Assembly: GCF_001613545.1 (NCBI RefSeq)
Contig: NZ_BDCO01000002.1
Coordinates: 868,001 to 932,000 of the forward strand
Direction: 5' to 3'
DNA from: Terrimicrobium sacchariphilum
Lineage (GTDB): Bacteria; Verrucomicrobiota; Verrucomicrobiia; Chthoniobacterales; Terrimicrobiaceae
Length of the DNA stretch: 64,000 bases
Part shown: positions 1 to 64,000 of the stretch, in pieces
How positions within the stretch are numbered: position 1 is the stretch's first letter
Layout: the number at the start of each line of letters is the position of its first letter
The notes under the pieces: model-generated
What the model saw: the letters and a program-made list of their open reading frames with translations, nothing else
What the model was told of the DNA's origin: nothing
Database searches by the model: none
Made by a program: the position numbers and the translations under genes

Positions 1-615
1 GTCGTAGTGACCGTCGCTAATAACGGCACCAACTACCTCGACCGAAACCTCCTCTCCAATACAACGTTTGGGTCGCTGTCGTCGACAAATCTGACGGGAG
101 GAGAGACCTCGGTGGATACCAACAACTCTCAAGGCTACATCCCGTTTTCCCTTAGCGTTTCCGACATCGCGGCGATTTCCACGGCGACGCAGGTCACGCT
201 AAACATCAAGTTGATCGGGCTGACCAATGTCGGGTCGCTTGTGCTTAATCTGTATGGCCTGTCGAACCGCGGTACGGATGCGAACGCCAGGACGAATGAC
301 TACTCGAGCGGGACGCTGCTCGTCAGCTCATTTGCGAACGCCAGCTCGACGGTGAATCAATATCTCTCGCTGGATGTGACCTCCTATGTGAAAAGCCAGA
401 TCGTGTCGAATGAAGTGGTGGCCTTCAAGTTTGCGGTGGGCAATGGCACGCTGCCCAACGCGGATGGCGTCATCAACGCATTCGTCTTCAGCTCGGCCGA
501 TGCGGGGGCATCGGCGGCACCCTATCTGAGCGTGACGCCCGTGCCTGAGCCCGGGACGGTGGCGCTTTGCGCGCTGGCCGGGATTTCCCTCGCGATCTTC
601 CGCCGGAGAAAGTAA
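1..615 (+). CDS. PEP-CTERM exported protein, 5' end outside window
   Basis: The reading frame is open from base 1, so the true start lies upstream and only the last 204 codons are seen. The C-terminus shows the PEP-CTERM sorting signal: VPEPGT, a hydrophobic stretch and a final RRRK. Family knowledge says such tails direct export and processing by an exosortase in exopolysaccharide-producing bacteria. The visible body is rich in Ser, Thr, Asn and Val with a beta-strand pattern and matches no enzyme I recognise. It resembles small secreted DNRLRE-type or lectin-like domains only loosely. It is followed 24 bases later by a LamG-like gene on the same strand. Confidence 0.8.
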   Translation, partial: VVVTVANNGTNYLDRNLLSNTTFGSLSSTNLTGGETSVDTNNSQGYIPFSLSVSDIAAISTATQVTLNIKLIGLTNVGSLVLNLYGLSNRGTDANARTNDYSSGTLLVSSFANASSTVNQYLSLDVTSYVKSQIVSNEVVAFKFAVGNGTLPNADGVINAFVFSSADAGASAAPYLSVTPVPEPGTVALCALAGISLAIFRRRK

Positions 616-639
616 GCTAATCATCCCCCTCTCCCCGTT

Positions 640-1374
640 GTGAACCTGTTAACTAAAAGAGCGCGTCCGTACCTGCTCGTTTGCTGTTTGTCCGCCCTGC
701 CGGGCCTGTCGCCTGCCGAGGATATTGCCCACTGGAAACTGGAGGAGGGTTCCGGCCAGGTCGTGCGAAATCTCGCCGGAGATGACGAGGCGGTGCTGGG
801 CTTCGACGCCACGGAGGAGCCCCAGGACCCGCAATGGACGGCGCAGGGGTGGCAGGGCAGGCCGGCACTTTATTTTGACGGAACCTCCCTGGTCTCGGCT
901 CCGCCGCTCAAGGCCAAGGCGATCGAGGACCTGACCGTGGAATGCCGGGCGTACCTGGAAAAGAGCAAGATCGGCACGCTCGTCCGCATGAACGGGATGT
1001 TTTGCCTGGATGTCTTCCCGGGCAAGGACGGGCTGCTGCTTCGCTTCGTGGTGTGGCCTCGTGAGACGCCTGACAAACCCGTCTCGGCAGAGGCGCCCAT
1101 CGCGGTGCTGCCGGTGAAGGAATGGGCGCGTATCGCGGGGGTGTATGAGCAGGCATCCGGGAAAGTGACGCTGTACGTCGAGGGCAAGGAGGTGGCGCGC
1201 AATGAGGCCGGGGCGGGAGGAGTCTTTACCGATCCCCGGATGGCAGTGACGATCGGAGCCTCCAGCGGCGGAGCGGCGGAGGGGTCTCTCGCAAGGGGCT
1301 GGGTCGGCATGATCTCCGAGGTGCGGCTGAGCGGCACGGCACTGGCCCCCTCCGGGTTTTTCCCCGAGCAATGA
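640..1374 (+). CDS. LamG/concanavalin A-like exported protein
   Basis: The 244-residue product starts at GTG, with a basic start and hydrophobic segment ending near SPAED that reads as a signal peptide. The mature part begins with IAHWKLEEGSG, the usual opening strand of LamG/laminin-G-like jelly-roll domains, and ends in a strand with IGASSGG and ISEVRLS, also typical of that fold. Such domains bind carbohydrate or act as surface adhesins, so a polysaccharide-binding role is inferred. There is no catalytic motif. Its stop overlaps the next start as ATGA, so it is probably translated together with the following pseudopilin. Confidence 0.72.
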   Translation: MNLLTKRARPYLLVCCLSALPGLSPAEDIAHWKLEEGSGQVVRNLAGDDEAVLGFDATEEPQDPQWTAQGWQGRPALYFDGTSLVSAPPLKAKAIEDLTVECRAYLEKSKIGTLVRMNGMFCLDVFPGKDGLLLRFVVWPRETPDKPVSAEAPIAVLPVKEWARIAGVYEQASGKVTLYVEGKEVARNEAGAGGVFTDPRMAVTIGASSGGAAEGSLARGWVGMISEVRLSGTALAPSGFFPEQ

Positions 1375-2033
1375 AGGCGCAAAGGTTCCTCCCCAGCGGC
1401 TTTACCCTGGCCGAGATCCTGATCGTGCTCGGCGTGGTCGCAGCGCTGGCCGCGCTCACCATCCCGGCCCTGAACCGCGCCGTGAGCGGAGCGCAGAAGG
1501 CGCAATCGGTGAACAATCTGCGGCAGATCGGCGGTGCGATCATCGCCTATGCGACGGATAACAACGGTTCGCTGCCTGCGGTAAACTCCGCCACGTCGAC
1601 GGAGCGTTGGGCGCGCACCTTGATCGCCCAGATCAGCGGAATCCCCTACGGCACGCCGGAGAGCTATGCGAGCAGCCGGAGGCTGGGCAAGATGTTTCGT
1701 TCGCCGCTCGACAAGGTGGTGCGATCGGATCGGAACGACCTGGTTTGCAGCTATGGGCTGAACTTTGCCGTCCAGAATAATAATACATCGGGAACGGTGA
1801 CGCCCGTGAAGATGATAGCCATCCAGCAGCCCGCCAACACGATACTCGCGGGCGAGCTTCGCACGGTGGACAACACGGTGAACAACGCCCTGGGCCATAG
1901 CCTGTCGCGACTGAACGGCACCGGGGATTTCTATCCGGACGGCAACCTCTACGTGATGGCCGATGGAAGCGTGCGGATGATCCGGAAGGCGGAAACCCAG
2001 GGGCCGCCCAATCTCTGGAATTTCTCAAAATAA
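1371..2033 (+). CDS. Pseudopilin-like protein with prepilin N-terminal methylation signal
   Basis: The 220-residue product begins with a short basic leader, then G-FTLAEILIVLGVVAALAAL, the prepilin peptidase cleavage and methylation signal followed by the long hydrophobic alpha-1 helix. Glu at position +5 of the mature chain is present. The body carries the NLRQIGGAIIAYATDNNG segment seen in many Verrucomicrobia and Planctomycetes pseudopilins, and ends with YVMADGSVRMI, matching the C-terminal DG motif of that group. The start overlaps the upstream LamG-like gene by ATGA. Such proteins are thought to be type II secretion pseudopilins or surface fibres; the exact role here is unknown. Confidence 0.85.
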   Translation: MKAQRFLPSGFTLAEILIVLGVVAALAALTIPALNRAVSGAQKAQSVNNLRQIGGAIIAYATDNNGSLPAVNSATSTERWARTLIAQISGIPYGTPESYASSRRLGKMFRSPLDKVVRSDRNDLVCSYGLNFAVQNNNTSGTVTPVKMIAIQQPANTILAGELRTVDNTVNNALGHSLSRLNGTGDFYPDGNLYVMADGSVRMIRKAETQGPPNLWNFSK

Positions 2034-2126
2034 AAGGCGGTCCTCGCGGCCCGGCGTGACGGGTGAGGGAGCCGCGTGGACCGTGCCGAAAGACGTGCTT
2101 TGTTTCAGGAAAAGGGGTGATTTCGG

Positions 2127-2915
2127 ATGCTGAAAATGCAAGATTTCAGCATGGACCCCAAGGAGGGCAATGCGACCCCGTCTCTCAAGCTGGGATTTAC
2201 TGTCCTGAAGTGCCTGATCGAAGCAAGCTCATCCCTGGGGGTGAGCCAGGTCGCGACCCAGACGGGACTGCCCAAGGCGACTGCTTTTCGGATACTGCGG
2301 GCCTTTCACCAGCTCGGTTATGTCGAGCAGCAGCCTGCCTCGAGGAAGTATTTTCTCAGCCCGCAAATCTTTGGCTTCTTTCATTATCTGACGAGCCATT
2401 TTCACCCGACGGAGAAGGCGTCGCTATTCATTCGCGAGACGGCGCGGGAGCTGCGGTGCAGTATTTATCTCTCGATGCTGGCGGGGCGGCATTCCTACGT
2501 GGTTTGTGCGTCGGGGCCATTTGGCGACACGACGATCCTGGGGAGCAGCGGGCCGGCCTATGCGACATCGTGCGGAAAGGTGCTCATCGCGCAACTGCCC
2601 GAGAGTGCCTGGGCGGACTTTGCACCGCAGGAGGGCGATGTGGCGGTGACGAGCCGGACGAATCTCGATCCCGTGCGCTACCTGGAGGAGATCCGGCAGG
2701 CTGCGCAAAGCGGCGTGGCCTGGAACGAGCGCGAGACCAGCGCATATTTCTCGGTGGCGGCTCCGGTGAAGGAGTTGTGCCGTCAAAGTCGGATGGCGGT
2801 GGCCCTGCTGTTTCCCTATGCGGACTGGGTGATCCAGGATCGTGAAACTCTCAGGCAGCAGGTGCTGAAGATTGCCAGGGAACTGTCTACCCGGCTGAAC
2901 CCGGGCGCGGCCTGA
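2127..2915 (+). CDS. IclR-family transcriptional regulator
   Basis: The 262-residue protein has an N-terminal winged helix-turn-helix (about residues 18-80; SLGVSQVATQTGLPKATAFR is the recognition region) and a C-terminal IclR effector-binding domain (about 95-255) with YATSCGKVLIAQL, the conserved ligand-pocket segment. The start is chosen at ATG 2127 because AAGGGGTGA lies six bases upstream. IclR proteins bind small organic acids or sugars and usually control an adjacent catabolic operon. The next gene, an FAD oxidoreductase on the same strand, is the obvious candidate target. The effector cannot be read from sequence. Confidence 0.9.
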   Translation: MLKMQDFSMDPKEGNATPSLKLGFTVLKCLIEASSSLGVSQVATQTGLPKATAFRILRAFHQLGYVEQQPASRKYFLSPQIFGFFHYLTSHFHPTEKASLFIRETARELRCSIYLSMLAGRHSYVVCASGPFGDTTILGSSGPAYATSCGKVLIAQLPESAWADFAPQEGDVAVTSRTNLDPVRYLEEIRQAAQSGVAWNERETSAYFSVAAPVKELCRQSRMAVALLFPYADWVIQDRETLRQQVLKIARELSTRLNPGAA

Positions 2916-3032
2916 GGGAGCGCCGAAATTAATCAGCGCCTCCCCGAGGCCACTGTTTCACTGGTAAAATCGAAGTGGCCGATCCGGGTCGTGGCGGAGT
3001 GGAATTCCGATGGGGAAAGCTATGGTGAAGGC

Positions 3033-4334
3033 ATGGAATTTCGCACGAGTTGTGTGGTCGTCGGCGGCGGCCCTGCCGGTTATGGAGCGGCTCTGGCCGC
3101 GGCGCGAAGCGGCGCAAAGGTGACACTCATTGAGCGGCATGGATACCTCGGGGGTATGGGTGGAGCCGCCGGGCTCTCGGCCTTTATCAACTATCATCTC
3201 GATGGCATCCATGACCTCTCGGAGAGCATCTATCAGGAACTGATCGCGAGGCTGAAGGAGGACGGAGGGTGGTACTCCGCGGATGAGCCGCATGTCGATT
3301 TCTTTGACATCGAATCGCTGAAATCCACGGCGGAGCGGTCGCTGGAGGAGGCGGGAGTGAGGGTACTGTATCACTGCATGTTTGATACGATCGAGGTCGA
3401 TGGCGACGGCTATGCGCTGCGATTTGTGGCGAAGGGCGGAGAAGTGATCGTCCGCGCGACGCATGTCATCGACACCACGGGCGATGCGGATGTCTGTGCC
3501 AAGCTGGGCGTGGAGGTGGCTTACGGAAAGGCGGGGTGCCCGGGAGACATGCAGCCGATGACGATGGTGGTCCAGCTGGGCGGGTTTGATCCGGAGGCGT
3601 ACGGGGAGGCTGGCGGCAGGCTGCACGACGGACGCTTCGCCTGCGAGGGATGTACGCGAGCCCCGGAGATCGCGCGTGCTCGCGCGGCTGGCGACTGGAC
3701 GATCCCTCGCGAAGATATCGCGATGTGGTGGACCTCGCCGCGAGATCCTGCGCATGTCACCGTGAATGGCACGCGCATCCAGGGATTTTCCGGCTGCGAT
3801 CCCGAGCAACTGAGCCGGGCCGAGAAGGAGGGGCGACGGCAGGCACGGGAACTGGCCGCGTTTTTCAAGCGCTATGTCCCGGGATTTGCCCGCTCCTATC
3901 TCCTGGCGACAGGGCCGCAGATCGGGGTGAGAGAAACCCGCCGGATCGTGGGGCTAAAGACACTGACCACCGAGGATGTCGTCGGGAGCGTGCGACCGGC
4001 GGACTCGGTCACCTTTTGCTCCTACCCCATAGACATCCACTCCTCCGAGGGGAGCGGCACGGAGATGGCGCACGACCAGCGTATTCACTACGGGATACCC
4101 TTCGGCTGTCTGGTCCCCCGGGGCTACACCAACATCCTGGCGGCCGGGCGGTGCATCAGCGCCTCCCATGCGGCGGCGGGGAGCTTTCGGGTCATGTCCA
4201 CCTGCATGTCCCTCGGTCAGGCGGCTGGGGCTGCGGCAGGCCTGTCCATCGGCTCCCGCACCCCGGTGGAGCATCTCCGCGGGGAGGATGTGCGGGCGGT
4301 GATGAACGAGGGAGCCGCGCTGCAATGCGCCTGA
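3033..4334 (+). CDS. FAD-dependent oxidoreductase (FAD_oxidored type)
   Basis: The 433-residue protein opens with a Rossmann dinucleotide-binding motif VVVGGGPAGYGAALAAARSG followed by the acidic/basic end of the second strand at LIERHG. TTGDADV and, near the C-terminus, AAGRCISASHAAAG with a trailing VMSTCMSLGQAAG helix are the second and third FAD contacts typical of the FAD_oxidored family. A GTG 42 bases upstream would add 14 residues, but the motif spacing favours ATG 3033. No substrate can be assigned; relatives lie in sugar or sugar-acid catabolic clusters. The preceding IclR gene probably regulates it. No signal peptide is seen, so it is presumably cytoplasmic. Confidence 0.85.
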   Translation: MEFRTSCVVVGGGPAGYGAALAAARSGAKVTLIERHGYLGGMGGAAGLSAFINYHLDGIHDLSESIYQELIARLKEDGGWYSADEPHVDFFDIESLKSTAERSLEEAGVRVLYHCMFDTIEVDGDGYALRFVAKGGEVIVRATHVIDTTGDADVCAKLGVEVAYGKAGCPGDMQPMTMVVQLGGFDPEAYGEAGGRLHDGRFACEGCTRAPEIARARAAGDWTIPREDIAMWWTSPRDPAHVTVNGTRIQGFSGCDPEQLSRAEKEGRRQARELAAFFKRYVPGFARSYLLATGPQIGVRETRRIVGLKTLTTEDVVGSVRPADSVTFCSYPIDIHSSEGSGTEMAHDQRIHYGIPFGCLVPRGYTNILAAGRCISASHAAAGSFRVMSTCMSLGQAAGAAAGLSIGSRTPVEHLRGEDVRAVMNEGAALQCA

Positions 4335-4541
4335 ATGCGCTGCCGGGCCTCTGTATCACCTCATCCCTCCGGCGGTGGAACCTCTATTCATGAGGTGCGG
4401 CGCTGGATGGGGCGGATGGTTGCATGATCCAATCGCGGCGAAACAAAACGGCGGGCCGGAGGATCAAAAACGCGCCGACGTACACGGGGAAAAGGGAGGG
4501 AAAACCAAATGGGAACCGCGCGAGATCTTGGTCTGGAACAG

Positions 4542-5036
4542 CTAACAGGTTCGAAGGAATCGCACCATGAAGGCGACGAGCCAGCCGAGGGTGAGGACGA
4601 GAATCGGGATGGTGAGGAGGAAGGCGTACTGGTTGTCGAGGCGCGGTGGGGTTGCGAGATTTGCAGCGACGATCTGGTGGGTGAAGGCGGTCTGCCAGAG
4701 GAGGAAAGCGGCGGCGTACCAGAGCGTGATGGTGAGCACGTAGTCGCAGGCTTTGCGAAAGTACGCGGGTTCGCGCCAGCGGTCGCTGGGAAGGTTGAGA
4801 TACCGTGTCGGGAGGAACCGCATCAGGTAAATGATGGAAACGAAAATGGCCGGAATGCCGAGGCCGACGCTGAGCATGGAGGTGGTGAAGGCTGTCTTGT
4901 CCATCCATCCGTTGACGGTGCCGGTGACGTCGAAATGCGAGGCGATGCGGTCGGGGAGCTGGTGGTGGTCGTGGAGCGAGACGACGACGAAGAATAGCGC
5001 GCAGGCTGCGACGGCGAAAATGGCGGCGGGTTTCAT
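4542..5036 (-). CDS. DUF1648-like membrane protein
   Basis: The 164-residue protein starts MKPAAIFAV and has about four hydrophobic segments (near residues 5-22, 52-75, 95-118 and 133-155). The first loop contains LPDRIASHFDVTGTVNGWMDK, the signature stretch of the DUF1648 family (P-x-x-I-x-x-H-[FW]-x-x-x-G-x-x-[ND]), which is found in bacterial membrane proteins of unknown function, some linked to sporulation or cell-wall stress. It is transcribed leftward with no partner close by. An in-frame ATG 33 bases further upstream is possible but adds a polar, non-conserved extension. Confidence 0.75.
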   Translation of the reverse strand: MKPAAIFAVAACALFFVVVSLHDHHQLPDRIASHFDVTGTVNGWMDKTAFTTSMLSVGLGIPAIFVSIIYLMRFLPTRYLNLPSDRWREPAYFRKACDYVLTITLWYAAAFLLWQTAFTHQIVAANLATPPRLDNQYAFLLTIPILVLTLGWLVAFMVRFLRTC

Positions 5037-5186
5037 AATGGACGAGCGGCTGGAAAATCCGCTACGCATTTTCTAAGCGAGCGAATGCTTGAGGCTGAGA
5101 CTCGCAAGCGTCCTGCATGCTAAGTCTCGCGCCGGAACAAGTCGAGAGGGATAATTTAAGCCCCGTGCGCCTGGGTCGGAACGCCC

Positions 5187-5492
5187 TCAGCTAAGGACAG
5201 ATACCTGAGCATGGGTCTCGATCTCGATGGAGATGGTGCCGCGGAGGGTGACGGAGGCTCCGGCGAGGGCGGCAGACTGGCAGGCGCGGCGGAGATCCTC
5301 GCGGAGCTGGGTGAGCTCGCGGAGGCGGCGGGCGGAGTTTTTCAGGTCGCGGCCGGTGCGTTCCTCATAGCTAAGTTTTTCCAGGCTGTGGAAGTCGATC
5401 TTGCTATTCACGAGGGCGAGGAGGATGTGCTCGGCCTCGGCAGGAGTGAAGGTGCCATCGAGGAGCTTGTGGTGTTGGGCGGAGGTTTTCAT
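5187..5492 (-). CDS. Small conserved-looking protein downstream of dabA
   Basis: The 101-residue product reads as a soluble helical protein: a segment DGTFTPAEAEHILLALVNSKI, then FHSLEKLSYEERTG, a charged helix and a final beta-like stretch VTLRGTISIEIETH. I recall similar small uncharacterised proteins in Bacteroidetes-type genomes but can name no family. It lies 58 bases after the dabA stop on the same strand and is probably the third gene of the dab operon. The start at 5492 is the second of two in-frame ATGs; the upstream one (5519) adds nine residues. Neither has a good ribosome binding site. An antisense frame is open across it, as throughout this GC-rich stretch. Confidence 0.55.
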   Translation of the reverse strand: MKTSAQHHKLLDGTFTPAEAEHILLALVNSKIDFHSLEKLSYEERTGRDLKNSARRLRELTQLREDLRRACQSAALAGASVTLRGTISIEIETHAQVSVLS

Positions 5493-5550
5493 GGCCGGGG
5501 ACGGGTGGGTGGGTGTCATGGAATGGGTGTGTCGTGGTGCGATCAGAGGA

Positions 5551-8007
5551 TCAGGAAACGCGCTCCCACCGGCCGCCGGGCAGGTGACGATGGAGGGCGG
5601 CTCCGTCGTCCTCGAGGGCGAAGAGGAGGAGCCAGCCGTGGTCGACGAGCTGGCGGACGTGGGCGTGGCGGGCGAGCACGGTGTCGATGGCGTGGCGCGG
5701 GGCCTCCAGCACGACGTGGAGCCGCAGGGGTTCGTGCATCCAGCGGGAGCCGTCGGAGACGGACTGCAGGGGCAGGCCGGTCTGGAGGTCGCCGCCATTG
5801 CCGAGGCAGACGCCGAGGGTGCCGACGACGTTGTGGATGGTCTTGTTGCCGCTGCCGAAGGCGGAGTTGTTCACGGTGGAGGCGTAATACTGGAGGTTGA
5901 TCCAGTTGGCCACGATCATGGGCGCGCACATGATGAGCTCGAGGACGGAGCCGTCGGTATCGGTGCGGTGGTCGTAGCTGTGGAGGAAGACGCGGCCGCC
6001 GAGGTGGGCGTGCCGGGTGCGGTGACGCGGCGCGGCGATGAAGGCGGCATTGCCCGCGAGTCCCCACTCGGGCCGGACCTGGGACCAGTCATTACCCTGA
6101 AGCGCGACCTTTTCCCGCAGGGCGGGGTCGGTGCTTTCCAGGCCGAGGTGGGCGGCGCGTTCCGTGCGGGCGCGGGTGCCGGCGAGGGCGAGCCAGCCCT
6201 GGAGTTCGGCGAGGTCGCACTGGTGGGTGGCGGGGACGTGGTCGATGTCAAAGACCCGCACCTCGTCGGTGGTGGTGTCGTGCAGCGCACCGAGGAACCA
6301 GGTGTCGGCGGGAATGGACAGTCCGTCCTCGGCGAGCGCGGCGCGGATGCGCGGGTCATTGAGGATGGCGGCGGCGAGGCGGGCATTGGTATCCCCGGCG
6401 TGGCCGCCGCAGGCCCCGCAGTCGAGCCCGGCGGCGTAGGGGTTGTTGGTCGTGGTGCTGCCGTGGCCGCAGAGGAGGACGAGCCGGGCAAAGTCGCGGG
6501 TGAGGCCCATGTTGCGCAGGGCTCCCCGGGCGAGGGCGACGCGCTCGGGCAGCGGGATGCCGCCGTCGCCGTGGCTGGCGGGATCGGGCGACGGGCAGCA
6601 GCCGTGGTGGTGGGAGTGAGTGTGCGCGGCGGGGGCGAAGGTGTTGCGGAAGAGCTTCGCGCCAAAGGCCAGCCCGGCGGTCTCGACGAAGGAGAAGCAG
6701 GTGATGGCGGAGGTCTTGAAGGAATTCCACGAGTGCGTGATTCGCCGGGCGAGCCGCTGCTGCCGCGCGATCTGCTGCTCTTTTTGCGGAGTGACCCCGG
6801 GGAGAGTCTCGTGCACGCGGTATTTCGGCGTGAGGAGGACGGGGCATTGCGCGACGGGCTTCCGCTGGCCGAAGGGAACGACCTCGACGGGCAGGCCGAA
6901 GAACCCGGCGAAGCCGAGCGTGTGGATGGCGGGGGAGGCGGACTCCAGCGCGCGCCGGAAGACCTCGGATCGCACGTCGATGCAAAAGACGGCCTGCACG
7001 GCGGGCCGGGCCGGGGTTGCGGCGACGGCGGCGGGCGTCTGAAGCGTGGCGGTGAGCCGTGTGAGCCAGGCGTGCTCCTCGGCGAGTTGAAAGAGGTAGC
7101 TCTGGAGCATGGCGGCGGGGGAGGCTTCGCCGGGGGCGGGCCAGAATTCCCGCAGCGCCGGGCTGTCGTACCGGGCGAGGAGGGCGGCATCCCAGGCGAG
7201 CCGGATGGCGAGGAGGTCGCGCAGGGAATCATCCACATGATCGTGCATGGACTGCTCCCTCACCCGATACTGGACGTAACCCGCCCAGCCGCGAATGGTG
7301 AGGAGCTGCTTGTGGAGGTAGTCGGCGGGGTCGGCCTCGAGCCGGAGCAGCGGGATGAGCCGGGCGATGGCCTCGCCGCCGTCGGCGGGAAGCGAGCGCA
7401 CCCAGCCCCGGAAGCCCGCGAGGCCGTGGATCTCGGGGTCGGCGTCGAGAAGGGCGTGTTCGCGCCAGGCCTGGAAGAGCGGGAGATGCCGCCAGGGCAT
7501 GCGCCAGGCGGACTGGCCCGCATCGTAATAGGCGGCGCTGAAGTGGCTGATCGACTCGACGATGTACGCGGCCCAGGCAGAGCCGTGCTGCCGGTCGACG
7601 GCCTCGGCCACGGTGGGCAGGGTGTCGGGCGCGGCGGCTGGTTCCGCAAGGGCGGCGCGGAGCGTGGCGGGCGTCCACTCCGCGATGAGCGCGGCCTGCG
7701 CGGGGGGAAGGGTTTTTCCCGCCTGGGCGAGGGCGGCGGAGAGGTCGGGAGCGGTCAATTCTCCAGCGGCGAACTTTTGCGCATAGTACGAGGCGGGCAT
7801 CTGCATGCCGCCGGGGAGGAGGCGGGACATGAGCTGGCAGGCATCGGTAAAGGGCCGGTCGGCGAGGCCGAGGAAGGGATTTACCGCGACGAAATGCTGG
7901 AGCGGCCAGAGCGGGGCAATGCGCGAGCAGGCGGCGCGGGCAGCGTCGAGGAGGAGGGCGGCTTCGCCCGGGCTGGCGTGGGTTTCGGATGAGGCAATAG
8001 TATTCAT
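5551..8007 (-). CDS. dabA: DabA, zinc-dependent subunit of the DAB inorganic carbon transporter
   Basis: The 818-residue protein belongs to the DUF2309/UPF0753 family, now known as DabA, a beta-carbonic-anhydrase-like protein that with DabB takes up inorganic carbon in an energy-coupled way. The four zinc-site residues known from Halothiobacillus DabA (C351, D353, H524, C539) are all present with the same spacing: C342 and D344 in FCIDVRSE, H515 in LCGHGS and C530 in LDCGACGG. The WPLQHFVAVNPF segment near the N-terminus is also family-typical. The start at 8007 is chosen because homology begins there; a longer frame upstream overlaps dabB and is proline/arginine-rich. It lies 14 bases downstream of dabB. 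Confidence 0.93.
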   Translation of the reverse strand: MNTIASSETHASPGEAALLLDAARAACSRIAPLWPLQHFVAVNPFLGLADRPFTDACQLMSRLLPGGMQMPASYYAQKFAAGELTAPDLSAALAQAGKTLPPAQAALIAEWTPATLRAALAEPAAAPDTLPTVAEAVDRQHGSAWAAYIVESISHFSAAYYDAGQSAWRMPWRHLPLFQAWREHALLDADPEIHGLAGFRGWVRSLPADGGEAIARLIPLLRLEADPADYLHKQLLTIRGWAGYVQYRVREQSMHDHVDDSLRDLLAIRLAWDAALLARYDSPALREFWPAPGEASPAAMLQSYLFQLAEEHAWLTRLTATLQTPAAVAATPARPAVQAVFCIDVRSEVFRRALESASPAIHTLGFAGFFGLPVEVVPFGQRKPVAQCPVLLTPKYRVHETLPGVTPQKEQQIARQQRLARRITHSWNSFKTSAITCFSFVETAGLAFGAKLFRNTFAPAAHTHSHHHGCCPSPDPASHGDGGIPLPERVALARGALRNMGLTRDFARLVLLCGHGSTTTNNPYAAGLDCGACGGHAGDTNARLAAAILNDPRIRAALAEDGLSIPADTWFLGALHDTTTDEVRVFDIDHVPATHQCDLAELQGWLALAGTRARTERAAHLGLESTDPALREKVALQGNDWSQVRPEWGLAGNAAFIAAPRHRTRHAHLGGRVFLHSYDHRTDTDGSVLELIMCAPMIVANWINLQYYASTVNNSAFGSGNKTIHNVVGTLGVCLGNGGDLQTGLPLQSVSDGSRWMHEPLRLHVVLEAPRHAIDTVLARHAHVRQLVDHGWLLLFALEDDGAALHRHLPGGRWERVS

Positions 8008-8021
8008 CGGGTGCGGCGGAC

Positions 8022-9629
8022 TTAGAGGGTGGTTTTCGGGCTGAGGCTGGCAAGGAACCGGTGGGCGTAGCTGCCGAGGTAGAAACCCCGGGAGGCGTGG
8101 ACGTAGAGGGCCTGCCCGAGCCGCGCGCCGGACCAGGCGGGGAGCTGGGACTGGAGGACGAGCAGGGCGAGGAAGAGGAGCGCGATGAGCGCCATCACGC
8201 CCAGCTCCCACGCGGCGCGGGGCGGCGCGTAGTGCGGCAGCGCGGGGGCGAGGAGCCATTCAAAGACGGCGTGCAGGGTGAAGTAGCTGAGAGCGGCGAG
8301 CGAGGAGAGGCCGAGGCCCGCGCCGACGAGGCCCCACCGGTGCGAGGAGGACCAGAGGTTCCACAGGAGATAGGCGACGGCCATGGTGAAGACGCTGCCG
8401 AGGAGGAGCGCTCCGTGGTTGACCGTGAGGCCGAAGAGGCTGCCGATGCCCCAGGTGATGCTAATGGCCGTGAGCAGGATCGCGGCGAGGATGCCGGGGT
8501 GCGCGGCGGGGCGGCCCGAGGGCGTCCAGGCGGACTTGCTCATCTGCACGATGCTGCCGGAGGAGAGGAAGGCGTAGGCCTTGTAGAGCGAGTGGGCGAC
8601 GATGTGGAGGATGGCGAGGGCGAAGGCGCCGAGGCCACATTGCAGCATCATGAAGCCCATCTGCGCGATGGTCGAGTAGGCGAGCGAGCGCTTCACGCTG
8701 GTTTGGGTGAGCATGACGGCGGAGGCAAAGATGGCGGTGAAGGCGCCGACGACGGCGAGGACATTGAGCGCGGCGGGCGAGAGGACGATGAGCGGGCTGA
8801 GCCGCACGACGAGAAAGCCGCCGGCATTGATGATCCCGGCGTGCATGAGCGCGGAGACAGGCGTGGGGGTTTCCATCGTCTCGGGCAGCCAGGAGTGGAA
8901 GGGGAATTGCGCCGACTTCAGGATCGCGCCGAGGACGAGGAGGATGCTGACTGCTCCGCAGAGGCCGGGATGGACGCCGCCTGCGCCGGGGGATTCCGCC
9001 AGGGCAAAGAGCTGGTGGAAATCCCAGGTGCCGTGGCAGTGCCAGGTGAGAATGAGCGCGCCGACGATGCAGGCCTCGCCGAGGCGGCTGATGAGGAACT
9101 TCTTCCGCGCCGCGCCGCGAGCCGCAGGCCGGTCGCCGAAGAAGGTGAGGAGCTGATGCAGGCCGAGGCTGGTGGCGATCCACGCGAGAGTGAAGGCGAG
9201 GAGGTTGCCGCTGAGCACGAGGACGAGCACGCAGCCGGAGGTGACGGCGAGCCATTTGCAAAAGTACCCCTGCCGCGCATCGCCGCCGAGGTAGTTCACC
9301 GAGTAGCGCGTGACCACGGCGGAGAGGAAGGAGACGAGCAGCGCCATGGTGAGCGAGAGCGGGTCGAGGAGGATATTCACGGACGCCGCGCCGAACCCGA
9401 TGGGCCGGGCGGCGGGCTGTGGGATGAGCGTATGGAACAGCGCGGCCAGTGCGATGAGGACGAAGGCGCAGAGAGCCAGGGCCGCGACGGCGCGGGCGAA
9501 GGATTTCCCGGCCTGGTTGGCGAGGCGCGACGGGACGAGCACGAGAGCCAGCAGCGCGAGCGGCCCGGCCATGGCAAGCAGGGTGGTGAGGCTGGTGGCT
9601 GCGGAGGCAGCGGACGGCGTGAGATCCAT
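8022..9629 (-). CDS. dabB: DabB, NuoL-like proton-conducting subunit of the DAB transporter
   Basis: The 535-residue polytopic membrane protein (about 13-14 hydrophobic segments) belongs to the complex I NuoL/Mrp antiporter family. The core segment FPFHSWLPETMETPTPVSALMHAG is the conserved proton-antiporter signature, followed by GGFLVVRLSPL and a second SLAYSTIAQMGFMMLQ motif. Adjacency to dabA with a 14-base gap identifies it as DabB rather than a complex I subunit. It is expected to supply proton flux that energises DabA. It is first in the operon, and its start faces a divergent LysR gene 83 bases away. Confidence 0.92.
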   Translation of the reverse strand: MDLTPSAASAATSLTTLLAMAGPLALLALVLVPSRLANQAGKSFARAVAALALCAFVLIALAALFHTLIPQPAARPIGFGAASVNILLDPLSLTMALLVSFLSAVVTRYSVNYLGGDARQGYFCKWLAVTSGCVLVLVLSGNLLAFTLAWIATSLGLHQLLTFFGDRPAARGAARKKFLISRLGEACIVGALILTWHCHGTWDFHQLFALAESPGAGGVHPGLCGAVSILLVLGAILKSAQFPFHSWLPETMETPTPVSALMHAGIINAGGFLVVRLSPLIVLSPAALNVLAVVGAFTAIFASAVMLTQTSVKRSLAYSTIAQMGFMMLQCGLGAFALAILHIVAHSLYKAYAFLSSGSIVQMSKSAWTPSGRPAAHPGILAAILLTAISITWGIGSLFGLTVNHGALLLGSVFTMAVAYLLWNLWSSSHRWGLVGAGLGLSSLAALSYFTLHAVFEWLLAPALPHYAPPRAAWELGVMALIALLFLALLVLQSQLPAWSGARLGQALYVHASRGFYLGSYAHRFLASLSPKTTL

Positions 9630-9712
9630 GCTGTTATTTAGCCGGATCGCGAAAATTCTATCCAATATATGTTCTATTCATTATCGTTCACTTAAATAGA
9701 ACGATCATCGAC
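9630..9712. promoter_or_regulatory. Divergent dabB/LysR control region with overlapping inverted repeats
   Basis: This 83-base, A/T-rich gap separates dabB (leftward) from the LysR gene (rightward). It holds two overlapping dyads. GTTCTATT at 9671-9678 pairs with AATAGAAC at 9695-9702 (16-base spacer). ATCGTTC at 9683-9689 pairs with GAACGAT at 9699-9705 (9-base spacer). Interrupted dyads of this size in a divergent gap are the usual layout of LysR operators, so the LysR protein probably binds here and controls both directions. The binding itself is inferred. Confidence 0.65.
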
Positions 9713-10597
9713 ATGGCGTTTTTGAATTATCACCACCTGCGGTACTTCCGCGCGATCGCGACGGAGGGGACTTTGACGAGCGCGGCGGAGCGTCTCAATA
9801 TTTCGCAATCGGCGCTCAGCATCCAGCTGCGCCAGCTGGAGGAGAGTCTCGGGCAGGCGCTCTTTACGCGGGAGAACAAGTCGCTCGTGCTGACGGAAGC
9901 CGGGCGCATCGCGCTGGAGTACGCGGAGTCGATCTTTCGTGCGGGTGAGGAGCTGGTGGCGGTGCTGAATCATGAGACAGGCGGGCAGCGGCGCGTGGTG
10001 CGGATCGGCGCTGTGGCGACGCTGTCGCGGAATTTCCAGACGAACCTGCTGCGGCCCCTGGTGGGGCGCGAGGACATCGAGCTCGTGCTGCGCTCGGGCA
10101 ATCTGCGGGACCTCCTCGCGCAGCTCCGCGCGCACACGCTGGACGCGGTCTTGTCGAATCTCCCGGTGCGTCGCGATGCGGAGACGCCGTGGCACAGCCA
10201 TCTCATCGATGAGCAGCCGGTGAGCCTGATCGGGCTGCCGACGCGCAAGCGGACGAAGTTTCGTTTCCCCGAGGACCTGAGGCAGACGCCCGTGATCCTG
10301 CCGAGTCTGGATAGCAATATCCGCCCCGCCTTTGACCTGATGATGGAGCAGTACGGCATCCGCCCGATCATCGCGGCGGAGGTGGACGACATGGCCATGC
10401 TGCGCCTGCTCGCGCGCGAGGGCGCGGGGCTGGCGCTGGTGCCGCCGGTGGTGGTTAATGAGGAACTGCGCACGGGCCTGCTGGTCGAGCGCTGCCAGGT
10501 GCCGCAGATCCGCGAGAGCTTTTACGCGATCACACCGTCGCGGCGCTTCCCCAATCCCGTGCTGGCTGAGATTCTAAAGGGTCACGGGCTGGGGTAG
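9713..10597 (+). CDS. LysR-family regulator, NhaR-like, divergent to dab operon
   Basis: The 294-residue protein starts MAFLNYHHLRYFRAIA, very like the opening of NhaR, and has a winged helix (residues about 5-65, with TSAAERLNISQSALSIQLRQ as the helix-turn-helix) followed by a LysR substrate-binding domain with MLRLLAREGAGLALVPP. LysR genes often sit beside dab operons and other inorganic carbon genes. The position opposite dabB across an 83-base dyad-rich gap argues that it regulates the operon and itself. The inducer is unknown; NhaR answers to sodium, so sodium, pH or bicarbonate are candidates. Confidence 0.88.
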   Translation: MAFLNYHHLRYFRAIATEGTLTSAAERLNISQSALSIQLRQLEESLGQALFTRENKSLVLTEAGRIALEYAESIFRAGEELVAVLNHETGGQRRVVRIGAVATLSRNFQTNLLRPLVGREDIELVLRSGNLRDLLAQLRAHTLDAVLSNLPVRRDAETPWHSHLIDEQPVSLIGLPTRKRTKFRFPEDLRQTPVILPSLDSNIRPAFDLMMEQYGIRPIIAAEVDDMAMLRLLAREGAGLALVPPVVVNEELRTGLLVERCQVPQIRESFYAITPSRRFPNPVLAEILKGHGLG

Positions 10598-10667
10598 GAT
10601 GTCGCTTTCCTGTCGATGCAGGCTGGCTTGGCTTGGCGAAGATGGCGAGGGCGATGCTGAGAAAAAT

Positions 10668-10684
10668 CCGCTAAGGCTTAGCGG
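10668..10684. repeat. 17-base perfect palindrome (hairpin) after the LysR gene
   Basis: CCGCTAAG-G-CTTAGCGG forms an eight-base-pair arm around one central base. It lies 71 bases after the LysR stop and 92 bases before the blaI-like start. There is no T-run next to it, so a classic terminator is unlikely; an operator or a processed hairpin are alternatives. Confidence 0.5.
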
Positions 10685-10708
10685 TCGGGCGCTTCATTTT
10701 TCCGGCGT

Positions 10709-10749
10709 ATACGACAAATGTAGTGACAGACGTACTACATTTGTCGTAT
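10709..10749. promoter_or_regulatory. BlaI/MecI-type operator: perfect 16-base inverted arms
   Basis: ATACGACAAATGTAGT (10709-10724) and ACTACATTTGTCGTAT (10734-10749) are exact reverse complements separated by nine bases. Each arm contains TGTAGT or ACTACA and is itself a near-dyad (ACGACA-AA-TGTAGT), which resembles the ACTACA-n-TGTAGT sites bound by BlaI/MecI/CopY repressors. The two near-dyads are centred 23 bases apart, about two helical turns, so two repressor dimers could bind side by side. The site ends ten bases before the repressor start and would block its own operon. Confidence 0.8.
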
Positions 10750-10759
10750 GGCGTGAGGC

Positions 10760-11152
10760 ATGAAGGAAATCCCGAAGATCTCGGATGCGGAGTGGGACGT
10801 GATGAATGTCCTGTGGGAGGAGCCAGGGTTGACGGCGGCGCAGGTGGGCGAGCGACTGAGCGGGCGAGGGTGGAAGCTGAACACGGTGCGGACCTTTTTG
10901 ACGCGGCTGGAGAAGAAGGGGGCGGTGCGTGCGACGGAGGTGCCGGAGGCGCGGGTGTTTTCGGCGGTGCTGAGTCGCGAGGAGTGTATTCATGCGGAGG
11001 GGCGGACGTTTGCGCAGAGGTTCTTTCAAGGGGCGACGGGGGCGCTGCTGGTGCATTTCGCAGGGAATACGAAGCTGAGTGACCGGGAGTTGAAGGAACT
11101 GGAGGAGATCCTGGAGCGGAAGCGGAAGGAGGGTGGACGTGGCCGCCGCTGA
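10760..11152 (+). CDS. BlaI/MecI/CopY-family repressor
   Basis: The 130-residue protein has the family winged helix at residues 1-75 (ISDAEWDVMNVLWEEPG, then TVRTFLTRLEKKGAV, the recognition helix) and a C-terminal dimerisation helix region. In relatives, a BlaR1-type protease signal leads to cleavage or release of this repressor and induction of the operon. ATG 10760 is preceded by GTGAGG, and a perfect operator lies directly upstream. The stop lies 14 bases inside the next gene. The target is not necessarily beta-lactamase; no such gene is present here. Confidence 0.92.
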   Translation: MKEIPKISDAEWDVMNVLWEEPGLTAAQVGERLSGRGWKLNTVRTFLTRLEKKGAVRATEVPEARVFSAVLSREECIHAEGRTFAQRFFQGATGALLVHFAGNTKLSDRELKELEEILERKRKEGGRGRR

Positions 11153-14100
11153 CATCCTGGTCGCGCTGTTGCAGGCCTCCTGGCAGGCCTCCGTGGGCAT
11201 TGTACTGCTGCTGGCGGTGCGGGCGCTGGCGGGGAGATTTGTTTCGGGCTGGTGGCTGTATGTGCTGTGGCTGCTGGTGATGGTGCGGCTGCTGGTGCCG
11301 GGAAGCATCCTGCCGGTATCACCTGCTCCGCTGCCGCGGCCTGCCGCGCTGGTGCAGGTGCGGGAACAGATGCAGGCGGAGCCGGTGGAGTTGACCCCGG
11401 TGGTGGCGGTGGCCGAGACGGTGACGCAGCGCGGGGGGCAGGAAATCCATGTGAGGACGGAGGTCCGAAAGGCGCGGCCATTGAGCTGGCAGCAGGTGCT
11501 GGTGATCGTGTGGGCGTCGGGCGCGGGGCTGCTGGCGATGTATTTCCTCGGCGCGGCGGTGTGGCTCGATCGGCGGATTCGGCGCGGAGAGCGGCCGACC
11601 CCTCAGGCGGTCGCGCAATGGTGGGCGGAGTGCCGCGGGCACATCCCGGCGGGGCGGCTGAGGCTGGTGACGAGCGACGCGGTGAAGGCTCCGCTGCTCT
11701 TTGGCCTCCTCCGGCCGAGGCTGGTGCTGCCGTGCGGGCAGCTGGACGGTCTTTCCCGCGCGGACTGGGAGCATATCTTTCTGCATGAGCTGATGCATCT
11801 CCGCCAACGGGACAACTGGACGAACCTGCTGCCTCTGGCCGCGCTGTGCGTGCATTGGTTCAACCCGCTGGTGTGGCTGAGCCAGAGAGCGATCCGTGCC
11901 GACCGCGAGCTGGCCATCGACGAGCGGGTGCTGGGTTTCCTCGGGGAGGAGCGGGGGGAGGATTACGCCCGCACGCTGCTGCGGGTGCTCACGTCGGGCG
12001 GGGATTCGCGGCTGCTGCCGGGGGCGATCGGCATCGTGGAAAGCGGGGCGGGGATGAAGCGGAGGTTCCGCCGGATCGTGGAACTGCGCGCGCCGCGTCT
12101 CGCCGTGATGGCGCTGGGCGGAGCGGCGCTGTGTGCGCTGGCGCTGGTCGCCTTTGGCCAGGAGGGGAAGCCTGAGGCAAAGGGGAAGCCGGATGAGCAG
12201 ATCTCGCTCGCCTCGATGCAGGACATCAAGGCGCAAATCCTCGCGGCGGCCCGCGCGGGTGATGCGGTGAAAATCGTGAAGATCCAGGAGGTCGCGGGCG
12301 ACCGGCAGATGCCCTTCCGGAAGGAGGATGCGAGCGATCTGCTGGAGCAGCTCATGGCGGAAGGGGACGTGCCGACGTTTACCATCCTGCTGGAGACGCT
12401 GCGCAAGAGCCATGCGGGGATCGAGTGGCAGCCGGGCGCGGAGGCTCTCACCGGGCTGGTGAAGCGCGACCGGCGGGATTTTCTCGAGGCGCTCTTCAGC
12501 CACCGGGTGAAGCTCGATCTGTTCACCCCGGAGGTGATGCAGGCGGCGGGCGCGTCGCAGCCGTGGCTGGAAAAGCGTGTGGCCGAGGTGCGCCAGCAGC
12601 GGACGAATGTTGACCTGCTCGTGCAGGCGAGCAAGACCGGCGACATCGCGGAGATGACGCGGCTGCTCGATGCGGGGGTGGACGTGGATGGCGTGGCGTC
12701 GGATGATTTCACGCCGCTGACCCGCGCGGCGGTATCGGGTCAGGCGGCGGCGGTGAAGCTGCTGCTGGCGCGCGGCGCTCAGGTGGACAAGCCGCGCCTG
12801 CCCGGGTGGGACTACACGGCGATGTGCCTGGCGAAGACGGTGGAGGTGGCGCAACTGCTGAAGGACGCGGGTGCGAATGTGAATGCGACGCTCTTTGGCC
12901 GACCCGAGCCGATCGTGACGTATCCTGCGCGGTGGGCGTCGGTCGATGTGGTGCGGTGGTTCCTCGACAACGGCGTGGATGCGAAGACGGCGCACTACGA
13001 CGATCCCAGCCTGCTCTTCAGCGCAGGCCGCCCAGAGACGGCGGAACTGCTGATCGAACGAGGAGTGCCGGTGAATGCCAGGGAAGAGTCGGGCGAGGCT
13101 GCGCTGACCTGGATCCTGCGCTTCGTAAAGAATCCCGCCCAGATCGCAAAGGTGCTGCTGCGGCACGGGGCTGATCCCAACGCGCGATCGCGCGGAGGAG
13201 TGGTGCCGCTGATGGTCGCGCCGGATGGGGAAACCGTGGATGCGCTGATCGCCGCCGGAGCGGATATCCTGGCCAAGGATGATCGCGGGGGCAGCGTCTT
13301 GCAGTACTTTGGCGGCGAGAAGGCTGATCCCAGCAGGGAAGAGGCCCTGCGCAGGCACGGGCTGGTGCTCACCGATGAGGCGGAGGGCCTCGCCCTGATG
13401 GGGCGGGCGATTCTTGGAAACGATGTGGATCAGGTAAAACGCCTGCTGGCGCAGGGGGTGAATCCAGACCGGGAGGTAATCGGATATCAGCAATATCTTG
13501 AGTCCTCCAAAATGGAACTGGCGACGAGCTTTGGACGCTTTGAGATCGTGAATGTCATGCGTGCGGCGGGTGGAAAGGATGTCGGCTTGCTCAGCCAGGC
13601 GGCTGCGGAGGGCGATATCGCAAAGATAAAGGAGCTGCTGGCCGCAGGGGCGAAAGTTGACGAGACGACGAGCATGGGTGCGACGCCACTTTCCTTTGCC
13701 GTGAGGCGCGGTCAGCTTGAGTCTGTGCGTGTGCTGCTCGATGCGGGGGCTGATCCGGCGCACTTTGGCCGGATGGGGTTCACTCCGATGTCGTACGCCG
13801 AGTTCATGGTGACTCAATGGGAAAACCAGGGCAGCAATACCGTCCAGCAGACGAATTTGTCCCCGGAGGATGAGAAGGCATTCTGGTCGCAGGCTGTGGC
13901 CCTGATGGAGCCGCGCTACCCAAAGGCGGAGCCGGTCGATGCGAGTGGCGATACGGCGCTGACCATGGCCTCGACCTGCGGCAACTTTTTGCCCGTGCAT
14001 CCGCTACTCCGCCGGGGGGCGAATATCAACCATCAGCGGCCCGATGGAATGACACCGCTGATGATCGCCATCGTGACGAAGCCAAAGAATGCCAGGCGGG

Positions 14101-14315
14101 ATATGGTTACGAGTTATGACCCAAAGACCGGGGAGAAAAAGCAAAGCTCCATCGCGGCGAACTATGTCGGATCGCTCCTCGAAGTGGGAGCGGATGTGAC
14201 GCTGCGCAACCGCGAGGGCAAGACCGCCCTCGACCTCGCCCGGGAGCGCAATGATGACGAGATCGTCGCGCTGCTCACCGCGCCGCGTGACCCGGCCCCA
14301 ACCAAAAATCCATGA
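11139..14315 (+). CDS. BlaR1-type M56 membrane metalloprotease fused to a long ankyrin-repeat region
   Basis: The 1058-residue protein has a BlaR1/MecR1-like N-terminal half: hydrophobic segments near residues 6-27, 34-52, 118-143 and 322-342, and the zinc motif HELMH at 216-220 with the downstream ADRELAIDERV helix carrying the third ligand. In BlaR1 the part after the last membrane segment is an external penicillin-binding sensor. Here it is about 700 residues of ankyrin-like repeats (for example TPLTRAAVSGQAAAVKLLLARGA, shortened: the TPL...A..G....V..LL..GA pattern recurs many times, with some irregular spacers). The start at GTG 11139 has AAGGAGG six bases upstream; GTG 11133 abuts it. 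It overlaps the repressor gene and ends in an ATGA overlap with the next gene. Confidence 0.88.
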   Translation: MAAADILVALLQASWQASVGIVLLLAVRALAGRFVSGWWLYVLWLLVMVRLLVPGSILPVSPAPLPRPAALVQVREQMQAEPVELTPVVAVAETVTQRGGQEIHVRTEVRKARPLSWQQVLVIVWASGAGLLAMYFLGAAVWLDRRIRRGERPTPQAVAQWWAECRGHIPAGRLRLVTSDAVKAPLLFGLLRPRLVLPCGQLDGLSRADWEHIFLHELMHLRQRDNWTNLLPLAALCVHWFNPLVWLSQRAIRADRELAIDERVLGFLGEERGEDYARTLLRVLTSGGDSRLLPGAIGIVESGAGMKRRFRRIVELRAPRLAVMALGGAALCALALVAFGQEGKPEAKGKPDEQISLASMQDIKAQILAAARAGDAVKIVKIQEVAGDRQMPFRKEDASDLLEQLMAEGDVPTFTILLETLRKSHAGIEWQPGAEALTGLVKRDRRDFLEALFSHRVKLDLFTPEVMQAAGASQPWLEKRVAEVRQQRTNVDLLVQASKTGDIAEMTRLLDAGVDVDGVASDDFTPLTRAAVSGQAAAVKLLLARGAQVDKPRLPGWDYTAMCLAKTVEVAQLLKDAGANVNATLFGRPEPIVTYPARWASVDVVRWFLDNGVDAKTAHYDDPSLLFSAGRPETAELLIERGVPVNAREESGEAALTWILRFVKNPAQIAKVLLRHGADPNARSRGGVVPLMVAPDGETVDALIAAGADILAKDDRGGSVLQYFGGEKADPSREEALRRHGLVLTDEAEGLALMGRAILGNDVDQVKRLLAQGVNPDREVIGYQQYLESSKMELATSFGRFEIVNVMRAAGGKDVGLLSQAAAEGDIAKIKELLAAGAKVDETTSMGATPLSFAVRRGQLESVRVLLDAGADPAHFGRMGFTPMSYAEFMVTQWENQGSNTVQQTNLSPEDEKAFWSQAVALMEPRYPKAEPVDASGDTALTMASTCGNFLPVHPLLRRGANINHQRPDGMTPLMIAIVTKPKNARRDMVTSYDPKTGEKKQSSIAANYVGSLLEVGADVTLRNREGKTALDLARERNDDEIVALLTAPRDPAPTKNP

Positions 14316-14794
14316 AGACCGTACCGATCGCCCTCCTGGCACTCTTAGCATTCACCCTGAAGGCAAAGGCTATCACCGCCGATGATCTGGCGTTTTACCT
14401 CGGCATATCGAGTTGGAAGACCAGCGTCTTTCTCGAAGCCGGGACCTATGTGCCGGAAATCTACGAGATCCGGGACGGCAAGGTCGACCGGAAGATCCTC
14501 GACGGGATGAAGGAATGGGCGGTCAAGGGAGCGCCCGGCCTGACGATCATGCTCGGCCCCGAGGGCCAGGGCTACCGGGTGGTGCTGGCGTATCAGGGGG
14601 GCACGACCGTGGGCGGGTCGAGCACCTTCGAGGGGCGGTTTGGCAGCGCGGTCTCGCCAACTCTGCCCGAGAAGATCCGGGAGGGAGAGTACGTCCTCAT
14701 CGGCGAGCCGAAGGGCCGGATCATGAGAGTGAGTGATGATATATCGGACTACAAAAGAGGATTCCTGCTGCGCATCCGGCTGGTGAAGGAATGA
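14312..14794 (+). CDS. Small secreted protein coupled to the BlaR1-ankyrin gene
   Basis: The 160-residue product starts MKTVPIALLALLAFTLKAKA, a clean signal peptide with probable cleavage after AKA. The mature part (DDLAFYLGISSWKTSVFLE, then a GYRVVLAYQGGTTVGGSS stretch and a basic end) matches no family I know. Its start codon overlaps the stop of the ankyrin fusion as ATGA, so the two are translationally coupled and probably made in similar amounts. That coupling suggests a functional link, perhaps a periplasmic partner of the ankyrin region; this is inference. Confidence 0.72.
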   Translation: MKTVPIALLALLAFTLKAKAITADDLAFYLGISSWKTSVFLEAGTYVPEIYEIRDGKVDRKILDGMKEWAVKGAPGLTIMLGPEGQGYRVVLAYQGGTTVGGSSTFEGRFGSAVSPTLPEKIREGEYVLIGEPKGRIMRVSDDISDYKRGFLLRIRLVKE

Positions 14795-15133
14795 GGCAGC
14801 CATGGGACCGGGCTGCCTAAGGCTCTCGCTGGCCGGGAATCCGGCAGGAATGGCGAGGGATCTTTAAGGGAAGCCACCAGACACTTAGACTTCGCCGGGG
14901 GCGGCAAGGGCATCCTGGTGCGCCGTCTCCCCGGGGCAGTACGGTCCCGCGAAGCCTCGCCGTAACCCGGCGGCTTCTTTGAAAATCCCGTTCCTGCGGC
15001 GCTGTTTATCGCCGCAAGTCGCCCTGCCCGGGCGCTTGCCGACCAGGCACGGGGGCGTGGCATGGCGCAAGAACGCGGGGCTGGTCTTGCAACCTGATTG
15101 ACGGGTGGGAACGAAAAGTTTAGCTAAGTCGAC
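14795..15133. other. Intergenic, 339 bases
   Basis: No convincing gene is present. A leftward frame (14885-15232) is open but lacks any family likeness, has a cysteine/arginine-rich composition and would overlap the next gene. The stretch is GC-rich, with several short hairpin-capable segments such as GCCGTAACCCGGC near 14959. No T-run terminator or known riboswitch core was found. Confidence 0.5.
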
Positions 15134-15475
15134 ATGCGGTCGATTCCCATCTTTTACATCGCCTTTCTGATCGGCGTCGCGGCGATCGGCGTCATGGTCG
15201 GGACGTCGGTTTTCTCCACGGATGCCTCCCATGGAAATGCGGCAACCTCCGAAATGGTCTCATTGACGATGATGGTGGCGGTGCTCCTCACGGGCGCGGT
15301 ATCGGCGTTATTCTGGGTCGGTGCGCTGGTGCATCTGCTGTGCAATCGTTCACTGGAGGGCACGGAGCGCATCGCGTGGCTCCTGGTGGTGATCCTGCTC
15401 AACGCGCTGGGCGCGGTGCTGTATTTCTTCCTCGCCCCGCTGCCGCCATCGAGCCGGGCGCTCTCGGCGGCGTGA
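15134..15475 (+). CDS. Small PLDc_N-type membrane protein
   Basis: The 113-residue protein has three hydrophobic segments (about 5-25, 44-68, 80-102). The last third reads ALVHLLCNRSLEG, then RIAWLLVVILLNALGAVLYFF, which matches the phospholipase D N-terminal membrane module (PLDc_N) often found as a free-standing small protein. Function of the stand-alone form is unknown. It lies 89 bases before a secreted protein gene on the same strand. Confidence 0.65.
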   Translation: MRSIPIFYIAFLIGVAAIGVMVGTSVFSTDASHGNAATSEMVSLTMMVAVLLTGAVSALFWVGALVHLLCNRSLEGTERIAWLLVVILLNALGAVLYFFLAPLPPSSRALSAA

Positions 15476-15564
15476 GGGGAGAGCGGAGCTTCACCAGATT
15501 TAGGATGCCGCGTTTTTCTCTCGGCGGTCGACTGGCCAGCCTGATGTGTGGAGATATTGCCGTC

Positions 15565-16209
15565 ATGGCCGGTGGAAAATGGTGCCGAGTGTATCTGCTG
15601 GCGGGAATTTTCCTGATGGCCGAATGCGTTGCGGGCCAAACCTCGGGAGATTCGCGGCTGGACATCGTCCATGTTGGCGATGGGGTGCAGCGAACGCTGG
15701 ATGCCTTGGGGGGCATTTATCGGTATCAACCCTTCGAAACAGACCGAACGCCCGCCACGGCGGAAAACGTGGTGGAAGGAGCAGTGTATTTCTTCAAAAG
15801 GAAAGTCGGATCGCTGGAGGCGTCCGGCGTGGTGACCTTCGGTGGTGGCAAGGTCACGGCTTTTGCCATCGCGGCCGTATCGCCGGAACTGAACTCCGGA
15901 CATGTGGGCCGCCTTTTGCGCGAGCTGCATCTTGCCCTCGGCATGCCCGACCGGTTTGGCGTCGTGCAGTGCACCAATCTTAAGGGACCCCGCGATGCCC
16001 CGGCTGCGTTCTGGACCAAAGGGGATGTCACTCACGCGGTCGGGTGGATCGCGGAGGCGAACGGGCCGGGCTGGATTGAGTTCAAGTCCATAAAGAAAGG
16101 CACGACCGAGGATGAGGCTCCTCTTTTCCCGGTCAACCCGACATCGCCGACGGAACGCGATGCGATCACGGAACGCGGGATGCGTGAGTATCAGGGAGCA
16201 GTTCGCTGA
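15565..16209 (+). CDS. Secreted protein of unknown function
   Basis: The 214-residue product is read from ATG 15565, which gives MAGGKWCRVYLLAGIFLMAEC and a signal-peptide cleavage around VAGQ, with GGAG about ten bases upstream. An in-frame ATG at 15505 would give a long arginine-rich leader. The mature domain alternates strand-like segments (ASGVVTFGGGKVTAFAIAAV) with a helix (SGHVGRLLRELHLALG). I do not recognise the family. It stands alone upstream of a transposase-like gene. Confidence 0.6.
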   Translation: MAGGKWCRVYLLAGIFLMAECVAGQTSGDSRLDIVHVGDGVQRTLDALGGIYRYQPFETDRTPATAENVVEGAVYFFKRKVGSLEASGVVTFGGGKVTAFAIAAVSPELNSGHVGRLLRELHLALGMPDRFGVVQCTNLKGPRDAPAAFWTKGDVTHAVGWIAEANGPGWIEFKSIKKGTTEDEAPLFPVNPTSPTERDAITERGMREYQGAVR

Positions 16210-16278
16210 GGGAGAATGGAATGATGGGGCCGGTCAGCAAATCTTGACAGCGGGGCGACTGCGCTGCTGAATCGTCGG

Positions 16279-17298
16279 ATGGCACGGCAGTTGCGTATCG
16301 AGTACAAGGGGGCGGTTTATCATGTGGTGGCGCGGGGGCGCGATGGGGCGGCGATTTTTCATGATGACACGGACCGGGAGGCGTTTCTGCGCACGGTGGG
16401 CGAGGCCTGCGCGCGCGGGGGCTGGCGGGTTTATGCGTATGTGCTGATGGCGAATCATTACCACCTCGTGGTGGAGACGCCGGAGGGGAATCTCTCGACG
16501 GGCATGAAGTGGCTGCAAAATGCGTTCACGCGGCGGCTGAACGGGCGTCACGCGGGATGGGGCGAGGTGTTTGGCGACCGCTATCGCGCGATCGTGGTGG
16601 AGGCGACGGGCGGAGGTTATCTGGAGTCGCTGGTGGATTTTGTGCATCTGAATCCGGTGCGCTCGGGCGTGGTGAAATCGCGCAAGGATGGCGCACTGGC
16701 GGGGTATGCCTGGAGCAGCCTCGCGGCGGGGTATGCGGTGGCGGCGTCGGATCGCCCGGCGTGGCTGGCGGTGGAGGCGGGTTTGCAACGATACGGCCTC
16801 GCGGACCGGGCGGCGGACCGGAGGAAATTCGTCGCGCGTACGCAGGCGCTGGCGCGGGAGACGGGCGGCGAGGTGACGGGGCCAAACGACGGCGCGCAGA
16901 ATACTTTGCATCGCGGCTGGTACTGGGGCAGCCCGGCCTTCCGCGAAAAGCTGCTCAAGCGGCTGGAGAGACCCTCGGCCCGGCTGAAGCCGCGTGCGGC
17001 GCAGTCCATACGACCGCGCGACCGGCGCAAGGCGCAGGAATGGCTCGACCTGGCGCGGAAGCACTTTGGCGTGACGGGAGACTTTGCCAAGGCTCCGCGA
17101 GCCGCGCGTGTCGCCGCCGCCTGGGCGCTGCATTCCCGCACGAACGAATCGCAAGCCTGGATCGCCGACACGCTCGGCCTGCGCTCCGCTGCGAACGTGA
17201 GCCAGCAGGTCCGTAGCGTCGACCAAGGCACCCACGCCGCCCTGGCCGGCGAAAAGCGCTGGCGCTCATGGGAGCGGCTGGTGCGGGCGGGGGCGTAG
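16279..17298 (+). CDS. RAYT/IS200-like (Y1) transposase, catalytic tyrosine replaced
   Basis: The 339-residue protein has the Y1_Tnp HUH-nuclease fold: YKGAVYHVVARGRDG at the start and the metal-binding HUH motif NHYHLVVETP (H60, H62). Relatives have a conserved tyrosine in D-Y-[IV]-H-L-N-P-V-R, equivalent to Y115 of E. coli TnpAREP; here it is F121 (VDFVHLNPVRSG). A second tyrosine usual in the TYTxRFNRRH helix is also Phe (F83, NAFTRRLNGRH). The C-terminal third has a DnaA-like helix-turn-helix (AWIADTLGLRSAANVSQQV, close to it). The gene is full length without frameshift, so it may be a domesticated DNA-binding protein rather than an active transposase. Confidence 0.85.
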   Translation: MARQLRIEYKGAVYHVVARGRDGAAIFHDDTDREAFLRTVGEACARGGWRVYAYVLMANHYHLVVETPEGNLSTGMKWLQNAFTRRLNGRHAGWGEVFGDRYRAIVVEATGGGYLESLVDFVHLNPVRSGVVKSRKDGALAGYAWSSLAAGYAVAASDRPAWLAVEAGLQRYGLADRAADRRKFVARTQALARETGGEVTGPNDGAQNTLHRGWYWGSPAFREKLLKRLERPSARLKPRAAQSIRPRDRRKAQEWLDLARKHFGVTGDFAKAPRAARVAAAWALHSRTNESQAWIADTLGLRSAANVSQQVRSVDQGTHAALAGEKRWRSWERLVRAGA

Positions 17299-17325
17299 GT
17301 GGTAATGTCTCGGGCAGGTCTCCCA

Positions 17326-18045
17326 ATGAAAATCTCCCTGTGTGTTGCCGTGGCCTTAGGCGCTTTCTGCCTGACGGCTGTGGCTGAGGAATCCGAGACG
17401 GCGGTTGGGATCGCGTTGCACCTGATGGCGGATCATTCGAGGAGCTGTCTGGGGATTGAATCCATCCCCCGGTGGGACGAGGAGATTCATGGCAGCGCGG
17501 CGATGGCCGAGGCGAGGCAGGGTTGGGCAGCCTTGGGAAAGGTGATGGAGCGGCGGACCGGGTATGTCCTCGAGGACAGGGGGAGTGAGGTGCTGATCCT
17601 GCCCAAGGCGGCGCCGGAGGTTCACACTGGGCCGGTGGTGGAGCGTCGCGTCACGCTCGCGTCCTCGCCGGAGAAATGGCGCACCCTCGGCGAAGCCCTG
17701 GATGCGATAAAGTTCGACCCGCAGGCGGGTGAAATGAGCCTGTTTCTTGTCGAAACATCCAAGACCTACCTGGCCAGCCATGCCATGAGGCTGAGCCCCG
17801 GCATGATGGCGAGCCTCGGGGTGACTCCGGAGCGGATCACGGAGCAAAACGCGGTGCGGCTGGCCGATGTGCTCTTCCTCATCGCCCGAATGGCAGGCGC
17901 GACCTGCTGGACCTTTCAGTCCTCGGAGGGGGCTATCATCAACGGCCAAATCCATTACCCCAGAAAACTGGTCGATGGGAGTATTTCGTTCTCGGGTCCG
18001 CCTGATCAGGGTGAGGCGGCAGTTTCATCGAAAGATGCTGATTAG
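17326..18045 (+). CDS. Secreted protein of unknown function
   Basis: The 239-residue product from ATG 17326 starts MKISLCVAVALGAFCLTAVA, a signal peptide with likely cleavage after AVA. The mature chain is soluble, with long helices separated by strand-like segments. The segment VRLADVLFLIARMAGATCW resembles the STN/secretin short domain in which a helix precedes a TGxxxx strand, but the match is weak. A longer frame begins 27 bases earlier but lacks a plausible leader. It is unlinked to its neighbours except for direction. Confidence 0.6.
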   Translation: MKISLCVAVALGAFCLTAVAEESETAVGIALHLMADHSRSCLGIESIPRWDEEIHGSAAMAEARQGWAALGKVMERRTGYVLEDRGSEVLILPKAAPEVHTGPVVERRVTLASSPEKWRTLGEALDAIKFDPQAGEMSLFLVETSKTYLASHAMRLSPGMMASLGVTPERITEQNAVRLADVLFLIARMAGATCWTFQSSEGAIINGQIHYPRKLVDGSISFSGPPDQGEAAVSSKDAD

Positions 18046-18112
18046 TAATTTTTCATTTTGCCATGACGAATCATGTACCATGTACGCAGAGGGATGGGGA
18101 GGGGACTGAGCT

Positions 18113-18484
18113 GTGAAGTCGAAGCATTACGGGCATGCAGCCGTGATTGTGTGTTGCCTGCTCCTTCTTCTCTCCGGTTTTTCGGTACGGGCGGGAGGAA
18201 GTATTGCCTGGGAGGATGTGCAGGGACGCCTGAAGGATGCACCGGGGCTGCTGCGGGTGATCGACGAGGCTTTTGAGGTGAATCGCGTGGGCGAGGCGCT
18301 GCGGCTCGGGCCGCGCAGCGTGGATGTGATGGAGGGTCGCGCGGAAGTGGGCAAGCGGGTGCCGCCGTATACGTTTTACTGCAAAGTGCGGGGGCACTCG
18401 GGCGATTACAACCTGGTGCTCATGCTCGACGAGCAGGGGGAGGGGTGGCAATTCACAGTGCGCGAGCGAGGGCCGCGGGATTGA
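18113..18484 (+). CDS. Small secreted protein of unknown function
   Basis: The 123-residue product starts at GTG with a basic region KSKHYGH, a leucine-rich hydrophobic core and likely cleavage near VRAG. The mature part begins SIAWEDVQGRLKDAPGLL and ends in a strand-rich half with YTFYCKVRGHSGDYNLVLML. No family is recognised. GGGGAGGGG directly upstream could serve as the ribosome binding site. Confidence 0.58.
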   Translation: MKSKHYGHAAVIVCCLLLLLSGFSVRAGGSIAWEDVQGRLKDAPGLLRVIDEAFEVNRVGEALRLGPRSVDVMEGRAEVGKRVPPYTFYCKVRGHSGDYNLVLMLDEQGEGWQFTVRERGPRD

Positions 18485-18694
18485 GGGTGGGTGGTTATTT
18501 AGAGAAGCGATGGGCGCTGGAGTGTCTGGAAGCCCGAAATCCCAAAGCCGCCAAGCGCCTGAATGAGGCGTTAGCCATATCGCCCGGCGGAGCGGAGAGG
18601 AGTGAAGAGGTCCTGCTTACCCTGCAAAGGCTGGCCTTTTTCCCTACATTAAAAGAAGAGGAATCGATACAACCGTCCATGCTGTCCGCGTAGT

Positions 18695-19276
18695 TTACTC
18701 GGCGGGCTTGGTGTCGGGATCTGCGGCTTTTTGACGGCGGACGGGCCAGAGGGCCATGCGGTCGAGGATGCGGTCGCGGACGATGAGGGTGTGAAAGAGG
18801 ACCGCGCCGACGTGGGCGAGGATGGTGGCAAAGAGCAGGTAGGCGAGGACGGTGTGGGCGGCGCGCAGGATGGCAAAGAGCATCGGGTGCGCGGGCAGGA
18901 TGGGCGGGAGGTGGACAGCGCCGAACATCACGATCGGGTAATGCCCGGCCGAGAGCATGCCCCACCCGATGAGCGGCAGGGCGATCATGAGGGCGTAGAG
19001 GAGTTTTTCCGAGGAGGAGGCAATACGGCGCTCCAGCGGGGACATGGTGGGAGGGAACGGAGGGAGCTTGGTGAGCTTGCGATTGATGAGGCGGATGATG
19101 GCGAGGATGAGGATCGCGATGCCAAGCGGACGGTGGATGGCGACGAGCCAGCGGTAGTCGGCGAGCGAGGAGACCATGGCCACGCCGATGAAGAGCATGG
19201 CGAGGATCATCACGGCCATGAGCCAGTGGAGGAGGCGCGACTGGATGGCGAACTGGGTGCGTGGCTTCGTGTCCAT
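18695..19276 (-). CDS. Cytochrome b561 family membrane protein
   Basis: The 193-residue protein has four membrane helices. The helix-1 histidine (RLLHWLMAVMILAM), helix-2 histidine (AIHRPLGIAILILA) and helix-4 histidines (AAHTVLAYLLFATILAHVGA, region near residue 140-160) are the usual haem b ligands of the prokaryotic b561 family. These proteins pass electrons from quinol to a periplasmic partner. The start lies two bases after the stop of the upstream catalase-fold gene, so the two form an operon, and b561 is likely the electron donor for that enzyme. Confidence 0.9.
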   Translation of the reverse strand: MDTKPRTQFAIQSRLLHWLMAVMILAMLFIGVAMVSSLADYRWLVAIHRPLGIAILILAIIRLINRKLTKLPPFPPTMSPLERRIASSSEKLLYALMIALPLIGWGMLSAGHYPIVMFGAVHLPPILPAHPMLFAILRAAHTVLAYLLFATILAHVGAVLFHTLIVRDRILDRMALWPVRRQKAADPDTKPAE

Positions 19277-19278
19277 GG

Positions 19279-20370
19279 TTATTTCCCGGTTTCGGCGGTG
19301 GTGACCGCGCTGGGTTCCTTGCGCTCGCCTTCGCGGCGGGTGAACGAGACGGAATACGTGGCCGAGCGCGCGCTGAGCAGCGGATCGTCGGAAACGGCAA
19401 TACCATCGGGCAGGATGGTGGGGTCGAAGTTCATGTCCCGCGCGGGGCTGACGGCCTCGCTCTCGATCTGCTCGACGACGAGCGTGCCCGCGTCGATCTT
19501 TGGCCGGTCGTCGGGCCAGGTGATGGTGGCGTCGTTGGTGGGATCGCCGGGCTGGCCGAGGGTAAGGATGAGCCGCCACTTTTGCGGGGCGGCGCGGACG
19601 GCGGCGATGAGCCCGTCGAAGAGGTAGTTCTTATCCAGCGTGGCGGGGGCGGTCGCCGGGCTGGGCTGGAAGGGCTGCTCGGGGACCATGGTCCAGCGGA
19701 CGGGGGTGGGTTTGCCGTCCTTGCCGAGGAAGGTAAAGGCGTTGAGGCCATAGTAGGGGGTATCGGCGAAGCCGGAGGAAATGGGGCGCTGCTGGATGAG
19801 CGGCAGGGCGCGGGCCGTGGCGGGATGGGCGGCGACAAAGGCCTGGATCTTTGCGGGGTCGGGTTTGCCGGTGGCGGGATCGGGCGCGAAGGCCACGAGC
19901 TGCTCGGCGAACTGCTGGACGTTTTGCACGGGGAAGACGGGGAGGTTGATCATGGCGGTGCGCCATTCCTCGCCGTTCGGGAGTTGAAACTGGACCGCGA
20001 GGGCGCGCACGGTGGCCGGGGCATCGGCCACGTAGGGCAGGCCGCCGCCGAACGAAAACCGGCCGAGCACGGGGATGCGCCCGGGCAGGAATACGCCGGA
20101 CCGGGAGAGGGCGGCGGCATTGCCATTGCTTTCAAAATAGCCGCGAAAGCAGACGCCCTTGGCATGGTTGCGGCGGAAGCCGGGGAAGACGCCGTCGACT
20201 TTCTCAAAGGTGTCGATGACCGTTTTTTGCGTGAGGGTGTGCGGGTTGAGCCATCCGGCCCGCCAGGCAAAGAGAGTGACGGCGCCGCCGAGGATGAGGC
20301 CGATGACGGCGAGCCGCAGCAGCAGGGCGGGGCGAGTCAGGGTGGGGTCGATGGTGAGGAAAGGTTTCAT
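19279..20370 (-). CDS. Membrane-anchored catalase-fold peroxidase (SrpA-like)
   Basis: The 363-residue protein has one N-terminal membrane anchor or uncleaved signal (residues about 17-40) followed by a compact catalase fold. The distal histidine lies in FRRNHAKGVCFRGYF, and the proximal haem tyrosine in LLSARSATYSVSFTRR, the pattern of SrpA-like catalase-related peroxidases, which are shorter than true catalases (about 480-750 residues). Pairing with cytochrome b561 immediately downstream suggests a periplasmic peroxidase fed by quinol. The first gene of its operon, it starts about 240 bases from the convergent terminator at 20.6 kb. Confidence 0.88.
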   Translation of the reverse strand: MKPFLTIDPTLTRPALLLRLAVIGLILGGAVTLFAWRAGWLNPHTLTQKTVIDTFEKVDGVFPGFRRNHAKGVCFRGYFESNGNAAALSRSGVFLPGRIPVLGRFSFGGGLPYVADAPATVRALAVQFQLPNGEEWRTAMINLPVFPVQNVQQFAEQLVAFAPDPATGKPDPAKIQAFVAAHPATARALPLIQQRPISSGFADTPYYGLNAFTFLGKDGKPTPVRWTMVPEQPFQPSPATAPATLDKNYLFDGLIAAVRAAPQKWRLILTLGQPGDPTNDATITWPDDRPKIDAGTLVVEQIESEAVSPARDMNFDPTILPDGIAVSDDPLLSARSATYSVSFTRREGERKEPSAVTTAETGK

Positions 20371-20599
20371 ATCGCAGTTGTTTTCGATAGCCCTTTGGCC
20401 GTGGGATCGGACTCGCTTATTGGCTCCTCCTGGAGCGCTGGTCTGTGGATGCGGGATAGATGATTAGTGCGCATTTTCGGATTTGTCGATCTTTGCCTGA
20501 GCCCTCCGGAGGGGCGGATGCCCGAGACGATGAGCGTGCCGACGGCGGTGCAGGAACGCTTGTTCATCTGTGCAAGCCGTGTGCTGGATTTCCCGGGAA

Positions 20600-20640
20600 T
20601 AAAAAAAGCCCGGCGGATTGCTCGGCCGGGCTCTTTTGTT
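20600..20640. terminator. Intrinsic terminator, mainly serving the leftward small secreted protein
   Basis: AGCCCGGC (20607-20614) and GCCGGGCT (20625-20632) form an eight-base-pair stem with a ten-base loop. Seven A residues on the left become the U-tract for leftward transcription, directly behind the gene ending at 20656. CTTTTGTT on the right gives a weaker tract for rightward transcription. Confidence 0.85.
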
Positions 20641-20655
20641 AAGGATTAGGAAATC

Positions 20656-20892
20656 CTAGGAATCGGCGGCGGATTTGCCGTTCTGGATGCTCTTGATGGC
20701 GGCATCGATCTGCTTGATGGCCTCGACGCGCCAGCCGCCTTTGTTGTGCTCGGCTTCCTTGAGCTGGGCCTTGGCCTGCTCGAGGTAGTTGATGGCGGCG
20801 TCCATGTGCGGCTGGTCGGCATGGGCGGGGGCGGTGAAGACGACGAGGAGGGCGGCGAGCGCGAGAGCGCTGCGGGTGAGGGTGGTTTTCAT
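20656..20892 (-). CDS. Small secreted helical protein
   Basis: The 78-residue product starts MKTTLTRSALALAALLVVF with cleavage likely after AHA. The mature ~54 residues form one amphipathic helical repeat (MDAAINYLEQAKAQLKEAE, then GGWRVEAIKQIDAAIKSI). This pattern is common among small exported proteins of unknown role in soil bacteria. The frame continues upstream but the signal peptide fixes the start at 20892. A strong terminator follows 16 bases after its stop, so it is its own transcription unit. Confidence 0.78.
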   Translation of the reverse strand: MKTTLTRSALALAALLVVFTAPAHADQPHMDAAINYLEQAKAQLKEAEHNKGGWRVEAIKQIDAAIKSIQNGKSAADS

Positions 20893-21156
20893 TGTGTGGA
20901 GTGAATGGGTGGAATACTGCGCCAGTCTCCGCACCGCGGGACCGGCCAGACCTTTCGGGAATGCCGATTCCACGGGACGTTGACCAACTTGGCTCCTCAC
21001 TACTCCTGTGGTGCGTTGGCGTCAATGCGATCGTGGGGCGGGGAGGATTATTCCGAGGGGGGGCGAAATCAAAGAATTACCGGCCAGGTCGCGGGAGCCT
21101 GGCTCAGGGAAAGTTTGCTTCGGTGAAGGGTTGGGCTAAAGTGGCGTTCCGGAATT

Positions 21157-23922
21157 GTGCTTATGATGCAATCGGATGTCCCTCAGCTCCCCCCGCGAGG
21201 ACAGGTCGGGTATTTGCCGGGCGTGCCCGGGTGGCTTGATGTGGGGTCGGACATTGCGATATTCCTGGCGTATCTGGTGATCGCCGGGGGTATCGTGTGT
21301 TTCCTGTGGAGGCAGCGAAAGCTAAGCAAGCCGAGCCTGTGGTGGTTGATTGTGGCGTTCCTCGCTCTCAGCGGGTTGACGCATCTGGCGGAGGCCTCGC
21401 TGGCGTGGTACCCGTGGCAGGACTACGCGACGGCGATCGAGGCGGGCGCGGCGCTGGTATCGATCCTAACGGTCGTCGCGCTTTACCGGCATCGGTTGTT
21501 TCTCAGGAAGATTCCCTCGCTGGAGCGGGTCGAGGAGGAGCGGACGAAGGAACTGGCGGATAGCGAGCTAAGGCATCGACTCTTGATTGAGAGCGTGAAG
21601 GATTACGCGCTGATCATGATGGATGCGGAGGGAAATATCACGAGCTGGAACTCCGGGGCGGAGCGGATCAAGGGGTATGCGGCCGCGGAGATCCTGGGGA
21701 GGAACTATACGATATTCTATCCCCGGGAGGATGTGGAGCGCGGGGTGCCGCAGCACGAGCTGCAACGGGCGGCGAGGCTGGGCCGGGTGGAAAATGAGGG
21801 ATGGAGGGTGAGAAAGGACGGGTCGCTCTTTTATGCGAGCGCGATCCTGACGGCGGTGCGCGATGAGGAGGGAAGATTGCAGGGATTCTCCAAGGTGACC
21901 CGGGACATCACGGAGAAGAGGGCGGCAGAGCAGAGGCTCCGCGAGCAGCGGGCATTCATGAGCCGCATCCTGGAAAACCTGGCGGACGGGGTGGTGGCGT
22001 GCAATGCCGCAGGCGAGCTGACATTCTTTAACCGGGCGGCGAGGGAGTGGCATGGCATCGATGCGCAGAGTATGCCGGCGGGCGAACTGCCGCGTGCCTA
22101 TGGACTCTACCAGGGAGACGGGGTGACGCCGATGCGTGAGGAGGATGTGCCGCTGCTGCGGGCGTTGCGCGGGGAGAGAGTGCGGGAGGTGGAGATGACG
22201 ATCAAGACGGAGGGCCAGCCGGAGCGGCACCTGGTGGCCAATGCGGATGCGATCCGGGATGGCGAGGACGGCACGCTGATCGGGGCGGTGGCGGTGATGC
22301 ATGATTTTACGAGGCAGAGGCAGGCTATCCTGGCCGAGCGGCTGACCGCCGAGCGGCTGCTGCTGGCGACGACTCTGGGCCGCATCGGGGTGTGGGACTG
22401 GCTGATCGATTCGCCGCAGGTGGCGATCAATGACGAGATCGCGGAGATTTATGGACTGACCGGAGAGCGGATGATCGCGGTGGAGGAGTTTGCCACCAGC
22501 ATTCACCCGGAGGATCGCGAGGCGGCGCAGGAAAGGCTGCGGGGGATGTTGAATCGGGAGATCGAGGAGGTGGATCACGGGTGCCGTATCATCCGGCGCA
22601 CGGATGGCGAGGTGCGGTTCATCCATACCATCGCCAAGGCGATCGCAGATGGTACGGGCCGGGTGAGCCGAGTGATCGGGATGACATTTGACGTGACGAA
22701 GGAGCGGGAGCGGGAGCGTGAACTATCGCAAGCGCTGGAGACCCAGCGGGACCTCACGCGGGCGGCTCAGGCCGGGGAGCGGGTGAAGAGCGAGTTTCTG
22801 GCCGTGATGAGCCACGAGATCCGCACGCCGATGAATGGCATCCTCGGGTTTGCCGAGATGCTGAAGCGATCCGCGCAACTCTCGGGCGACGAGCGGGTGG
22901 CGGTGGAGTCGATCAACTCGAGCGGGCGGTCGCTCCAGCGCATCCTCAATGACGTGCTGGACGTGAGCAGCCTGGGGGCGGGTCAGCTCAATATCGTCTA
23001 TGGGGACTATTCACCGAGGGAACTGCTCGGGCAGATCGAGACGCTCTTCCGGCCGCAGGCGGAAAAGGCGGGGCTGAAGTTTGCGGTGCAGGTCGCGGAT
23101 GATGTGCCGGAGCTGGTGAGCGGCGACGAGGTGCGGGTACGGCAGATCTTGCTCAACCTGATCGGCAATGCGCTGAAGTTCACGGCCCGCGGGGGGATCT
23201 CGGTCAGCCTGCGGCGGGCGACGGAGGCGGAGATGGAGGTCGTGGTGCGGGATAGCGGCGAGGGCGTTCCGAAGGACCAGAGCGAGCGGATATTTGATGC
23301 CTTTCAGCAGTCGGACTCCTCCCTGGCGAGGCGGCATGGCGGCACGGGCCTGGGGCTGTCGATCTCGCGAAGCCTGGCGAGACTGATGGGCGGTGAGATC
23401 CTGATGCAGAGCGAGGTGGGTCGGGGATCGAGCTTCTCGCTGCGGCTGCCGCTGCTGGAGTCAGCGAACCCGGCGGGGCCGGAGCCATCGACGCCGAGCC
23501 TGGACAGCGGCTTTGCGGCGATCTATCCGCAGAGCATCCTGATCGTCGAGGATGATGCCATCAATCTGCGCCTGATCAAGATGGTGCTCAAGAGGCTGGG
23601 CTATGAGGTAGAAACCGCGGGGGACGGGCTGGAGGCCGTGGACTTTTACGAGAGGCGCCGGCCGGATTGCATCCTGATGGACATCCAGATGCCGCGGATG
23701 GACGGCATCGAGGCGACGAGGAGGATCCGAAAGCACGAGGCGGAGCAAGGCGTGGCCCCGGCCTTCATCGTCGCGGTAACAGCCAATACCGTGGCGCAGG
23801 ACCATGATGAGGCGATGCAGGCAGGGGTCTCCGGGTATATGTACAAGCCAATCAATCTCGAGGACCTGGCGGTGCATTTGCGCCAGAGTTTTGAGGAGCG
23901 ACGGCGGAGAGAGGCAGACTGA
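21157..23922 (+). CDS. Hybrid histidine kinase with ethylene-receptor-like sensor, three PAS domains and receiver
   Basis: The 921-residue protein has three N-terminal membrane helices (about 32-50, 60-80, 88-108) that align with the plant ETR1 ethylene-binding domain: D32 and Y39 keep the spacing of ETR1 D25 and Y32, and H76 in LSGLTH matches H69. The copper-binding cysteine C65 is serine here (S72). Then come PAS domains at about 140-255, 270-390 and 395-525, the HisKA box MSHEIRTPMNG, the ATPase N and G boxes NLIGNALKF and GGTGLGLSI, and a receiver with VEDDAINL, the phospho-acceptor in ILMDIQMP and the final KP pair. GTG 21157 is used; ATGs at 21163 and 21166 are equally possible. Confidence 0.92.
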   Translation: MLMMQSDVPQLPPRGQVGYLPGVPGWLDVGSDIAIFLAYLVIAGGIVCFLWRQRKLSKPSLWWLIVAFLALSGLTHLAEASLAWYPWQDYATAIEAGAALVSILTVVALYRHRLFLRKIPSLERVEEERTKELADSELRHRLLIESVKDYALIMMDAEGNITSWNSGAERIKGYAAAEILGRNYTIFYPREDVERGVPQHELQRAARLGRVENEGWRVRKDGSLFYASAILTAVRDEEGRLQGFSKVTRDITEKRAAEQRLREQRAFMSRILENLADGVVACNAAGELTFFNRAAREWHGIDAQSMPAGELPRAYGLYQGDGVTPMREEDVPLLRALRGERVREVEMTIKTEGQPERHLVANADAIRDGEDGTLIGAVAVMHDFTRQRQAILAERLTAERLLLATTLGRIGVWDWLIDSPQVAINDEIAEIYGLTGERMIAVEEFATSIHPEDREAAQERLRGMLNREIEEVDHGCRIIRRTDGEVRFIHTIAKAIADGTGRVSRVIGMTFDVTKERERERELSQALETQRDLTRAAQAGERVKSEFLAVMSHEIRTPMNGILGFAEMLKRSAQLSGDERVAVESINSSGRSLQRILNDVLDVSSLGAGQLNIVYGDYSPRELLGQIETLFRPQAEKAGLKFAVQVADDVPELVSGDEVRVRQILLNLIGNALKFTARGGISVSLRRATEAEMEVVVRDSGEGVPKDQSERIFDAFQQSDSSLARRHGGTGLGLSISRSLARLMGGEILMQSEVGRGSSFSLRLPLLESANPAGPEPSTPSLDSGFAAIYPQSILIVEDDAINLRLIKMVLKRLGYEVETAGDGLEAVDFYERRRPDCILMDIQMPRMDGIEATRRIRKHEAEQGVAPAFIVAVTANTVAQDHDEAMQAGVSGYMYKPINLEDLAVHLRQSFEERRRREAD

Positions 23923-23934
23923 GCCGCAGCCTCG

Positions 23935-24453
23935 TCATGGTCGCGCCGGATCGGTGGGTTCGTTTCCCGGGTGCCCGGGGTCGGTCGGGTCTTTGCTTTC
24001 CTTGATGGTCGTCGATGCAACCAGGAAGAGTATCCCCATGACGATAACGACGGCGCCGCACGCGAGGCCAAAGCGGATCGAGGAGTCTGCGTGGTCAAAC
24101 AGGACGGTCTCGGCCGGGGAGTCGGGATTGTACCGGAGGCGGATGGTGTCGCCTGGGACGAGCTTGGCGAGGTATGTGGCCTGTCCCTTTGAAAGGACGG
24201 GGCGGTTCTTTGGCTCCGAGAGGTATTCCACTCCGTCGACTTTCAGGGAGACTCTGGGTTGCTGAGACCTCATCGAATCTTCGCTGCCAAGGGACACGGA
24301 TATCACGCGAGTAGAGACGACCCGCGCCTCGGCTCCTGGCCAGTGTGCGTGGCGGTCGAGTTCGAGTTTTTGCAGGAGGTGCATCCCACCTATGGCCATA
24401 CCGAGGAGGATTCCGAAAACGCCTCCGGCGGCAATCATGGCACGCTGGTTCAT
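23935..24453 (-). CDS. DUF3592-like membrane protein
   Basis: The 172-residue protein has a membrane helix at about 5-27 and another at about 125-148 flanking a strand-rich domain. The order WPGAEARVVSTRV, a YLSEP segment, then GDTIRLRYNPDSPAETV is the DUF3592 layout (WP.t.G.v, Y.V.yNP..P). Function is unknown; the family is widespread in envelope-associated proteins. Its ATG overlaps the upstream gene's stop by one base (TGATG), which indicates translational coupling. Confidence 0.7.
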   Translation of the reverse strand: MNQRAMIAAGGVFGILLGMAIGGMHLLQKLELDRHAHWPGAEARVVSTRVISVSLGSEDSMRSQQPRVSLKVDGVEYLSEPKNRPVLSKGQATYLAKLVPGDTIRLRYNPDSPAETVLFDHADSSIRFGLACGAVVIVMGILFLVASTTIKESKDPTDPGHPGNEPTDPARP

Positions 24454-25043
24454 CAGTGATGGTCGCCCTGCTGATCTGCGGCGATCCAGGTCTGGGCGGT
24501 ATAGGGATTGCGGATGCTCATGCCGGGGAGCATACCGGGGGCGTGTACCGGGGTGCCGTCTTTGCTGAAGTCGACCGCTGCGGTGGCGTCGGATATTAGC
24601 AGATAAATCAGGAGCACGGAATCGGGGTCGCTGGTGTTCGGGATCAGGCCGAAGAAGGCGAACTGATTCGGAGCGAGGAGTGAGCGGCCCATGAGGTGGG
24701 CACCCTTGTAGGACGCCTGGCAGGTGGCGTCGTAGACCGAACGGTCCGGAGAGGGGGTTATCTCGGCGTCGAGGCTCAGGTCGCCCTTGGTGAGGCTCTC
24801 TCTCTGGCCCGGCGGAACGCTGACGGCAGCCGAGGCGGCGAGTGCGGCTTTCTTCTCTTTGACGAGGGATTGGAGGGCCTCGACGCTCGCGGCGGGCTGC
24901 CCGGTGGGATTATGGGCGAGGATAAAGGCCAGCGCCTCCGCGCGGGGGAGGGTGTAGCAATAGGCTCTGAGCGGGATGGCGGTCTGGGCGTGGGCCGGGC
25001 TCAAGATCACAAGGAAGAAGGCGAGGAAGCCGGGGATCTTCAT
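24453..25043 (-). CDS. Secreted protein of unknown function
   Basis: The 196-residue product from ATG 25043 starts MKIPGFLAFFLVILSPAHA, a clear signal peptide. The mature chain has a helix-rich start (RAEALAFILAHNPTG) and a strand-rich second half (NQFAFFGLIPNT, VLLIYLLISDATAAVDF). I do not recognise the family. A long frame upstream is open but encodes an unlikely arginine/proline-rich leader. It precedes and overlaps the DUF3592-like gene. Confidence 0.62.
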   Translation of the reverse strand: MKIPGFLAFFLVILSPAHAQTAIPLRAYCYTLPRAEALAFILAHNPTGQPAASVEALQSLVKEKKAALAASAAVSVPPGQRESLTKGDLSLDAEITPSPDRSVYDATCQASYKGAHLMGRSLLAPNQFAFFGLIPNTSDPDSVLLIYLLISDATAAVDFSKDGTPVHAPGMLPGMSIRNPYTAQTWIAADQQGDHH

Positions 25044-25415
25044 GATGCGCGAGAAGCTTAGCTTAGTGCGTGGGACCAAGGCAAGGGAAGGGATGTTCCG
25101 AGAGGAGGGCTGAAGGAAAGGAATATGCGCCGATGTGCGCTCTCGCGGGGGGGCGGCTATCAGAATCGCGTGCGCCGGGCGAGACGGGCGGGCGTGGCCG
25201 GGGAGCTTCAGCCGGGCGGGGCGCGGGTAATCCATCATGAAGATGGCGACGCGGTCATTGGTGGCGAGGTTGCCGGTGGAGAGGAACTGTTGGTTGCTCT
25301 GGGAATCCGGTACCCCCGGGAAAGTTCGTGTTACGTGATCGCTTGGAACCCGGCACGCCTTCGATGGCCGGGAGTCGACAGGAGGTCGGGTTTGGGGCAT
25401 AGAGGAGGTTTATTT

Positions 25416-26513
25416 ATGGCGCGTGGATTGGTTCCCAGAGAGGTGACGGTGGCGGAGGCTCGCGGGTTTGTGGTGCGGGCGGGAGGACTGGCGGCTCCGT
25501 GGGCGTCGGTGGGGGAGGCAATACGACATCTCGGGTATGTGCAGATGGACCCGATCGACGTGTGCGGCAAGATGCATGACCTGATCCTGCGCAATCGCGT
25601 GGCGCGGTATCGGCGCGACGGGTTGCTGGAGACGCTATATGCGGCGGGGGAGCGGGAGTTTTTTGAGCATTACATCCCGGGGCGCGGCGTGCTGGTGGCG
25701 CTGCCGGTGACGGAGTACCGGTATCTGGCGCGCGCGATGCGGGCGCGGCGGTCGCGCGAGGGATACGGGGGGATGCTGGATGCGGACCAGCGGAGGATGG
25801 CGCGGGTGATCCTGCGGCGCATCCGGGATGAAGGACCGCTGGGGACGGGGGCTTTTGCGAATGACGCGCGGTCGGAGACGGGCTGGGGGACGATGGGGAC
25901 GCTGGCACGGACGACGCTGGACAAGCTCTTCCTCCATGGGCGGCTGATGGTGGCCCGGCGGGAGAATTTTCGCCGGGTCTTTGACCTGACGGAGCGGGTG
26001 CTGCCGCGCGAGATCCTGGCGGCGCGGGCGGCCTCGCCGCGCGAGGAGGCGCTGTGGCTCGTGCTGGAGCGGCTGCGGCAGCGGAGGCTGGCTCACCTGA
26101 GCCCGGCGCAGCGCGGTCTGGTGGGAAAGCTGATACAGCCTGTGCGTGTCGGGGATCGGATTCTCTACTGCCTGCGGGAGGATGCGGGTTTGCTCGACGG
26201 GGCGCTGCCGGAGCCGGGGCCTGTGCTATTAGCTCCGCTGGACCCGGTGGTTTACGACCGGGCGGTGGCGCGGTCGGTATGGAGCTTTGATTATACGTGG
26301 GAGGTGTACACGCCGGCGGCGAAGCGGGTGCGCGGGTACTATGCGCTGCCGCTGCTGGCCGGCGGCGAGATCATCGGCCATGTGGACCCGCGCGCGGATC
26401 GCGCGGCGGGCGAACTGGTCGCCTCGACGAACGTGGCGGATCGCGCCTTGGTCCTCGCCGCGTTGCGCCCGCTGGCGGCGTTTCTCGGGCTGGCGAAGGT
26501 GCGGGTGGCGTAG
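25416..26513 (+). CDS. YcaQ/AlkZ-like winged-helix DNA glycosylase
   Basis: The 365-residue protein matches the HTH_42 family of DNA glycosylases. The catalytic element is VQMDPIDV (Q43, D45), the QxD form of YcaQ, which in E. coli unhooks interstrand cross-links and excises alkylated purines, rather than the QxQ form of AlkZ. Other family marks are the tandem winged helices around residues 140-250, LLAPLDPVVYDR and FDYTWEVYTPAAKR, and RGYYALPLL near the C-terminus. ATG 25416 has AGAGGAGG seven bases upstream; a longer frame from 25125 is not supported. It is monocistronic as far as can be seen. Confidence 0.88.
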   Translation: MARGLVPREVTVAEARGFVVRAGGLAAPWASVGEAIRHLGYVQMDPIDVCGKMHDLILRNRVARYRRDGLLETLYAAGEREFFEHYIPGRGVLVALPVTEYRYLARAMRARRSREGYGGMLDADQRRMARVILRRIRDEGPLGTGAFANDARSETGWGTMGTLARTTLDKLFLHGRLMVARRENFRRVFDLTERVLPREILAARAASPREEALWLVLERLRQRRLAHLSPAQRGLVGKLIQPVRVGDRILYCLREDAGLLDGALPEPGPVLLAPLDPVVYDRAVARSVWSFDYTWEVYTPAAKRVRGYYALPLLAGGEIIGHVDPRADRAAGELVASTNVADRALVLAALRPLAAFLGLAKVRVA

Positions 26514-26630
26514 GGCGGAGTGAGGTCACCCCGGCAGCCCATGCCCGGCAGGTGGGCCGCTCTGGAGCGTCCGCCGGTCAGTGGCGGCATCTTGATCTTT
26601 ACGCTTCGGTGGCGACGGGAGCGGAGTGTA

Positions 26631-27335
26631 TTACCTGCTCGCTCCGGGGTCGGTGATCTGGAGGGAGGAGAGGAATTTCTCGCGATAGCCTGATGCGACT
26701 GCCTCCTGGTCGGAAGGATACTCCAGCGTGAGGGCGATGATGCTCCCCGGCACCTTGACGTAGCGGACATAGGCTCCGCCCGATGCGCCCTTGACGGTAA
26801 AGGAAACGGACGGGAAGCCGGAAAACGGCGAGGTGTCGACATCCGATACGGTGTAGCCGGACTTTGGAAAGTTTTGCGGGAAGCTGGCCAGATCGGGCGG
26901 CGTTTTCCCCTCGGGATCGAACATCTTTGTCGCGGAAAACTTGATCCCTTCGGAGCTTTTCGCCCCCACCGCGTGGACCACAGTTCCGTCGGCTATCGGA
27001 TCTCTGGCTTTGACGGTGAAGTCATTGAACGGAAGCGGGATGAGGACTGAGAAACCTCCCTGCGTGGAGGCGGCGAGATTCCAGCCCGAGGGGTCGGCGG
27101 TTGTCGCCTGGGTGCGATGCATCTCGACCACGGGCTCCGCCCCGGCGGCGGGCGACGGCTGTGCGACGCGGATCACCAGATAGACCAGCGCGATGAAGAG
27201 CAGGATCGCGCCGAGCAGGCGGAAGGTCTTCCGCTTTTTCTGGAACTCCTCGCCCCGCGTCTTCGTGAACCATTGCGGGAAGAAGATCAGCGCAGCGCCC
27301 GCAAGGCCTGGAATCAACACGTCGACGTAGCTCAT
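26631..27335 (-). CDS. Membrane-anchored protein of unknown function
   Basis: The 234-residue product from ATG 27335 starts MSYVDVLIPGLAGAALIFF, with a second hydrophobic segment at about 43-60 (LLGAILLFIALVYLVI). The rest is an external or periplasmic domain with repeated strand pattern (GGFSVLIPLPFNDFTVKA, then GFPSVSFTVKG), like small proteins that carry a PsbP/DcrB-type lipid-binding or stress fold. That resemblance is weak. The upstream part of the frame (to 27980) is low-complexity and not supported. Confidence 0.65.
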   Translation of the reverse strand: MSYVDVLIPGLAGAALIFFPQWFTKTRGEEFQKKRKTFRLLGAILLFIALVYLVIRVAQPSPAAGAEPVVEMHRTQATTADPSGWNLAASTQGGFSVLIPLPFNDFTVKARDPIADGTVVHAVGAKSSEGIKFSATKMFDPEGKTPPDLASFPQNFPKSGYTVSDVDTSPFSGFPSVSFTVKGASGGAYVRYVKVPGSIIALTLEYPSDQEAVASGYREKFLSSLQITDPGASR

Positions 27336-27641
27336 AGGGAATCCGGTTTTGTGACCCGTCAGGTAGCACCTTGGCTCATGGGTGGCAAGAGGCTCCGGAT
27401 GCAGCGGCGTGGTGCGCGGCGGGCAGCCCCCTTGCGACGCGGCTGGGAGCGGCTTTGCTTTGTGCGCCATTTTCCTTGAGGTTGATGGGTGAAAGCGTGT
27501 TTGCTTAGCTGTCTGCGAGCGAATCCCGATGGCATCCTGCTTTGACAAACTTTTTGACGCGAGAGGGAATGGGCGGTGCGGGGTTTTGCTGGCTGCCGTC
27601 GAGGCTAAGTGGAAGGTTGGCGCTCCGGGAGGGAAGGTAGC
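27336..27641. other. Intergenic, 306 bases
   Basis: This gap lies between two divergent genes, so promoters for both are expected here. No convincing ORF, hairpin with T-run or known RNA was found. The stretch CTTTGACAAACTTTTTGACG near 27540 is A/T-rich and contains two TTGAC elements that could be -35 sites; no good -10 partner was identified. Confidence 0.4.
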
Positions 27642-27890
27642 ATGAGGTTGCGCACCCGGTTTGCCGTGATTCGGAAAAGGCTTCGTTCCGGAGCGTTTCT
27701 TTGGGGATTTTTCATCGGCGCCTCGGCTGGCCTGCCCGCGGTGCTGTATTCGCAGGCGAGTGGCACCAGTGCCTGGGTGCTGGCCTTGTATTGCCTCGTT
27801 CCAGGGGTGATCGTGGGCGCGGTCTTTTTGATGGTGGGGACGAAGGCCCGGTCCTGGCTGGAGCGGTTTATCTCGAGGTTTCCGTGGTGA
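27642..27890 (+). CDS. Small two-helix membrane protein
   Basis: The 82-residue product from ATG 27642 (GGGAAGG upstream) has a basic start, RLRTRFAVIRKRLR, then two hydrophobic segments at about 17-36 and 44-66 separated by a short polar turn, and a basic end. It has no recognised family. Confidence 0.55.
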   Translation: MRLRTRFAVIRKRLRSGAFLWGFFIGASAGLPAVLYSQASGTSAWVLALYCLVPGVIVGAVFLMVGTKARSWLERFISRFPW

Positions 27891-28008
27891 CGCGACGATT
27901 TTCCTCATCTGTCGGCCTGCTTGGCTCAGCGGCGTGGCGATGCTCGCGGGAGGGCTGCGATGGAGCGAGCCGGGATGCAAGGTCTTGCGCCATGGGCCTC
28001 GTTTTTCT

Positions 28009-28389
28009 ATGACTGCTCCGGGTATGGAAAAGCTTTACTTTCTTCTCTGCGGGATCGGCTGCGCGGTCTTTGGCGCGTGCCTGCTGTGGAGGCGGCTGGA
28101 TCTTTTCCTTAACGGCGAACGTACGCCGGGCAGGGTCGTCGGCTGGGAGCCCCGGGGGCGCAGGGTGTACTTTCACCCGGTGGTCGCGTTTACCGCCGTG
28201 GACGGGGCGCAATACCAGATCACCAGCTACGCGGGGTATTCCACGAAACCGGAGATCGATAGCTTTCCGGTGATTTACCTGAGCCGCCGCCCGGCGAAGG
28301 CGCTCGTCTATTCGGCGCTGCACTTTTGGGCCGCGCCGCTGGTCCTGCTGGCGATATCGGCGGGGCCGCTGTTTCTTTTCTTCCGGTAA
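28009..28389 (+). CDS. DUF3592-like small membrane protein
   Basis: The 126-residue product has membrane helices near residues 8-26 and 98-124 around a small strand domain with RTPGRVVGWEPRG, YFHPVVAFTAVDG and a final SRRPAKALVY, the layout of DUF3592. An alternative start at ATG 28024 removes five residues; neither has a strong ribosome site. It is a second family member besides the one at 24 kb. Role unknown. Confidence 0.65.
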   Translation: MTAPGMEKLYFLLCGIGCAVFGACLLWRRLDLFLNGERTPGRVVGWEPRGRRVYFHPVVAFTAVDGAQYQITSYAGYSTKPEIDSFPVIYLSRRPAKALVYSALHFWAAPLVLLAISAGPLFLFFR

Positions 28390-28523
28390 TGACCATGGCT
28401 TGAGACCGGCCCGCCTGGAATCTCGAGGACGCGCCCCGCGCTCAGGGTTCCGCTGTCGGCGGCGAGTCGTTTTGACTTTTGCCCGCAAACCTTATTCTCT
28501 CCTTGGCATACTTTGGTTTAGCG

Positions 28524-29231
28524 ATGCGCCCCGCCCTGAAAGCTTACATTCTCCCCTGGCTATGCTTTGCGGCGTTGTACGGTTCGCAAGTCGTTGTCGC
28601 CGTGCTGGCGGTGGCGGGGTGTGTGGTGTCGCGAGGGTTTGCGTATTGGCTCGGAAGTCCGTGGGGGGTGTTCAGCGTGACGGCGATCGGGGGATTGGCT
28701 GCGCTGGGGGTGGTGTATTTGTTTCTGCGGCGGCCTTCGGCGGGGGAATATCTTCGCCAGCTGGGCCTGCGGTTTCCGCCGCGTGATGTCTCAATCCCGC
28801 TCGTCCTCCTCGGTCTCGCGCTGGGCTTCGCGGCGAGCTATCTGGGTTCCAGATTTCCAGCGGAGGCGGCGGCGAATTCTTCCTTCCTGAAGACGTTTGC
28901 CAATGGCTCCCGCGAGGGGGCGTATTTGTACGCCGTGATGCTGGTGGCGGGACCATTCCTGGAGGAGCTGGTGATGCGGGGCTTTCTCTACCAGGTATTT
29001 CGCAAGGGCTACGGGGTGCCGGTGAGCGTGGGGGCGCTCGTTTTCATCGGGACTCTCACGCATTGGAAAGTCGCGACGGCATCGGTGTGGTATTTCCTGA
29101 TGCTCGCCCTCCTCCAGGTCACGATCTGCCTGGCCTTTGAAAAGACGAAAAACCTCTGGAACTGCATCGCGATCCACGTCGCCTACAACGCCGTGATGGC
29201 GTATTTCTTTTTGAAAGCGATGTATCCATAG
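28524..29231 (+). CDS. CPBP-family intramembrane metalloprotease
   Basis: The 235-residue protein has about seven hydrophobic segments and all three motifs of the CPBP/Rce1-like (Abi) family: EELVMRGFLY (EExxxR), FIGTLTH (FxxxH) and HVAYN (HxxxN) in order. These supply the glutamate and histidine catalytic residues. Members process prenylated or membrane proteins, or give bacteriocin self-immunity. ATG 28524 is preferred over a TTG 45 bases upstream. There is no neighbouring bacteriocin gene, so the substrate is open. Confidence 0.88.
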   Translation: MRPALKAYILPWLCFAALYGSQVVVAVLAVAGCVVSRGFAYWLGSPWGVFSVTAIGGLAALGVVYLFLRRPSAGEYLRQLGLRFPPRDVSIPLVLLGLALGFAASYLGSRFPAEAAANSSFLKTFANGSREGAYLYAVMLVAGPFLEELVMRGFLYQVFRKGYGVPVSVGALVFIGTLTHWKVATASVWYFLMLALLQVTICLAFEKTKNLWNCIAIHVAYNAVMAYFFLKAMYP

Positions 29232-29353
29232 GGTCCCTGGAGTCGGTACGCGCTGTGTTTTGAAATACGAGGGAGGTCGCCAAGGTGGGAATGATTTCCT
29301 GCTCGTAGCGGATCGAATGATGGACTATCAGGTGAAGTGCTCCTGCCATCGCC

Positions 29354-29677
29354 ATGAAATCCGCCTCCGACGCTTTTCAGCAGCTTGTTGAGGATCAACT
29401 CGACGTGATGGCGAATCTCCGGTTCCGCCGGATGTTTGGCGGATTCGGTCTTTATGCGGGCGAGATCTTCTTTGGAATCATCCACGGCGGGAAACTGTAT
29501 TTTCACACTAACCCTCACACCCGGAAGCGCTACGAGGAGGCGGGCACCACGTTCTTTGTGACACCCGGCAGCAGGAAGGCGGCGCTGAAGAAATACTACG
29601 AAGTCCCGCTGGCCATCGTGGAGCAGAAGAGGGAGTTCGTACGATGGGCGAGAGAGGCTGTGGCCTCCGTGGAGTGA
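29354..29677 (+). CDS. TfoX/Sxy N-terminal domain protein
   Basis: The 107-residue protein consists of one TfoX_N domain: RRMFGGFGLYAGEIFFGII, KLYFHTNPHTRKRYEEAG and a final helix with EFVRWAREAV. In Proteobacteria the full TfoX/Sxy protein promotes competence through CRP; stand-alone N-domains occur widely and have no settled role. It converges with the ATPase gene across a short hairpin. Confidence 0.85.
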   Translation: MKSASDAFQQLVEDQLDVMANLRFRRMFGGFGLYAGEIFFGIIHGGKLYFHTNPHTRKRYEEAGTTFFVTPGSRKAALKKYYEVPLAIVEQKREFVRWAREAVASVE

Positions 29678-29680
29678 AGG

Positions 29681-29699
29681 CCGGGCACTTTTTGCCCGG
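29681..29699. terminator. Hairpin between convergent genes
   Basis: CCGGGCA (29681-29687) and TGCCCGG (29693-29699) form a seven-base-pair stem with a five-base loop, three bases after the TfoX_N stop codon region and 27 bases from the ATPase stop. There is no long T-run, so termination efficiency is uncertain, but the position between convergent genes supports a terminator role. Confidence 0.5.
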
Positions 29700-29725
29700 T
29701 ATGTATCGGCCGACCTGTTTCCTGG

Positions 29726-30481
29726 CTATGCGTCGCGGTGCAGGAGGATTTGCAGCATGCGCGTGGGGTTGGAAAGGAAATCGCGCGTGACCTGAAAGTG
29801 CTCGGTGTCCTCGTAGGCGATGCGCGAGATGCCGTCGGCGCTGCATTGATAGATGCGGGTATCGGGATAGGCCATGAGGATCGGGGAATGCGTGGCGATG
29901 AGGAACTGGGAACCCTCGCCGACGAGGTCGTGAATGCGCGAGAGGACGGCAAGCTGGCGCTGCGGCGAGAGGGCGGACTCGGGTTCGTCGAGGATGTAGA
30001 CTCCGCGCCCCCGGAAGCGGTGCATGACGAGGTTGAGGAAGGACTCGCCGTGGGACTGTTCATGGAGCGAACGGCCGCCGTAGGCATCTGCGAGCGGGGC
30101 GGAGTCGCCCGGCCCGGCGTCGAGTTTCTCGATCTCGGTGGCGACATTGTAAAAGCTCTCGGCGCGGAGAAAGAAGCCGTCGCGCGGGCGCTCGCTGCCC
30201 CGCGTGATGCGCAGGTGCTCGTGCAGCGGCGAGTGCGAGCTGCGGGTGGAGAAGCGGAAGTTTCTGCTGCCGCCCTCCGCATTGAAGCCGAGCGACACCG
30301 CGACGGCCTCCAGCAGGGTGGACTTGCCGGAGCCATTTTCGCCGACGAAGAAGGTGACCTTTGGGTGCAGGTCGATGTGGTCCAGCGAGCGGATGGCCGG
30401 GAGGGAAAACGGATACCGGTCGAAGGTCTCGACCGTCTCGCGCTTGAGCGTTACCCGCCGGATGAACTGCGTGGAAATCAT
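29726..30481 (-). CDS. AAA-type ATPase (COG3910-like predicted ATPase)
   Basis: The 251-residue protein has Walker A GENGSGKST (residues 47-55), an ABC-like signature SHGESFLN and Walker B GVYILDEPESAL with the catalytic glutamate, then the H-loop FLIATHSPIL. This is the compact single-domain ATPase family related to SMC/Rad50 heads, without coiled coil. Members occur alone or beside nucleases in defence modules; no partner nuclease is next to it here. Function cannot be set beyond ATP hydrolysis. Confidence 0.9.
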   Translation of the reverse strand: MISTQFIRRVTLKRETVETFDRYPFSLPAIRSLDHIDLHPKVTFFVGENGSGKSTLLEAVAVSLGFNAEGGSRNFRFSTRSSHSPLHEHLRITRGSERPRDGFFLRAESFYNVATEIEKLDAGPGDSAPLADAYGGRSLHEQSHGESFLNLVMHRFRGRGVYILDEPESALSPQRQLAVLSRIHDLVGEGSQFLIATHSPILMAYPDTRIYQCSADGISRIAYEDTEHFQVTRDFLSNPTRMLQILLHRDA

Positions 30482-30599
30482 GATGGCTTGCGAGAGGAGT
30501 GTAAGGGAAATCCCGCAGGGTGTCGCGCGTGGTTTCCGGAATCAGTCCCCTTGGAAAGGGAGACGGGTTTCTGCCTGATTCGGGCGCTTGGCGGGAGGT

Positions 30600-30959
30600 T
30601 TAGCTGAGGAACATGAGGAAGGGGAAAGCGGCCAGCGAGACGGCGATGAGAATCACACAACCTCTGAGCCAGAGGCATATGGTGCGAAGGTCGGGACTGC
30701 GAGACAGGGGGGTGTCTGTGAAGATCAGCCGAAGCAAGATCATCGAGCTGGCAATCGAATATCCGGAGAGCTTCGCCCTGGCTCCGGGTCCCAGGTGCGG
30801 GTCCAGCTCCTCGCTGGTCTTTGCTTTCAGCCAGCGAACGAGCAGCGTCTGCAGGACCATCCCGATGGCCCAGGCGGCAATATAAAGATCCAGCAAGACG
30901 AGTTGCCATGTTTCCACGGCGAGTATCCTAAACCAGAGCCCTGCGCGGGGCGGAGTCAT
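30600..30959 (-). CDS. Small membrane protein of unknown function
   Basis: The 119-residue product from ATG 30959 has hydrophobic segments at about 15-38 (WQLVLLDLYIAAWAIGMVL region) and 95-118, with a polar middle containing a possible amphipathic helix. The frame is open further upstream to 31070 but that part is low in homology-like character. No family is recognised. Confidence 0.5.
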   Translation of the reverse strand: MTPPRAGLWFRILAVETWQLVLLDLYIAAWAIGMVLQTLLVRWLKAKTSEELDPHLGPGARAKLSGYSIASSMILLRLIFTDTPLSRSPDLRTICLWLRGCVILIAVSLAAFPFLMFLS

Positions 30960-31462
30960 TTCGTGTCTTTCGCCGCGGCCCGATCTGCCCGCGTGGCGCA
31001 GGGACAGAGGCAGAGTATCGCTACGTAGGGTGAATGAGGGCAGTGTGCCGTTCTCGCGTCGAGTGAGCATGCTGGGGGCTGGCCTGCTTGAGGTGGGGAA
31101 TCCGGAGGAGATTTTTCCAGGGAGGCTGAGAGTTGCTAAATTTTTTCCGCGCGAGCGGAGGGCTTGGGATCTATCCTTAATGTTTGCTTTGACAACAGGT
31201 TGCGCAGGCGGGGGCTATTCGATGTTCGGGGCGGTCTCCCGGCGTTGTATAAGACTTTCTTGCCTGAGTGGCGGAGTCTAAGTAAGCACTCGCGCAGGAT
31301 GAGCGCTACGCTAAGTGATATGCGGAGTGGGGCCGGGCATGGAGATCCGGCAGGGGCGCTGTCGCTCCAGGGTTGTCGGAGAAACGGCGGGCGAACCTTC
31401 CGGGGGCCGGAACCCACGCAGGCGCTTACGCAGGGGGAAACTATCACATCGTGATCTGGGCT
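30960..31462. other. Intergenic, about 500 bases, leader of the large PEP-CTERM gene
   Basis: No supported gene. TTGACA at about 31190 and TTGTATAAG near 31243 are possible promoter elements. Closer to the gene, TTCCGG-GGG-CCGGAA (31398-31412) is a perfect six-base-pair hairpin followed by GC-rich sequence. Known riboswitch cores (c-di-GMP, cobalamin, SAM) were looked for by eye and not found, but a structured leader cannot be excluded. Confidence 0.4.
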
Positions 31463-33724
31463 ATGAAAGGGCACATTGGCATCCTGGTCGCGGTCATCTT
31501 TCTCAGCGCATCGGCGCGGGCGCAGCAGTTCACATGGACGGGAGCGGCGGGGGACGGGCTCGTCTCGAATCCCGGCAACTGGCAGGGCGGGACGGCACCC
31601 ACGGGGAATGCCTCTGGGGAGGAGTCTCTGGATCTCTCGGGCGCTTCATCGACTGTCGTGAGCGACATCACGGGGGCCACCTTTTCGGGCCTCAACCTCA
31701 GGGATGGCGTGACGCTGACGGGAGACTCGCTGCGGCTGGGGTGGATCGGCGTTTCATACGGCTTCACGGGTAGCGCCACGATAGCGCTCGATATCCGCAC
31801 CTGGGACGAGCGCGGCGCACCGTACTTTTCGGGATTCGAGGTGCACCTTGGGAGTCCGGGATTTGATCTCGCCATGAAGGGTACGCTGGAGGCGGGCGTG
31901 CCCGTGGCCATCCAGAGTTTAGGCGCGAGGTTCCTCCTCGCTGGCGAGAATGGCAAAATCGTAGCGGCGCCGGGGACTTCCCCCAGCCTGAGTGTGAGCG
32001 GAGGGACGTTGTCGCTCGACAACCGGGAGGCTGTGGTCACCGCGAGGGTCGCATCAACGATCCCGGTGACGCTAGACAATGGCACGATCGAACTGCTCGG
32101 CAACGCGGACGCGGACGTCGTCGAAACGCTGGGTCAGGTAAAGGTGCGGCAGTTGTCCACTCTCAAGGCGGTTGCGGAGAGTGAGAGGCAGGCGGTCCTC
32201 TCCGTGGCATCTCTCGATGTCGGGGCGAGTGGTAACATCCTTTTCGACGCCTCCGGCGGCGGCAGTTTTCAGGTGGGGAATGTCGCTCCCTCGGCTTTCC
32301 TCGGCGGGCAGTATCTGTTTTCCAGCCAATCTGGGCGGTACGAATACGCCGGGTACGACGCGGCGGCCGGCGTGGTGTCGGCGACGACCTCCACGGACCT
32401 CTCGACGGCCACGGCGCAGGACCATGTGCGGCTCGATGCGTATACCGAACTCGCGGGCAACCGGGAGGTGCGGTCTCTGGCGGTTAACGCGGGGCTGGGC
32501 GGTACCGGCACGGTCGCGCTTACCGACCTGCTGGTCGAGCCGGGAGCCATGGGCGTGAGCGTGAATCTGGACTTTGGCTCGCGCGATGGAACGGTGACCG
32601 CAGCGTCGCAGCCGTACTCGGTCTCGCTCACCGGGGACATCGCCGGCAGCGGTTCGCTGGTTTTTCGCGGCAACATGAACGTCTGGGCGGCTGCGAGCTA
32701 TGCGGGAGCGGTGTCCGTGCAGGGAGACATGTCGATCGGCGGGAGCATGGCCCATGCCTCGGGGTGGACACTGGGGAGCGATGAGGGGATGGGGGGTCTC
32801 TATTTCATGGGGCCATCCGGGGCGGCGGAGATGCCGGATCGGATTTCCGACACGGCACCGATCACGGTCTACCAGGGCCGGGTCTCGCTCGTCCGGGAGT
32901 TTGGGAACCCCGCAGGCTTCACGGAGCGCATGGGGACGGTGACGCTCGCGGCGGGAGCGGGACGGTCGTTGTGGCTCGAATCGTCCAATTACGACCCCGT
33001 CTCCGACTCTGAAACGCCGGAACGCGGAACCCTCGCGGTCGCCGGACTCATCATCGACGCCGCCTGCCGGAACAGCGTGATCGAGATCATTGCGAGCGGG
33101 AAGGGGTCTTCGCTGGAAATCAGCGGCGGGGAAATCGAGGTGGGCAATGAAAACCTGCTCATGGCAACAGTGACCTCCGGGGCGAGGCTGTCCACCCCGG
33201 GAATCCATGTCACCGGAAACGCCTCCGCAACCGTGTCCTTCTCTGGCGACGCGGAGCTGGCGGGCGACCTGCGGGTGGGAGCCGCCTATCTGACTCTCCG
33301 GAACAACATGTCGACCGACGACGGGCGGCTGACGATCCTCGGCGACCTGGAGCTGGGCGCGGAGAGCTGGACGAATATTTTCTGCTCCAACCGGTCGCTG
33401 ATCACGGTCGAGGGCGACCTTACTCTCGACGGAGGGCTGTATATGGGTACCACCGACGGAACGCCCATCACCGAGGGAAGCTATCTCCTGCTCCGCTACA
33501 CCGGTCGGCTCACGGACCATGGATGGGAGACGGACCCCGATGAGTGGGGCTGGATGGGCTTCTCGGCCAGCGTGCACACGGACGAAACGACCAAGGAGGT
33601 CTATCTCGACGTCGTCGCGGTGCCCGAGCCGTCTGCACTCCTGCTCTCGGCGCTGGGGGGCATCGTCCTCGTTGGCGCTGCGGCGCGGAGAGGCAGGCTG
33701 CGCCGCCGCTCAGCCGACAGCTAG
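31463..33724 (+). CDS. Large PEP-CTERM surface protein with beta-repeat body
   Basis: The 753-residue product starts MKGHIGILVAVIFLSASARA, a signal peptide, then FTWTGAAGDGLVSNPGNWQGG, the typical opening of Verrucomicrobia autotransporter-like beta-strand proteins. The body is strand-rich (GTV, GDL, ITV repeats) with low lysine content, as in right-handed beta-helix proteins. It ends VPEPSALLLSALGGIVLV and a basic RRGRLRRR tail, the PEP-CTERM signal. There is no autotransporter barrel, so anchoring would be by the exosortase route. It is probably an extracellular matrix or adhesin component. It is preceded by a 500-base leader. Confidence 0.85.
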   Translation: MKGHIGILVAVIFLSASARAQQFTWTGAAGDGLVSNPGNWQGGTAPTGNASGEESLDLSGASSTVVSDITGATFSGLNLRDGVTLTGDSLRLGWIGVSYGFTGSATIALDIRTWDERGAPYFSGFEVHLGSPGFDLAMKGTLEAGVPVAIQSLGARFLLAGENGKIVAAPGTSPSLSVSGGTLSLDNREAVVTARVASTIPVTLDNGTIELLGNADADVVETLGQVKVRQLSTLKAVAESERQAVLSVASLDVGASGNILFDASGGGSFQVGNVAPSAFLGGQYLFSSQSGRYEYAGYDAAAGVVSATTSTDLSTATAQDHVRLDAYTELAGNREVRSLAVNAGLGGTGTVALTDLLVEPGAMGVSVNLDFGSRDGTVTAASQPYSVSLTGDIAGSGSLVFRGNMNVWAAASYAGAVSVQGDMSIGGSMAHASGWTLGSDEGMGGLYFMGPSGAAEMPDRISDTAPITVYQGRVSLVREFGNPAGFTERMGTVTLAAGAGRSLWLESSNYDPVSDSETPERGTLAVAGLIIDAACRNSVIEIIASGKGSSLEISGGEIEVGNENLLMATVTSGARLSTPGIHVTGNASATVSFSGDAELAGDLRVGAAYLTLRNNMSTDDGRLTILGDLELGAESWTNIFCSNRSLITVEGDLTLDGGLYMGTTDGTPITEGSYLLLRYTGRLTDHGWETDPDEWGWMGFSASVHTDETTKEVYLDVVAVPEPSALLLSALGGIVLVGAAARRGRLRRRSADS

Positions 33725-33742
33725 AGCAGCGCTCGGTTGAGC

Positions 33743-33760
33743 CTTGAGCCATGGCTCAAG
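33743..33760. repeat. 18-base perfect palindrome after the PEP-CTERM gene
   Basis: CTTGAGCC-AT-GGCTCAAG is an exact palindrome 19 bases after the stop of the large PEP-CTERM gene. With no following T-run it is either a weak terminator hairpin or a binding site. Confidence 0.55.
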
Positions 33761-33896
33761 ATCAATGGTGTTCCCCTTTGGAGGATTTGAAGCTGAATGT
33801 GCCGGATTGTGTCTCTCTGCTTAGATGCCTCGAGAGACTTGGCAAAGAGTGAAGGAAAGCGCATGCTGCCCATTGGTTCCCCAGCTCATCCCCTTT

Positions 33897-34472
33897 ATGA
33901 AAATCTTCACCTGCCTTGCCATCGCGGCGGCGTTCACGGCTTCGGCCATCGCGGCTCCCAAGACCATCCTCGTGGATGCTCAACTCGTGGAGTTGGCGAC
34001 GAATAAAGACTCGCTCCCGAAAGACCTCTCGAAAATCACAGAGCGGAAGGGGGTCGACGTCTTGACCTTTCCCAGACAAAAGACGCCCTCCGGCAGGGTC
34101 GCGAAGTTCTCCGCCACTCGCGAGGTCACCGTTCCGCGCAAGGGCGCATTTGAGGTCGGGGTCGTGTTGACGGTGCGCCCCGCTTTGGCAGACGATGGCC
34201 GGATTCGCTATTCAGTTGATGCCGACGCCACCACGTTTGAGGGCTTCTTCACGCCCTCATCCTCCCAGGCTCCGATCTTCAAGACGGTTCGGGCCGTGGG
34301 CATCGAGGGTGAGGCGGAAATCGGAAAACCGGTGGTGCTGGTTCTCTCCAAGTGGCAGGACGAACAAACGATCGTGGAATCAGGCAAGCCGAACCGCACC
34401 GCTCTCATTCACCGCCGCGTGATTGCCATCCTCACGTTTTCGCAGGCGGGCATCTCCGCGAAACATCCCTAA
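33897..34472 (+). CDS. Stand-alone secretin C-terminal-domain-like secreted protein
   Basis: The 191-residue product from ATG 33897 starts MKIFTCLAIAAAFTASAIA, a signal peptide. The mature chain resembles the last part of type II secretin cores: FEVGVVLTVRPALADDGRI, then DATTFEGFF, then PIFKTVRAVGIEGEAEIGKP and a closing AILTF strand, like the ...GVTLNVTP...EFEGF...V.dG...vlgG pattern of secretins. It lacks the N-domains and is far too short for a full secretin, so it cannot form a normal channel alone. The family assignment is tentative. Confidence 0.6.
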   Translation: MKIFTCLAIAAAFTASAIAAPKTILVDAQLVELATNKDSLPKDLSKITERKGVDVLTFPRQKTPSGRVAKFSATREVTVPRKGAFEVGVVLTVRPALADDGRIRYSVDADATTFEGFFTPSSSQAPIFKTVRAVGIEGEAEIGKPVVLVLSKWQDEQTIVESGKPNRTALIHRRVIAILTFSQAGISAKHP

Positions 34473-34516
34473 TGAATGACCTCGCTATGCTTTTTCAGCT
34501 CGATGCCAGACAGAAA

Positions 34517-35158
34517 ATGAAACGCCTTCTCTCAATCCTCGCGCTTTGCCTGGGTGCCAGCACGCTATCAGCACAGCAGCAGCAGTATCACCGCCCGCCG
34601 GGGATGCCTGAAAATCAGCTCGTCGCCTTTGACGACTACCAGCCGCAGCCGGACACGGCGACTTTGCGCGAATTACTTGGGATCAAGTCGTTCCAGTGGA
34701 TGGTTCAGATCCCTGATTCGGCACGATTCCTTACAGTGGATATCTCCTGGATCGATACGCGGTCCCAGAGCGCCAGCGAGGTGGCGAGTCTTGCATTTGA
34801 CGTATTGCCTGCAGATCCCACCAAGCGGGATTCCCGCCCGAAGTTTTTTCCGCTGCGCATGACGATGATGCCGGATGACAGCAAATCCGACGACCCCTGG
34901 CGAACATCGCGGAACTTTGTGGTCCTGCTGGAGGCGCCGGACCTGAACACTACGATCAGGCAGAGCTACTCAAATCCATTTCGCCGATCTACCGGGGCCC
35001 TGTCGACCCACAACGCAACACAGATCGCGACGCCGCTGCCAAAGCAGCCCGGCATGTGGGATGGGTTCGGGACCGCATTTGATGTCATGGCCGGCGGGGA
35101 TCGTGGGGACCATGTCCTTCGCGTTTCGTTCTCGACCTCACCGCTCGTGGGCCAGTGA
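34517..35158 (+). CDS. Secreted protein of unknown function
   Basis: The 213-residue product from ATG 34517 starts MKRLLSILALCLGASTLSA followed by a glutamine run (QQQQ), a signal peptide. The mature chain is strand-rich (FQWMVQIPDSARFLTVDIS, FVVLLEAPDLNTTI). It follows the secretin-like gene by 44 bases and shares its style. No family recognised. Confidence 0.6.
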   Translation: MKRLLSILALCLGASTLSAQQQQYHRPPGMPENQLVAFDDYQPQPDTATLRELLGIKSFQWMVQIPDSARFLTVDISWIDTRSQSASEVASLAFDVLPADPTKRDSRPKFFPLRMTMMPDDSKSDDPWRTSRNFVVLLEAPDLNTTIRQSYSNPFRRSTGALSTHNATQIATPLPKQPGMWDGFGTAFDVMAGGDRGDHVLRVSFSTSPLVGQ

Positions 35159-35230
35159 TAGATGCCCGATGAGCGCATGCGCCTCAACCCTGCTCGCAGT
35201 GACGCTGGATGCTGGCTAAGCTCGTTTTCC

Positions 35231-35704
35231 ATGAACTCTCTCCCAAAAATCCTCGCCCTTGTGGCCATGCCCGCCTGCTGGGCCGTAGCGGGGGGCGAGG
35301 AGCAATCGCCCGCGATCCGCTTCCTGATGGACGCCCCCGGTCCCGGCTATTACGAGATAAGGTCGCAGGCTGCCAAGGCGGAGCAATCCGGCCCTGCCTG
35401 CACCCCGCAGCCCGTGCTCTCGTATCAGCCGGGAGACATTCGCGCCGCGAGGCTCGTGCCGACGGAGGACGGGACGAGCCAGATCGAGCTGACCTTTCAG
35501 CCGCGGGCCGTCGCGCAAATTAAAGAGTACATCGAGTTCAACAAGGCGAAGCCAATACGCGTGGAGATCGGCGACTACACCCTGCCGATCGACATCGGGA
35601 AGACCCTGCCATGGACCGGCGCGGTATGGCTGGAGGCGAGGCCGACGGAGAAGGCCAGCACCATCCTCGGCACGCTGAAGCAGGCGAATGCACGCACCCC
35701 ATAG
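35231..35704 (+). CDS. Secreted protein of unknown function
   Basis: The 157-residue product from ATG 35231 starts MNSLPKILALVAMPACWAVA, a signal peptide. The mature domain contains IRFLMDAPGPGYYEIRSQA and later QIKEYIEFNKAKPIRVEIG and TLPIDIGKTL, a pattern like the small periplasmic P1-type modules of SecD-like proteins, but that is only a loose likeness. It is one of a row of small secreted genes on this strand. Confidence 0.55.
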   Translation: MNSLPKILALVAMPACWAVAGGEEQSPAIRFLMDAPGPGYYEIRSQAAKAEQSGPACTPQPVLSYQPGDIRAARLVPTEDGTSQIELTFQPRAVAQIKEYIEFNKAKPIRVEIGDYTLPIDIGKTLPWTGAVWLEARPTEKASTILGTLKQANARTP

Positions 35705-35832
35705 GGGTCTTTTTGGAAATGCAAATCAGAAGCCAATGGTCAAAGAGGAGACTCGGATCTGGTGTTGGCCTGGACGTCTTTTTGATTGATGATCTCTGAG
35801 CCGAGTTCTTTGCCCCGGCTTTTCACGATCTT

Positions 35833-36306
35833 ATGTATTCAGTAACAAGATGCCGGTTTGTTCCTGTGGTCGTCGCTGTCTGTGCAGCGGCTTTACTGAT
35901 GCCTGCAAGCCTTTGTGCAAACGAGGCGATTGCCGGCCAGGCGGAGAATCCGAGGTTCAACGATCCCCGTAACCTTATGGATTCAAGCCAGCGGCAGGAA
36001 ATTGTCGCTACTGCACAGAGTATTACGGACCGCACGCTTCCCGTCCTATGGATCGATGTGATTTCCAAGACCGAGGTCGATGTGTTGACTGGAGTGATCC
36101 GAGGTCCGCTCGATGGCGGTGGCCGAATCTTCAAGCTGCGTAGGGAGAACGGCAAGTGGATCTACATCAAGGAAGAGATGTATCGGTCCTGGGTATCAGA
36201 AAACAATCTGGAGCCGGACGGGAGAGGTCGGCGAATCGTCCAGAGTAACTCTATCGCAGTATCGGCAATGCGCAGTTCGACTTCCGTTAGCCCCAAAATC
36301 GTATGA
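35833..36306 (+). CDS. Secreted protein of unknown function, less GC-rich
   Basis: The 157-residue product starts MYSVTRCRFVPVVVAVCAAALLMPASLCA, shortened here to its key parts: basic start, long hydrophobic core, cleavage after LCA. The mature domain has FNDPRNLMDSSQRQEIVA and a strand pair GGGRIFKLRRENGKWIYIK. Codons use more A and T in third position than genes to the left. It overlaps the next gene by ATGA. Confidence 0.55.
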   Translation: MYSVTRCRFVPVVVAVCAAALLMPASLCANEAIAGQAENPRFNDPRNLMDSSQRQEIVATAQSITDRTLPVLWIDVISKTEVDVLTGVIRGPLDGGGRIFKLRRENGKWIYIKEEMYRSWVSENNLEPDGRGRRIVQSNSIAVSAMRSSTSVSPKIV

Positions 36307-36743
36307 CCACCCGCATAACTGTCTTGTTGTTAACCGGATTTGTAATGTCAGCTTTTGCGACTCCGCCGTACGACCCCTACAGCCCTCAATCGCCACAGAT
36401 TTTGGAATTCCAGAAGGGCAAACGGACAACCATCAAGGCAATCCAGGTCGGAACTGACACGCTCACTGGCGAGCGGGCTTTGTACATCGACTATCTTCCG
36501 TCCAGTCCCAGCAAGAATATGTGGAACCAGATTACGGAAATGTATGATGTTGCTCAACATTTTCACCCGCTTGCGTCGACGGAAAAGGTCTCCAAGATCT
36601 GGATTCGTCCCATGCTCAATTCGGATGAGATATTCAGTTCCGAAAACACCGCTTATCCTTACACGGTCAAAGACGGAGTAGCGTCGTCCGACTGGAAGGT
36701 GGAGTTTCAACCTTGGTTCCGCTCGGATAAAACAAAGGACTAA
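36303..36743 (+). CDS. Secreted protein of unknown function, coupled to the preceding gene
   Basis: The 146-residue product starts MTTRITVLLLTGFVMSAFA, a signal peptide. The body has YLPSSPSKNMWNQITEMYD and WKVEFQPWFRSDK. The ATGA overlap with the upstream gene indicates co-translation of two secreted proteins. No family is recognised. Base composition is again relatively A/T-rich. Confidence 0.55.
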   Translation: MTTRITVLLLTGFVMSAFATPPYDPYSPQSPQILEFQKGKRTTIKAIQVGTDTLTGERALYIDYLPSSPSKNMWNQITEMYDVAQHFHPLASTEKVSKIWIRPMLNSDEIFSSENTAYPYTVKDGVASSDWKVEFQPWFRSDKTKD

Positions 36744-36855
36744 ATACGCGCTTGAGAATGGCGGCGGAAATGCGGGCCAGGAGAAAACGATCAAAGGATA
36801 AGACTCGGGTCTGGCGTTGGCTTGGAGTGCTTTTTGCTGATCCCACATTTTTCTG

Positions 36856-37302
36856 ATGAAAACAGATGCCGAGGCGATTTTTGAAGTCGAACAGGCTTTC
36901 GCGTCTTGCCAGAGGCCTCAGAGATTTACGGACTACTGGCTCTGCGATGAATGCGCCGAGCACAATGAAACTCTGGCCAGACATACGCCTCAGACCATTA
37001 CTTTAAAGGAGTTGGGGAATGTGGGCTGGGACCCAATTTGCTTCGCCACACCGGAAGCGTTTCAATATTACCTGCCAGCGTTATCACGTCTGGCCATCGC
37101 TGAGATCGAGGGAAACTATCTTATGCAGTTCCTCTTTCATGTGAATGATGACAGAAGATATCAGTGTCTTTCTGCGTCTCAGCGTCGATGCCTGTTTCGG
37201 TTTTTAAGCCATATCAGTGAAGCTTATCCTGAATACACAAAGGCACACTTCATTGAGGATGATCTCGCTGCGGCGCTATTAAAATACAAAGGCAGTGAAT
37301 AA
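36856..37302 (+). CDS. DUF6714-like cytoplasmic protein
   Basis: The 148-residue protein has no signal. It contains WLCDECAEHNETLARHTP, GWDPICFATPEAFQYYLPAL and a closing FLSHISEAYPEYTKA-like helix. The pattern P-I-[CF]-[FL]-x-T-x-E-A-x-x-Y-Y-L-P is what I associate with DUF6714 proteins, which occur in accessory regions and include proposed immunity proteins. Role unknown. A/T-rich third positions mark it as part of the accessory stretch. Confidence 0.6.
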   Translation: MKTDAEAIFEVEQAFASCQRPQRFTDYWLCDECAEHNETLARHTPQTITLKELGNVGWDPICFATPEAFQYYLPALSRLAIAEIEGNYLMQFLFHVNDDRRYQCLSASQRRCLFRFLSHISEAYPEYTKAHFIEDDLAAALLKYKGSE

Positions 37303-37329
37303 GGCGTGGGAGTTCACCTTCCGGACTCG

Positions 37330-37587
37330 ATGCGTCAACTTTTCGTGCCCTGCGGTCCATTTCCCCGGCCTCTCTTTCCCATTGTCGGGAGCAGGCAAAA
37401 CGGTGTGCGCTGTCGGCTCTGTGCTCTCGCCATGATCAATCATATCCCGGAACGCAGCGCCCTGGTGGTTTTGGGCGAGCAGGAGGCTTGTGACTTGCGT
37501 GTGGATCAGGGAATCCCCTCCGACCTGGAGAAGCGCCCGGAGATCAAGGACTACTTTGCGTCGCTCGATAGGGACAAGGGGGGCTGA
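37330..37587 (+). CDS. Possible small protein
   Basis: The 85-residue frame begins 28 bases after the DUF6714-like stop. It has a CRLCALAM motif and an acidic, helix-like end (PSDLEKRPEIKDYFASL). There is no signal and no recognised family. Coding status is uncertain; the second half looks more protein-like than the first. Confidence 0.3.
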   Translation: MRQLFVPCGPFPRPLFPIVGSRQNGVRCRLCALAMINHIPERSALVVLGEQEACDLRVDQGIPSDLEKRPEIKDYFASLDRDKGG

Positions 37588-38223
37588 ACCGTGGGGAGGC
37601 GGTCGAAGATGGTTCCCAGAGCCGCGCTTTTTCCCCGGCGGGAAGGGGAAGAGCTTCGGAGATGGGACGGATGATCTTGACGAGGTGCAATGAGACACTG
37701 GGAATTGGTGTTTCAATACACAAGATGGCATCTATAACTGAAGAGCGCTTGGGTGAGGAGATGGCGGCGCGGGGGGAATTTCGCCCCAAGTTTAGGCAAC
37801 TGGGCCATGACGACTGAGACGAAGCCCGTTTCGCCGCTGGCAGCGGCCCTGAGTTGCGTGAAATCTTTGACCGGCACTATGCCGCTCTTTCCGAGGCTGG
37901 ACTGGCGCGGCATTTCGCGGGATCGATCCGCCAGTCGGGGCTGGGTTTCCTGGAGGCGTTTCTTGGGGAGCTCGCCAGCCTTTGACATCCCGCGTGGCGC
38001 TCTTTCTCCAGGAAGATCAACGCTCTGTTGAAGGGTGCCGGTGGCTGTGAAAGGAAATGCTTCCTGCCCCCCCACTTTTTCACCCATGGTGAGCGTCTGC
38101 GCAGCAAATCCACAAATCGCGGCTTTTTTGTCAGTGAAGCTCCCGATCACAGGTTGCACGCTTGACGATATGTGCGTTATCGGCCTGACCCATTATCATT
38201 AATTTGATTTCCCATAGGATTTA
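37588..38223. other. Intergenic region holding a disrupted ORF
   Basis: About 640 bases separate the small ORF and the leftward SIR2 gene. The only protein-like content is the interrupted frame at 37725-37985. Nothing resembling an attachment site or terminator for the SIR2 gene was seen. Confidence 0.5.
37725..37985 (+). pseudogene. Short coding frame interrupted by one in-frame TGA
   Basis: From ATG 37725 the frame reads MASITEERLGEEMAARGEF, reaches TGA at 37815, and continues in the same frame as DEARFAAGSGPELREIFDRHY, then AALSEAGLARHFAGSIR and GLGFLEAFLGELASL to TGA at 37983. Both halves have strongly protein-like, helix-rich composition and share one frame, which suggests one 86-codon gene with a nonsense mutation. 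I do not know the family. A short downstream start is not obvious, so the second half is probably not expressed. Confidence 0.5.
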
Positions 38224-41200
38224 TTACTCAAGGCGGCTGAGCGAGTCGAGAATGCTACGCGAGACATCTTCTGATAATCCGAGGGCAAGGAGCTCACCGT
38301 AGATTTTTCGTATCTCGGCAATTCGGTGATCACCTCTGCGCAGTGCTCCGAGCAGCAGATTGAGATATCTGCCGGTTGCGTCGGTATACTGGGCTTTATA
38401 TTCGGCGGGAAAATCCGTCTCTAGATCAACCATCACTAAAGTAAATTTCGGAGAACGACCGAGGAGCTCTACAGCTTCTGGAAAATATTGGCGGAGATAC
38501 AACGGCCATAGGACCATATTGTCGACCTCGTCCGAATTCAGGACGGCGGGGATGCGATCAATCCGATCATGCCAGTAGTGTTTCAGCCAGCGGTTCCAAA
38601 GCTCAGCGGACGCCTCAGGAGTCATGGCTTCCAAGATTTGACGAAGGGTCTCTGCGAGCTTTCGGCGGAGGGGTGGGTTAAATGTAGAGACATAATGTGA
38701 AAGCCACCCTCCATCGGTCCATGGTTGCGCGACCCCATACACCGCGATTCCGGCAATATGTTGCACAAACGACTCCCTTTCCTCAAACTCATCCAGATGC
38801 GCCAGCGTCTGATGATAAAAAGGTAGTATCTGATCGAGAAAACTGGATATCCATCTCCCCCAGCCAAGGAACCCCTGCCAACTCTGGCAGGCCGTATCAT
38901 GGTCCTTGGACCAATCCAAGAGCGGAATGAAAAACTCACTATTAAAATCGCGATCCAGAGAAGCGAAGTAATGGAGTTGGCTCACGAGAAACACACGCGC
39001 AAGTTTTCCGTCGTCAGACGGCGAGTCGATCACTTGTCGGAACAGGGCTTTGACTTGGACAGGCAACCCGATCCAGCCCTCGGACGAATGTTTTTTCAGA
39101 TCCGCAAGATATTGAAGCCAGAACTCCGCGATTTTTCCTCCGGGATGATTGATGGCGAGGCCGAGCCAATCTTTGGAAACCTTCTCCAGAGATGGCTCTT
39201 TGGTTTCCAGTACAGCGAAGACTTTTAGCGAAAGGGCAAAAGCTTTCTCGAATAGTTCGTGGGGCATTGCATGTTCCTCGCGCCTCGAGCCCGCAGATAG
39301 AACCTCAGTGATCCCATCCGCGCAGGGCTGCCAGGTGGGAAGCATTTCAAATGCCTCGATGAGTTTTTCCCATTGGTTCGAATCCAACTTGGCCTCACGC
39401 CAGCCATTGAAAAGCTGATTCCAGATGGGAGGCTCCTGAATGTTCGCCGTCGCCAGATACTTTAGGGCATCGAGTCCCCACTGGAAATCACGAATGACGG
39501 CGCTTCTGATTGCATAGACTTTGCCATCAAGGTCAAAATCCGATGGGTCGGTTCGGGGTTGTGCCATGATGGCATCAATCCATTCCGAAGGAGGACGCGA
39601 AAGCAGGTCCTCCACATCGATCCCGCTACCAGCGGTGTGCCACTCAATTTCGTCGAAGTCATCTTCCAGAGGACCTCTTGGTACAAGTTGCGGATACTTA
39701 TCTCGAACTGCGGAATCAATTGCGCTGGCTATCTCGCATTTGGGATTTGCTTTAGCAAGCCAGCTTATCAGATCGAAAAGTTCAAAATGTTCGTCCGATT
39801 TGTTTTTTGTACCTAGCAACTCCTTATGGAGGCGATTTAGCAGGTCACTTCGAACAGCGCGGGCTGCCAATGGATAGGCGGCTCTTAAAAGGTTTCGTAT
39901 TTCGGTCCCAGCAAGAATGAGAAACTGAACGCTTTTCTTTCCCAACCACAGAATTTTATCGTCGCTGCTCTGTACCGTGAAATCCGCCATCCCCTGGGTC
40001 GCAATGCGATTGAGAAGCGGACAGTCGGATTTTCCCCATTTATCAATGAGCCTTTGGGCGTTCGGGTGATCATTTTTGATGGAGAAATCAATGAGATCGC
40101 GGGCGGCATCGATAAGGACGTCAAGCAGGTGTGTTCCCCCGAACGAACGGCTGTGACGGATATCTTCTCGCCCCCTTCCGAGCGGGTCGTAGAGCGATTC
40201 CGTTCTCCCGCCGATACGAAGCAATGAACTGGCTTTTTCGAAGCTCGCGGTAACGATCGGTTCAATCCTTTCGGAAAGTTGCGCGAGATGAGGCGCGAAA
40301 AAACCTGTCCACGATTGCTCAAGCCAGGTTGAGTCTTCTTCTGCAATACTGACAGTGTAATCCACGGTTGTTTTCTCCTCCCCAGAATCCAGAAGTGAGC
40401 CAAAAGCGCCAAAATCAAATGATTCCTTCACGATCAGGGAAGGGCGCCAACATTTTTCTAGGAGCATTATCGCGATATCTTGATCGTCGGGCCACTGGCA
40501 GGAAATAAGGAGCAATTCCCACTTGTCCTGCTGCAGGATCGTTGAGGCTTGGTCGATAAGGATCGCAACCCATCGAGCAAAAACCGGTCTAAAATCTGGA
40601 TTCTTTCCGTAGTGCAACGCATTCGCGATTCGGCGGCAGACCGCAGGATTCACATATGGCCCAAGGCTCTGAAATACGGAAAAAGTCTCTTCGTGATGAG
40701 AGGGAATGCAATGATCGACAAACCACTCTGCGATCTGCTCTCCGACCTCGTTCAATGGCTCGGGCGAGAAAAGGGGTTTCAGGATGCCAAGGTTTCGAGC
40801 CCATTCCAGATATTCGGGCCTTTGGGTATACTTTCGAAAGAATTTGACGGTCTCGACTTTTCGGACGGCGTCCCGAAGATAGTGGTCATCCTTGGTTCCA
40901 AAAACCGGTGGCGCTGTCTCGACCAGGGAACGAATCTTTTCTGATTTTTCATAGAGACCACGATGGGTCTCGGCCGCCCATTCCTGTACGCCCTCGGTGA
41001 GCGCGACGTGGGAGTTTCCGTCCTGGAGGTCATAGTAGAGCGGTTGGATGCCGAACGGTTCCCATTGGCGGTCTCTTTTTTCAGTAAGAATAAACCTTCG
41101 TGGACCGAGATTAGCCGGAAGTCCCTTGGCGATGTATTTCATCACCACGTCGTCATGGCTATAGCCGATGAAAAGCACGGTGTAGGTGAGAAACATCTGA

Positions 41201-41748
41201 TAGAGGAAGCGACTGGCCCAAGCTTCTGTGAGGTACGCACGACCGAAATCGGCATCAGTCAGGACGATTTTGTCCGGGCGCTCCGAGCAGGCTCCATGGA
41301 GATACACAAGCCCTTCAAAGTCATTCCCCAATGGGAGGGCCGGGGCTATGTAGGTGGGAGCTGTGATGCCGAGATCAGCGGCGGCCGTTGTGAAGTGCTT
41401 GTCAAAATTTGTGGTGACAAGTCGAACCGGAACTTTATGGGGGAACACCTTTAGGAGGGCCTCATGAAGGGGAGTTGGCCTCGAGCCCTCACGCAGCAAT
41501 ATTTCTTTGGCTCTCTCATGAACGCGTACACCCTTCCCTCGATCGTGAAGAGATCCGAGATACTCATCAGGCGGCTCGTTCTGCCGACGCGGTCTACATC
41601 CCTTGCCGATTTCGTCGGCGAGTTTATTGAAATCGGGGAGATTGGCAGGTGGCGGCATGGAGATTCCCGCGCCCGCAAATATGACGAGTTTACCGTCGTT
41701 TTGGGCTTCGATTATTTCCGGCGGAAACTCAATGGCTCCATTAATCAT
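38224..41748 (-). CDS. SIR2-domain protein of defence type (SIR2 + long tail with DUF4020-like end)
   Basis: The 1174-residue protein has an N-terminal SIR2 NADase-type domain (about 18-270): GAGIS at 26-30, the catalytic VTTNFD (N114, D116), YLHGA with H151, and IGYSHDD at 194-200. The remaining 900 residues are helical. The last 250 contain WNRWLKHYWHDRIDRIPAVL, NMVLWPLYLRQYFPEAVELL, which fits DUF4020, a domain found with SIR2 domains. Large SIR2 proteins of this build (defence-associated sirtuins) deplete NAD+ on phage infection. All catalytic residues are kept. Codon use is clearly more A/T-rich than in flanking genes. It stands alone with no partner gene; the ribosome site is weak. Confidence 0.85.
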   Translation of the reverse strand: MINGAIEFPPEIIEAQNDGKLVIFAGAGISMPPPANLPDFNKLADEIGKGCRPRRQNEPPDEYLGSLHDRGKGVRVHERAKEILLREGSRPTPLHEALLKVFPHKVPVRLVTTNFDKHFTTAAADLGITAPTYIAPALPLGNDFEGLVYLHGACSERPDKIVLTDADFGRAYLTEAWASRFLYQMFLTYTVLFIGYSHDDVVMKYIAKGLPANLGPRRFILTEKRDRQWEPFGIQPLYYDLQDGNSHVALTEGVQEWAAETHRGLYEKSEKIRSLVETAPPVFGTKDDHYLRDAVRKVETVKFFRKYTQRPEYLEWARNLGILKPLFSPEPLNEVGEQIAEWFVDHCIPSHHEETFSVFQSLGPYVNPAVCRRIANALHYGKNPDFRPVFARWVAILIDQASTILQQDKWELLLISCQWPDDQDIAIMLLEKCWRPSLIVKESFDFGAFGSLLDSGEEKTTVDYTVSIAEEDSTWLEQSWTGFFAPHLAQLSERIEPIVTASFEKASSLLRIGGRTESLYDPLGRGREDIRHSRSFGGTHLLDVLIDAARDLIDFSIKNDHPNAQRLIDKWGKSDCPLLNRIATQGMADFTVQSSDDKILWLGKKSVQFLILAGTEIRNLLRAAYPLAARAVRSDLLNRLHKELLGTKNKSDEHFELFDLISWLAKANPKCEIASAIDSAVRDKYPQLVPRGPLEDDFDEIEWHTAGSGIDVEDLLSRPPSEWIDAIMAQPRTDPSDFDLDGKVYAIRSAVIRDFQWGLDALKYLATANIQEPPIWNQLFNGWREAKLDSNQWEKLIEAFEMLPTWQPCADGITEVLSAGSRREEHAMPHELFEKAFALSLKVFAVLETKEPSLEKVSKDWLGLAINHPGGKIAEFWLQYLADLKKHSSEGWIGLPVQVKALFRQVIDSPSDDGKLARVFLVSQLHYFASLDRDFNSEFFIPLLDWSKDHDTACQSWQGFLGWGRWISSFLDQILPFYHQTLAHLDEFEERESFVQHIAGIAVYGVAQPWTDGGWLSHYVSTFNPPLRRKLAETLRQILEAMTPEASAELWNRWLKHYWHDRIDRIPAVLNSDEVDNMVLWPLYLRQYFPEAVELLGRSPKFTLVMVDLETDFPAEYKAQYTDATGRYLNLLLGALRRGDHRIAEIRKIYGELLALGLSEDVSRSILDSLSRLE

Positions 41749-41899
41749 GAGAGGGAAAGGTCTTTTGTATCAGAGGCGTCTCGCGCTCGTCGATAAAGGA
41801 CTCTTTTGATTCTGACGCCTACATTCCTCTCTCGTTCCTTGGCGAAAATCTAAGCGACAGTCGGTAAATGGGGCAGTCAGCCTGCATTCGTTTGAGGGA

Positions 41900-42193
41900 A
41901 AGAATTAAGCTAAAAAATCTAGATCGACCGAAAGGAGCGACGGGATTCTTGGAAAGGAGAGGGGCGGAGACTTGCTGGTCGTCCGCCCGAGTGGAGAACT
42001 GCTTTTCTGCTGCTCGCTCGTCCTTGCGTTGGGCTGAGCCGAGAGCGGGCTGTCGGCTTGGGGGATGCTGATCTCCTGAGTGAAATAGCTTTTGGAAAAC
42101 GGATTCCTTGCAGGAAATGACTCCTTTGGGAAACGGGGCTGCTGCTAGCGGAGGATCGCGCCGCCCTGGTTGGGTGGGGCGGCGCGATTTTTT
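41900..42193 (+). ncRNA. Candidate structured RNA ending at an intrinsic terminator
   Basis: There is no protein gene on this strand for 4 kb upstream, yet a strong terminator lies at 42155-42193, so something must be transcribed here. The stretch before it folds well by eye: GGGCGGA-GAC (41962-41971) pairs with GTC-g-TCCGCCC (41978-41988); AGCCGA (42037-42042) pairs with TCGGCT (42053-42058). It does not match tmRNA, RNase P, SRP or 6S marks that I can check. The 5' end is a guess. An attenuated leader of the AraC gene is an alternative. Confidence 0.4.
42155..42193 (+). terminator. Strong intrinsic terminator
   Basis: ATCGCGCCGCC (42155-42165) and GGCGGCGCGAT (42178-42188) are exact reverse complements with a 12-base loop, followed by six T residues (42188-42193). 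It is one of the strongest terminators in the window and has no annotated gene in front of it on this strand. Confidence 0.85.
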
Positions 42194-42394
42194 GGATGGA
42201 GCGCTGGGCCCCTGGGAAAGGGGCGGGATGGCGGGAATGGGGTTGATTTTTGGGTGGGGCGGGTTTTTATCTGGGGATGTCGACCGCGAGGTGTGCACGG
42301 AGGATTTCTTTTTTAAGGATATGGGGCGTTTAGCTATCTGCGAAACACGGCGGCGACGATTCGTTGTGCGCATTTTTTGAGGGGGTGATGCATC

Positions 42395-43339
42395 GTGCCT
42401 GGGAGGAGTTTTCATCGGTTTGTCTACCAGTTGTCTGACCCGGCGGAGTTTGGGTGTGCGGTGGCGGGGGCGACGTTGCAGGTGAATTATCTGGCGCGGC
42501 AGGTGTCGGCGGCGTCGATCGAGCGGTTTGCCTGCGAGGAGTGGGCGGTGGATTATTATGATGCGGGGGTGAAGGCGCGGATGTACGGGCCGCTGCTGCC
42601 TGGGCGGGTGGCGGTGTGTTTGATGATGCGCGACGGGGTGTCGCGTCAATATGGGCTGGACCTGGGGGAGGGGTGCCTGTTGTGCAATCCGCCGGGGGTG
42701 CCGATCGATGGGTTTATCGCGCCGGGGTTCCGAGCGGTGGCGACGAGTGTGCCGCTGGGGGTGTGGGAGGAGTGCCGGAGGGTGTCGGGTTGCGCGGTGG
42801 AGGAATTGACGGGGTTTCAGGTGATCCCGCTGCCGCCGGGGGTGTATGCGGAGCTGCGGCGGCTGCACGCGGAGGCGTGGCGGTGCCTGCGGGGGGATGA
42901 TGCGGGGTGCCTGTCGCCGGAGGTGGCGGGCATGCGGCTGTCGCGGGCGCTGGCGACGGCGGCGTGGGAGCATGTGGCGGGCCAGCGGCAGGTGGCGTGG
43001 TCGCCGAGGAATCGCTTCCGGCTGGCGCGACGGGCGGAGGCTCTGATGCGGGAGCGGCTGGGGGAGCCGCTGTGCGTGCCGAATGTGTGCCTGACGCTGG
43101 GGGTGAGCCGGAGGGAGCTGGAGTATGCGTTTCAGACGGCGTTTGGGGAATCGCCGCGGGCGTTCCTGGAAAGTCTGCGGATGAGTGCGGCGCGAGGGGC
43201 GCTGTACCGGGCGGGCGAGGCGCGGTCGGTGACGGAGGTGGCGCTGGAGTGCGGGTTCAGCCACCTGGGGAGGTTTTCGACGCGCTACCGGGCGTTGTTT
43301 GGGGAAAGGCCGTCGGAGACGGGGCGAAGTCGGAAGTAG
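42395..43339 (+). CDS. AraC-family transcriptional regulator
   Basis: The 314-residue protein ends in an AraC double helix-turn-helix (about 205-305): LCVPNVCLTLGVSRRELEYAF and VTEVALECGFSHLGRFSTRYRALFGERPSE, the second being the family signature. The N-terminal 190 residues resemble the effector region of EutR-like AraC proteins, without a clear cupin. The start is GTG 42395, with GTGATGCATC upstream. The target is unknown: no metabolic operon is adjacent, and the next features are a tandem repeat and a small secreted protein gene. Confidence 0.88.
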   Translation: MPGRSFHRFVYQLSDPAEFGCAVAGATLQVNYLARQVSAASIERFACEEWAVDYYDAGVKARMYGPLLPGRVAVCLMMRDGVSRQYGLDLGEGCLLCNPPGVPIDGFIAPGFRAVATSVPLGVWEECRRVSGCAVEELTGFQVIPLPPGVYAELRRLHAEAWRCLRGDDAGCLSPEVAGMRLSRALATAAWEHVAGQRQVAWSPRNRFRLARRAEALMRERLGEPLCVPNVCLTLGVSRRELEYAFQTAFGESPRAFLESLRMSAARGALYRAGEARSVTEVALECGFSHLGRFSTRYRALFGERPSETGRSRK

Positions 43340-43837
43340 GAATGCCTTTTTACAGAAGGTCGCAAAGGACACAAAGGGGGAGGCCGCAAAGGCAGGGTTG
43401 AACAGAAGGAAGCGAAGGTAGCTAAGGGATGGGCGTAAACCGGAGATGACGGGGCGCTGGGGATGTCGGTGGCGCGGGGCGATTGCGGGGAGAAGGCATT
43501 TTTTACAGAAGGTCGCAAAGGACACAAAGGGGGAGGCCGCAAAGGCAGGGTTGAACAGAAGGAAGCGAAGGTAGCTAAGGGATGGGCGTAAACCGGGGAC
43601 AGCGGGGCGCTGGGGATGCCGGTGGCGCGGGGCGATTGCGGGGAGAAGGCAGGTTTACGGAACGTCGCGAGGGTCACAAAGGGGTGGCGGTAAAGGCAGG
43701 AGTGAATAGAAGAAGCTAAGGGAAGGCGGCAAAGGCAGGGGACCGAGCAGAGGGTAGCGCGGGGAGCTGGAGCAAGGGAGGCGGTGTTATCTTTCCCGGG
43801 TTTGTCTAAGTGCTCGCCTAAGGAGGGGGGCTGGAGG
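43340..43837. other. Intergenic, repeat-filled
   Basis: About 500 bases after the AraC gene are filled by the 153-base tandem repeat described separately. A long leftward frame exists here only because the repeat unit, with a length divisible by three, lacks stops; it is not a gene. Confidence 0.6.
43351..43740. repeat. 153-base tandem repeat, two close copies and a degenerate third
   Basis: TACAGAAGGTCGCAAAGGAC begins at 43351 and again at 43504, a period of 153 bases; the two units differ at only a few positions (for example ...CCGGAGATGACGGGG versus CCGGGGACAGCGGGG). A third, diverged copy starts at 43656 (TACGGAACGTCGCGAGGGTC) and fades out by about 43740. The CAGAAGGTCGCAAAG core belongs to a family of short dispersed repeats also present at 44397, 45312 and 46425. 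Confidence 0.85.
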
Positions 43838-44302
43838 ATGATGCGAGCCGCTATGAGAAATCGAGTGCTCGTGAGTCTGGCGGCGGTTTGCCTGGGATGG
43901 GGGGCCGGGCTGGGCGGAGCGCGGGGGGACGATCTGGCGCGGGATGTGGAGCGGGCGGAGGTGATTTTCACGGCTTCGTACGATCGGGACAGGGACCCGC
44001 AACTGCGGGTGGAGCAGGTGCTTTTTTGCGTGGAGCCTCCTCTCGGGCAGATCGCTCTCACTCAGGGAATGGATACGCTGCTGTACCGGCTCCGGCAGTA
44101 CTTTCCCGAGTCTTCCGGCGGGATGCAGCGGTATGTGGTGTTTGCGCGAATGCCGAAAGGGGATGCTTCCTGGCGGGTGCCTTTTGCGATGGTGCGGGAG
44201 TACGGTTTGGATGACGGGCGGTTTTGTGTTTCGCGCAATGAGCATACCGTCGCGGAGCTTTTGCGCTTCATCGAGAAACGGAAGAAGGCGGACGGGGTGT
44301 GA
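43838..44302 (+). CDS. Small secreted protein of unknown function
   Basis: The 154-residue product from ATG 43838 (AAGGAGG about ten bases upstream) has a basic start MMRAAMRNRVLVSLAAVCLG and cleavage near ARG. The mature part reads VERAEVIFTASYDRDRDPQL, with a FARMPKGDASWRVPF stretch and a final helix HTVAELLRFIEKRKK. No family is recognised. Relatives of the dispersed repeat flank it on both sides. Confidence 0.6.
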   Translation: MMRAAMRNRVLVSLAAVCLGWGAGLGGARGDDLARDVERAEVIFTASYDRDRDPQLRVEQVLFCVEPPLGQIALTQGMDTLLYRLRQYFPESSGGMQRYVVFARMPKGDASWRVPFAMVREYGLDDGRFCVSRNEHTVAELLRFIEKRKKADGV

Positions 44303-44396
44303 TGGCGGAGGAGGGAGACGCTGGTTTTCAGACAAGGGCAAAGGCGGACGTGGGAAGTTTTTTGAGGAGGGGGCTGAACGTGGGGGGAGGCTTTTT

Positions 44397-44410
44397 TTAC
44401 GGAGGGTCGC
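44397..44410. repeat. Diverged copy of the dispersed CAGAAGGTCGCAAAG repeat
   Basis: TTACGGAGGGTCGC follows a run of seven T residues about 95 bases after the preceding stop codon. It aligns with the core of the 153-base unit with three changes. Confidence 0.45.
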
Positions 44411-44552
44411 GGAGGAGACGCTGGGAGGTCGGATGGAGGTGGAGAGGGCAGGGTTCAACAGTTTGACGATCTCCGGGGTTTGCATGGGCGGGGGAATGGG
44501 TGGATGATGGGGACACTCCCCCTGAAATTTTTACCTTCCCCTCGTGTCTGCC

Positions 44553-45305
44553 ATGCGCTGCCGCATTTCTTTCTCCACGTCTCACCGGGCCTTTACGCTT
44601 CTGGAGCTGCTTGCCGCTGTGGCGATCATCGGGGCGCTGGCGGCGATCCTGCTGCCTTCGCTGGGAGTGGTGCGCAATGCGGCGGATGGCGGGCGGTGTG
44701 TCTCAAACCTGCGGAACATCGCGCTGGCTTTCAAGTCGTACGCGCAGGACAACGACGGCTACCTGCCCGCGCCGCGCTATGCGAATCCCGGCACGCCGAC
44801 GAGCAATCCCAATCCCCTGGGATCGACGTGGCAGCTGGAGCTGGCGCCGTACACGACGGGGCCGCTGAAGGCTAATAATATCTACCGGCTGAAGGAGGTG
44901 CCGATCGGCCGCAATGCCCAGATCTGCCCGACGTACCTGAAGATGTTTCCCTCGCAGACGGCGATGCGCGACAGCGGGCTGAACGCGGCGGGGTACGGGA
45001 TGAATATCAACCTGAACGTGAGCGGGCAGGACATCAACTTTGGCGGGCGGATTTACAACCGCTTCAAGGAGATCAGCATCATGCGCCCGGCGACCTCGAT
45101 CATCGTGGGGGACAGCGCGGACTACCATATCGACTGTCGCACGGGGACATGGCAATACGCCGCGCCGACCTCGACGAAACCCGACGGGTGCAACTCGGGC
45201 GCGCCGCTGCGGCACAAGGGGAAGGCAAACTACCTCTTTGCCGACGGCCACGTGGAGACGCTCACGCCGGACCAGGCGCTGCCGCTGCTACAGTTCAATC
45301 CCTGA
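44553..45305 (+). CDS. Pseudopilin-like protein with prepilin signal and DG motif
   Basis: The 250-residue product has the prepilin signal R-AFTLLELLAAVAIIGALAAI (Glu at +5 of the mature chain), the NLRNIALAFKSYAQDNDGYLP segment, and a C-terminal RHKGKANYLFADGHVETL, the H-x9-DG motif common in Verrucomicrobia pseudopilins. Start is ATG 44553; a GTG nine bases earlier is possible. It stands alone, away from secretion genes. A dispersed repeat copy begins six bases past its stop. Confidence 0.85.
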   Translation: MRCRISFSTSHRAFTLLELLAAVAIIGALAAILLPSLGVVRNAADGGRCVSNLRNIALAFKSYAQDNDGYLPAPRYANPGTPTSNPNPLGSTWQLELAPYTTGPLKANNIYRLKEVPIGRNAQICPTYLKMFPSQTAMRDSGLNAAGYGMNINLNVSGQDINFGGRIYNRFKEISIMRPATSIIVGDSADYHIDCRTGTWQYAAPTSTKPDGCNSGAPLRHKGKANYLFADGHVETLTPDQALPLLQFNP

Positions 45306-45311
45306 GATTTT

Positions 45312-45330
45312 TGCAGAAGGTCGCAAAGGG
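45312..45330. repeat. Copy of the dispersed CAGAAGGTCGCAAAG repeat
   Basis: TGCAGAAGGTCGCAAAGGG matches the core of the 153-base tandem unit almost exactly and begins six bases after the pseudopilin stop codon. Confidence 0.65.
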
Positions 45331-45386
45331 AGGCATCCCGCTGAAATGAGTGGGAAAAGGAGGGAAAGAATTGCGAACGTGGAGGA

Positions 45387-45872
45387 ATGAAACCCTTTTC
45401 AAAAATCCTCAAGGTAAAGTTGCTCCAATTGGGAGACTATGTGGCGATCCCTCGATTCGATGGACGTTACGTGCATGCGCGAATCTACAAAGGTGCCGTC
45501 GGCATCTTTTCCGGTCGGCACGATGAGCCTCAAGCATTGGAGCGACTCTTGGGAAAAACGCCGAGAAAGTTTTACTATTACTGTTCCCTGCCAGGCGGTC
45601 GGTACCAGAAGGATTGGGTCTTTATTGGGCGCGTTCCGTTTGAGGACGCTGAAGCGATGTGGCCTCCGGCCATGTCGACGACGGATGGAATCTACAAAAC
45701 AAAGCCCCAGGTCTATTGGAAGGGCGGTTTTATGGACGTTACGGAGGAGGAGTTGAAAGGAAAACAACCATGGATTGTCCATGGATTCACTGCCCTTCAG
45801 GAGGTCGTTTCTGGAACCTATAAAGATCCCTGGAAAAAACTGCGCCGACGACCCGCCGACTCTCCTGCGTAA
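45387..45872 (+). CDS. Imm26-like immunity protein
   Basis: The 161-residue cytoplasmic protein begins with LLQLGDYVAIPRFDGRYVHAR, which resembles the opening strand pair of Imm26 polymorphic-toxin immunity proteins (GD.faIPl.dGrY..gri). FYYYCSLPGG and a WKGGFMDVTEEEL stretch follow. No toxin gene lies beside it, so it would be an orphan immunity protein. Base composition is more A/T-rich than its neighbours. The assignment is tentative. Confidence 0.5.
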   Translation: MKPFSKILKVKLLQLGDYVAIPRFDGRYVHARIYKGAVGIFSGRHDEPQALERLLGKTPRKFYYYCSLPGGRYQKDWVFIGRVPFEDAEAMWPPAMSTTDGIYKTKPQVYWKGGFMDVTEEELKGKQPWIVHGFTALQEVVSGTYKDPWKKLRRRPADSPA

Positions 45873-46031
45873 CGATGCCGCCGGCAACCGCTCCGCCGCA
45901 TCCGTTCTGGAATATCAGATAAGGCTCCCGGAGCCAGACGGGAAAGCTCGCGCTGGTGAAACAATGGAACCCGCCGCGGTGAGGAATATCCTGCATCACC
46001 ACCCCGTCCTACTCGCCAGCTGAAATATCGA

Positions 46032-46206
46032 CTCTAGAGCAGATTAAATCCATCTGTAGCCACAGTTCGGCGGCGGCGCGGGCCGTCCTGGCGCGTTGGT
46101 CGCCTGGGCAGTATGTATCCATACAGCCTCGTCGCAACCGCCACACCATGTCGACGCGCGGCGCTCACCGATCAGCGACTACATCTTTATTTAAACCGCT
46201 CTAAAG
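46032..46206. mobile_element. MITE-like element with about 30-base terminal inverted repeats
   Basis: The left end CTCTAGAGCAGATTAAAT (46032-46049) matches the reverse complement of ATTTAAACCGCTCTAAAG (46189-46206) at 15 of 18 positions. The match extends inward to 22 of 30. The 175-base element has no coding capacity. No target-site duplication is evident. A transposase-like remnant begins 55 bases to the right, so it may be a decayed IS end pair instead. Confidence 0.5.
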
Positions 46207-46260
46207 ACACTCCGCTAAAATGAATGGGTAAAGAGGGATGGATCGGGGAGGCTTTTTGGG

Positions 46261-46400
46261 ATGGAAAGCACGCAATTATTCGAGACGGCGCTGGGGTTGA
46301 GCGGAGGGTGGAAGGCGGTGAGGAGCGAGTTTTCCGTGGTTCAATTTTCCGACAGCCGGGGAAGGGCGATCCGCTGCGAGCTGATCCGCTGCAACCGGGA
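46261..46400 (+). pseudogene. Truncated ISL3-type transposase N-terminus
   Basis: The frame from ATG 46261 begins MESTQLFETALGLSGGWKAV and RSEFS, close to the conserved opening of ISL3 (IS204/IS1001/IS1165) transposases (LFE.ALGL..PW.V...FD). After about 45 residues the similarity stops and the frame runs into a dispersed repeat. No zinc-binding or DDE region follows, so this is a remnant. Confidence 0.45.
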
Positions 46401-46424
46401 GAATGAGCCGCAGGAAGACGCTTT

Positions 46425-46444
46425 TTACCAGAAGGCCGCAAGGG
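46425..46444. repeat. Copy of the dispersed repeat
   Basis: TTACCAGAAGGCCGCAAGGG, preceded by five T residues, matches the repeat core with few changes. Confidence 0.5.
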
Positions 46445-46770
46445 TTTGGCCGTGGGGCTTCGTTGCCGGCTCGCCTTTTTCGCGTGGCGCGGCGGTATTT
46501 TTCATTGCGTCGTGTCCTCTTCGCAGAACGCCATGTCTTCGCAGGGTTGGCTCCGGCTGTTATCGCGGACTCGGCTCTGTTCCTGTAAGGTCTTGAAGCG
46601 GTGCGGGGTGCGGTGGGTGCGACGCGGGGTGGCATGGTTTCTGCGCAGTCGGAAAACTGAACTACGGGAGACTTGCGGTCTTTGCCCGTTTCCCCGGGCA
46701 GGGGATGGCGAATGAGATTCGTTCTCGGGGCAGAGTGGGGTTTTTCGGGGGTGGGGTGACTTAGAGATTG

Positions 46771-46787
46771 CATTAGGAATGCTAATG
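46771..46787. promoter_or_regulatory. Dyad upstream of the small coupled gene pair
   Basis: CATTAG-GAATG-CTAATG is a perfect six-base inverted repeat with a five-base spacer, 47 bases before the ATG at 46835. Its position suits an operator. Confidence 0.4.
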
Positions 46788-46834
46788 TGTGTAAGTGGGA
46801 TTGTCTTAGTAGGAGTTCATCCCCCTTTTGTTCT

Positions 46835-47047
46835 ATGAAGACCAGTGACCTGGCGCCTGTCTGGGCTGTCTGTCGCCACCTCGGAGCGGCGACGGGGGTG
46901 GATGTTGCCTATGCGGGCGATGAGGGGCGCGGGTGGCGGCTGCGGTCTTGCGGCGGGCCGGGAGCGCGTGTGATGGCCCGGTGGGTGATCGAAGCGCAGG
47001 ACGATTTTTCTTTGGCGAAGAGTACGACGACGAGGAGGTCACCATGA
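46835..47047 (+). CDS. Small protein coupled to a MafI-like gene
   Basis: The 70-residue product from ATG 46835 reads MKTSDLAPVWAVCRHLGAA and VDVAYAGDEGRGWRLRSCGG. It is soluble, with no recognised family. Its TGA overlaps the ATG of the next gene (ATGA), and a dyad lies upstream. That arrangement is the main evidence for coding. It could be a partner or leader peptide of the following gene. Confidence 0.45.
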   Translation: MKTSDLAPVWAVCRHLGAATGVDVAYAGDEGRGWRLRSCGGPGARVMARWVIEAQDDFSLAKSTTTRRSP

Positions 47048-47358
47048 GCGAGACAATGAATGAGTACGAGATGACCCGCGCGCAACTGGCTGATTTGGTG
47101 GAGGAGACGCAGGGCTGTCTCTCGACTGAGGAGCTGGCGACGGTGCGCGGGTATCTGGAGCACGGGGAGTGCGGGCTGGCGTTTGAGCATCTGTGCGATG
47201 CGCTGCGAGGAGGGACGCGGGAAATCTCGCCGCGGCAGTACGCCCGGCTGGAGCGGCTGGGTATTCGCATGGAGATCGACAGCATGGAGTGGCTGGGGCT
47301 GCCGCATGGCCGCCGCTGGCACGTGCGGGAGTTTCGGCAGAGGCCGACGGTTCTTTAG
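47044..47358 (+). CDS. MafI-like immunity protein
   Basis: The 104-residue protein reads TRAQLADLVEETQGCLSTEE, VRGYLEHGECGLAFEHLCDAL and then ISPRQYARLERLGIRM. The order LS.eEl..vr.yldhgEyGlAle.L.d and IS...y..l..lg..M is that of MafI-family immunity proteins, which neutralise polymorphic toxins in Neisseria and elsewhere. No toxin gene adjoins it. The start overlaps the preceding gene by ATGA, and a terminator follows about 80 bases after the stop. Confidence 0.6.
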   Translation: MSETMNEYEMTRAQLADLVEETQGCLSTEELATVRGYLEHGECGLAFEHLCDALRGGTREISPRQYARLERLGIRMEIDSMEWLGLPHGRRWHVREFRQRPTVL

Positions 47359-47816
47359 TGGGGGAACGTGGCGCGGCGGAGCGATACCGCCGCGCCTCGA
47401 GATTTCCTCCCCCGGAGCCGAGCCTGCGGGCTGGTTCCCCGGCGCGGTGCATTTCGGCGGGCGCTGGTTTTTTCTATGAGCGAAACGAATCTTCCGGCGG
47501 TGGTGAGGGTGCTGTGTCGGTCGCTTGGGCGAGATGTTGCAGCCTCATCGTGGCATAGCGCCCCGGCGTTCGCCGATTGCTGGAGATATTGTGATTTTTA
47601 AGCCGCTCCCGAGCAGGGAGGCGGGTTGCGCGGGAGTTTGGGCGGGGCGAGCAGGCTTCCCGGCGGCAGGGGAGCTGAGGCGCGAGGTCGTGAATCGGCG
47701 CGGGGGGAGATTCCCCCGGCGGACGGTCTGGTCAATGCGCTGGTCTTCAGACGTCCACCACGGTGAAACGCCCTTATTTTGCACCCACCGGTCAGTTGAT
47801 CGCTTAGTTAGCGTTC
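47359..47816. other. Intergenic, about 460 bases between convergent units
   Basis: It starts with a terminator (47439-47473). The remainder separates the MafI-like gene from the 3' end of the leftward mannosidase. Small frames such as 47476-47601 exist but have no supporting features. Confidence 0.45.
47439..47473 (+). terminator. Intrinsic terminator after the MafI-like gene
   Basis: CCGGCGC (47439-47445) pairs with GCGCTGG (47461-47467) with one G-U pair and a 15-base loop, followed by six T residues (47468-47473). Confidence 0.6.
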
Positions 47817-50800
47817 CTATTGCCGTCCGGCCGGATCGGGGAGGTGCGATGCCCGTACTTTCAGAGTTTTGATCTCAAATGGCCGGAAGGAGATTTCCAC
47901 GCTGTTTCCGGTGACGGGCAGCTCGGCAATATCGTCTTCGAGCAGGTTGGTGATCCATACGCTCTGCGGAGTGGAGGAAAAGGAGAGTGCGCCAAAGCCT
48001 GCGGTGCCTTCGGCTTCATAGAGACGGACGATGTAGTCGGCGGGTGTGGATGCCGGTTTGATGCTCTCGACGACGACATGGGGAATGTCGATCTGGAAGA
48101 GGGAGTTGCGGGCGGGTCCGCTGCCGGAGGTGGGAGCGATGTTGAATTCGTAGGCCGGACGAATGACGCTTTCGGTCGAGAAGCCGCCGGCGTGCGGGAG
48201 CAGGGCGTAGCGGAAGCGATGTTTTCCGGAGTCGCCTCGCGGATCGGGATGGCATCCTCCCTTGAGCAGGGAGAGCCGCATCTCGGCGCCCCGGACAGAG
48301 ATCCCGTATTTGCAGTCGTTGAGGAGCGCCACGCCGTAGCGGGACTCGGAGAGATCCGTCCACTTGTGCTGGCAGACCTCAAACATGGCGCGCTCCTGGG
48401 TGGTGTTGCGCGTGGTCGGTCGGACGACATGGCCGAACTGAGTCTCCTGCCGTGCCGAAGCGACGTTGAGATTCAGGCCAAAGGCCGCCTTGAGCAGGCA
48501 ATGGCGCTCGCGCCACTCGACGAGGGTGTCGAACTCCACCAGCTTGCTGTGGGCATGAAAGATCATATCCTGATGGAGGCTGGAGTGCTGGCCGATCTGG
48601 TATGTGGTGCGGATGCGGAACTGCAATGGCCCGTCACAAACGACCTCGCGGTGGAGGACGCGAGTCTCCAGTCGCAATTTCAACGACTGGTCGTCGTCGA
48701 TGTCCCAGTTATCCCACATGACGGGGACGTCTTCTCCTGAAAGAAGGGCATTCAGGGGCAGCGAGCCTCTTCGGAGTTCCCGGCGGCATTCCTTATCCCA
48801 GAGGGAATCGATATACCCGTGCGCGTCGAATGTTGCCTGCAACAGAGGCGTATCGAGGCTTTGTTCGGTGAAGACAAAGGGTGAGGGGTGTACGGCGGGC
48901 GAGCCATCGACGAGTTCCAGACTCGCGGATCCCAAGGCGGGAAGAACGATGCCGCGGACGGATGTTTCGACTCGTCCTTCCAGGTCGTTTGTTTGCTGGA
49001 CGAGAATGCCCTCGCCATGAGGCTGCGCGCCGGCAGGCAGGTCGTGCAGGAGGAGCGTCCCGCTTCTCGGCCAGTTTAGACTGTTCCAAAGTGTGAGATG
49101 ACCGGAGCGGGGCTGCCCGGCGATCTGCTCCAGGGCGGCGGAGGCTTTCGCGTGAAGCTGGGAGAGCTCCGCCATGGCCCGGTCGTGGACCTCGGGGATG
49201 GAGGTGCCCGGAAGGATGTCGTGAAATTGGTTGATGAGGAGAGTGTCCCAGAGGGCGTCGATTGCCGCCGGGTCGGCCTTTCCGGGGAGGGCGACCGAGA
49301 GAAACTCGAGCTCGCGAAGGAGGAGTTCCGCCTTGCGGTTGCCGCGCTTGAGGGCGTGCATCTGGGTCAGCGTGCCGCGGTGTCCCTCGAAGTAGAGTTC
49401 GCCACTGTAGGATGGGAGCTTTCGCGACGAGGCCGCGAGCTCCTGCATGAACTGGCTGACGGTGGTGTGGAGGCCGCGCGGGCAGCCCTCCGTGTCCCGG
49501 CATCTGGCGGCCATTTCGATCATCTCAAAAGTGGGTCCGCCTCCGCCGTCACCGTACCCGTAGGAAATCAGCCTCCGGTCGTTGACCTCCTTGTGAAGGA
49601 TGTAGTTTTCCGTGTGGCGAAAATCGTTGCGGTTTCCGCCATGGAGCTTCTCGATCAAGGTTGCTGGATCGGGGGCGCACTGGGTCTCGTTGAAGTGGAC
49701 GAGCACTTCGCTGCCGTCGATCCCCTGCCAGAGAAAGGTATCGTAGGGAAACGTGTTTGTATCGTTCCAGCTTAGCTTGGTGGTGAGGAAGTAGCGCAGG
49801 CCAAAGCCTGCCATGATCTGCGGGAGGGCGGCGCTATAGCCGAAGGTATCGGGCAGCCAGAAGGTGTCGGGGCGGTAGGCGAAGTGCTCCAGCGTATAGC
49901 GTATGCCCCGGAGGAACTGGCGGATCATTGACTCACCCGAGACGAGATTGCAGTCGCATTCGATCCACATCCCGCCGAGAGGTTCCCAGCGGCCTTCGGC
50001 GATGCGAGCCTTCATCGCGGAGAAGATGGGCGGGTAGTGCACCCTCATCATCTCGGTGTGAAATGGCGCGCTTTGGGCGAAGAGGTATTCGGGATATTGC
50101 TCCATGAGGCTGAGCGCGTTGGAGAAGGTGCGCGCACATTTCCGGATGGTCTCGTCGATCGTCCATGTCCAGGCGGTGTCGATGTGAGAGTGGCCGATCA
50201 GTCCGGCGGTCGGAGCCGAGGCGGTATTGGGGACGTCGAGCAGCTGGCGGAGGATGGCGCGAGTGGTGACGAGGCGCGATGTCCAGAGAGGCTCTTCCAC
50301 ATCATCGGGGTGCTGGTAGACCTCGGCGAAGACCTCCTCCAGGCCGGCGCAAAGGCGGGCTCGGCGAAAGCTGTCGTGAGCCAGCATTTCCACGAGGTCG
50401 TTCACGGCCTTGAGGTCAAAGACAAACTCCCTGACGTCTTCACGGCGGGTCATGGCGCAGACCCCGGCAAACGTGCGGGGAAACCTCTGGCGATAGTGTC
50501 CCTGGGTGCCGGGGGTGTCGAATGGCTGGGTGCCGACGAGGAAATGCCCTGCGTAGCTCTCCAGGGCGATCTGATGTCTCGCGCCAGCGCGGCCTGCCGC
50601 GGTCAGGAGCAGCGTATGGTGATTGCCGCGCGAGGCCGCCTCGGTGCGATGGGTGAAGATGCCGCGAGGAGTCCCGTCGAGCCAGAAGAGCGATTCGTGG
50701 CCATCGGTCGAGGCGCGTAGATAGATCGCATGGCCGTCCCATTCGTCCGGGATGATCCATTCGCCGACAAACCACGCGCTGCCTCCCGGTTCGCCCCAGG

Positions 50801-50972
50801 AGGTGCCTGGCTCGGAGACCAGCCATGTCTCCCAGCCCGTCGGGACGGCGCGCCAGTGCTCCCGGGTTTCCTTCATGCGCACGGGTATGTCCGCGATCTT
50901 GCGAAAGATCAGGTCGGCATAGGTCTCGGCGAGCCTGCGCGCCTTGATCAGGATGGAATTGGCGACGAGCAT
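47817..50972 (-). CDS. GH38 alpha-mannosidase
   Basis: The 1051-residue protein is a full-length glycoside hydrolase family 38 enzyme. After an N-terminal sandwich domain (about 35-180) the catalytic core carries the zinc motif GHSHIDTAWTW (H263, D265) and the nucleophile motif FWLPDTFGYS (D375), which also binds zinc. The C-terminal 450 residues form the mannosidase beta domains. The enzyme removes alpha-linked mannose, with retention, from mannans or glycans. No signal peptide is seen, so it is probably cytoplasmic. It runs leftward behind a PEP-CTERM gene and opposite the main glycosidase operon. Confidence 0.93.
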   Translation of the reverse strand: MLVANSILIKARRLAETYADLIFRKIADIPVRMKETREHWRAVPTGWETWLVSEPGTSWGEPGGSAWFVGEWIIPDEWDGHAIYLRASTDGHESLFWLDGTPRGIFTHRTEAASRGNHHTLLLTAAGRAGARHQIALESYAGHFLVGTQPFDTPGTQGHYRQRFPRTFAGVCAMTRREDVREFVFDLKAVNDLVEMLAHDSFRRARLCAGLEEVFAEVYQHPDDVEEPLWTSRLVTTRAILRQLLDVPNTASAPTAGLIGHSHIDTAWTWTIDETIRKCARTFSNALSLMEQYPEYLFAQSAPFHTEMMRVHYPPIFSAMKARIAEGRWEPLGGMWIECDCNLVSGESMIRQFLRGIRYTLEHFAYRPDTFWLPDTFGYSAALPQIMAGFGLRYFLTTKLSWNDTNTFPYDTFLWQGIDGSEVLVHFNETQCAPDPATLIEKLHGGNRNDFRHTENYILHKEVNDRRLISYGYGDGGGGPTFEMIEMAARCRDTEGCPRGLHTTVSQFMQELAASSRKLPSYSGELYFEGHRGTLTQMHALKRGNRKAELLLRELEFLSVALPGKADPAAIDALWDTLLINQFHDILPGTSIPEVHDRAMAELSQLHAKASAALEQIAGQPRSGHLTLWNSLNWPRSGTLLLHDLPAGAQPHGEGILVQQTNDLEGRVETSVRGIVLPALGSASLELVDGSPAVHPSPFVFTEQSLDTPLLQATFDAHGYIDSLWDKECRRELRRGSLPLNALLSGEDVPVMWDNWDIDDDQSLKLRLETRVLHREVVCDGPLQFRIRTTYQIGQHSSLHQDMIFHAHSKLVEFDTLVEWRERHCLLKAAFGLNLNVASARQETQFGHVVRPTTRNTTQERAMFEVCQHKWTDLSESRYGVALLNDCKYGISVRGAEMRLSLLKGGCHPDPRGDSGKHRFRYALLPHAGGFSTESVIRPAYEFNIAPTSGSGPARNSLFQIDIPHVVVESIKPASTPADYIVRLYEAEGTAGFGALSFSSTPQSVWITNLLEDDIAELPVTGNSVEISFRPFEIKTLKVRASHLPDPAGRQ

Positions 50973-51191
50973 GGTGACGGTTGAGAGGTGGTGGCGGCGG
51001 GTGGCCGTGTCAGCGTGGATGGGGCGGAAGGACTATCGTTTCGCTCTCCGCCGAATTTTCTCCAATCGGGAAACCTCCGCAACATCGGCGGCCGCGTCGC
51101 GCCGCAAAATATCGCGCTCCACGAAAAGACGGGTTGATGACAGTCGCCTCCGCAGCCCAGCCGGAAGTGGTGGGATCACGCTCCCGGAGAG

Positions 51192-51226
51192 GCGGGCAGC
51201 CGGTCCCTGGAGGGCGGCTGCCCGGC
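51192..51226 (-). terminator. GC-rich hairpin after the PEP-CTERM gene
   Basis: GGGCAGCCG (51194-51202) and CGGCTGCCC (51215-51223) form a nine-base-pair stem with a 12-base loop just downstream of the leftward PEP-CTERM gene. No U-tract is present in that direction, so it may act as a stability hairpin that separates this gene from the mannosidase. Confidence 0.4.
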
Positions 51227-51234
51227 GGCGCCGC

Positions 51235-52023
51235 CTAATGCCGGTGGCGCCGGCGAAGAAAGAGAATCCCGCAACCGGCGATCACCAGGGCGATGGCGGT
51301 GGGTTCCGGTACGGCGGTGACCTGGATGCCGTTGAGGATGCTTTGGAACCCGGCGCCGCTCGTCGTGGTATTGAGGAAGGTCAGGTTTCCCAGCGTATCG
51401 GTCTGCACGCGGAGGGTGGTGGAGAATTTCGCATTCTCGTTGGCGTTGGCTCCATTGAAGGCATAGCCGGCGGTCCAGCTGATGCTGCCGCTTTGCGAGC
51501 CTGTGCCGGTGGTGTTCTGAAGCGAAATCGCGCCGGAGTTGTTATTATCGTAAGCGTAAAAGGTGACGAGGTACTCGGTGCTCGCATTGAGTCCCGATAG
51601 CCCGATGGTCATCTTCGGGAGGCCGGTGGTCGTGTCCTTGGAGATGATGAAATCCCGGTAAAGGGCCTGGTAGGTGAACGAGCCATTGTCCGCCGTGGTT
51701 GTCGACCGGTCACGCGAGAGCAGCGTGCCTGTCGCGGAAAGGCTGGTGCCGGCCGCGATGGTGAGGCCCACCGTGCCGCTGGAGAGTGACGTGCTAAGCC
51801 CGGAGAACGAGGTGGTAAAGGGACCGGTGAAATTTGCGTCGTTGATGGCGATGCCATTGTATCCCGCCTCTGTCGGCGAGGCTGATCCTCCCGATGGCTT
51901 GCTATTGAAATCCATGCTTAGCAAAAGCTGCGCCTCGAGGTTGGAGGCGAAGAGGAAGCCGAGCGACAGGGTTACGGTGGCGAGTAAGGCGCGGAAGCGA
52001 GGGGTTCCAGGGGTCTTTTTCAT
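51235..52023 (-). CDS. PEP-CTERM exported protein
   Basis: The 262-residue product from ATG 52023 begins MKKTPGTPRFRALLATVTLS, a signal peptide ending near LEA. The body is Ser/Thr/Gly/Asn-rich with alternating strands, like small jelly-roll domains (MDFNSKPSGGSA opening). The end VPEPTAIALVIAGCGILFL and a basic RRRHRH tail is the PEP-CTERM signal. It is transcribed leftward just before the GH38 gene and may be its surface partner, for example a glycan-binding component; that is inference. Confidence 0.85.
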   Translation of the reverse strand: MKKTPGTPRFRALLATVTLSLGFLFASNLEAQLLLSMDFNSKPSGGSASPTEAGYNGIAINDANFTGPFTTSFSGLSTSLSSGTVGLTIAAGTSLSATGTLLSRDRSTTTADNGSFTYQALYRDFIISKDTTTGLPKMTIGLSGLNASTEYLVTFYAYDNNNSGAISLQNTTGTGSQSGSISWTAGYAFNGANANENAKFSTTLRVQTDTLGNLTFLNTTTSGAGFQSILNGIQVTAVPEPTAIALVIAGCGILFLRRRHRH

Positions 52024-52246
52024 AACAGGTGGTTTGTTTGCTGGCACATCAGGTCGCAGATTCGATCAGGAAAGGCAAGGTTTATTTTAAACCTATAAAG
52101 CTTGCCATTTTGAAGGCGATTCTGTTTTATTTGCTCCCGGCAGAGGAGATGATTGCCTCTTGATTCTGAGAAAGAGGGGGCGACGAGGGTGAAGAATGCC
52201 TTTGACTTTCGAATGAGTTATAATAAATCATTTCCTCATCTCCCCA

Positions 52247-52918
52247 ATGAACCCATTTTCTTATTCATGCTCCTGTGGCAGTCGCTCTTCCCGGCGTTTC
52301 ACGCGGGGGTGGACGCTTGTCGAGGTGCTGGTGGCCGTATTTATCGTGGGCATCCTGGCCGGGCTGGTGGTGCCGACAGCGACGAAGGCCCTGGCGCGGG
52401 CGAACATGGCGAAGTGCCAGTCCAACCTGAGGCAGATCGGCGTGGCGCTTAATCTCTACAAGGCGGACAATGCGCGGCTGCCCCAGTCATGGGATGGGAG
52501 TGCCTTCTGGTTCAATCGGCTGGTATCCGCCGGGTATCTGGGGGATCGCAAGGTGCTCACATGCCCGGCGCAGAAAGCGGCTGATCCGTACACGGCCATG
52601 AATCTGAATGTGAAGGGAGGATACGGGATGACGTACCTGACCTTCTGGTATCCGGCGGTCAGCAATACCGATCGGGATGGGTATTTCCTGGCGTCGCGGC
52701 TCAAAAAGCTCTCCGAGTGGCCCATCGTGATCGATGCGGACTATCCGCAGGTGGGTGGTCTGGAGAATCCGCAGGCGGATTCCGACAGACAGCAGCGCTT
52801 CACGGCGAGGCATGCCGGGATGGCAAATCTGCTGATGATGGACGGCCATGTCGAGCAGGCGAGGTATGGAGACAAGCGCTGGTCGCAGGCGAATCTAAAC
52901 GATGGAACCAAGTACTAA
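52247..52918 (+). CDS. Pseudopilin-like protein with prepilin signal, first gene of the glycosidase operon
   Basis: The 223-residue product has a basic, cysteine-containing leader, then R-GWTLVEVLVAVFIVGILAGL, a prepilin signal with Glu at +5. NLRQIGVALNLYKADNARLP and the C-terminal ARHAGMANLLMMDGHVEQ (H-x9-DG motif) place it with the other two pseudopilins. It ends ten bases before the next start, so it is co-transcribed with the clan-A glycosidase. This link suggests that surface pseudopilins take part in handling extracellular glycan. Confidence 0.87.
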   Translation: MNPFSYSCSCGSRSSRRFTRGWTLVEVLVAVFIVGILAGLVVPTATKALARANMAKCQSNLRQIGVALNLYKADNARLPQSWDGSAFWFNRLVSAGYLGDRKVLTCPAQKAADPYTAMNLNVKGGYGMTYLTFWYPAVSNTDRDGYFLASRLKKLSEWPIVIDADYPQVGGLENPQADSDRQQRFTARHAGMANLLMMDGHVEQARYGDKRWSQANLNDGTKY

Positions 52919-52928
52919 ACGGAGACGG

Positions 52929-55466
52929 ATGAACGCCAGGAAAAGCGGCGGCCTGCTGGCTGCGGGTCTGATGTGGTTGACTGTGCCTGGGGCGCTCGCT
53001 GCCGGGATGGAGTTGCAGATGTATCCCGAGACGACCTCCGGGACGGCCTTTCCGAATGAACAGATCGTCTTCCGTGCGGAGGTGAAGAACCCGAGCGCCG
53101 TCGAAAAGACGGGCAAACTCACGGTGACGCGGATTTCGCAGGGGGAGCCGGACAGGGTGGAGGAGCGGGAGATTCGCCTCGCCCCGGGGACGGTATCCAC
53201 CTGTGAGATCCCGCTGCAGGCGGATCGTCCGCGTTACGAGGTTCTGCGAGCGGAGGTGAAGGTGGACGGAGCGGTGGCAGCCAGTGCGGAGAGCGGCTTT
53301 CTGGTCGTGGACCGGCCGGCCAATTACGATCGCGATGACAGCACGAGTTTCTTTGGGTCGATGTTCGTCAAGGATGATGAAGCGGCGCGCCGGCTGGGAA
53401 TCAAGAGCATACGAGGCGGGGCGGATTGGGCGCGCATCGAGCCGCAGCCCGGCCAGTATGAGTGGACGCGGCTGGACGCACAGATCGACGAGGCGCGGGA
53501 GCACAAGCTCAGTATCGTCCTTGTCCTCCGGCCCGAGACCAGGCCGAAGCATGCGGCGTGGAAGAATCTGGAAGAGCTTTCCCGACCGGAGCACATCCAG
53601 GAGTTTGAGCATTACGTGGAGGTCGTCCTCCAGCGATACAAGGACCGGATCGCGGCCGTGGAGGTGATCAACGAGCCGGATCTCGATTGCGCGCATGGGT
53701 TGAGCGAGGGCGGTGCGTCCACGACGGTCTATGCCCGACTGCTCAAGGCCGCGTACGGAAAGATCCGGGAGATCGCCCCAGACCTCCCGATCCTCGGCCT
53801 CGGGGTGAGCGGAGTGGATTTCCCGAATCTGGCATTTTCCCGACAGGTGCTGAAAGATCAGCCGGGGTTCCTCGATATCATCAGCGGGCATCCGTATTCC
53901 TATGCGCGCTATGTGGGGGGAAGCTTCCGCCCGCAGTCGCCTCTCGATCTCGACACCAAGGCGCGCATCCAGGCCATGGCCGATCTCATGAAAGATCACG
54001 GGCTGACGCCGCGCCTGTGGATCACGGAGTTTGGGTGGGCGCTGGATCGGCGGGAGCCGGCGGGTTCCCCGGCGGCATTTCTCCATGCGGCCTACAGCGC
54101 GCAGGCGATCACGCTGGCCAGGGCGGTCCCGGCGCTCGAGCGGCTGTATTGGTTTGCGATGATGTTCCCCGGGCTGGAGAACGGCACATCGTACGGGATG
54201 TACCGGGGGGATGCGGCGAAGGACAAGACCTTCTTCCCGCTGCCTGCGGCGGCGGCGTTTGCGACGTGTGCGCGATGGCTGGACCATGCCCGGTCGGTCG
54301 GCGAGTTTTCCGTCGCGGAGATCCTGCATGTCGAGAGATTTGCCCGGGAAGACGCCGCGGTCTTTGTCCTCTGGATGAGGGATGCCGAGAATGCCGGGGG
54401 TTCCGCGCGGATGATGTTTCCCAAGGACGGGCCGGCGGCAAAAGCGGTCACGGCCATGGGCGTGCCGGTGACTCTCTCGGCGGACGCTTCCGTCGCTGTC
54501 ACCTCCATGCCGATTTTCCTCGAGGTGCCGCTGGACCAGGGCGACGCGATGGAGTCGGCGCTCAAGGCCTCCCAGGTGCAGGCGGCAAAGCCGGTGGTGA
54601 TCCAGACGGTCCTCCTGACCGGGGCCACGACGGCGCGCGTGAATATCGTAAACAACCGCGGCCGGGATATCTCGGTGAAGATCTTTGAAACCGGCGACGC
54701 CGATCATGCGCAATCGCGCCGTCTCAAGCCGGGCCTCAACAGCGTCTCCTTCGCCGTGCCGCCGCGCAAGGAGAAGGCGGGTTTCCTTCCCGTGACCGTT
54801 CTCGACGAGATGACTGGCGAGACTCTGGAAGGGCGGAGCTCCTATCATCTCGAGAAGGTCGCGCCGCTGCGCGGAGTGACTTTGGCCACGATGGAAAATG
54901 CCCTGGCCGCCGCTCCGAAGATCGTCCTCGACCAGAGAGACCAGGTATTGCCTGCTGACCCGGGCGTGGACTGGAAGGGGGCCTCCGATCTTTCCGCCAC
55001 GGTGCAGACGGGATGGAGCCCGGAAGGATGGGCGGTCCTCGTCAAGGTGAGGGATGACATACATGCCGGACCCTCCGGGTCGGAGAGTCCCTGGGCCTCG
55101 GATTCGCTCCAGATCGTCTTTGATGCAGACCAGCGCGGGGAGAACGGACTCGGCGAAGGCTGCCGGGAGTTTACGCTGGCATTGTCTCCTGGCGGCACGG
55201 TGGTGGTGGAAAGCTATCCATCGGGCAAGGTGCTTGATGACCTGCCAGCCAAGGTCACGCGGGATGGAGGGCAGACAACGTACAAACTGCTGGTCCCCTG
55301 GAGCAAGCTGGGCCGGAACACACCGCCCGAGGGCGAAATCATGCGCATGAATCTGATCGTCAACGATAACGACGGGAAGAAGCGAAAATGCTGGATCGGG
55401 ATCACGCCCGGCATCGGCGAGAGCAAGACGCCCGGCATCTACCGCCAGTGGCTGATCGGCCGATGA
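52929..55466 (+). CDS. Secreted clan-A glycoside hydrolase (GH39-like) with CBM9-like C-terminus
   Basis: The 845-residue product from ATG 52929 (GGAG upstream) has a signal peptide ending near ALAAG, a strand domain to about residue 130, and a TIM barrel at about 135-420. The barrel carries the clan GH-A pair: acid/base E249 in VEVINEPD and nucleophile E367 in LWITEFGW. The family most like it is GH39 or a related unassigned group. The last 190 residues resemble the CBM9 sugar-binding fold (WKGASDLSATVQTGWS, then DSLQIVFDAD). An alternative ATG at 52902 overlaps the previous gene. Substrate is unknown; the neighbours suggest a mannose-containing glycan. Confidence 0.82.
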   Translation: MNARKSGGLLAAGLMWLTVPGALAAGMELQMYPETTSGTAFPNEQIVFRAEVKNPSAVEKTGKLTVTRISQGEPDRVEEREIRLAPGTVSTCEIPLQADRPRYEVLRAEVKVDGAVAASAESGFLVVDRPANYDRDDSTSFFGSMFVKDDEAARRLGIKSIRGGADWARIEPQPGQYEWTRLDAQIDEAREHKLSIVLVLRPETRPKHAAWKNLEELSRPEHIQEFEHYVEVVLQRYKDRIAAVEVINEPDLDCAHGLSEGGASTTVYARLLKAAYGKIREIAPDLPILGLGVSGVDFPNLAFSRQVLKDQPGFLDIISGHPYSYARYVGGSFRPQSPLDLDTKARIQAMADLMKDHGLTPRLWITEFGWALDRREPAGSPAAFLHAAYSAQAITLARAVPALERLYWFAMMFPGLENGTSYGMYRGDAAKDKTFFPLPAAAAFATCARWLDHARSVGEFSVAEILHVERFAREDAAVFVLWMRDAENAGGSARMMFPKDGPAAKAVTAMGVPVTLSADASVAVTSMPIFLEVPLDQGDAMESALKASQVQAAKPVVIQTVLLTGATTARVNIVNNRGRDISVKIFETGDADHAQSRRLKPGLNSVSFAVPPRKEKAGFLPVTVLDEMTGETLEGRSSYHLEKVAPLRGVTLATMENALAAAPKIVLDQRDQVLPADPGVDWKGASDLSATVQTGWSPEGWAVLVKVRDDIHAGPSGSESPWASDSLQIVFDADQRGENGLGEGCREFTLALSPGGTVVVESYPSGKVLDDLPAKVTRDGGQTTYKLLVPWSKLGRNTPPEGEIMRMNLIVNDNDGKKRKCWIGITPGIGESKTPGIYRQWLIGR

Positions 55467-55509
55467 CTGTGAAATGCAGAAAACACCCTTACCTCAACCC
55501 CATCGATTT

Positions 55510-56256
55510 ATGAAAAGACTATTCCCCTCCCGCCATTCCCTGGCTGCGACTGTATTGGCCCTCACCTCGGCGACGGCGCTGGCCGGCTACCAGGAAGATT
55601 TCTCCACCGTGGACGAAGGCACGCTGCTGAAGGATGTGCCGGGATGGGCGGTGCACTATCCGGCTGATGCCACCGGCGAGGGAGCCGTCTGCATGCTCAA
55701 CGCGGGCTACAACGGGCGAGGAGTGAGATTTTCCTCAAAGGAGTCCTTCAAGATCACCCTTCCTCCCGAGAAGATCGTGAGCATCCTGGAAGGCCATCCC
55801 TCCGTGAAGTTCAAGATCCGGCTCATTGACGATGCCTATGCGGCGGCCCAGGTCGTCGTCGGGCAATCCGATGGCGTCAACGGTTTCTCCGTGCGTTTCC
55901 AGGGCGGCAACAGCCAGGACTCCCGCGACAACACCGTGCGCATATCCACGGAGGGGACCAACTGGGGCAACGGGGAGTCGAAGACATTGACGGAGGCAAA
56001 CTGGAAGCCCGAGGTCTGGTACGAGGTCATCATCTCCGACATCGTCCCGGGCGCTTCCCTGCGCGGCACGGAAACCAAGGCGAAGCTCTCGATCCGCGAA
56101 GCCGATAATCCCGGGGAATTTCTCGTCAAGGACCAGGAGATCGGCGCCGTGGGAACGAGCGGGAAGTTTGAGTTCATCGATGCGATCGCCATTGGGAACT
56201 CCGGGGTGCGCCGGGCGTTTGACATCGACGACATCACGGTGAGCGGAGAAAAGTAA
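55510..56256 (+). CDS. Secreted LamG/jelly-roll-like protein
   Basis: The 248-residue product from ATG 55510 starts MKRLFPSRHSLAATVLALTS with cleavage after ALA. The mature domain starts YQEDFSTVDEGTLLKDVPGW and ends FDIDDITVSGE, the opening and closing strands of jelly-roll carbohydrate-binding domains in Verrucomicrobia. No catalytic residues are seen. Its stop codon touches the start codon of the GH31 gene, so the two are tightly linked. Confidence 0.72.
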   Translation: MKRLFPSRHSLAATVLALTSATALAGYQEDFSTVDEGTLLKDVPGWAVHYPADATGEGAVCMLNAGYNGRGVRFSSKESFKITLPPEKIVSILEGHPSVKFKIRLIDDAYAAAQVVVGQSDGVNGFSVRFQGGNSQDSRDNTVRISTEGTNWGNGESKTLTEANWKPEVWYEVIISDIVPGASLRGTETKAKLSIREADNPGEFLVKDQEIGAVGTSGKFEFIDAIAIGNSGVRRAFDIDDITVSGEK

Positions 56257-58368
56257 ATGAGCAGTCCGGAACCCATCGCGCCCGGAGTGTGGCGGTATCG
56301 CTTTGGCACGCCCGAGGAGGCCTCGCCAGTGGCGCTGCGCCAGGCCGACCCGGCCCTGGATCGCATGGCCGGGCTTTTGCCCGTGGACGAGTGTCCTTTT
56401 GCCGGCGCGGACTTCTCCTTCCGGACGGAGAGGCGGGGATGCGTACTGACTGCTCCCTTTGATGCGGAGGAAGGAGTCTTTGGGTTCGGGCTGCAATTGC
56501 AAAGCCATCTGCAATCGGGAAAGAAGAAGCATCTCCGGGTGAACTCCGATCCCGTGGCGGATACGGGAGACTCCCACGCGCCCGTGCCATTTTATGTGTC
56601 GACCCGGGGCTATGGAGTGCTGGTGGATACGGCCCGCTATGCCTCGGTGTATGTGGGGACGCATCTGTCGGCGGAAGCGCTGAAGGAGCGGGCGGAGCAG
56701 CGCCTGGGGCAGCAGCAGCCGGGTCTTTCCACCGAGGAAATCTATCGCCGCCACGCCTTTGGCCGCGAGGTGGTCTTTGACATCCCGGCGGCGGCTGGCG
56801 TGGATGTCTATGTTTTTGCCGGTCCCACGATGAGGGATGCGATCCGGCGCTATGTCCTGTTTTCCGGCGGCGGGTGCCTGCCTCCCTTGTGGGGGTTGAA
56901 GAACTGGTACCGCCCCTTTGCCAAGGACGGCGAGGCGGAGGTGGGAGCGCTCCTCGAGGAGTTCGCAAAGGACGGGCTGCCTTTTCATGTCCTGGGTCTC
57001 GAGCCCGGCTGGCAGACGCGGTCGTATCCGAACTCCCTGGTGTGGAGCGAACGATTTCCCGATCCGGAGGCGTTTGCCGGGAAGCTCCGCTCCAGGCACT
57101 GGCGTCTGAATCTGTGGGAGCATGCCTTTCTCGATCCGGCGTCGCCGATTGCGGAGGAGATCGCGTCGCATAGCGCGGATACTCTCGGCATGGACGGGCT
57201 GGTCCCGGATTTCTTCGACCCCGAGGCGGAGCGGTTATTCGCCGGGGAGCACAGGCGGCTGGTGAAGGGAGGCGTGGCCGGGTTCAAGCTCGACGAGTGC
57301 GACAATAGCGACTTCATCAGCTACTCCTGGTCGTTTCCCGAGCATGCGAGATTCCCGTCGGGGCTGGACGGCGAGCAGATGCACTGCCTCTACGGGCTGG
57401 CCTATCAGGCCACGGTCGACCGGGTGTTTCGCGAGGAGGGGCAGCGCCACTACAGCCTGGTCCGCTCGTCGGGAGCGCTGGCGGCCCCGTTTCCATTTGC
57501 CCTCTACAGTGACCTGTACGCGCATGACGAGTTCCTGCGCGGGATGATCAACTCGGGGTTCAGCGGACATCTCTTCGCTCCCGAGGTGAGGCATGCCGCG
57601 TCGGTGGAAGACCTCGTGCGTCGCCTGCAAACGGCGGTGCTTTCCCCGGTGTCGCAGGTGAACTGCTGGTACATGCCCCATGCCCCGTGGTTTCAGATCG
57701 ATCGCCAGCTGAATCAGGCGGGCGTGAAGATGGAGGGAGCCGGGGAGGTGGTGAAGCTGGTGAAGCAGGCGCTCGAGCTGCGGATGCGACTGCTGCCGGT
57801 CCTCTACACGGCCTTTGCCCATTACCACCGGGAAGGCGTGCCGCCGTTCCGCGCGCTGGTCGTCGACACGCCGGAGGACCGGAGGACATGGAGCTGCGAC
57901 CAGCAATATCTCATCGGCCAATCCCTGCTCGCCGCTCCTCTCAAAGCCGGGGAACGGGTGAAGGAGGTCTATCTGCCGCAAGGGGCCTGGCGCGATTTTT
58001 TCACGGGGAAACGGCTGGAAGGCGGGCGCACTCACACCCTTTCCGATCTCAGCCTGGCGGACATCCCACTCTTTGTGCGGGAGGGAACTGTATTGCCTCT
58101 GGCCGAGAGCGCGGAGGGCTGGTCCGGCGGAGGCCCGCTGACCGTGCGCCTGCATGTCTACGGAGAGGAGAAGGCCGAAGGTGAACTTTACGCCGATGAC
58201 GGCGAGACCTTTGCCTTTGAGCGAGGAGACTGCTCGTGGACACGCCTGACGTGGACCGCCGCGGGCGGCCTGAAGGCCGATGGCTGCCCGTCAGGAGAAA
58301 TGTTCCTCCTCGACCTGGCTAACCCGGTGCTGCATGCGGGCGCCGCCCCTGCGTCCGATCTTCCATGA
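56257..58368 (+). CDS. GH31 family glycosidase
   Basis: The 703-residue protein has the GH31 layout: an N-terminal beta domain (about 1-200), a barrel starting LPPLWGLKNWYRP, the catalytic nucleophile in GFKLDECD (D346), and RSSGALAAPFPFALYSDLY as the acid/base region, then C-terminal strand domains. Family activities include alpha-glucosidase, alpha-xylosidase, sulfoquinovosidase and alpha-galactosidase; the KLDECD motif does not decide between them. No signal peptide. The gene begins directly after the preceding stop codon and overlaps the next start by ATGA. Confidence 0.9.
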   Translation: MSSPEPIAPGVWRYRFGTPEEASPVALRQADPALDRMAGLLPVDECPFAGADFSFRTERRGCVLTAPFDAEEGVFGFGLQLQSHLQSGKKKHLRVNSDPVADTGDSHAPVPFYVSTRGYGVLVDTARYASVYVGTHLSAEALKERAEQRLGQQQPGLSTEEIYRRHAFGREVVFDIPAAAGVDVYVFAGPTMRDAIRRYVLFSGGGCLPPLWGLKNWYRPFAKDGEAEVGALLEEFAKDGLPFHVLGLEPGWQTRSYPNSLVWSERFPDPEAFAGKLRSRHWRLNLWEHAFLDPASPIAEEIASHSADTLGMDGLVPDFFDPEAERLFAGEHRRLVKGGVAGFKLDECDNSDFISYSWSFPEHARFPSGLDGEQMHCLYGLAYQATVDRVFREEGQRHYSLVRSSGALAAPFPFALYSDLYAHDEFLRGMINSGFSGHLFAPEVRHAASVEDLVRRLQTAVLSPVSQVNCWYMPHAPWFQIDRQLNQAGVKMEGAGEVVKLVKQALELRMRLLPVLYTAFAHYHREGVPPFRALVVDTPEDRRTWSCDQQYLIGQSLLAAPLKAGERVKEVYLPQGAWRDFFTGKRLEGGRTHTLSDLSLADIPLFVREGTVLPLAESAEGWSGGGPLTVRLHVYGEEKAEGELYADDGETFAFERGDCSWTRLTWTAAGGLKADGCPSGEMFLLDLANPVLHAGAAPASDLP

Positions 58369-60299
58369 TTCCCATGATGCCCAATCATTCCATCCCGACC
58401 GAAAGCTTCTTCATTGCCAACGAGCGTGTCATGGCGCTGATCGCCGGAGGCCAGCTCACGACCGATCATGTCTTTGGCCTGACGGATTTCTTTTCCCCGA
58501 CGAAGGCGTCGCCGACGCTGACGCAGGGCACCCGCCTGCGCCTGGAGGTCGATGGCAGCATCGCGGAGTGCCTGGATGACGGCGACGACAGCCGGCTGCT
58601 CCAGCGAGGGTTCGTCGGTGACGCGCCTGCGGTGACGCTGCAATGGAGAGCGGGCGGGCTGGAGGTGACGGAGGTGTATTTCATCCCGCCCGATCTCGAC
58701 GGGGTGGTGCAGCGCGTGCGCCTGAAGAACACGACGGAGCGGCAGGTCTCAGCCAGGGCGACGGCCATTGTCTACCCGCAGTTTAGCTCCACGGAATATA
58801 ACAAGAAGGGCGTGTGCCGCCGGGCCTTTTTTGACCGGGAGTCCGAGGCGATCCTGCTGGAGGATCATCATGGGAACGTGCTCGCCTTTGGGGCCAGCGA
58901 AGCGCCCTCCGAGTATCAGGTCGGGGAGGTGTGCGGGCACACCGATGTCTACTATGATCTGGAGGATGGGCTGCTCTCCTGCCATGGCGAGGTGGCAGGT
59001 GTCGCGCCCATCGCGGCGATCGCGCTGGCTCCAGCCGCGCTCGCACCGGGCGCGGAGGCCGGGTTTGATCTTTATCTGACGCGGGAAAACTCGACGGATG
59101 AGGCGCGATCGGCGATCCGGCGTTTCCGGATGGAGCGCGGCAGCTTGTGGAGAGGCACGGAGGCCTACTGGCAACAGGGACCCGAGGGCGGGTCGCTCGC
59201 CGGGCCGTCGCTGGAGGAGTTTGGCCCCAGGCTGGCGGAGGTGGAGCGGCGGGCGGTGATGGTGTTGCGTTCGGCGATGCTTCCTTCCGGTCCGCCGCTG
59301 GGAGGGATGAGCTTTTACCGCGATGCGACGCAGACCCGCAATGGCAGCTACATCCTGCTGACCCTGGATCTGCTGGGTTTCCATGAAGAGGCCCGGCGCG
59401 GGTACGAGTACTACACGTCGTTCAAGATCGGCGATGACCGGTTTGCCTCGGCCGATGAGAATGACCAGCTCGGCACCATCCTCCATGTCTTTGACCGGCA
59501 TCTCGAGATCACCGGCGATCTGGAGTTTTGCGCCAGGCACAAGGAGTCGCTCTTCAACTTTGCGCGCCGCCTGGTGGGGCTGGTCGATCCTGGAACGGGG
59601 CTGATTTATTCCGAGCGCGCGATCCATGAGTTTGTCGCGGTGAGCCGGGGATACGAAACGTATGTCAACGTCATGGCCTGCCGGGGACTGCTCGGCGCCG
59701 CGCGGCTCGCCGCCTGCCTCGACGCACCGGACGAAAGCGCGCGCTTCCAGGAGGCCGCGGAGAAGCTGCGGCAGGATATCATGACGCGGCTGGTGCATCC
59801 GGAGCTCGGGATCTTCGTCAAGCGGATCTACCAGGGGCGGCCCGTTCCGTTGCCTACGATCTCCATGCTCACGCCTGCGCTTTTCGGCATCGTCCCGGCT
59901 GATCATCCGGTCGTCAGCCGCACGCTGGATTATCTACGCGAGCACATCTGGGACGCGTCGATGGGCGGGCTGTACCGGTATCCGCTCTCGCTGCAGCCGT
60001 GGCCGGAGATCCCGTACGGCGGTCCCTGGGTGACCTATACATGCTGGCTCGCACGGGTTCACCTGCTGCGCGGAGAAACGGAGCAGGCCGCCCAATGCAT
60101 CAGGTGGGTGCTGGAGAATCTCTCGGATGATTCCCTGCTCATCCCCGAGCATTTTAGTGTGAATCATACTGGCCAGAGGGGATTTCACCGGATTTACATT
60201 CACCCGAGCGCGCCCGAGATCTGGGCTACAGCTGAGTTTCTACGGCTGACCATGGAATATCGCGCAGTCCGGCAGGCGCCCGAAGTCTCAATTTCCTAG
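58365..60299 (+). CDS. Six-hairpin glycosidase-type enzyme
   Basis: The 644-residue protein has an N-terminal beta-sandwich (about 1-230) and an (alpha/alpha)6-barrel (about 290-620), the organisation of GH15/GH63/GH65/GH94-like enzymes. YRDATQTRNGSYILLTLDLLG, RFASADENDQLGTILHVFDRH and GGPWVTYTCWLARVHLL are barrel helices that form the active site; the acids in ADENDQ and in the PWPEIPYGG region are candidate catalytic residues. The exact family is not clear. It overlaps GH31 by ATGA and ends 11 bases before the LacI gene. Confidence 0.72.
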   Translation: MIPMMPNHSIPTESFFIANERVMALIAGGQLTTDHVFGLTDFFSPTKASPTLTQGTRLRLEVDGSIAECLDDGDDSRLLQRGFVGDAPAVTLQWRAGGLEVTEVYFIPPDLDGVVQRVRLKNTTERQVSARATAIVYPQFSSTEYNKKGVCRRAFFDRESEAILLEDHHGNVLAFGASEAPSEYQVGEVCGHTDVYYDLEDGLLSCHGEVAGVAPIAAIALAPAALAPGAEAGFDLYLTRENSTDEARSAIRRFRMERGSLWRGTEAYWQQGPEGGSLAGPSLEEFGPRLAEVERRAVMVLRSAMLPSGPPLGGMSFYRDATQTRNGSYILLTLDLLGFHEEARRGYEYYTSFKIGDDRFASADENDQLGTILHVFDRHLEITGDLEFCARHKESLFNFARRLVGLVDPGTGLIYSERAIHEFVAVSRGYETYVNVMACRGLLGAARLAACLDAPDESARFQEAAEKLRQDIMTRLVHPELGIFVKRIYQGRPVPLPTISMLTPALFGIVPADHPVVSRTLDYLREHIWDASMGGLYRYPLSLQPWPEIPYGGPWVTYTCWLARVHLLRGETEQAAQCIRWVLENLSDDSLLIPEHFSVNHTGQRGFHRIYIHPSAPEIWATAEFLRLTMEYRAVRQAPEVSIS

Positions 60300-60310
60300 C
60301 TATTCCCACG

Positions 60311-61429
60311 ATGAAAAAGAAACCCGCCATCCGTCCCACGCTCCAGATGATCGCCGATGAACTCGGGGTCACGACGATGACCGTATCGAAATCGCTGCGC
60401 GGGATCGGGCGCATCAGCGAGGAGACGCGGCGGCTGGTGCGGAGCAAGGCGGAGGAGATCGGGTACTTCTCGTCGCGCGAGCGGCTGTTTGCGCCGTTTG
60501 TGCGGTCGTCGACGGGGTCGGAGAACCGGCTGCGGCTGCTCTGCCCGACGGTCGGCACGCTGGATCGCGGCGAGTCCATCCCGTACCGCAACGACATGGT
60601 GATGGGGCTGGAGCGGGCGCTGGAAAAGATGGACGGCCAGGTGGTGAGCCGGTCGTTTCCCAGCCTGGAGGAGATGGTCGAGCTGCTGGAAGCCGAGCGA
60701 TTTCACGGCGTGGCGTTGAGCGAGCCCTTTCCCTCGCGCTGGGTCGCGGCGCTGCGCCAGCATGTGCCGGTGGCCTACACGATCGGGCATGATTTTCAGC
60801 ACGACGTGGATTCCGTCTACTTCAACGAAGCCCGGGCGGCGGCCCTCGTCGTGCAGCAGCTGAAGGAGGCCGGGCACCAGCATATCGGCTGGCTCGGCAC
60901 GATGGACCGGCATGCGCCGTTTCTGATGCCCGACGAGGAGTTTGACGAGGAGGACGCGGCGGATGCGCTTTCGCATACGGGCCATGGCACGCGGTTTGCC
61001 TCATGGCTGTACCTGGCGCGGCAGAATGCGGGGCTCACGCCCTGGCCGGTGGCGCTGGTCGAGCGCGACTGGCGGTCGGCCTCGCTGGCCGATGTGGTGA
61101 AACAAGGGTGCCGCATCCTGTTTGAAGCCCGCCCGATGCCGAGCGCGATCGTGTGCGTGAGCAATGCCGTGGCGCGCGAGGTGATCCGGCAGCTGGAGGA
61201 ATCGGGGTTTCGCATCCCGCGCGACATCAGCGTGATCTCGTACGGCGTCGAGGAGTACGGGCAGACGGACAGCGGCGTGTCGCTGACCGGTGTGAACATG
61301 CCGATGGACATGGTCGGCTCGCTGCTGCCCGAGGTGATCCAGCGCCGCCTGGCCTACCCCGAGGGGCTGGCCATCAGCATCCAGCTCGACGCGCGCTGGA
61401 GCGCGGGCGGCACGCTGCGCGTCTTTTGA
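60311..61429 (+). CDS. LacI-family transcriptional regulator
   Basis: The 372-residue protein has a LacI helix-turn-helix at 8-60 (TLQMIADELGVTTMTVSKSLRGIG, of which IADELGVTTMTVSKSL is the core) and a periplasmic-binding-type sugar domain (about 75-365) with ISVISYGVEEYGQ in place of the common IsVvGFDD. The arginine-rich hinge region is normal in length. It sits inside the glycosidase operon, four bases before GH130, so it is a local regulator induced by a sugar from the same pathway. Confidence 0.9.
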   Translation: MKKKPAIRPTLQMIADELGVTTMTVSKSLRGIGRISEETRRLVRSKAEEIGYFSSRERLFAPFVRSSTGSENRLRLLCPTVGTLDRGESIPYRNDMVMGLERALEKMDGQVVSRSFPSLEEMVELLEAERFHGVALSEPFPSRWVAALRQHVPVAYTIGHDFQHDVDSVYFNEARAAALVVQQLKEAGHQHIGWLGTMDRHAPFLMPDEEFDEEDAADALSHTGHGTRFASWLYLARQNAGLTPWPVALVERDWRSASLADVVKQGCRILFEARPMPSAIVCVSNAVAREVIRQLEESGFRIPRDISVISYGVEEYGQTDSGVSLTGVNMPMDMVGSLLPEVIQRRLAYPEGLAISIQLDARWSAGGTLRVF

Positions 61430-61433
61430 TTTT

Positions 61434-62381
61434 ATGAATACACTGGCTCCATCCCGTCCCTCGTCCCGCCACGCCGTGCTCGCGCGGCATCCGGAAAACC
61501 CGATCATTGCGCCCGCCGACATGCCGGTGCCGTGCTCGTCGGTCTTCAACTGCGGGGCGACCTGGTACGAGGACGGGGTGCTGCTCCTGCTGCGCGTGGA
61601 GGACATGGCGCGGGACAATCTCTTTTACGTGGCCCGCAGCCGCGACGGGGTGAACTTTGACATCTCGCCCGAGCCTATTGACTATCCCCTGCGCGACACG
61701 GAGGACCGGTGGATGGACAACCGCTTTGACATGCGCATCACGCGGCTGGAGGAGCAGTATTATGTCACCCACGCGAGCTGGCTGGGCGGCTTCGGGAGCT
61801 GCATCGGGATCGCGCGCACGGCGGATTTTCAAAAGTTCGAGCCGGTGGGCGAGCTCTCCGTGCCGTCGAACCGCAACGCGGCGCTCTTCCCCGAGAAAAT
61901 CGGCGGGCGGTACGCGCGGCTGGAGCGCCCGCAGGATGTGGATGGCAGCGGGCGCATCTGGATCAGCTACTCGCCGGACCTGATGTACTGGGGGCAGAGC
62001 CGCCCGGTCGTGCTGCCCGCCACGCCCTGGAGCCGGTGCAAGACGGGGGCCGGGGCGATCCCGATCAAGACCGATCGCGGCTGGCTGTGCGTGTACCACG
62101 CAACGGCGAAGAACTGCGCGACGGAAAACTACTACCTCGGCGTGGCCCTGCTCGACCTGCGCGACCCGAGCCATGTCATCGCGGCCCCGCGTCAGTTCAT
62201 CCTCCAGGCCGAGACGCCTTATGAATGCATGGGACAGGTGCCCAACGTGGTCTTTACCAATGGCGCGGTGCCGATGCCCGATGGCACGCTGAATATCTAC
62301 TACGGCGGAGCCGACACCCGCGTGTGCCTCGCCCAGGTGGCGCTCGACGAACTGGTGGACTTTTGCATCTCGGCCGCCTGA
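61434..62381 (+). CDS. GH130-family mannoside phosphorylase or hydrolase
   Basis: The 315-residue protein is a five-bladed beta-propeller of GH130. Key segments are HPENPIIAP, FNCGATWYEDGVLLLLRVED, RFDMRITRL (D99, the position of the catalytic acid in D-x-R-[IV]-T) and KTGAGAIPIKTDRGWLCVYH. Family members phosphorolyse beta-1,4- or beta-1,2-mannosides to mannose 1-phosphate; some hydrolyse. Phosphate-binding residues cannot be fully checked here. Presence with a GH38 alpha-mannosidase supports a mannose-containing substrate. No signal peptide, so it acts in the cytoplasm. Confidence 0.88.
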   Translation: MNTLAPSRPSSRHAVLARHPENPIIAPADMPVPCSSVFNCGATWYEDGVLLLLRVEDMARDNLFYVARSRDGVNFDISPEPIDYPLRDTEDRWMDNRFDMRITRLEEQYYVTHASWLGGFGSCIGIARTADFQKFEPVGELSVPSNRNAALFPEKIGGRYARLERPQDVDGSGRIWISYSPDLMYWGQSRPVVLPATPWSRCKTGAGAIPIKTDRGWLCVYHATAKNCATENYYLGVALLDLRDPSHVIAAPRQFILQAETPYECMGQVPNVVFTNGAVPMPDGTLNIYYGGADTRVCLAQVALDELVDFCISAA

Positions 62382-62398
62382 GCGCCGTGCGCAGCGGC

Positions 62399-63094
62399 AT
62401 GGACATGGCGGAAAGGGCGAGTGGTATTACCCGATCCCTGCGACCGCTGCGGCTGCTGCCGCTGGGCGACTCGATCGCGCAGGGGTCGCCGGATCACCCG
62501 GGCGGGTATCGCGGGACATTGCAGCGGCTGCTGCGCGAGGGCGGGTTCCCGGCGGTGGAGTTCGTCGGTTCCCGCACGGAAAACTCGGAGGGTCTCGCGC
62601 AGCCGTGGCATGAGGGGCACCCGGGCTTTCGGCTGGAGGAGTTGCGGCGCGGGTTTACGAAGTGCGGCACCACCGCGCAGCCCATCGGCGAGACGCTGGC
62701 GCGGCATCGGCCCGATGTCGTCGTGCTCACGGCGGGGACGAATAACATGTACCTCGACGAACCGGCGGCGGTGTGGGCGGAAATGGCGGCGCTGCTGCGC
62801 GCGATCCTTCCCGTGCCGGTGATCGTGGGCACGCTGCTGCCCATCGGGGCGGGGCCGAAGCCGTGGGGCATCGTGATTCCGCCCGACATCGAGGAGCGAA
62901 TCGCGGCCTATAATGCGCTGCTGCGCCGCGAGGCTCCGCTGCTCGGCGCGATCACGGTGGTGGATTTGTCGCACTGCGTCACCTCGCGCGACGACCTGCT
63001 GCCCGACCGGGTGCATCCCGTGGCGGCGGCGCAGGATCGCATCGCGGCGGCGCTGGCCGGGGCGCTCGGGGCGAGCTTTGTGGGCGGGAAGTGA
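62399..63094 (+). CDS. SGNH/GDSL hydrolase
   Basis: The 231-residue protein from ATG 62399 has the SGNH blocks in order: LPLGDSIAQG (nucleophile S25), the block II glycine in the GGYRG region, TAGTNNMY (block III Asn) and LLPDRVHPVAAAQ (Asp and His of block V). These enzymes are esterases, including carbohydrate acetyl-esterases and rhamnogalacturonan deacetylases. Position directly after GH130 suggests de-esterification of an acylated glycan. A longer frame upstream overlaps GH130 and is not supported. Confidence 0.87.
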   Translation: MDMAERASGITRSLRPLRLLPLGDSIAQGSPDHPGGYRGTLQRLLREGGFPAVEFVGSRTENSEGLAQPWHEGHPGFRLEELRRGFTKCGTTAQPIGETLARHRPDVVVLTAGTNNMYLDEPAAVWAEMAALLRAILPVPVIVGTLLPIGAGPKPWGIVIPPDIEERIAAYNALLRREAPLLGAITVVDLSHCVTSRDDLLPDRVHPVAAAQDRIAAALAGALGASFVGGK

Positions 63095-63209
63095 TGGACG
63101 GCAGGTGAACCGGGGTGCGGTAGCGCCGGGAATTTCACTAGTTTGAATACGGAAAGGTTGGCCCTCATCGGACCGGGTGATAGGAATGCGGGCTTCGTAT
63201 TTCCCCGAT

Positions 63210-64000
63210 ATGTTGAAGATGATTGCATTGGCCTGCGTGGCGGGCATGGTGACGGCTGATATGGCGAAGGCGCAGGAGGCCGCGGCGGGCGGCGGATTGG
63301 AGGAAAGGCTGGCGCGGTTGCGCGGGCTGAAGGTGGCAAACGGGGTGGTGACCTCGGTGGAGCACTTTGACTCGCCCACGCTGGAGATTCCCGACAAGCC
63401 GGCCATCACGAACCTGCCGCCGCGCGCGGTGATGAAGGTGGAGCTGCGCCCGGCGGAGGGCTCTCACATCCTCGTGGAAATCTGGCTGCCCGATGAGCCG
63501 AAGTGGAACGGTCGCCTGCTCGGCATCGGCAATGGCGGCGCGGCCGGGCACATCAACCCGCAGCAGCTCGCGTGGCCGACCCAGGGCGGATATGCCGCCG
63601 CGACGACCGACATGGGCACCGCGCCGAATCCCGACTCAGGCGTGGGCAATCGCGAGGTATGGCGGGACTTTGGCTACCGCGCGACGCACCTGATGACCGT
63701 GGTGGCAAAGGACGCCGTGCGGGCGTATTACGGGCGCGGGCCGGAGTACTCGTACTTCAATGGCGGCTCGACCGGCGGCCAGCAGGCCATGCAGGAGGCG
63801 CAGCGCTATCCGGAGGATTACGACGGCATCGTGGCCAACATCCCGGCCCACTGTCGCGCCCCGCTGCACGCGTATTTCCTGTGGAACGACCAGATTTTTG
63901 CCAAGTGTCCCTTTACCAAGGAGCAGGAGGCGGCGGTGATCGCGGCGGCGAATGAATACCTGGCCGCGCGCGAGGTGCCGGTGGCGGCGGGCAAGTTTGT
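63210..64000 (+). CDS. Tannase/feruloyl-esterase family protein, 3' end outside window
   Basis: The frame from ATG 63210 starts MLKMIALACVAGMVTADMAK with signal cleavage near AKA and stays open to the window end (263 residues seen). It matches the tannase/feruloyl esterase family: LLGIGNGGAAGHINPQQL, GYAAATTDMGTA, then the nucleophile elbow SYFNGGSTGGQQAM (S187) and YDGIVANIPA. The His and Asp of the triad lie beyond the edge. Family members hydrolyse ester bonds of hydroxycinnamates or gallates on plant or algal polysaccharides. It completes the esterase part of the glycan locus. Confidence 0.85.
   Translation, partial: MLKMIALACVAGMVTADMAKAQEAAAGGGLEERLARLRGLKVANGVVTSVEHFDSPTLEIPDKPAITNLPPRAVMKVELRPAEGSHILVEIWLPDEPKWNGRLLGIGNGGAAGHINPQQLAWPTQGGYAAATTDMGTAPNPDSGVGNREVWRDFGYRATHLMTVVAKDAVRAYYGRGPEYSYFNGGSTGGQQAMQEAQRYPEDYDGIVANIPAHCRAPLHAYFLWNDQIFAKCPFTKEQEAAVIAAANEYLAAREVPVAAGKF

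Follow-up and report, generated by a model that had tools for sequence, protein, structure and literature searches.

Organization of the operon

Within the window, a stretch of 64,000 nucleotides from the genome of Terrimicrobium sacchariphilum, three genes form an operon at 10760-14794: blaI, an M56-ankyrin fusion and a gene for a small secreted protein. The first (10760-11152, +) codes for P0002, a BlaI/MecI-type repressor of 130 residues recognized by the Pfam family Penicillinase_R (E 6.7e-28), and overlaps by 20 bases the second (11133-14315, +), which codes for an M56 (BlaR1-type) membrane metalloprotease of 1060 residues carrying an ankyrin array. A GTG at 11139, six bases 3' of an AAGGAGG, is a better placed start for the fusion and perhaps the true one, shortening the protein by two residues. 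The third gene (14312-14794, +) overlaps the end of the fusion by an ATGA at 14312-14315, is translationally coupled to it and codes for P0003, a protein of 160 residues in which a signal peptide (MKTVPIALLALLAFTLKAKA, assigned by eye) is plausible. A sequence-only reading of this DNA had already named the repressor, the M56 protease with HELMH and four membrane segments, and the signal-peptide protein starting in the ATGA overlap, and all of these assignments hold. It set the start of the locus at 10709; a perfect inverted repeat, which it did not describe, begins at exactly this base.

Genes for DabA (Pfam E 3e-267) and for a proton-antiporter subunit resembling DabB, accompanied by a divergent gene for a LysR regulator, lie directly 5' of the switch (5551-9665, -, and 9713-10597, +); the DabA/DabB-like genes are probably an inorganic-carbon uptake operon. 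An IS200-like (Y1_Tnp) transposase is found just 3' of the operon (16279-17298, +). The fusion is absent from both congeners of this genome; since neither of them has a close relative of the LysR regulator, an empty site could not be read beside it.

The protease core and the ankyrin array

The membrane and zinc-protease part of the fusion comprises residues 1-341 (11133-12155, +). Peptidase_M56 matches residues 11-312 (Pfam, E 2.1e-52), hydrophobic segments lie at residues 8-26, 44-62, 122-140 and 323-341, and the HEXXH...E zinc protease, with HELMH at 218-222, is placed between the third and fourth of these. In the 42 rows of an M56 alignment, H218, E219, H222 and E259 never vary; E259 is the probable third zinc ligand, and the predicted zinc site is intact. 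By sequence alone the fusion matches Staphylococcus aureus BlaR1 with E 1.6e-4 (phmmer), and the NCBIfam model blaR1_generic matches only residues 19-318, with 154 bits against the 400 required. An AlphaFold2 model of the fusion, built on 42 rows (pLDDT 78.7), aligns with BlaR1 8exs at Z 21.5 over 259 residues (rmsd 6.2), model residues 8-309 lying on BlaR1 1-292, and with 8ext at Z 21.2 (rmsd 4.2). Ranked by Z, the top structural matches are S. aureus BlaR1 for the membrane and protease part and ankyrins for the tail; with a pTM of 0.44, the full model does not predict how sensor and protease are placed relative to each other.

The array follows a linker (residues 343-486; 12159-12590, +) without a recognized repeat, residues 343-487 being helical in the model, mostly at low confidence, and having no Pfam ankyrin match. 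From about residue 488 to 1054 (12594-14294, +) the protein consists of tandem 33-residue helix-loop-helix repeats of the ankyrin family, in 12-15 units of very uneven quality. Ank_2 matches four stretches of the fusion (E 1.7e-38), alongside other ankyrin families in Pfam, and solved ankyrins align to model residues 488-1054 with Z about 20. The earlier description of ankyrin-like repeats in place of a sensor is thus borne out, with the qualification that the recognizable repeats cover about 560 residues rather than the approximately 700 claimed. The penicillin-binding (class D beta-lactamase-like) sensor is absent, only ankyrin families matching after residue 343 in Pfam.

Operator and repressor

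The perfect inverted repeat at 10709-10749, just 5' of blaI, has the form ATACGACAAATGTAGT-N9-ACTACATTTGTCGTAT and is a candidate BlaI-type operator. It contains two ACANNTGT dyads, ACAAATGT at 10714 and ACATTTGT ending at 10744, 23 bp apart, which is the arrangement of the bla and mec operators; TACANNTGTA-type candidate operators stand 5' of blaI here, as in a BlaI/BlaR1 pair. Shuffling gives an expectation of 0.02 such dyad pairs in the window with one mismatch allowed. The full dyad is unique to the operon in the whole genome, while a looser double dyad, with one mismatch, occurs once elsewhere, in a G+C-rich stretch, and the 13-base half site occurs once elsewhere, 5' of the blaI of an M56-secretin pair. 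Because all three are nearly confined to the operon genome-wide, the circuit looks private to it, and a genome-wide search with the double dyad and the 13-base half site gave no support for a wider regulon at that stringency.

Five BlaI-M56 pairs with differing tails are present in the genome, and among the other four, two have their own ACANNTGT-type sites while the remaining two have a different repeat. The M56-secretin pair has a BlaI-linked M56 protein with a secretin tail (L067:5693-7546, -; Pfam E 1.7e-17), and because its operator half site differs from the studied one by one base in 13, cross-talk between the two switches is possible. Two further pairs, L065 and L066, have CarboxypepD_reg tails and a TGCTGA..TCAGCA-like upstream repeat, as if operator type followed sensor type. 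Among the 12 fusion loci at which a blaI is called, our own included, dyad pairs 22-25 bp apart occur at five, compared with 0.005% of shuffles, and at least one dyad lies in the 150 bases before blaI at seven, compared with 4% of shuffles. The motif is absent 5' of blaI at the remaining five, in some of which the start calls may be wrong.

Almost the full length of P0002 can be aligned with S. aureus BlaI and MecI (phmmer, E 9e-15 to 4e-14), and N101-F102, where BlaR1 cuts S. aureus BlaI, corresponds to its H99-F100. The P1' residue, phenylalanine in P0002, is phenylalanine in 72 and leucine in 23 of 97 aligned repressors (95/97); the S. aureus row of this alignment was entered by hand, and the PDB alignment shows the same correspondence. 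This conservation is compatible with the M56 protease cutting BlaI.

Distribution of the fusions

Searching 384 genomes of the class and reading the loci revealed another 13 M56-ankyrin fusions, spread over ten genomes, a count that is a lower bound, two candidates per genome having been scored. A blaI is called beside ten of the 13, and in one fusion (L078) a frameshift or stop interrupts the reading frame. When about 85,000 species genomes were scanned with the fusion alignment, most matches were ordinary M56 proteins, and one was a fusion from a planctomycete, a Pirellulaceae bacterium (L117); a phylum-wide search, in which M56 matches outside the class were judged on full-length similarity to the fusion, produced no new full-length match. 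Placing the ankyrin label on a tree of 124 M56 domains takes nine changes, four or more of them on well-supported branches, with details left unsure by the long branches of L054 and L117. These changes speak against a single origin of the fusions and imply that M56 sensors have been repeatedly exchanged, gained or lost.

Other tails were seen in the course of this survey. The M56 core of L048:4513-7254 (+) is closely related to the studied one and carries a helical-repeat-like tail with units around 'NPKAAxxxAxxLP' and no Pfam family, an apparent further sensor swap. A BlaI-linked M56 protein at L073:947-3832 (-) resembles Wzz (chain-length determinant) at residues 322-393, with a Pfam E of 5.6e-4 that is below the family cut-off. 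Large M56 proteins are found at L056:4109-8182 and L062:3480-7580 and also in L074 and L075, two of the four being shown with CarboxypepD_reg and C-terminal AhpC/TSA (redoxin) domains; each is followed 3' by a secreted-looking gene of about 440 codons, possibly a conserved pair.

The proposed switch and its probable output

The reading of the operon as a BlaI/BlaR1-type switch with the ankyrin array in the sensor's place, which the sequence-only reading had put forward, is well supported by gene order, domains and fold match, by the operator pair, the intact zinc site and the conserved residue at the cleavage site, and by the recurrence of the fusion in other genomes. We estimate a probability of about 60% that it is a self-contained antirepressor switch with an ankyrin input outside the inner membrane and P0003 as one extra output. 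BlaI dimers on the two operator dyads before blaI would keep the three-gene operon nearly silent, while the M56 protein would span the inner membrane, its zinc-protease loop facing the cytoplasm and its array the periplasm. On engaging a ligand, most likely a protein or peptide given the usual role of ankyrin repeats, the array would change the membrane part, and the activated protease would then cut BlaI near H99-F100 and derepress the operon, P0003 being the only output besides the switch itself.

The array might instead be a holding or structural part, for example one binding wall-associated or outer-membrane proteins, the trigger being envelope damage or removal of the array by signal peptidase. 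BlaR1 is itself cleaved by signal peptidase between its last transmembrane helix and its sensor (PMC9834060), the corresponding residues 344-357 of the fusion, just past the last transmembrane segment, have pLDDT below 50, and the repeated exchange of sensor domains in the family would also suit a part of this kind. We nevertheless consider this account unlikely.

It is a quite improbable reading that the array binds P0003 or a partner of P0003 as its ligand in a feedback loop, a proposal that the sequence-only reading had itself staked on the gene being conserved beside other fusions. The ATGA overlap and the signal peptide would allow the co-made products to meet in the periplasm, but across the 384 class genomes relatives of P0003 (34% identical) are found in only two, both of the window's genus: there is a second copy 2.6 Mb away in the genome studied and another relative in a congener without an M56-ankyrin fusion, neither of them near a blaI or M56 gene. 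None is present beside the 14 other readable fusions, most of which have no tightly coupled downstream gene; by eye, the genes 3' of them are glycoside hydrolase-like, YgfZ-like or sulfatase-like, or none is close. The survey and these neighbourhoods lead us to reject P0003 as a conserved partner of the fusion, and the proposal is not supported. We take P0003 to be a lineage-specific addition, because its relatives are confined to the genus and the genes behind other fusions are unrelated, and the analogy with blaZ makes an output a more likely role for it than that of signal or ligand. P0003 has no known family in Pfam and no credible match in a PDB sequence search, and its single-sequence AlphaFold2 model (pLDDT 43) was too poor for a fold search.

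Topology of the array

CarboxypepD_reg and secretin are extracytoplasmic kinds of domain, and one or the other occupies the position of the array in M56 paralogues of the same genome, while redoxin or Wzz-like domains are found there in M56 relatives elsewhere. Around the last transmembrane segment of the fusion, seven Lys/Arg occur in the 15 residues before and three after; across 14 fusions these residues are richer before than after in 12 and equal in two. BlaR1 has an extracellular C-terminal sensor and a cytoplasm-facing protease that cleaves BlaI at N101-F102 (PMC9834060). Because BlaR1 homology, the Lys/Arg bias and the extracytoplasmic-type tails of the paralogues point the same way, as does the fold model, the array is likely to lie outside the inner membrane, and the earlier placement of it on the far side of that membrane is retained at this strength. 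That the last hydrophobic segment fails to place the array outside, so that it senses or scaffolds something cytoplasmic, would suit the general knowledge that ankyrin repeats occur mostly in cytoplasmic proteins and that long exported arrays are uncommon, but is very improbable in the face of four transmembrane segments as in BlaR1, the positive-inside pattern at the last of them, the superposition on BlaR1 residues 1-292 and the domain kinds in the equivalent position of the paralogues.

Implications of a proposed exchangeable sensor

If the operon is an antirepressor switch with an exported ankyrin input, the array may read a periplasmic protein and the BlaI-M56 core may serve interchangeable sensors, each with private operators; we regard this extension as tentative, at a little under even odds. 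Were it true, one genome would run several insulated switches of the penicillin-resistance type for unrelated signals. The BlaR1 signalling pathway is established for beta-lactams. Natural fusions that join its protease core to unrelated domains would reveal the demands that the membrane part makes on a sensor, which the BlaR1 structures (PMC9834060) do not settle, and M56-sensor fusions would offer a proteolytic switch with variable input. No paper on M56-ankyrin fusions was found in the literature searched, a scope that most subscription papers fall outside.

Comparison with known systems

Over residues 488-1054 the fusion shares its repeat fold with ankyrin repeat proteins such as ankyrin-1/2, the DARPins and the sensor domain of RNase L, from which it differs in that its array is part of a bacterial membrane protease and is probably exported. 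Other M56 fusions of the class, with CarboxypepD_reg, secretin, redoxin or Wzz-like tails, have the same M56 core, usually a BlaI partner, and a large C-terminal domain of extracytoplasmic type that replaces the BlaR1 sensor; the studied protein is set apart by its ankyrin tail, and the upstream repeats of its two CarboxypepD_reg paralogues look different. Close parallels are also BlaI/BlaR1 and MecI/MecR1 of Staphylococcus aureus and BlaI/BlaR1 of Bacillus licheniformis, with which the operon shares the repressor family and operon neighbourhood, the M56 fold and zinc site, the paired TACANNTGTA-type operators and the cleavage-site phenylalanine. In contrast to these systems it has an ankyrin array and no penicillin-binding sensor, and in place of a beta-lactamase or PBP gene the coupled gene codes for a secreted protein of no known family.
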